From Methanosarcinaceae archaeon (GTDB taxonomy: Archaea; Halobacteriota; Methanosarcinia; Methanosarcinales; Methanosarcinaceae), in assembly GCA_030594665.1 (NCBI GenBank), contig JAUVET010000067.1:1-7212 (forward strand): a DNA stretch of 7,212 nt, in the 5' to 3' direction. The notes below the pieces were generated by a model. It had not been told where the DNA came from. It did no database searches and saw nothing but the letters and a program-made list of their open reading frames with translations. Of this stretch, positions 1 through 7,212 are shown piece by piece. The number at the start of each line of letters is the position of its first letter. Position 1 is the first letter of the stretch. A program made the position numbers and the translations under genes.

Positions 1-48
1 CTGCGCCACTTGCTCCTGCTGTGCTTGCTCTCGGTATCTAAAGAACAT
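1..48. other. Unassigned left edge with two competing short open frames
   Basis: Two frames could each be the edge of a real gene. On the plus strand, frame 3 reads APLAPAVLALGI and stops at TAA 39-41, which could be the hydrophobic C-terminal tail of a gene entering from the left. On the minus strand an ATG at 48-46 opens MFFRYREQAQQEQVAQ and runs off the left edge, with an A/T-rich TATA-like stretch about 30 bases upstream of it. Only 12-16 codons are visible, so neither can be preferred. The T-rich run at about 57-90 could be a poly-T archaeal terminator for a plus-strand gene, or part of a promoter for a minus-strand one. Confidence 0.25.
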
Positions 49-137
49 ACAATATCGTTTTTGTTCCAATGTTTTATTTGTAAGTTTTTTCACTTAGCTT
101 TATGAATTAAGGGATTAAGGTTTGATTCAATCAATAA

Positions 138-145
138 TTTAATAA
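138..145 (+). promoter_or_regulatory. Putative TATA box of hicBA
   Basis: TTTAATAA lies 33 bases before the hicB ATG. With the usual archaeal spacing of about 25 bases from TATA to start site, transcription would begin near 165-168. That leaves a leader just long enough to hold the GTGA ribosome-binding site at 169-172. The element is inferred from sequence pattern and position only. Confidence 0.4.
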
Positions 146-177
146 ACTAAATCACCCTACTAATAAAAGTGAAAAGT

Positions 178-414
178 ATGAGCGATTTCAATATCACAGC
201 TGTAATCTGGAAGGAAGATGATGTATATGTTTCAAAATGCCCGGAACTTGAAGTTGCCAGTGCTGGAGATACACCACAGGAAGCTCTTGCAAACCTAAAA
301 GAGGCAGTTGAATTGTATATTGAAAACGCCAAAGCCTTAGGAATTTTAGATGATTTTGCGCCTTCTTTGCAGGCATCAAATAAGTTTACTTCTAATATTG
401 GGGTTGCAGTGTGA
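178..414 (+). CDS. hicB: HicB-family antitoxin (short form)
   Basis: This is the antitoxin of a HicAB type II toxin-antitoxin pair; it binds and neutralises the HicA mRNA interferase. The 78-residue protein is essentially one HicB domain. It has a strand-forming start (FNITAVIWKEDDVYVSKCPE, residues 4-23), then the family hallmark GDTPQEALANLKEAVELYIE (30-49), then a short C-terminal tail. There is no room for the C-terminal helix-turn-helix or ribbon-helix-helix domain of longer HicB proteins, so autoregulation through this protein is doubtful. ATG 178 is preferred over the in-frame GTG at 169 because GTGA at 169-172 then serves as an archaeal ribosome-binding site with five-base spacing; GTG 169 would add three residues. 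The stop overlaps the start of hicA by four bases, so the pair is translationally coupled. The antitoxin-first order is the reverse of the E. coli hicAB locus. Confidence 0.9.
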   Translation: MSDFNITAVIWKEDDVYVSKCPELEVASAGDTPQEALANLKEAVELYIENAKALGILDDFAPSLQASNKFTSNIGVAV

Positions 415-650
415 GTAAACTTCCTTCGGTCCCATCAAAAAAGATTATAAAAGCTCTTCTTAAATCCGGATTCGACTATGCACCTATTAAAAGCAAAGGC
501 AGTCATACTGCATTAGTCAAAGAAGGAGATTACGGTGAAAAATTTCTGGTAATTATTCCGAAAAGAAGTCCTGTTCCGAAAGGTACTCTTATTTCAATTA
601 TGAAGCAATCCGGATTATCAAGAAACGAATTTATTAAACTGCTGAAATGA
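411..650 (+). CDS. hicA: HicA-family mRNA interferase toxin
   Basis: This is the toxin of the HicAB pair, a small ribonuclease with a double-stranded-RNA-binding-like fold that cleaves mRNA until held by HicB. The 79-residue protein has normal HicA length. It shows the expected N-terminal helix (SKKIIKALLKSGFDYAPIKS), the conserved GSH motif with the presumed catalytic histidine at residue 32, the strand pair around FLVIIPKRSPVPKGTL, and a C-terminal helix ending SGLSRNEFIKLLK. The GTG start at 411 overlaps the hicB TGA (412-414), and there is no closer start. A G-run at 400-403 lies upstream but is a poor ribosome-binding site, so translation probably depends on coupling to hicB. All key residues are present and the gene looks intact. 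Confidence 0.92.
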   Translation: MSKLPSVPSKKIIKALLKSGFDYAPIKSKGSHTALVKEGDYGEKFLVIIPKRSPVPKGTLISIMKQSGLSRNEFIKLLK

Positions 651-790
651 GATTGAGTCATTTCTTATTTACGCATGTTTGGATTCATTCAACATCAGAC
701 CACGAACCATTTATCTGTGCGGATTTCCTTCGGATGCTCTGCAGGGATGTCCCTTTTGTAAATCTTGATTTTTTGTATACTATACTCAAC
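651..790. other. Intergenic, no gene seen
   Basis: The 140 bases after hicA contain no supported gene. The T-rich stretch at about 766-777 is a possible termination region for hicBA. Open frames that cross it run on into the repeats and lack protein-like character. Confidence 0.5.
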
Positions 791-1160
791 TGCCTTCTTT
801 GGTGCACTGAGCCCGCCTGCGTGCGAACCCATGATTCAATTTCCTCACAAGTCCGAATCCGTGTCTGGAAAAATAAGAACCATGCCCCCATCTTCGCCAA
901 TCCACACGCATTTTAAGAGCAAAGCGCAGAACGCGTGCCGATTGGAAAACATGCCAATCACATACGATTATGCCAACAATTTCAGACAGGATTTACAGGA
1001 TGGACAGGATTTGGATGTCGGATTGTGGCATCCTGTCCATCCTGTTCATCCTGTCCATTATACCTGCGCCCCGTAGTGATTTTAGGCACACTGCCTGCGC
1101 GCCAATTCACAAATCACTTCCCCTCCCAAGTTCAAATCTGCGTCTGAAAAAATGATGAAA
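791..1160 (+). repeat. Long repeat unit, copy A
   Basis: First copy of a long diverged unit also found at 1341, 2866 and 3161. In order it has: a leader (791-850) shared with copy B; a linker of the AATCCGTGTCTG type (855-930); the landmark ATTGGAAAACATGCCAA (941-957); a large palindrome; a segment beginning CTGCGCCCCGT (1064-1074); and a tail ending CTGCGTCTGAAAA (1138-1150). The palindrome has left arm 985-1010, right arm 1030-1055 and a 19-base loop, and 24 of 26 positions pair. Each arm is three ACAGGAT (or ATCCTGT) heptamers nine bases apart. No frame here looks like a real protein: what open frames there are simply translate the repeat. Confidence 0.85.
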
Positions 1161-1210
1161 ATGCGGGTGTTCGGCGATGCGGGCGTTGGCCCCGGGGATT
1201 GGTTGGGCTC

Positions 1211-1237
1211 CGCCATGGCTGTTGAAATATATAATTT
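1211..1237 (+). repeat. Left arm of a 27-base perfect inverted repeat
   Basis: The 27 bases beginning CGCCATGGCTG and ending ATATATAATTT are the exact reverse complement of 2012-2038. Weaker similarity continues for about 14 bases beyond the CG-rich end. The arms enclose about 775 bases holding repeat copy B and other short repeats, with no transposase. They could be two copies of a dispersed repeat in opposite orientation or the ends of a non-autonomous element. Confidence 0.85.
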
Positions 1238-1303
1238 GTGTAAAAATAGCTTAAAATCCGTATAAATCAGCGTCTGAAAAAATGATTAAACAGCGCACGG
1301 GAT

Positions 1304-1338
1304 GCGAACCTCGAAGCGAGCACAAAAGCCGCGCCCCA
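1304..1338 (+). repeat. Short direct repeat, first copy
   Basis: The 26 bases at 1313-1338 (beginning GAAGCGAGC, ending CGCGCCCCA) match 2051-2076 in the same direction with one mismatch. Both are preceded within 2-8 bases by GCGAACC. This is a separate small repeat family embedded in the larger field. No function is recognised. Confidence 0.75.
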
Positions 1339-1340
1339 TC

Positions 1341-1770
1341 TGCCTTTTTTGCTGCACTGAGCCCGCCGCCGTTTGAGTGCAGTCATGATTGCAGGCGGGT
1401 GCATCTCTATTAACACGCACAGGTCGCCTGCATGCGAATCCATGATTCAATTCCCTCATAAGTCCGAATCCGTGTCTGGAAAAATAAGAACTACGCCTCC
1501 TATCTTCACCAATCCGCGAGCATTTTAAGAGCAAAACGCAGGATGCGCGCCGATTGGAAAACATGCCAAGCGCATACGATCATGCTGACAATTTCAGACA
1601 GGATTTACTGGATGGACAGGATTTGGATGTCGGATTGTGGCATCCTGTTCATCCCGTCCATTATGTCTGCGCCCCGTGCTGGTTTTGGACACACTGCCTG
1701 CGTGCCAATTCACATCTCATCCCAAGTTCAAATCTGCGTGAATCTGCGTCTGACAAAAAAAATGATGAAA
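1341..1770 (+). repeat. Long repeat unit, copy B, with a 61-base extra segment
   Basis: Closely related to copy A through the leader (TGCCTTTTTTGCTGCACTGA, 1341-1360), the linker (1455-1550), the landmark at 1553, the palindrome and the CTGCGTCTGA tail. Relative to copy A it has 61 additional bases at 1368-1428. These end in CGCC like the sequence just before them, and form a hairpin with arms 1391-1397 and 1425-1431. The palindrome's left arm is 1597-1622 with three heptamers (the middle one altered to ACTGGAT). The right arm is 1642-1658 with only two, so one nine-base step is missing. The 19-base loop is identical to copy A's. Confidence 0.85.
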
Positions 1771-1852
1771 CTACGCCGTATTTTCACTCATCCGCGTTCG
1801 TCCAAAGCGCAAATTGCCGGACGCGCGCCGATTCTGAAACACGCCGACTGCA
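1771..1852 (+). repeat. Truncated repeat unit B'
   Basis: Directly after copy B, the linker CGCCGTATTTTCACTCAT and the landmark region (GCGCGCCGATTCTGAAAC, 1823-1840) reappear 278 bases after the copy B landmark, then the match is lost before the palindrome. The same linker joins copies C and D. It shows that the units are arranged head to tail with a step near 280 bases, and that this one is broken. Confidence 0.7.
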
Positions 1853-1956
1853 AGCGAGCGCGCTGCGTTGCAATCACAGTAGGAGAGCAGAGAGGCAGCA
1901 GGAGTGCGTAAGTGGGAATTTTCAACACGGATTGAAAGTCTGTTTTCTTTTAATTT

Positions 1957-2000
1957 CACCGCAAAGACATTGTTAACGTAACTTTGCGTCCTTTGCGGTG
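1957..2000. repeat. CACCGCAAAG palindromic repeat
   Basis: CACCGCAAAG at 1957-1966 is the exact reverse complement of CTTTGCGGTG at 1991-2000, with a 24-base loop containing GTTAACGTAAC. The right side holds CTTTGCG twice, nine bases apart (1982 and 1991). It is sequence-unrelated to the ACAGGAT palindromes but built the same way. No gene overlaps it convincingly. Confidence 0.75.
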
Positions 2001-2011
2001 CAGTATTTCAT

Positions 2012-2038
2012 AAATTATATATTTCAACAGCCATGGCG
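2012..2038 (-). repeat. Right arm of the 27-base perfect inverted repeat
   Basis: Exact reverse complement of 1211-1237. It directly abuts the CACCGCAAAG palindrome on its left and the second copy of the GAAGCGAGC direct repeat on its right, so several small repeats are packed end to end here. Confidence 0.85.
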
Positions 2039-2076
2039 AACCCCACACCTGAAGCGAGCGCAAAAGCCGCGCCCCA
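2035..2076 (+). repeat. Short direct repeat, second copy
   Basis: Bases 2051-2076 match 1313-1338 at 25 of 26 positions in the same direction. The GCGAACC prefix is present, separated by a slightly longer spacer than in the first copy. The segment overlaps the last bases of the inverted-repeat arm. Confidence 0.75.
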
Positions 2077-2113
2077 GTTGTAGATAACGCCGACCGCACT
2101 CCAATCCACCAAA

Positions 2114-2151
2114 CACACCTCTGTGTCCCTCCGTGCCCTCTGTGGTTTTTT
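2114..2151. repeat. Nine-base-period CTCTGTG repeat
   Basis: Three imperfect nine-base steps (CTCTGTGTC, CCTCCGTGC, CCTCTGTGG) lie at about 2120-2145, followed by a T-run at 2145-2151. Read on the minus strand this is the ACCACAGAGGGCAC-type intergenic repeat I recognise from many bacterial and archaeal genomes, whose function is not known to me. Confidence 0.6.
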
Positions 2152-2218
2152 AATTGTCCCACCCCACCGATTATAATCTACACAATAAAACTTTCTCTGA
2201 ACGCGCGCTGAATGTAAA

Positions 2219-2488
2219 TTACAAATATGCTTTATCGTGATGAATAATATCCAAAAAAAGAACAAGTTTCTTTTCTTCGAAAACTCTGTATGTCAAAACG
2301 AACGAGCCACCGACATGCACTCTGAATCGATCCTCATATCTCAAATGCTTATAATGATATGGATTCTGTATGATCTCGCTTATCTTTTTGCGACACGCTA
2401 CTAACAACGGTTTGTTTTTCTTTTGCAGTTTTTTCAACTTGCGGTCAAGTGTTTCTGTGATCTCGAATTCATATGAAGTAGATAACAT
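2219..2488 (-). CDS. RelE/ParE-superfamily toxin
   Basis: A probable ribosome-associated mRNA interferase, the toxin of a type II toxin-antitoxin pair. The 89-residue protein has RelE-family length and layout: two helices (DRKLKKLQKKNKPLLVACRK, residues 15-34, then KISEIIQNP), then a basic strand segment YEDRFRVHVGGSFVLTYRVF (51-70), then a last strand and tail LVLFLDIIHHDKAYL (75-89). The Arg54/Arg56 pair and the late HHDKAY are typical of RelE/YafQ-like toxins; catalytic residues vary in this family, so activity cannot be proved by eye. ATG 2488 is chosen because it lies two bases after the antitoxin stop; an in-frame TTG at 2494 would overlap that stop by four bases. The operon is antitoxin first, minus strand, and lies inside the repeat field. 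Confidence 0.85.
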   Translation of the reverse strand: MLSTSYEFEITETLDRKLKKLQKKNKPLLVACRKKISEIIQNPYHYKHLRYEDRFRVHVGGSFVLTYRVFEEKKLVLFLDIIHHDKAYL

Positions 2489-2490
2489 GC

Positions 2491-2706
2491 TCAAAGCCCA
2501 AAACGCTGATCAAAGTCATCGATATTCTTTAGGCGCATCCTCTTATCTCGTTTTTCAATTTGATCGAGTTCCTTTAGGTATTCAGGGTTAACTCTTCTGT
2601 GTATGTCACTGTCAATCTCATTAACTGTAAGTTCGATCTGGACTATTTTTTCCTTCAGGAAATTCAGATCGGTTATTATCGAATTCAACATTTCTACTTC
2701 GGACAT
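2491..2706 (-). CDS. Putative RelB-like antitoxin partner of the RelE toxin
   Basis: A 71-residue acidic/basic helical protein immediately upstream of and coupled to the RelE-type toxin, so its role as the cognate antitoxin is inferred mainly from position, size and character. Residues 1-35 form a leucine/isoleucine-rich helix (MLNSIITDLNFLKEKIVQIE) suited to dimerisation. Residues 40-71 (NPEYLKELDQIEKRDKRMRL then NIDDFDQRFGL) are a charged tail of the sort that wraps around RelE toxins. No classic ribbon-helix-helix is obvious. The start is well supported: AGGTGA sits six bases upstream. I do not recognise the exact family. Confidence 0.75.
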   Translation of the reverse strand: MSEVEMLNSIITDLNFLKEKIVQIELTVNEIDSDIHRRVNPEYLKELDQIEKRDKRMRLKNIDDFDQRFGL

Positions 2707-2712
2707 GATATT

Positions 2713-2718
2713 TCACCT
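2713..2718 (-). promoter_or_regulatory. Strong archaeal ribosome-binding site of the antitoxin
   Basis: On the minus strand AGGTGA lies six bases before the antitoxin ATG. It fixes that start and supports an archaeal host, whose 16S 3' end pairs with GGTGA. Confidence 0.75.
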
Positions 2719-2866
2719 GATAGATATTAGTTCTCTTGGAAATATTAAATACATTTCTATGGGCACATGTAAAAAATATGCCGTGTTTGTCAATAAAATT
2801 CCCCATAAAGCACATTTTACAACATTTTTCATCCTTTTCTAAACCACAAAACTCACACAATTTCAA
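2719..2866 (-). other. Cysteine-rich open frame upstream of the antitoxin, uncertain
   Basis: One minus-strand frame in this unique stretch reads LCEFCGLEKDEKCCKMCFMG followed by NFIDKHGIFFTCAHRN, giving a C-x2-C ... CC-x2-C ... C-x-H spacing that resembles a small zinc-binding domain. Against a real gene: the frame's ATG (2902) lies in repeat copy C, there is no ribosome-binding site, the far end overlaps the antitoxin in another frame, and the antitoxin's own TATA-like box lies inside it. It may be a decayed fragment or chance. Confidence 0.2.
2743..2751 (-). promoter_or_regulatory. Putative TATA box of the antitoxin-RelE operon
   Basis: TATTTAATA on the minus strand lies about 37 bases before the antitoxin ATG. 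The expected start site near 2720 would place the AGGTGA ribosome-binding site at the very beginning of the transcript. Assigned by pattern and spacing only. Confidence 0.35.
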
Positions 2867-3160
2867 GCGAAAAATACAGGACGCGCGCAGATTGGAAAAC
2901 ATGCCAATCGCATACGATTATGCCAACAATTTCAGACAGGATTTACATGATGGACAGGATTTGAATGGCGTTTTGTGACATCCTGTCAATCCTGTCCAGT
3001 ATGTCTGCGCCCCGTGCTGATTTTAAGCACACTGCCTGCGCGCCAACTCACAATTCACTTCCCCTCCCAAGTTCAAATCTGCGTAAATCCGTGTGACCTG
3101 CACGCCTCACAGGCGTAGCAGGCACCCAACTCCGTAGGAGGTGAGTGTATCTGCGTCTAA
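2866..3160 (+). repeat. Long repeat unit, copy C
   Basis: Same family and direction as copies A and B, but on the other side of the RelE locus. The landmark is at 2891-2907. The palindrome has left arm 2935-2960 (three heptamers, the middle one ACATGAT), a 19-base loop, and right arm 2980-2998 (two heptamers). The loop sequence (TTGAATGGCGTTTTGTGAC) differs clearly from A/B and nearly matches copy D, so C and D form a subfamily. Between the AATCCGTG and CTGCGTCT parts of its tail sits an extra hairpin pair of about 50 bases. Confidence 0.85.
3097..3147. repeat. Tandem hairpin pair nested in repeat copy C
   Basis: Two adjacent hairpins. The first has arms 3097-3107 and 3111-3122 with loop CAC; the stem is CCTGC/GCAGG plus ACGCCT/AGGCGT with a one-base bulge. 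The second has arms 3123-3133 and 3137-3147 with loop GTA and 9 of 11 pairs. Copies A and B lack this segment at the same point of the tail, so it is an insertion into, or deletion from, a pre-existing unit. It resembles small REP-like hairpin elements, although no transposase is nearby. Confidence 0.7.
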
Positions 3161-3405
3161 AAAAAATGATTGAACTGCGCCGTATTTTCACTCATCTGCG
3201 CCCGCTCAAAGCGCAAAATACAGGACGCGTGCCGATTGGAAAACATGCCAATTGCATGCGATTCTGCCAACAATTTCAGACAGGATTTACATGATGGACA
3301 GGATTAGAATGGCGTTTTGTGACATCCTGTCAATCCTGTTCATCCCGTCCATTATGTTTGCGCCACATATCGATTTTGGATACACCGCCTGCGCGTCAAC
3401 TCACC
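3161..3405 (+). repeat. Long repeat unit, copy D
   Basis: Follows copy C directly through the linker CGCCGTATTTTCACTCAT; the landmark at 3235 lies 344 bases after copy C's. The palindrome has left arm 3279-3304 (three heptamers), a 19-base loop, and right arm 3324-3350 (three heptamers, the last altered to ATCCCGT). The match fades in the GCGCGTCAACTCACCA region, so the unit is truncated before the CTGCGTCTG tail. About 120 ordinary A+T-rich bases then separate it from the end of rqcH. Confidence 0.85.
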
Positions 3406-3526
3406 AACCGAGTGTTACATATTTGGCAATGGCCATCATATTGTTCTTTCAAAAACTCTTTTCCATTAATATGTCTGCCACTCTTTAACTTAATCTACAA
3501 TTATTATCAACTTAGTACCCTTAATT

Positions 3527-5518
3527 TCATTCCTTAATATCCGATTCACCCGGAGGCAGCATCATAGCAATAAGATCAGGAGACGCAATCTGCTTTACAA
3601 ACTGCACATCCTTGAGTTCATCAACATAGATGCGGGATATTTTTTTAGATATATCGTTCTGGTTGAATTTCCCCGGAACGACCTCGATAACGTGTTTGGC
3701 ATGATTTCGCACAGCAGACACCGGACCACCAATTACCCGCGTCTCTCCTTTAAGTTCAAGTCCGATCGCAACCCCTACCTGCACATCCCTGTAATAATTC
3801 CGCTCGCCACGTATAACAAACGAACCTTTGTTTAAGAACTCGCCCGATTCTGGCGTCTTTGACACCTGTTCGGGCTTGATCCAGTAGCAGTCACCACTGA
3901 ATTGTCCGGATTTCCAGACACTTGAATACGATACAACAAATTGTGCCGCTTCCTGCAATGTGGTTTCAGGTATTTCCTTGCCCTCTGTCCTGATAACTGT
4001 CATCGGGGCACCTGGTGTTTGGGTATGGAATGCGATATCGCGTTTTTCCATGTATTTACTCACAATCTCTTCATTGGTATCGGCATTCCGCCCACCAACA
4101 ACAAGGAATCCGTCGGATGACACAAACCACCTGAACCGGTCGTACCAGTGTTTCTTGCGCATGACCTTTCGCCGTTTTGGTGCCCGTTTTTCCTTTTTCT
4201 GCATAGCAAGTTTTGTATGCTCGATCGCACGAAGGGCACCATCGCGCTTTTTCATGAGCTTTTTCGACTTTTCGTAATAGACCTGCGCATTTTGTGGAAC
4301 TGTCTTGCGTATGTCGATCGTCGCATTTGTACCTTCAAGGTCAACAACAACCGTGCCTTCGGCAGAATTGATACTCATAATGATCTTGGCGGCTGGAAGT
4401 GTATCCTTTGCCTGTTTTAGTATCGACTTGATCTCATCCCATGAATACCCTTTTTTCCTTGCACCGTTTAGAACTTCCAGTAATTCCTCGATCGGTTGGT
4501 AATTCGCATATACCTGTTCTGCAATTGCCGTGAATTTTTCTGATTTGGTCTCAAAGTTCATGATCGCAGACTGCTGCTGAAGCAACCTTCGCTCAAATAT
4601 GTTAACTTTTTCTTTCTTGACCACCTGTACATGCTCGGCCACGGATTCGGCTGACAGTTTGCCAAAAAACTCATCCAGTGCACTATTGAATGAATCAAAA
4701 TACTGTTTTTCAAAATCGCGGTATTGTTCAAGTTCAAAGGGCACCACATTATGGGGTTCCAGTTCTCCGTTCACCTCTTTTTTGATTACCTGCGGTTTAA
4801 GCTCGCCTGACAACAGTGGCAAAAATACATCTTTCAACGAACCATGAATTGCAGAAATATCTTGCGGGGATACGTCGTTCGCAATCATGTTCTTATCGAC
4901 TCCTCCGCGCAGGCAAACCTCTTCTGCCAGCACTCCACCGAGATTGAAACGATTTGCAATCGTCCTGACCACATTCTCATCAGACGATGATAATGCATCT
5001 GCAAGTTCATCTTCACCTGCATCCAGTGGGCTGATCTTTGCTTCCGGATATTCGTATATCTCGCCGCTTCGTATTCTTCGTCCCTTGAAAGTCACCGGAT
5101 TCATAGGGAGTATGATCTTGCGTTCACTGTCAAGCAGCACAATATTGCCCCGTGAGAAGAGTTCTGCAACAAGTATTGTTTCAATACCGCCACGTATTAT
5201 CCCGAATTCGATTATTCGATCAAAATCATATTGTTTGGCAAAGGTGATGCGCCCTCCAAGTATGTGTTTTCGGAGTAGCATTGGGAATGAATGCGGCATT
5301 TTTGGGCTTGGGCGAATGTGTTCACTCATGTGTGCCCGTTTTCCGGCTTCTATCACTAGATTGTGCCTGCCCCTGCCAAATAGGAAAAGGCTAATCCGGA
5401 TCTCATCGGGCACGGGCTGGTATATTTTGCCAATCTTTGCATCGTTTAATGAGTGTTTACCTTCGGTAAACTCTGATACAAGAGCAGCCACATCGGCACT
5501 TGTCATTTCCTGTTTCAT
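3527..5518 (-). CDS. rqcH: Ribosome quality-control protein RqcH (NEMF/Rqc2/Tae2, NFACT family)
   Basis: Binds the 50S subunit carrying a stalled peptidyl-tRNA and, in the family, directs template-free C-terminal tailing (alanine tails in bacteria, CAT tails in yeast) so that the stuck chain is released or degraded. The 663 residues match archaeal family length. The NFACT-N domain occupies about 1-180 and includes Asp9 and Asp100-Arg101 (YDFDRIIEFG), which appear to correspond to the Asp9 and Asp98-Arg99 residues needed for tailing by yeast Rqc2. A helix-hairpin-helix follows at about 185-215 (ANRFNLGGVLAEEVCLRGG), then long helices at about 262-340 and 405-440 forming the coiled-coil arm. 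A very basic stretch (KRAPKRRKVMRKK, 444-456) leads into NFACT-R at about 457-560 (WFVSSDGFLVVGGRNADTNE), then a C-terminal region to 663. No ribosome-binding site precedes ATG 5518 and a TATA-like box lies about 30 bases upstream, so the message is probably leaderless. Met5 is an alternative start. The gene appears intact. Confidence 0.95.
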   Translation of the reverse strand: MKQEMTSADVAALVSEFTEGKHSLNDAKIGKIYQPVPDEIRISLFLFGRGRHNLVIEAGKRAHMSEHIRPSPKMPHSFPMLLRKHILGGRITFAKQYDFDRIIEFGIIRGGIETILVAELFSRGNIVLLDSERKIILPMNPVTFKGRRIRSGEIYEYPEAKISPLDAGEDELADALSSSDENVVRTIANRFNLGGVLAEEVCLRGGVDKNMIANDVSPQDISAIHGSLKDVFLPLLSGELKPQVIKKEVNGELEPHNVVPFELEQYRDFEKQYFDSFNSALDEFFGKLSAESVAEHVQVVKKEKVNIFERRLLQQQSAIMNFETKSEKFTAIAEQVYANYQPIEELLEVLNGARKKGYSWDEIKSILKQAKDTLPAAKIIMSINSAEGTVVVDLEGTNATIDIRKTVPQNAQVYYEKSKKLMKKRDGALRAIEHTKLAMQKKEKRAPKRRKVMRKKHWYDRFRWFVSSDGFLVVGGRNADTNEEIVSKYMEKRDIAFHTQTPGAPMTVIRTEGKEIPETTLQEAAQFVVSYSSVWKSGQFSGDCYWIKPEQVSKTPESGEFLNKGSFVIRGERNYYRDVQVGVAIGLELKGETRVIGGPVSAVRNHAKHVIEVVPGKFNQNDISKKISRIYVDELKDVQFVKQIASPDLIAMMLPPGESDIKE

Positions 5519-5543
5519 ATTGGGAGTATAATGTTTTGGTTAG

Positions 5544-5551
5544 GCTATAAG
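5544..5551 (-). promoter_or_regulatory. Putative rqcH promoter (TATA box, leaderless transcript)
   Basis: On the minus strand CCTTATAGCC preceded by an A-rich BRE-like GGATAAA lies about 30 bases before the rqcH ATG. With archaeal spacing, transcription would begin within a few bases of the start codon, consistent with the absence of a ribosome-binding site. Confidence 0.4.
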
Positions 5552-5803
5552 GTTTATCCAGGATTTTTTTGGTAATTTGAGCATACTAATCTCATAGGCA
5601 TGTCAGGGCACCTTGCTAACCATAGTTGTGTAAGTTGTATGCCAATGTAAAAATCATCACTCTGTTGGGCAATTTGGCATCGATAAAAAGATTTTCAATT
5701 GCATGTCGCATTTTAAATAGTAATACTGGTAAAGCTACGAGATATCCTTTTGCCTAAGTTGAGGGATGGAGAAGTGAAGGTTAAATGATTGGAGTAGAGA
5801 ATA

Positions 5804-5811
5804 ATTTATAA
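5804..5811 (+). promoter_or_regulatory. Putative promoter of the DUF262-ATPase operon
   Basis: TTTATAAG in an A/T-rich context lies 30-37 bases before the DUF262 ATG. The transcript would start around 5830, where GAGGT (5830-5834), six bases from the ATG, can act as ribosome-binding site. Only this box serves the operon, because the next gene overlaps the first. Confidence 0.5.
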
Positions 5812-5840
5812 GTATTGCAGTAATCAATAGAGGTTAGAAC

Positions 5841-7001
5841 ATGACCCATATTGATAGTAATCTTGATGAAAGCAACAGAGAAATCATTAGTGAATCTCAA
5901 GAGTTTGATGAAAAAGAGGAAAAAGACCTACAAGATGAATTTACCGATCTTGAAGAACCATTTAATCCTTCACAGATTGATATTCAGGCCGTTCAAACAA
6001 CATTAGATACGCTTATAAAAAGATTAAGTCATGAAGAAATTGATTTACAGCCAGATTTTCAAAGGGAACAAAATCTGTGGAATCCCACATTTAAAAGTCG
6101 TCTTATAGAATCATTATTAATCCGTTTTCCTTTGCCTGCCTTCTATTTTGATGCATCAAATGAAGATGAATGGCAAGTTGTTGATGGTTTGCAACGCTTA
6201 TCCATCATCAAAAGTTTTGTTGTTGACAAAAAGATGAAATTGAATAAACTTGAGTTTCTCAAACAATTTAACAACAAAACTTTTGATGACTTGCCACGAA
6301 ATATGCAACGTCGCATTGAAGAAGCACAAGTGACTATGTACCTAATAAAACCTGGAACACCATCCAATGTTAAATTCAGTTTGTTCTATAGAATTAATAC
6401 TGGGGGAGTGCAATTAAAGCCACAGGAAATACGTCATGCAATTAGTCAGGATGTAAATGATGGTCAAGCTTCTAAATTCTTAAAAGAAATTACTAAAACG
6501 GATATTTTTCAGAAAGTTGGGAGAGTTTCAGGAAAAAGGATGCTTGATAATGAATTGGTTTTGCGCTTTATGGCTCTCAAACTTACAACTTATAAAGATT
6601 ATAAAGCTCCCATGATTAGTTTTCTAAATGACGCAATGGAACAGCTAGGTAGAGCTGAACCTAGGCAATTGAACTCTTTACGCACAGATATACTCAAAGC
6701 ACTCAATTTATCTTACTATATTTTTGGAGACAATGCTTTTAGAAAATCATTGGTTGAAGATAATAAAAGTAAGGTGTTAAACCGTGCTCTTTTTGAAGCT
6801 GTAACAGTTCTTTTTTCTGAATTATCAGAAAATGATAGCCAGTTTTTACTTAAAAACAAGAAGGATTTCGTGGAATCTTTTAAGCAATTATTCGAAGACG
6901 GTAAATTTTATTCATCAATTACAGTTTCGACTACAGACTCTGCAAATGTTGTTTATCGTTTCACCGAAATATCAACTGTAATCAATAGGTATATAGCATG
7001 A
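5841..7001 (+). CDS. DUF262 (GmrSD N-domain/ParB-like) protein
   Basis: A member of the DUF262 family, the ParB/Srx-like nuclease or NTP-using domain best known from GmrS/GmrSD type IV restriction enzymes and found in many defence islands. The 386 residues begin with a strongly acidic, probably disordered leader (about 1-45). The domain then shows the family's marks in order: DLQPDFQREQNLW (68-80, the usual P-x-FQR-x-x-x-W motif), WQVVDGLQRLSII (111-123, the DGxQRL signature at Asp115-Arg119), and FYRINTGGVQLKPQEIRHA (182-200, the N-T-G-G motif). The remainder to 386 is helical. There is no HNH/DUF1524 C-terminal half, so this is a stand-alone GmrS-like half. Its stop overlaps the ATG of an ATPase by four bases, which implies that the two proteins work together. 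It is visibly richer in A+T than rqcH, consistent with recent acquisition. The exact biochemical activity cannot be read from the sequence. Confidence 0.88.
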   Translation: MTHIDSNLDESNREIISESQEFDEKEEKDLQDEFTDLEEPFNPSQIDIQAVQTTLDTLIKRLSHEEIDLQPDFQREQNLWNPTFKSRLIESLLIRFPLPAFYFDASNEDEWQVVDGLQRLSIIKSFVVDKKMKLNKLEFLKQFNNKTFDDLPRNMQRRIEEAQVTMYLIKPGTPSNVKFSLFYRINTGGVQLKPQEIRHAISQDVNDGQASKFLKEITKTDIFQKVGRVSGKRMLDNELVLRFMALKLTTYKDYKAPMISFLNDAMEQLGRAEPRQLNSLRTDILKALNLSYYIFGDNAFRKSLVEDNKSKVLNRALFEAVTVLFSELSENDSQFLLKNKKDFVESFKQLFEDGKFYSSITVSTTDSANVVYRFTEISTVINRYIA

Positions 7002-7212
7002 TATCAAATATATATATAAGGAATTTCAAAAGTCTTAATGATATTGATTTTGTTCTAAATAATCTTACTTTAATTGCAGGTAAAAACAATGTAGGTAAGT
7101 CATCTTTAATACAGGTCTTGCTTTTACTTCGGCAATCTTATGAAAAAGGAACACTTTTAGAATCAGGTCTTCTTTTACAAGGAGATTACATAAAGATAGG
7201 TAAAGGAAAAGA
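6998..7212 (+). CDS. AAA ATPase, OLD/DUF3696-like, 5' part only
   Basis: The first 71 residues of an ABC/SMC-type AAA ATPase; the gene continues beyond the right edge. It begins MISNIYIRNFKSLNDIDFVL, the usual first strands of RecF/OLD-like ATPases. The Walker A loop GKNNVGKSS follows at residues 28-36 with Lys34, then LIQVLLLLRQSYEKGTLLES and LLLQGDYIKIGKGK (57-70). This LLLRQS ... LxLQGDYIxIGxGKD pattern recalls the DUF3696/AAA_15 ATPases that partner DUF262 proteins. Walker B, signature and any C-terminal nuclease (Toprim or other) are outside the window. ATG 6998 overlaps the DUF262 stop (ATGA), so the pair is translationally coupled. Confidence 0.88.
   Translation, partial: MISNIYIRNFKSLNDIDFVLNNLTLIAGKNNVGKSSLIQVLLLLRQSYEKGTLLESGLLLQGDYIKIGKGK

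Follow-up and report, generated by a model that had tools for sequence, protein, structure and literature searches.

Genes at the locus

The window, the whole stretch of 7,212 nucleotides analyzed here, comes from a Methanosarcinaceae archaeon, and its right part carries a complete gene, nsnA, followed by about one fifth of a second gene, nsnB (Table 1). NsnA was originally predicted to be a full-length DUF262 protein with PDFQR, DGLQRL and RINTGG motifs, and this is borne out by a Pfam match to GmrSD_N (DUF262, PF03235) at 71.5 bits (cut-off 33.2) and by the motifs themselves, at residues 71–75, 115–120 and 184–189, of which Asp-115, Gly-116, Gln-118 and Arg-119 are invariant in all 16 sequences of a hand-picked alignment (A3). 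The best PADLOC family for the protein is NsnA (410 bits, with PD-T4-2_A as runner-up at 128), a profile that is not specific when used alone. The same profile also matches L023, which, like L022, is an archaeal DUF262 protein of different architecture with, by eye, a C-terminal HNH-like stretch. The expected lack of an HNH half in NsnA also held, there being no DUF1524/HNH match in Pfam at E 0.01.

Table 1. Coordinates of features in the window and, where marked, in the sibling locus L001
Feature	Position	Strand	Description
Gene upstream of HicA	169..414	+	overlaps the HicA gene by 4 bases; HicB-like only below cut-offs
HicA toxin	411..650	+	PF07927, 40 bits (cut-off 27)
Four dispersed repeat copies	814..3407		~200–330 bases; 63–80% to the first over 224 ungapped bases
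ParE/RelE-type toxin	2219..2494	-	PF05016, 32 bits (cut-off 23)
71-aa gene	2491..2706	-	no Pfam match
rqcH	3527..5518	-	NFACT/RqcH ribosome rescue factor; NCBIfam RqcH_arch 793 bits (cut-off 400)
nsnA leader	5760..5840	+	putative archaeal promoter TTTATAA and GAGG ribosome-binding site, read from the sequence
nsnA	5841..7001	+	DUF262 (GmrSD_N) protein, 386 aa, complete, ATG start
nsnB, first 71 aa	6998..7212	+	ABC/OLD-type AAA ATPase with Walker A; truncated by the window edge
Insertion in nsnA leader (L001)	4043..4174		132 bases
Second rqcH 5′ end (L001)	7993..8246		partial, internally deleted

The stop codon TGA of nsnA and the ATG of nsnB share the bases ATGA, as had been noted, and the visible part of NsnB holds the intact Walker A motif that was claimed for it (GKNNVGKSS), matches AAA_15 at 49.6 bits (cut-off 32.1, Pfam) and has NsnB as its best PADLOC family (71.5 bits; next AriA, 48.1). 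The description of this protein as an ATPase with a DUF3696-like start was right about the ATPase and wrong about the placement: the visible start is AAA_15, and DUF3696 forms the C terminus of the full-length NsnB of a close relative (locus L001, residues 318–369), so that the DUF3696 part lies outside the window. The putative signals 5′ of nsnA make a single promoter for nsnA and the ATPase gene plausible. This leader stretch is nearly identical in L001, where it is interrupted by an insertion that the window lacks and that, with its perfect 18-base inverted ends, resembles a small mobile element.

On the other side, rqcH is a divergent chromosomal neighbor that marks the site and stands outside the system. 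Much of the stretch left of it is filled by the four repeat copies, the first of which holds a CATCCTGTC 9-mer array. The window also carries two toxin genes, of HicA and ParE/RelE type, the latter with a small gene directly upstream that is perhaps its antitoxin. No transfer RNA and no Rfam family above its gathering score was found in the window.

The three-gene set in other genomes

A search of the species genomes found one close relative, L001, from an ANME-3 Methanosarcinaceae metagenome-assembled genome, whose NsnA is 90% identical to that of the window. Here a third gene joins nsnA and nsnB on the strand opposite to that of rqcH and a pelota-type gene, and PADLOC names all three products (NsnA, 386 aa; NsnB, 372 aa, 387 bits; NsnC, 304 aa, 146 bits). 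We take NsnA, NsnB and NsnC to be the proteins of the Menshen system, which was reportedly described, and given these names, by Millman et al. in 2022. A two- or three-gene archaeal putative defense system, with the three-gene Menshen system named for comparison, had been proposed, and the PADLOC assignments of NsnA and NsnB in the window agree with this, as does NsnC as the third gene in L001; that third gene is seen in siblings only, the window ending before it. The same three genes lie beside rqcH in a genus mate (G394), with an NsnC 93% identical to that of L001, and a complete set is found in a more distant archaeon (G367, locus L021).

Over the 71 codons visible in the window, the NsnB start has no amino acid changes relative to L001 (dN 0). 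The Pfam content of the full-length L001 protein comprises AAA_15, AAA_21, DUF3696 and other P-loop families, with no TOPRIM family at E 0.1, and it also matches the HEC-03B (136 bits) and AriA (100.5 bits) profiles; a PDB sequence search with NsnB returned an OLD-family endonuclease (6p74, E 1.7e-6) and AriA chains (E 0.0085). Pfam gave no match to the DUF1524 HNH nuclease in NsnA of the window, nor in NsnB or NsnC of L001. The effector had been suggested to lie just past the right edge; in L001 the gene after nsnB is nsnC, whose product is the strongest candidate for that role. The expectation that the downstream genes would not be plainly housekeeping held for this first gene, though farther on a small DUF7557-type gene is followed by the housekeeping gene priS.

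A conserved DUF262-ATPase pairing is seen from the NsnB side. Scanning viral contigs with the NsnB alignment alone, without NsnA, gave 22 loci, which include seven duplicates or near-duplicates in three groups (L035–L037, L038–L039 and L051–L052), and each of the 22 has an NsnA-like gene immediately upstream in the same orientation, a divergent one in L047 and L054 (74 and 31 bits, respectively). A third ORF follows nsnB in 20 of these loci, the contig ending there in the other two, and NsnC was the best PADLOC family for all 14 third genes tested of the 27 collected. Of six plasmid regions examined, five, including the Psychrobacter set of L002, combine DUF262 and DUF3696 with a third gene, and the remaining one (L007) pairs DUF262 with HEPN in the manner of PD-T4-2. 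In L003, the copy on an Acinetobacter plasmid, transposases flank the operon on either side; a gene annotated for lipid A modification lies upstream of it and the BREX gene brxL downstream. NsnA reaches 637–658 aa in L041, L042, L044, L046, L053 and L055, and in the two of these that were scanned (L041 and L053) the part that matches NsnA comes after some 230 residues. L047 and L054 are divergent Menshen-like loci, with a DUF262 protein that by eye lacks the usual motifs and an NsnC without the RelE-type motif.

A phylum survey gave an NsnA-like match at E 1e-20 in 13 of 392 genomes, and NsnB adjoins the NsnA-like gene only in L001 and G367, some of the contigs being short. Among the matches listed, the best named NsnA relatives outside Methanosarcinaceae are bacterial, for example a Flavobacterium protein that is 68% identical (P0016). 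Because these are closer than the NsnA of the archaeon G367 (37%), the comparison suggests that the nsn genes may have been transferred between domains.

The genus was sampled with seven genomes, five of which have rqcH. In G393 and G395 the site is in its empty state, with the rqcH start ∼75 bases from the DUF7557-type gene, then priS, and no nsn genes; L001 and G394 carry the operon beside rqcH, and in G397 the sequence before rqcH is limited to 621 bases, in which nsnA has no match. In L001 the operon is flanked by rqcH on one side and by the DUF7557-type gene on the other, and its far side retains the fragment of a second rqcH 5′ end, 92–94% identical to the intact one and perhaps a scar of the entry of the operon. 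At the far end of the G394 operon, neither the DUF7557-type gene nor priS was found, and only the rqcH flank is common to L001 and G394. Among the window, L001 and G394, dS is 0.48–0.78 for rqcH, 0.16–0.19 for nsnA and 0.14–0.25 for the nsnB start, and the L001–G394 pair gives 0.13 for nsnB, 0.12 for nsnC and 0.74 for the pelota-type gene. Given that the nsn values lie far below those of rqcH and the pelota-type gene, the data are most simply read as an exchange of the operon among lineages that postdates the divergence of its neighbors, although gene conversion would leave the same picture.

The C-terminal domain of NsnC

In structure models, the C terminus of NsnC appears to adopt a RelE/YoeB fold, of the RNA-cutting toxin type, and this predicted RelE-type domain is fused behind an N-terminal part of ∼180 residues. 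Foldseek E-values for the fold are weak. With the second model, no RelE-type entry was among the 50 Foldseek matches listed, and VIA-align run on the Foldseek candidates of that model ranked a YoeB/ParE at the top, level with matches to the N-terminal part. At the sequence level NsnC has no RelE-type match in Pfam or among PDB sequences; hhalign of NsnC C termini against a 30-sequence archaeal RelE/ParE alignment gave P 1.4e-4 for the ANME-3 profile only, one of three profiles, and the motif-less NsnC proteins of L049 and L051 gave P 0.0045 over the domain start. A viral-structure search with NsnC returned “Cytotoxic translational repressor” as its top match, at a weak E of 0.065.

Conservation was read from 19 of the 27 NsnC sequences (alignment A4; 12–28% identity to the ANME-3 protein), in which His-274 and Arg-283 are invariant, besides the start methionine, and Glu-246 and His-301 nearly so, an invariance conditional on the choice of sequences, since A4 was picked partly by motif. 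Near-duplicates (L036, L037 and L039) and the five of the 27 without the motif (L047, L049, L051, L052 and L054) were left out. Two further alignments comprise 16 of the 18 NsnC matches plus L001 (A1) and 14 of the 18 plus five loci (A5). The RelE-type motif pattern occurs in 22 of the 27 sequences (20 of 24 minus the duplicates L036, L039 and L052), counts that are descriptive because the pattern was composed after viewing the sequences; it occurs in none of 826 other ORFs and in 14 of 54000 shuffles. The ANME-3 NsnC proteins have no acidic residue before His-274.

In both NsnC models, the glutamate comes after a strand of the domain that follows its long helices, the arginine opens a long strand, and the last histidine follows the final strand. 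In YoeB, according to the accessible text of PMC3814384, Glu-46 is the general base, Arg-65 steadies the transition state and His-83 is the general acid. When the first model is aligned with YoeB (2a6r_C), the last aligned residues are 301 and 83, and the arginine-to-histidine spacing is 18 in both NsnC and YoeB (23 in L043). From the order of these elements in the predicted fold, we infer that Glu-246 is the equivalent of YoeB Glu-46. Because Glu-246, Arg-283 and His-301 are conserved and stand in a YoeB-like order, we would favor an RNase role for this domain over a gyrase-poisoning, ParE-like one.

Proposed working, alternatives and significance

Menshen has a DUF262 gene, which is required for phage resistance, and an OLD-type partner, and its mechanism is left open in the accessible text of a 2023 review (PMC10952713). 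We think it probable that nsnA and the visible fifth or so of nsnB belong to a putative anti-virus operon of the Menshen (NsnABC) type, a mobile cargo next to rqcH in the genome of an ANME-3 archaeon, with NsnC as a RelE/YoeB-fold effector released by NsnA/NsnB. By analogy, NsnA, a DUF262 protein with a GmrS-type nucleotide pocket, would sense invading or modified DNA, and NsnB, an ABC/OLD-type ATPase with no TOPRIM detected, would hold and gate the effector, perhaps in a manner like that of AriA in PARIS. Once released, NsnC would cleave mRNA at the ribosome through its C-terminal domain, and translation would stop in the infected cell, a suicidal or dormancy response. The weak Foldseek E-values, the single low P among three profile comparisons, the five of 27 NsnC proteins that lack the motif and the missing acidic residue before His-274 in the ANME-3 proteins count against this proposal. 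On a broader view, which we hold in even balance, Menshen would be a DNA-sensing, ATPase-gated system whose NsnC effectors are diversified RelE-superfamily mRNA interferases that retain their catalytic core while the remainder of NsnC changes fast, and whose module ANME-3 lineages swap beside rqcH.

The set resembles known Menshen in the identity and order of its three PADLOC families in L001, and differs in its archaeal host and its site beside rqcH, whereas the bacterial relatives opened lie on plasmids. PARIS is similar in that NsnB matches AriA and an ATPase would gate a toxic effector, but AriA is not the nearest relative of NsnB, as HEC-03B and the OLD endonuclease 6p74 score better; AriB of PARIS is a TOPRIM enzyme, and to our knowledge PARIS has no DUF262 protein. 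PD-T4-2 has a related DUF262 protein, its profile being the runner-up for NsnA, whereas its partner is a HEPN protein (as in L007) and those of nsnA are the ATPase and NsnC, so that membership of PD-T4-2 was rejected. GmrSD, BrxU and SspE share the DUF262 domain and the nucleotide-pocket motif, but they have a DUF1524 nuclease domain (accessible text of PMC10952713) and none was found in NsnA, NsnB or NsnC; without that HNH half, GmrSD type IV restriction was rejected. An OLD/Gabija nuclease was likewise rejected, no TOPRIM family being detected at E 0.1 after the ATPase domain in L001 NsnB. The predicted fold and E-R-H order of the NsnC C terminus recall YoeB/RelE and Cami1, a RelE-type toxin gated by a CARF domain, and RelE-type toxins are known mainly from toxin-antitoxin pairs and Cami1. 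NsnC differs from YoeB/RelE in its long N-terminal part and, by our proposal, in having NsnA/NsnB as its gate where those toxins have an antitoxin.

Within Menshen, NsnC might instead be a sensor or adaptor whose RelE-like fold is an inactive scaffold, leaving the damage to NsnA or NsnB, a reading that we consider rather unlikely. NsnC is by far the most variable of the proteins (18 relatives among 470 candidates, against at least 7405 among at least 7999 for NsnA), as expected of a sensor for changing viral proteins, the N-terminal part of its second model resembles a PIN/Rossmann-like fold, and the accessible text of the review terms the Menshen partner a predicted OLD nuclease (PMC10952713). 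However, the best-conserved positions in the 19 chosen NsnC proteins are polar, of catalytic type and in the C-terminal domain, and NsnA and NsnB gave no match to a TOPRIM or HNH domain.

The presence of rqcH next to the nsn genes in the window, L001 and G394 alike would also suit a host regulatory or ribosome-rescue module, with a ribosome-linked toxin fold beside a ribosome rescue gene, but we regard this as highly improbable given that two genus mates lack nsn genes at rqcH, that divergence among lineages is far lower for the nsn genes than for rqcH and that the set is found elsewhere on plasmids and viral contigs. A housekeeping role was rejected because of the absence in genus mates and the dS values. 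We give still less credence to a stand-alone restriction factor of the GmrSD kind that is by chance the neighbor of an unrelated ATPase: the DUF262 domain is real and 11 of the 13 archaeal NsnA relatives in the survey have no adjacent NsnB, some on short contigs, yet the ATGA overlap, the three-gene sets of L001, G394 and G367 and the 22/22 pairing from the NsnB side all speak against it.

The Menshen system is already known, whereas its archaeal member is new and the proposal of NsnC as effector is of uncertain priority. A literature search for ANME and Menshen together found nothing; among the matches listed, there was no statement of Menshen with a RelE effector and no defense paper under the names NsnA, NsnB or NsnC. 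To judge by its title, Li et al. 2025 (NAR, gkaf357) treats the Menshen domains in depth. The locus adds an archaeal case in which an anti-virus-type operon occupies the rqcH flank in some members of one uncultured methane-oxidizing genus and is missing from that flank in others. Naming an effector and three of its residues opens the mechanism of Menshen to direct tests; if true, the proposal would link ABC-ATPase-gated defense with RelE-type toxins, and an RNA-cutting toxin fold in NsnC would explain the shutdown of infected cells.
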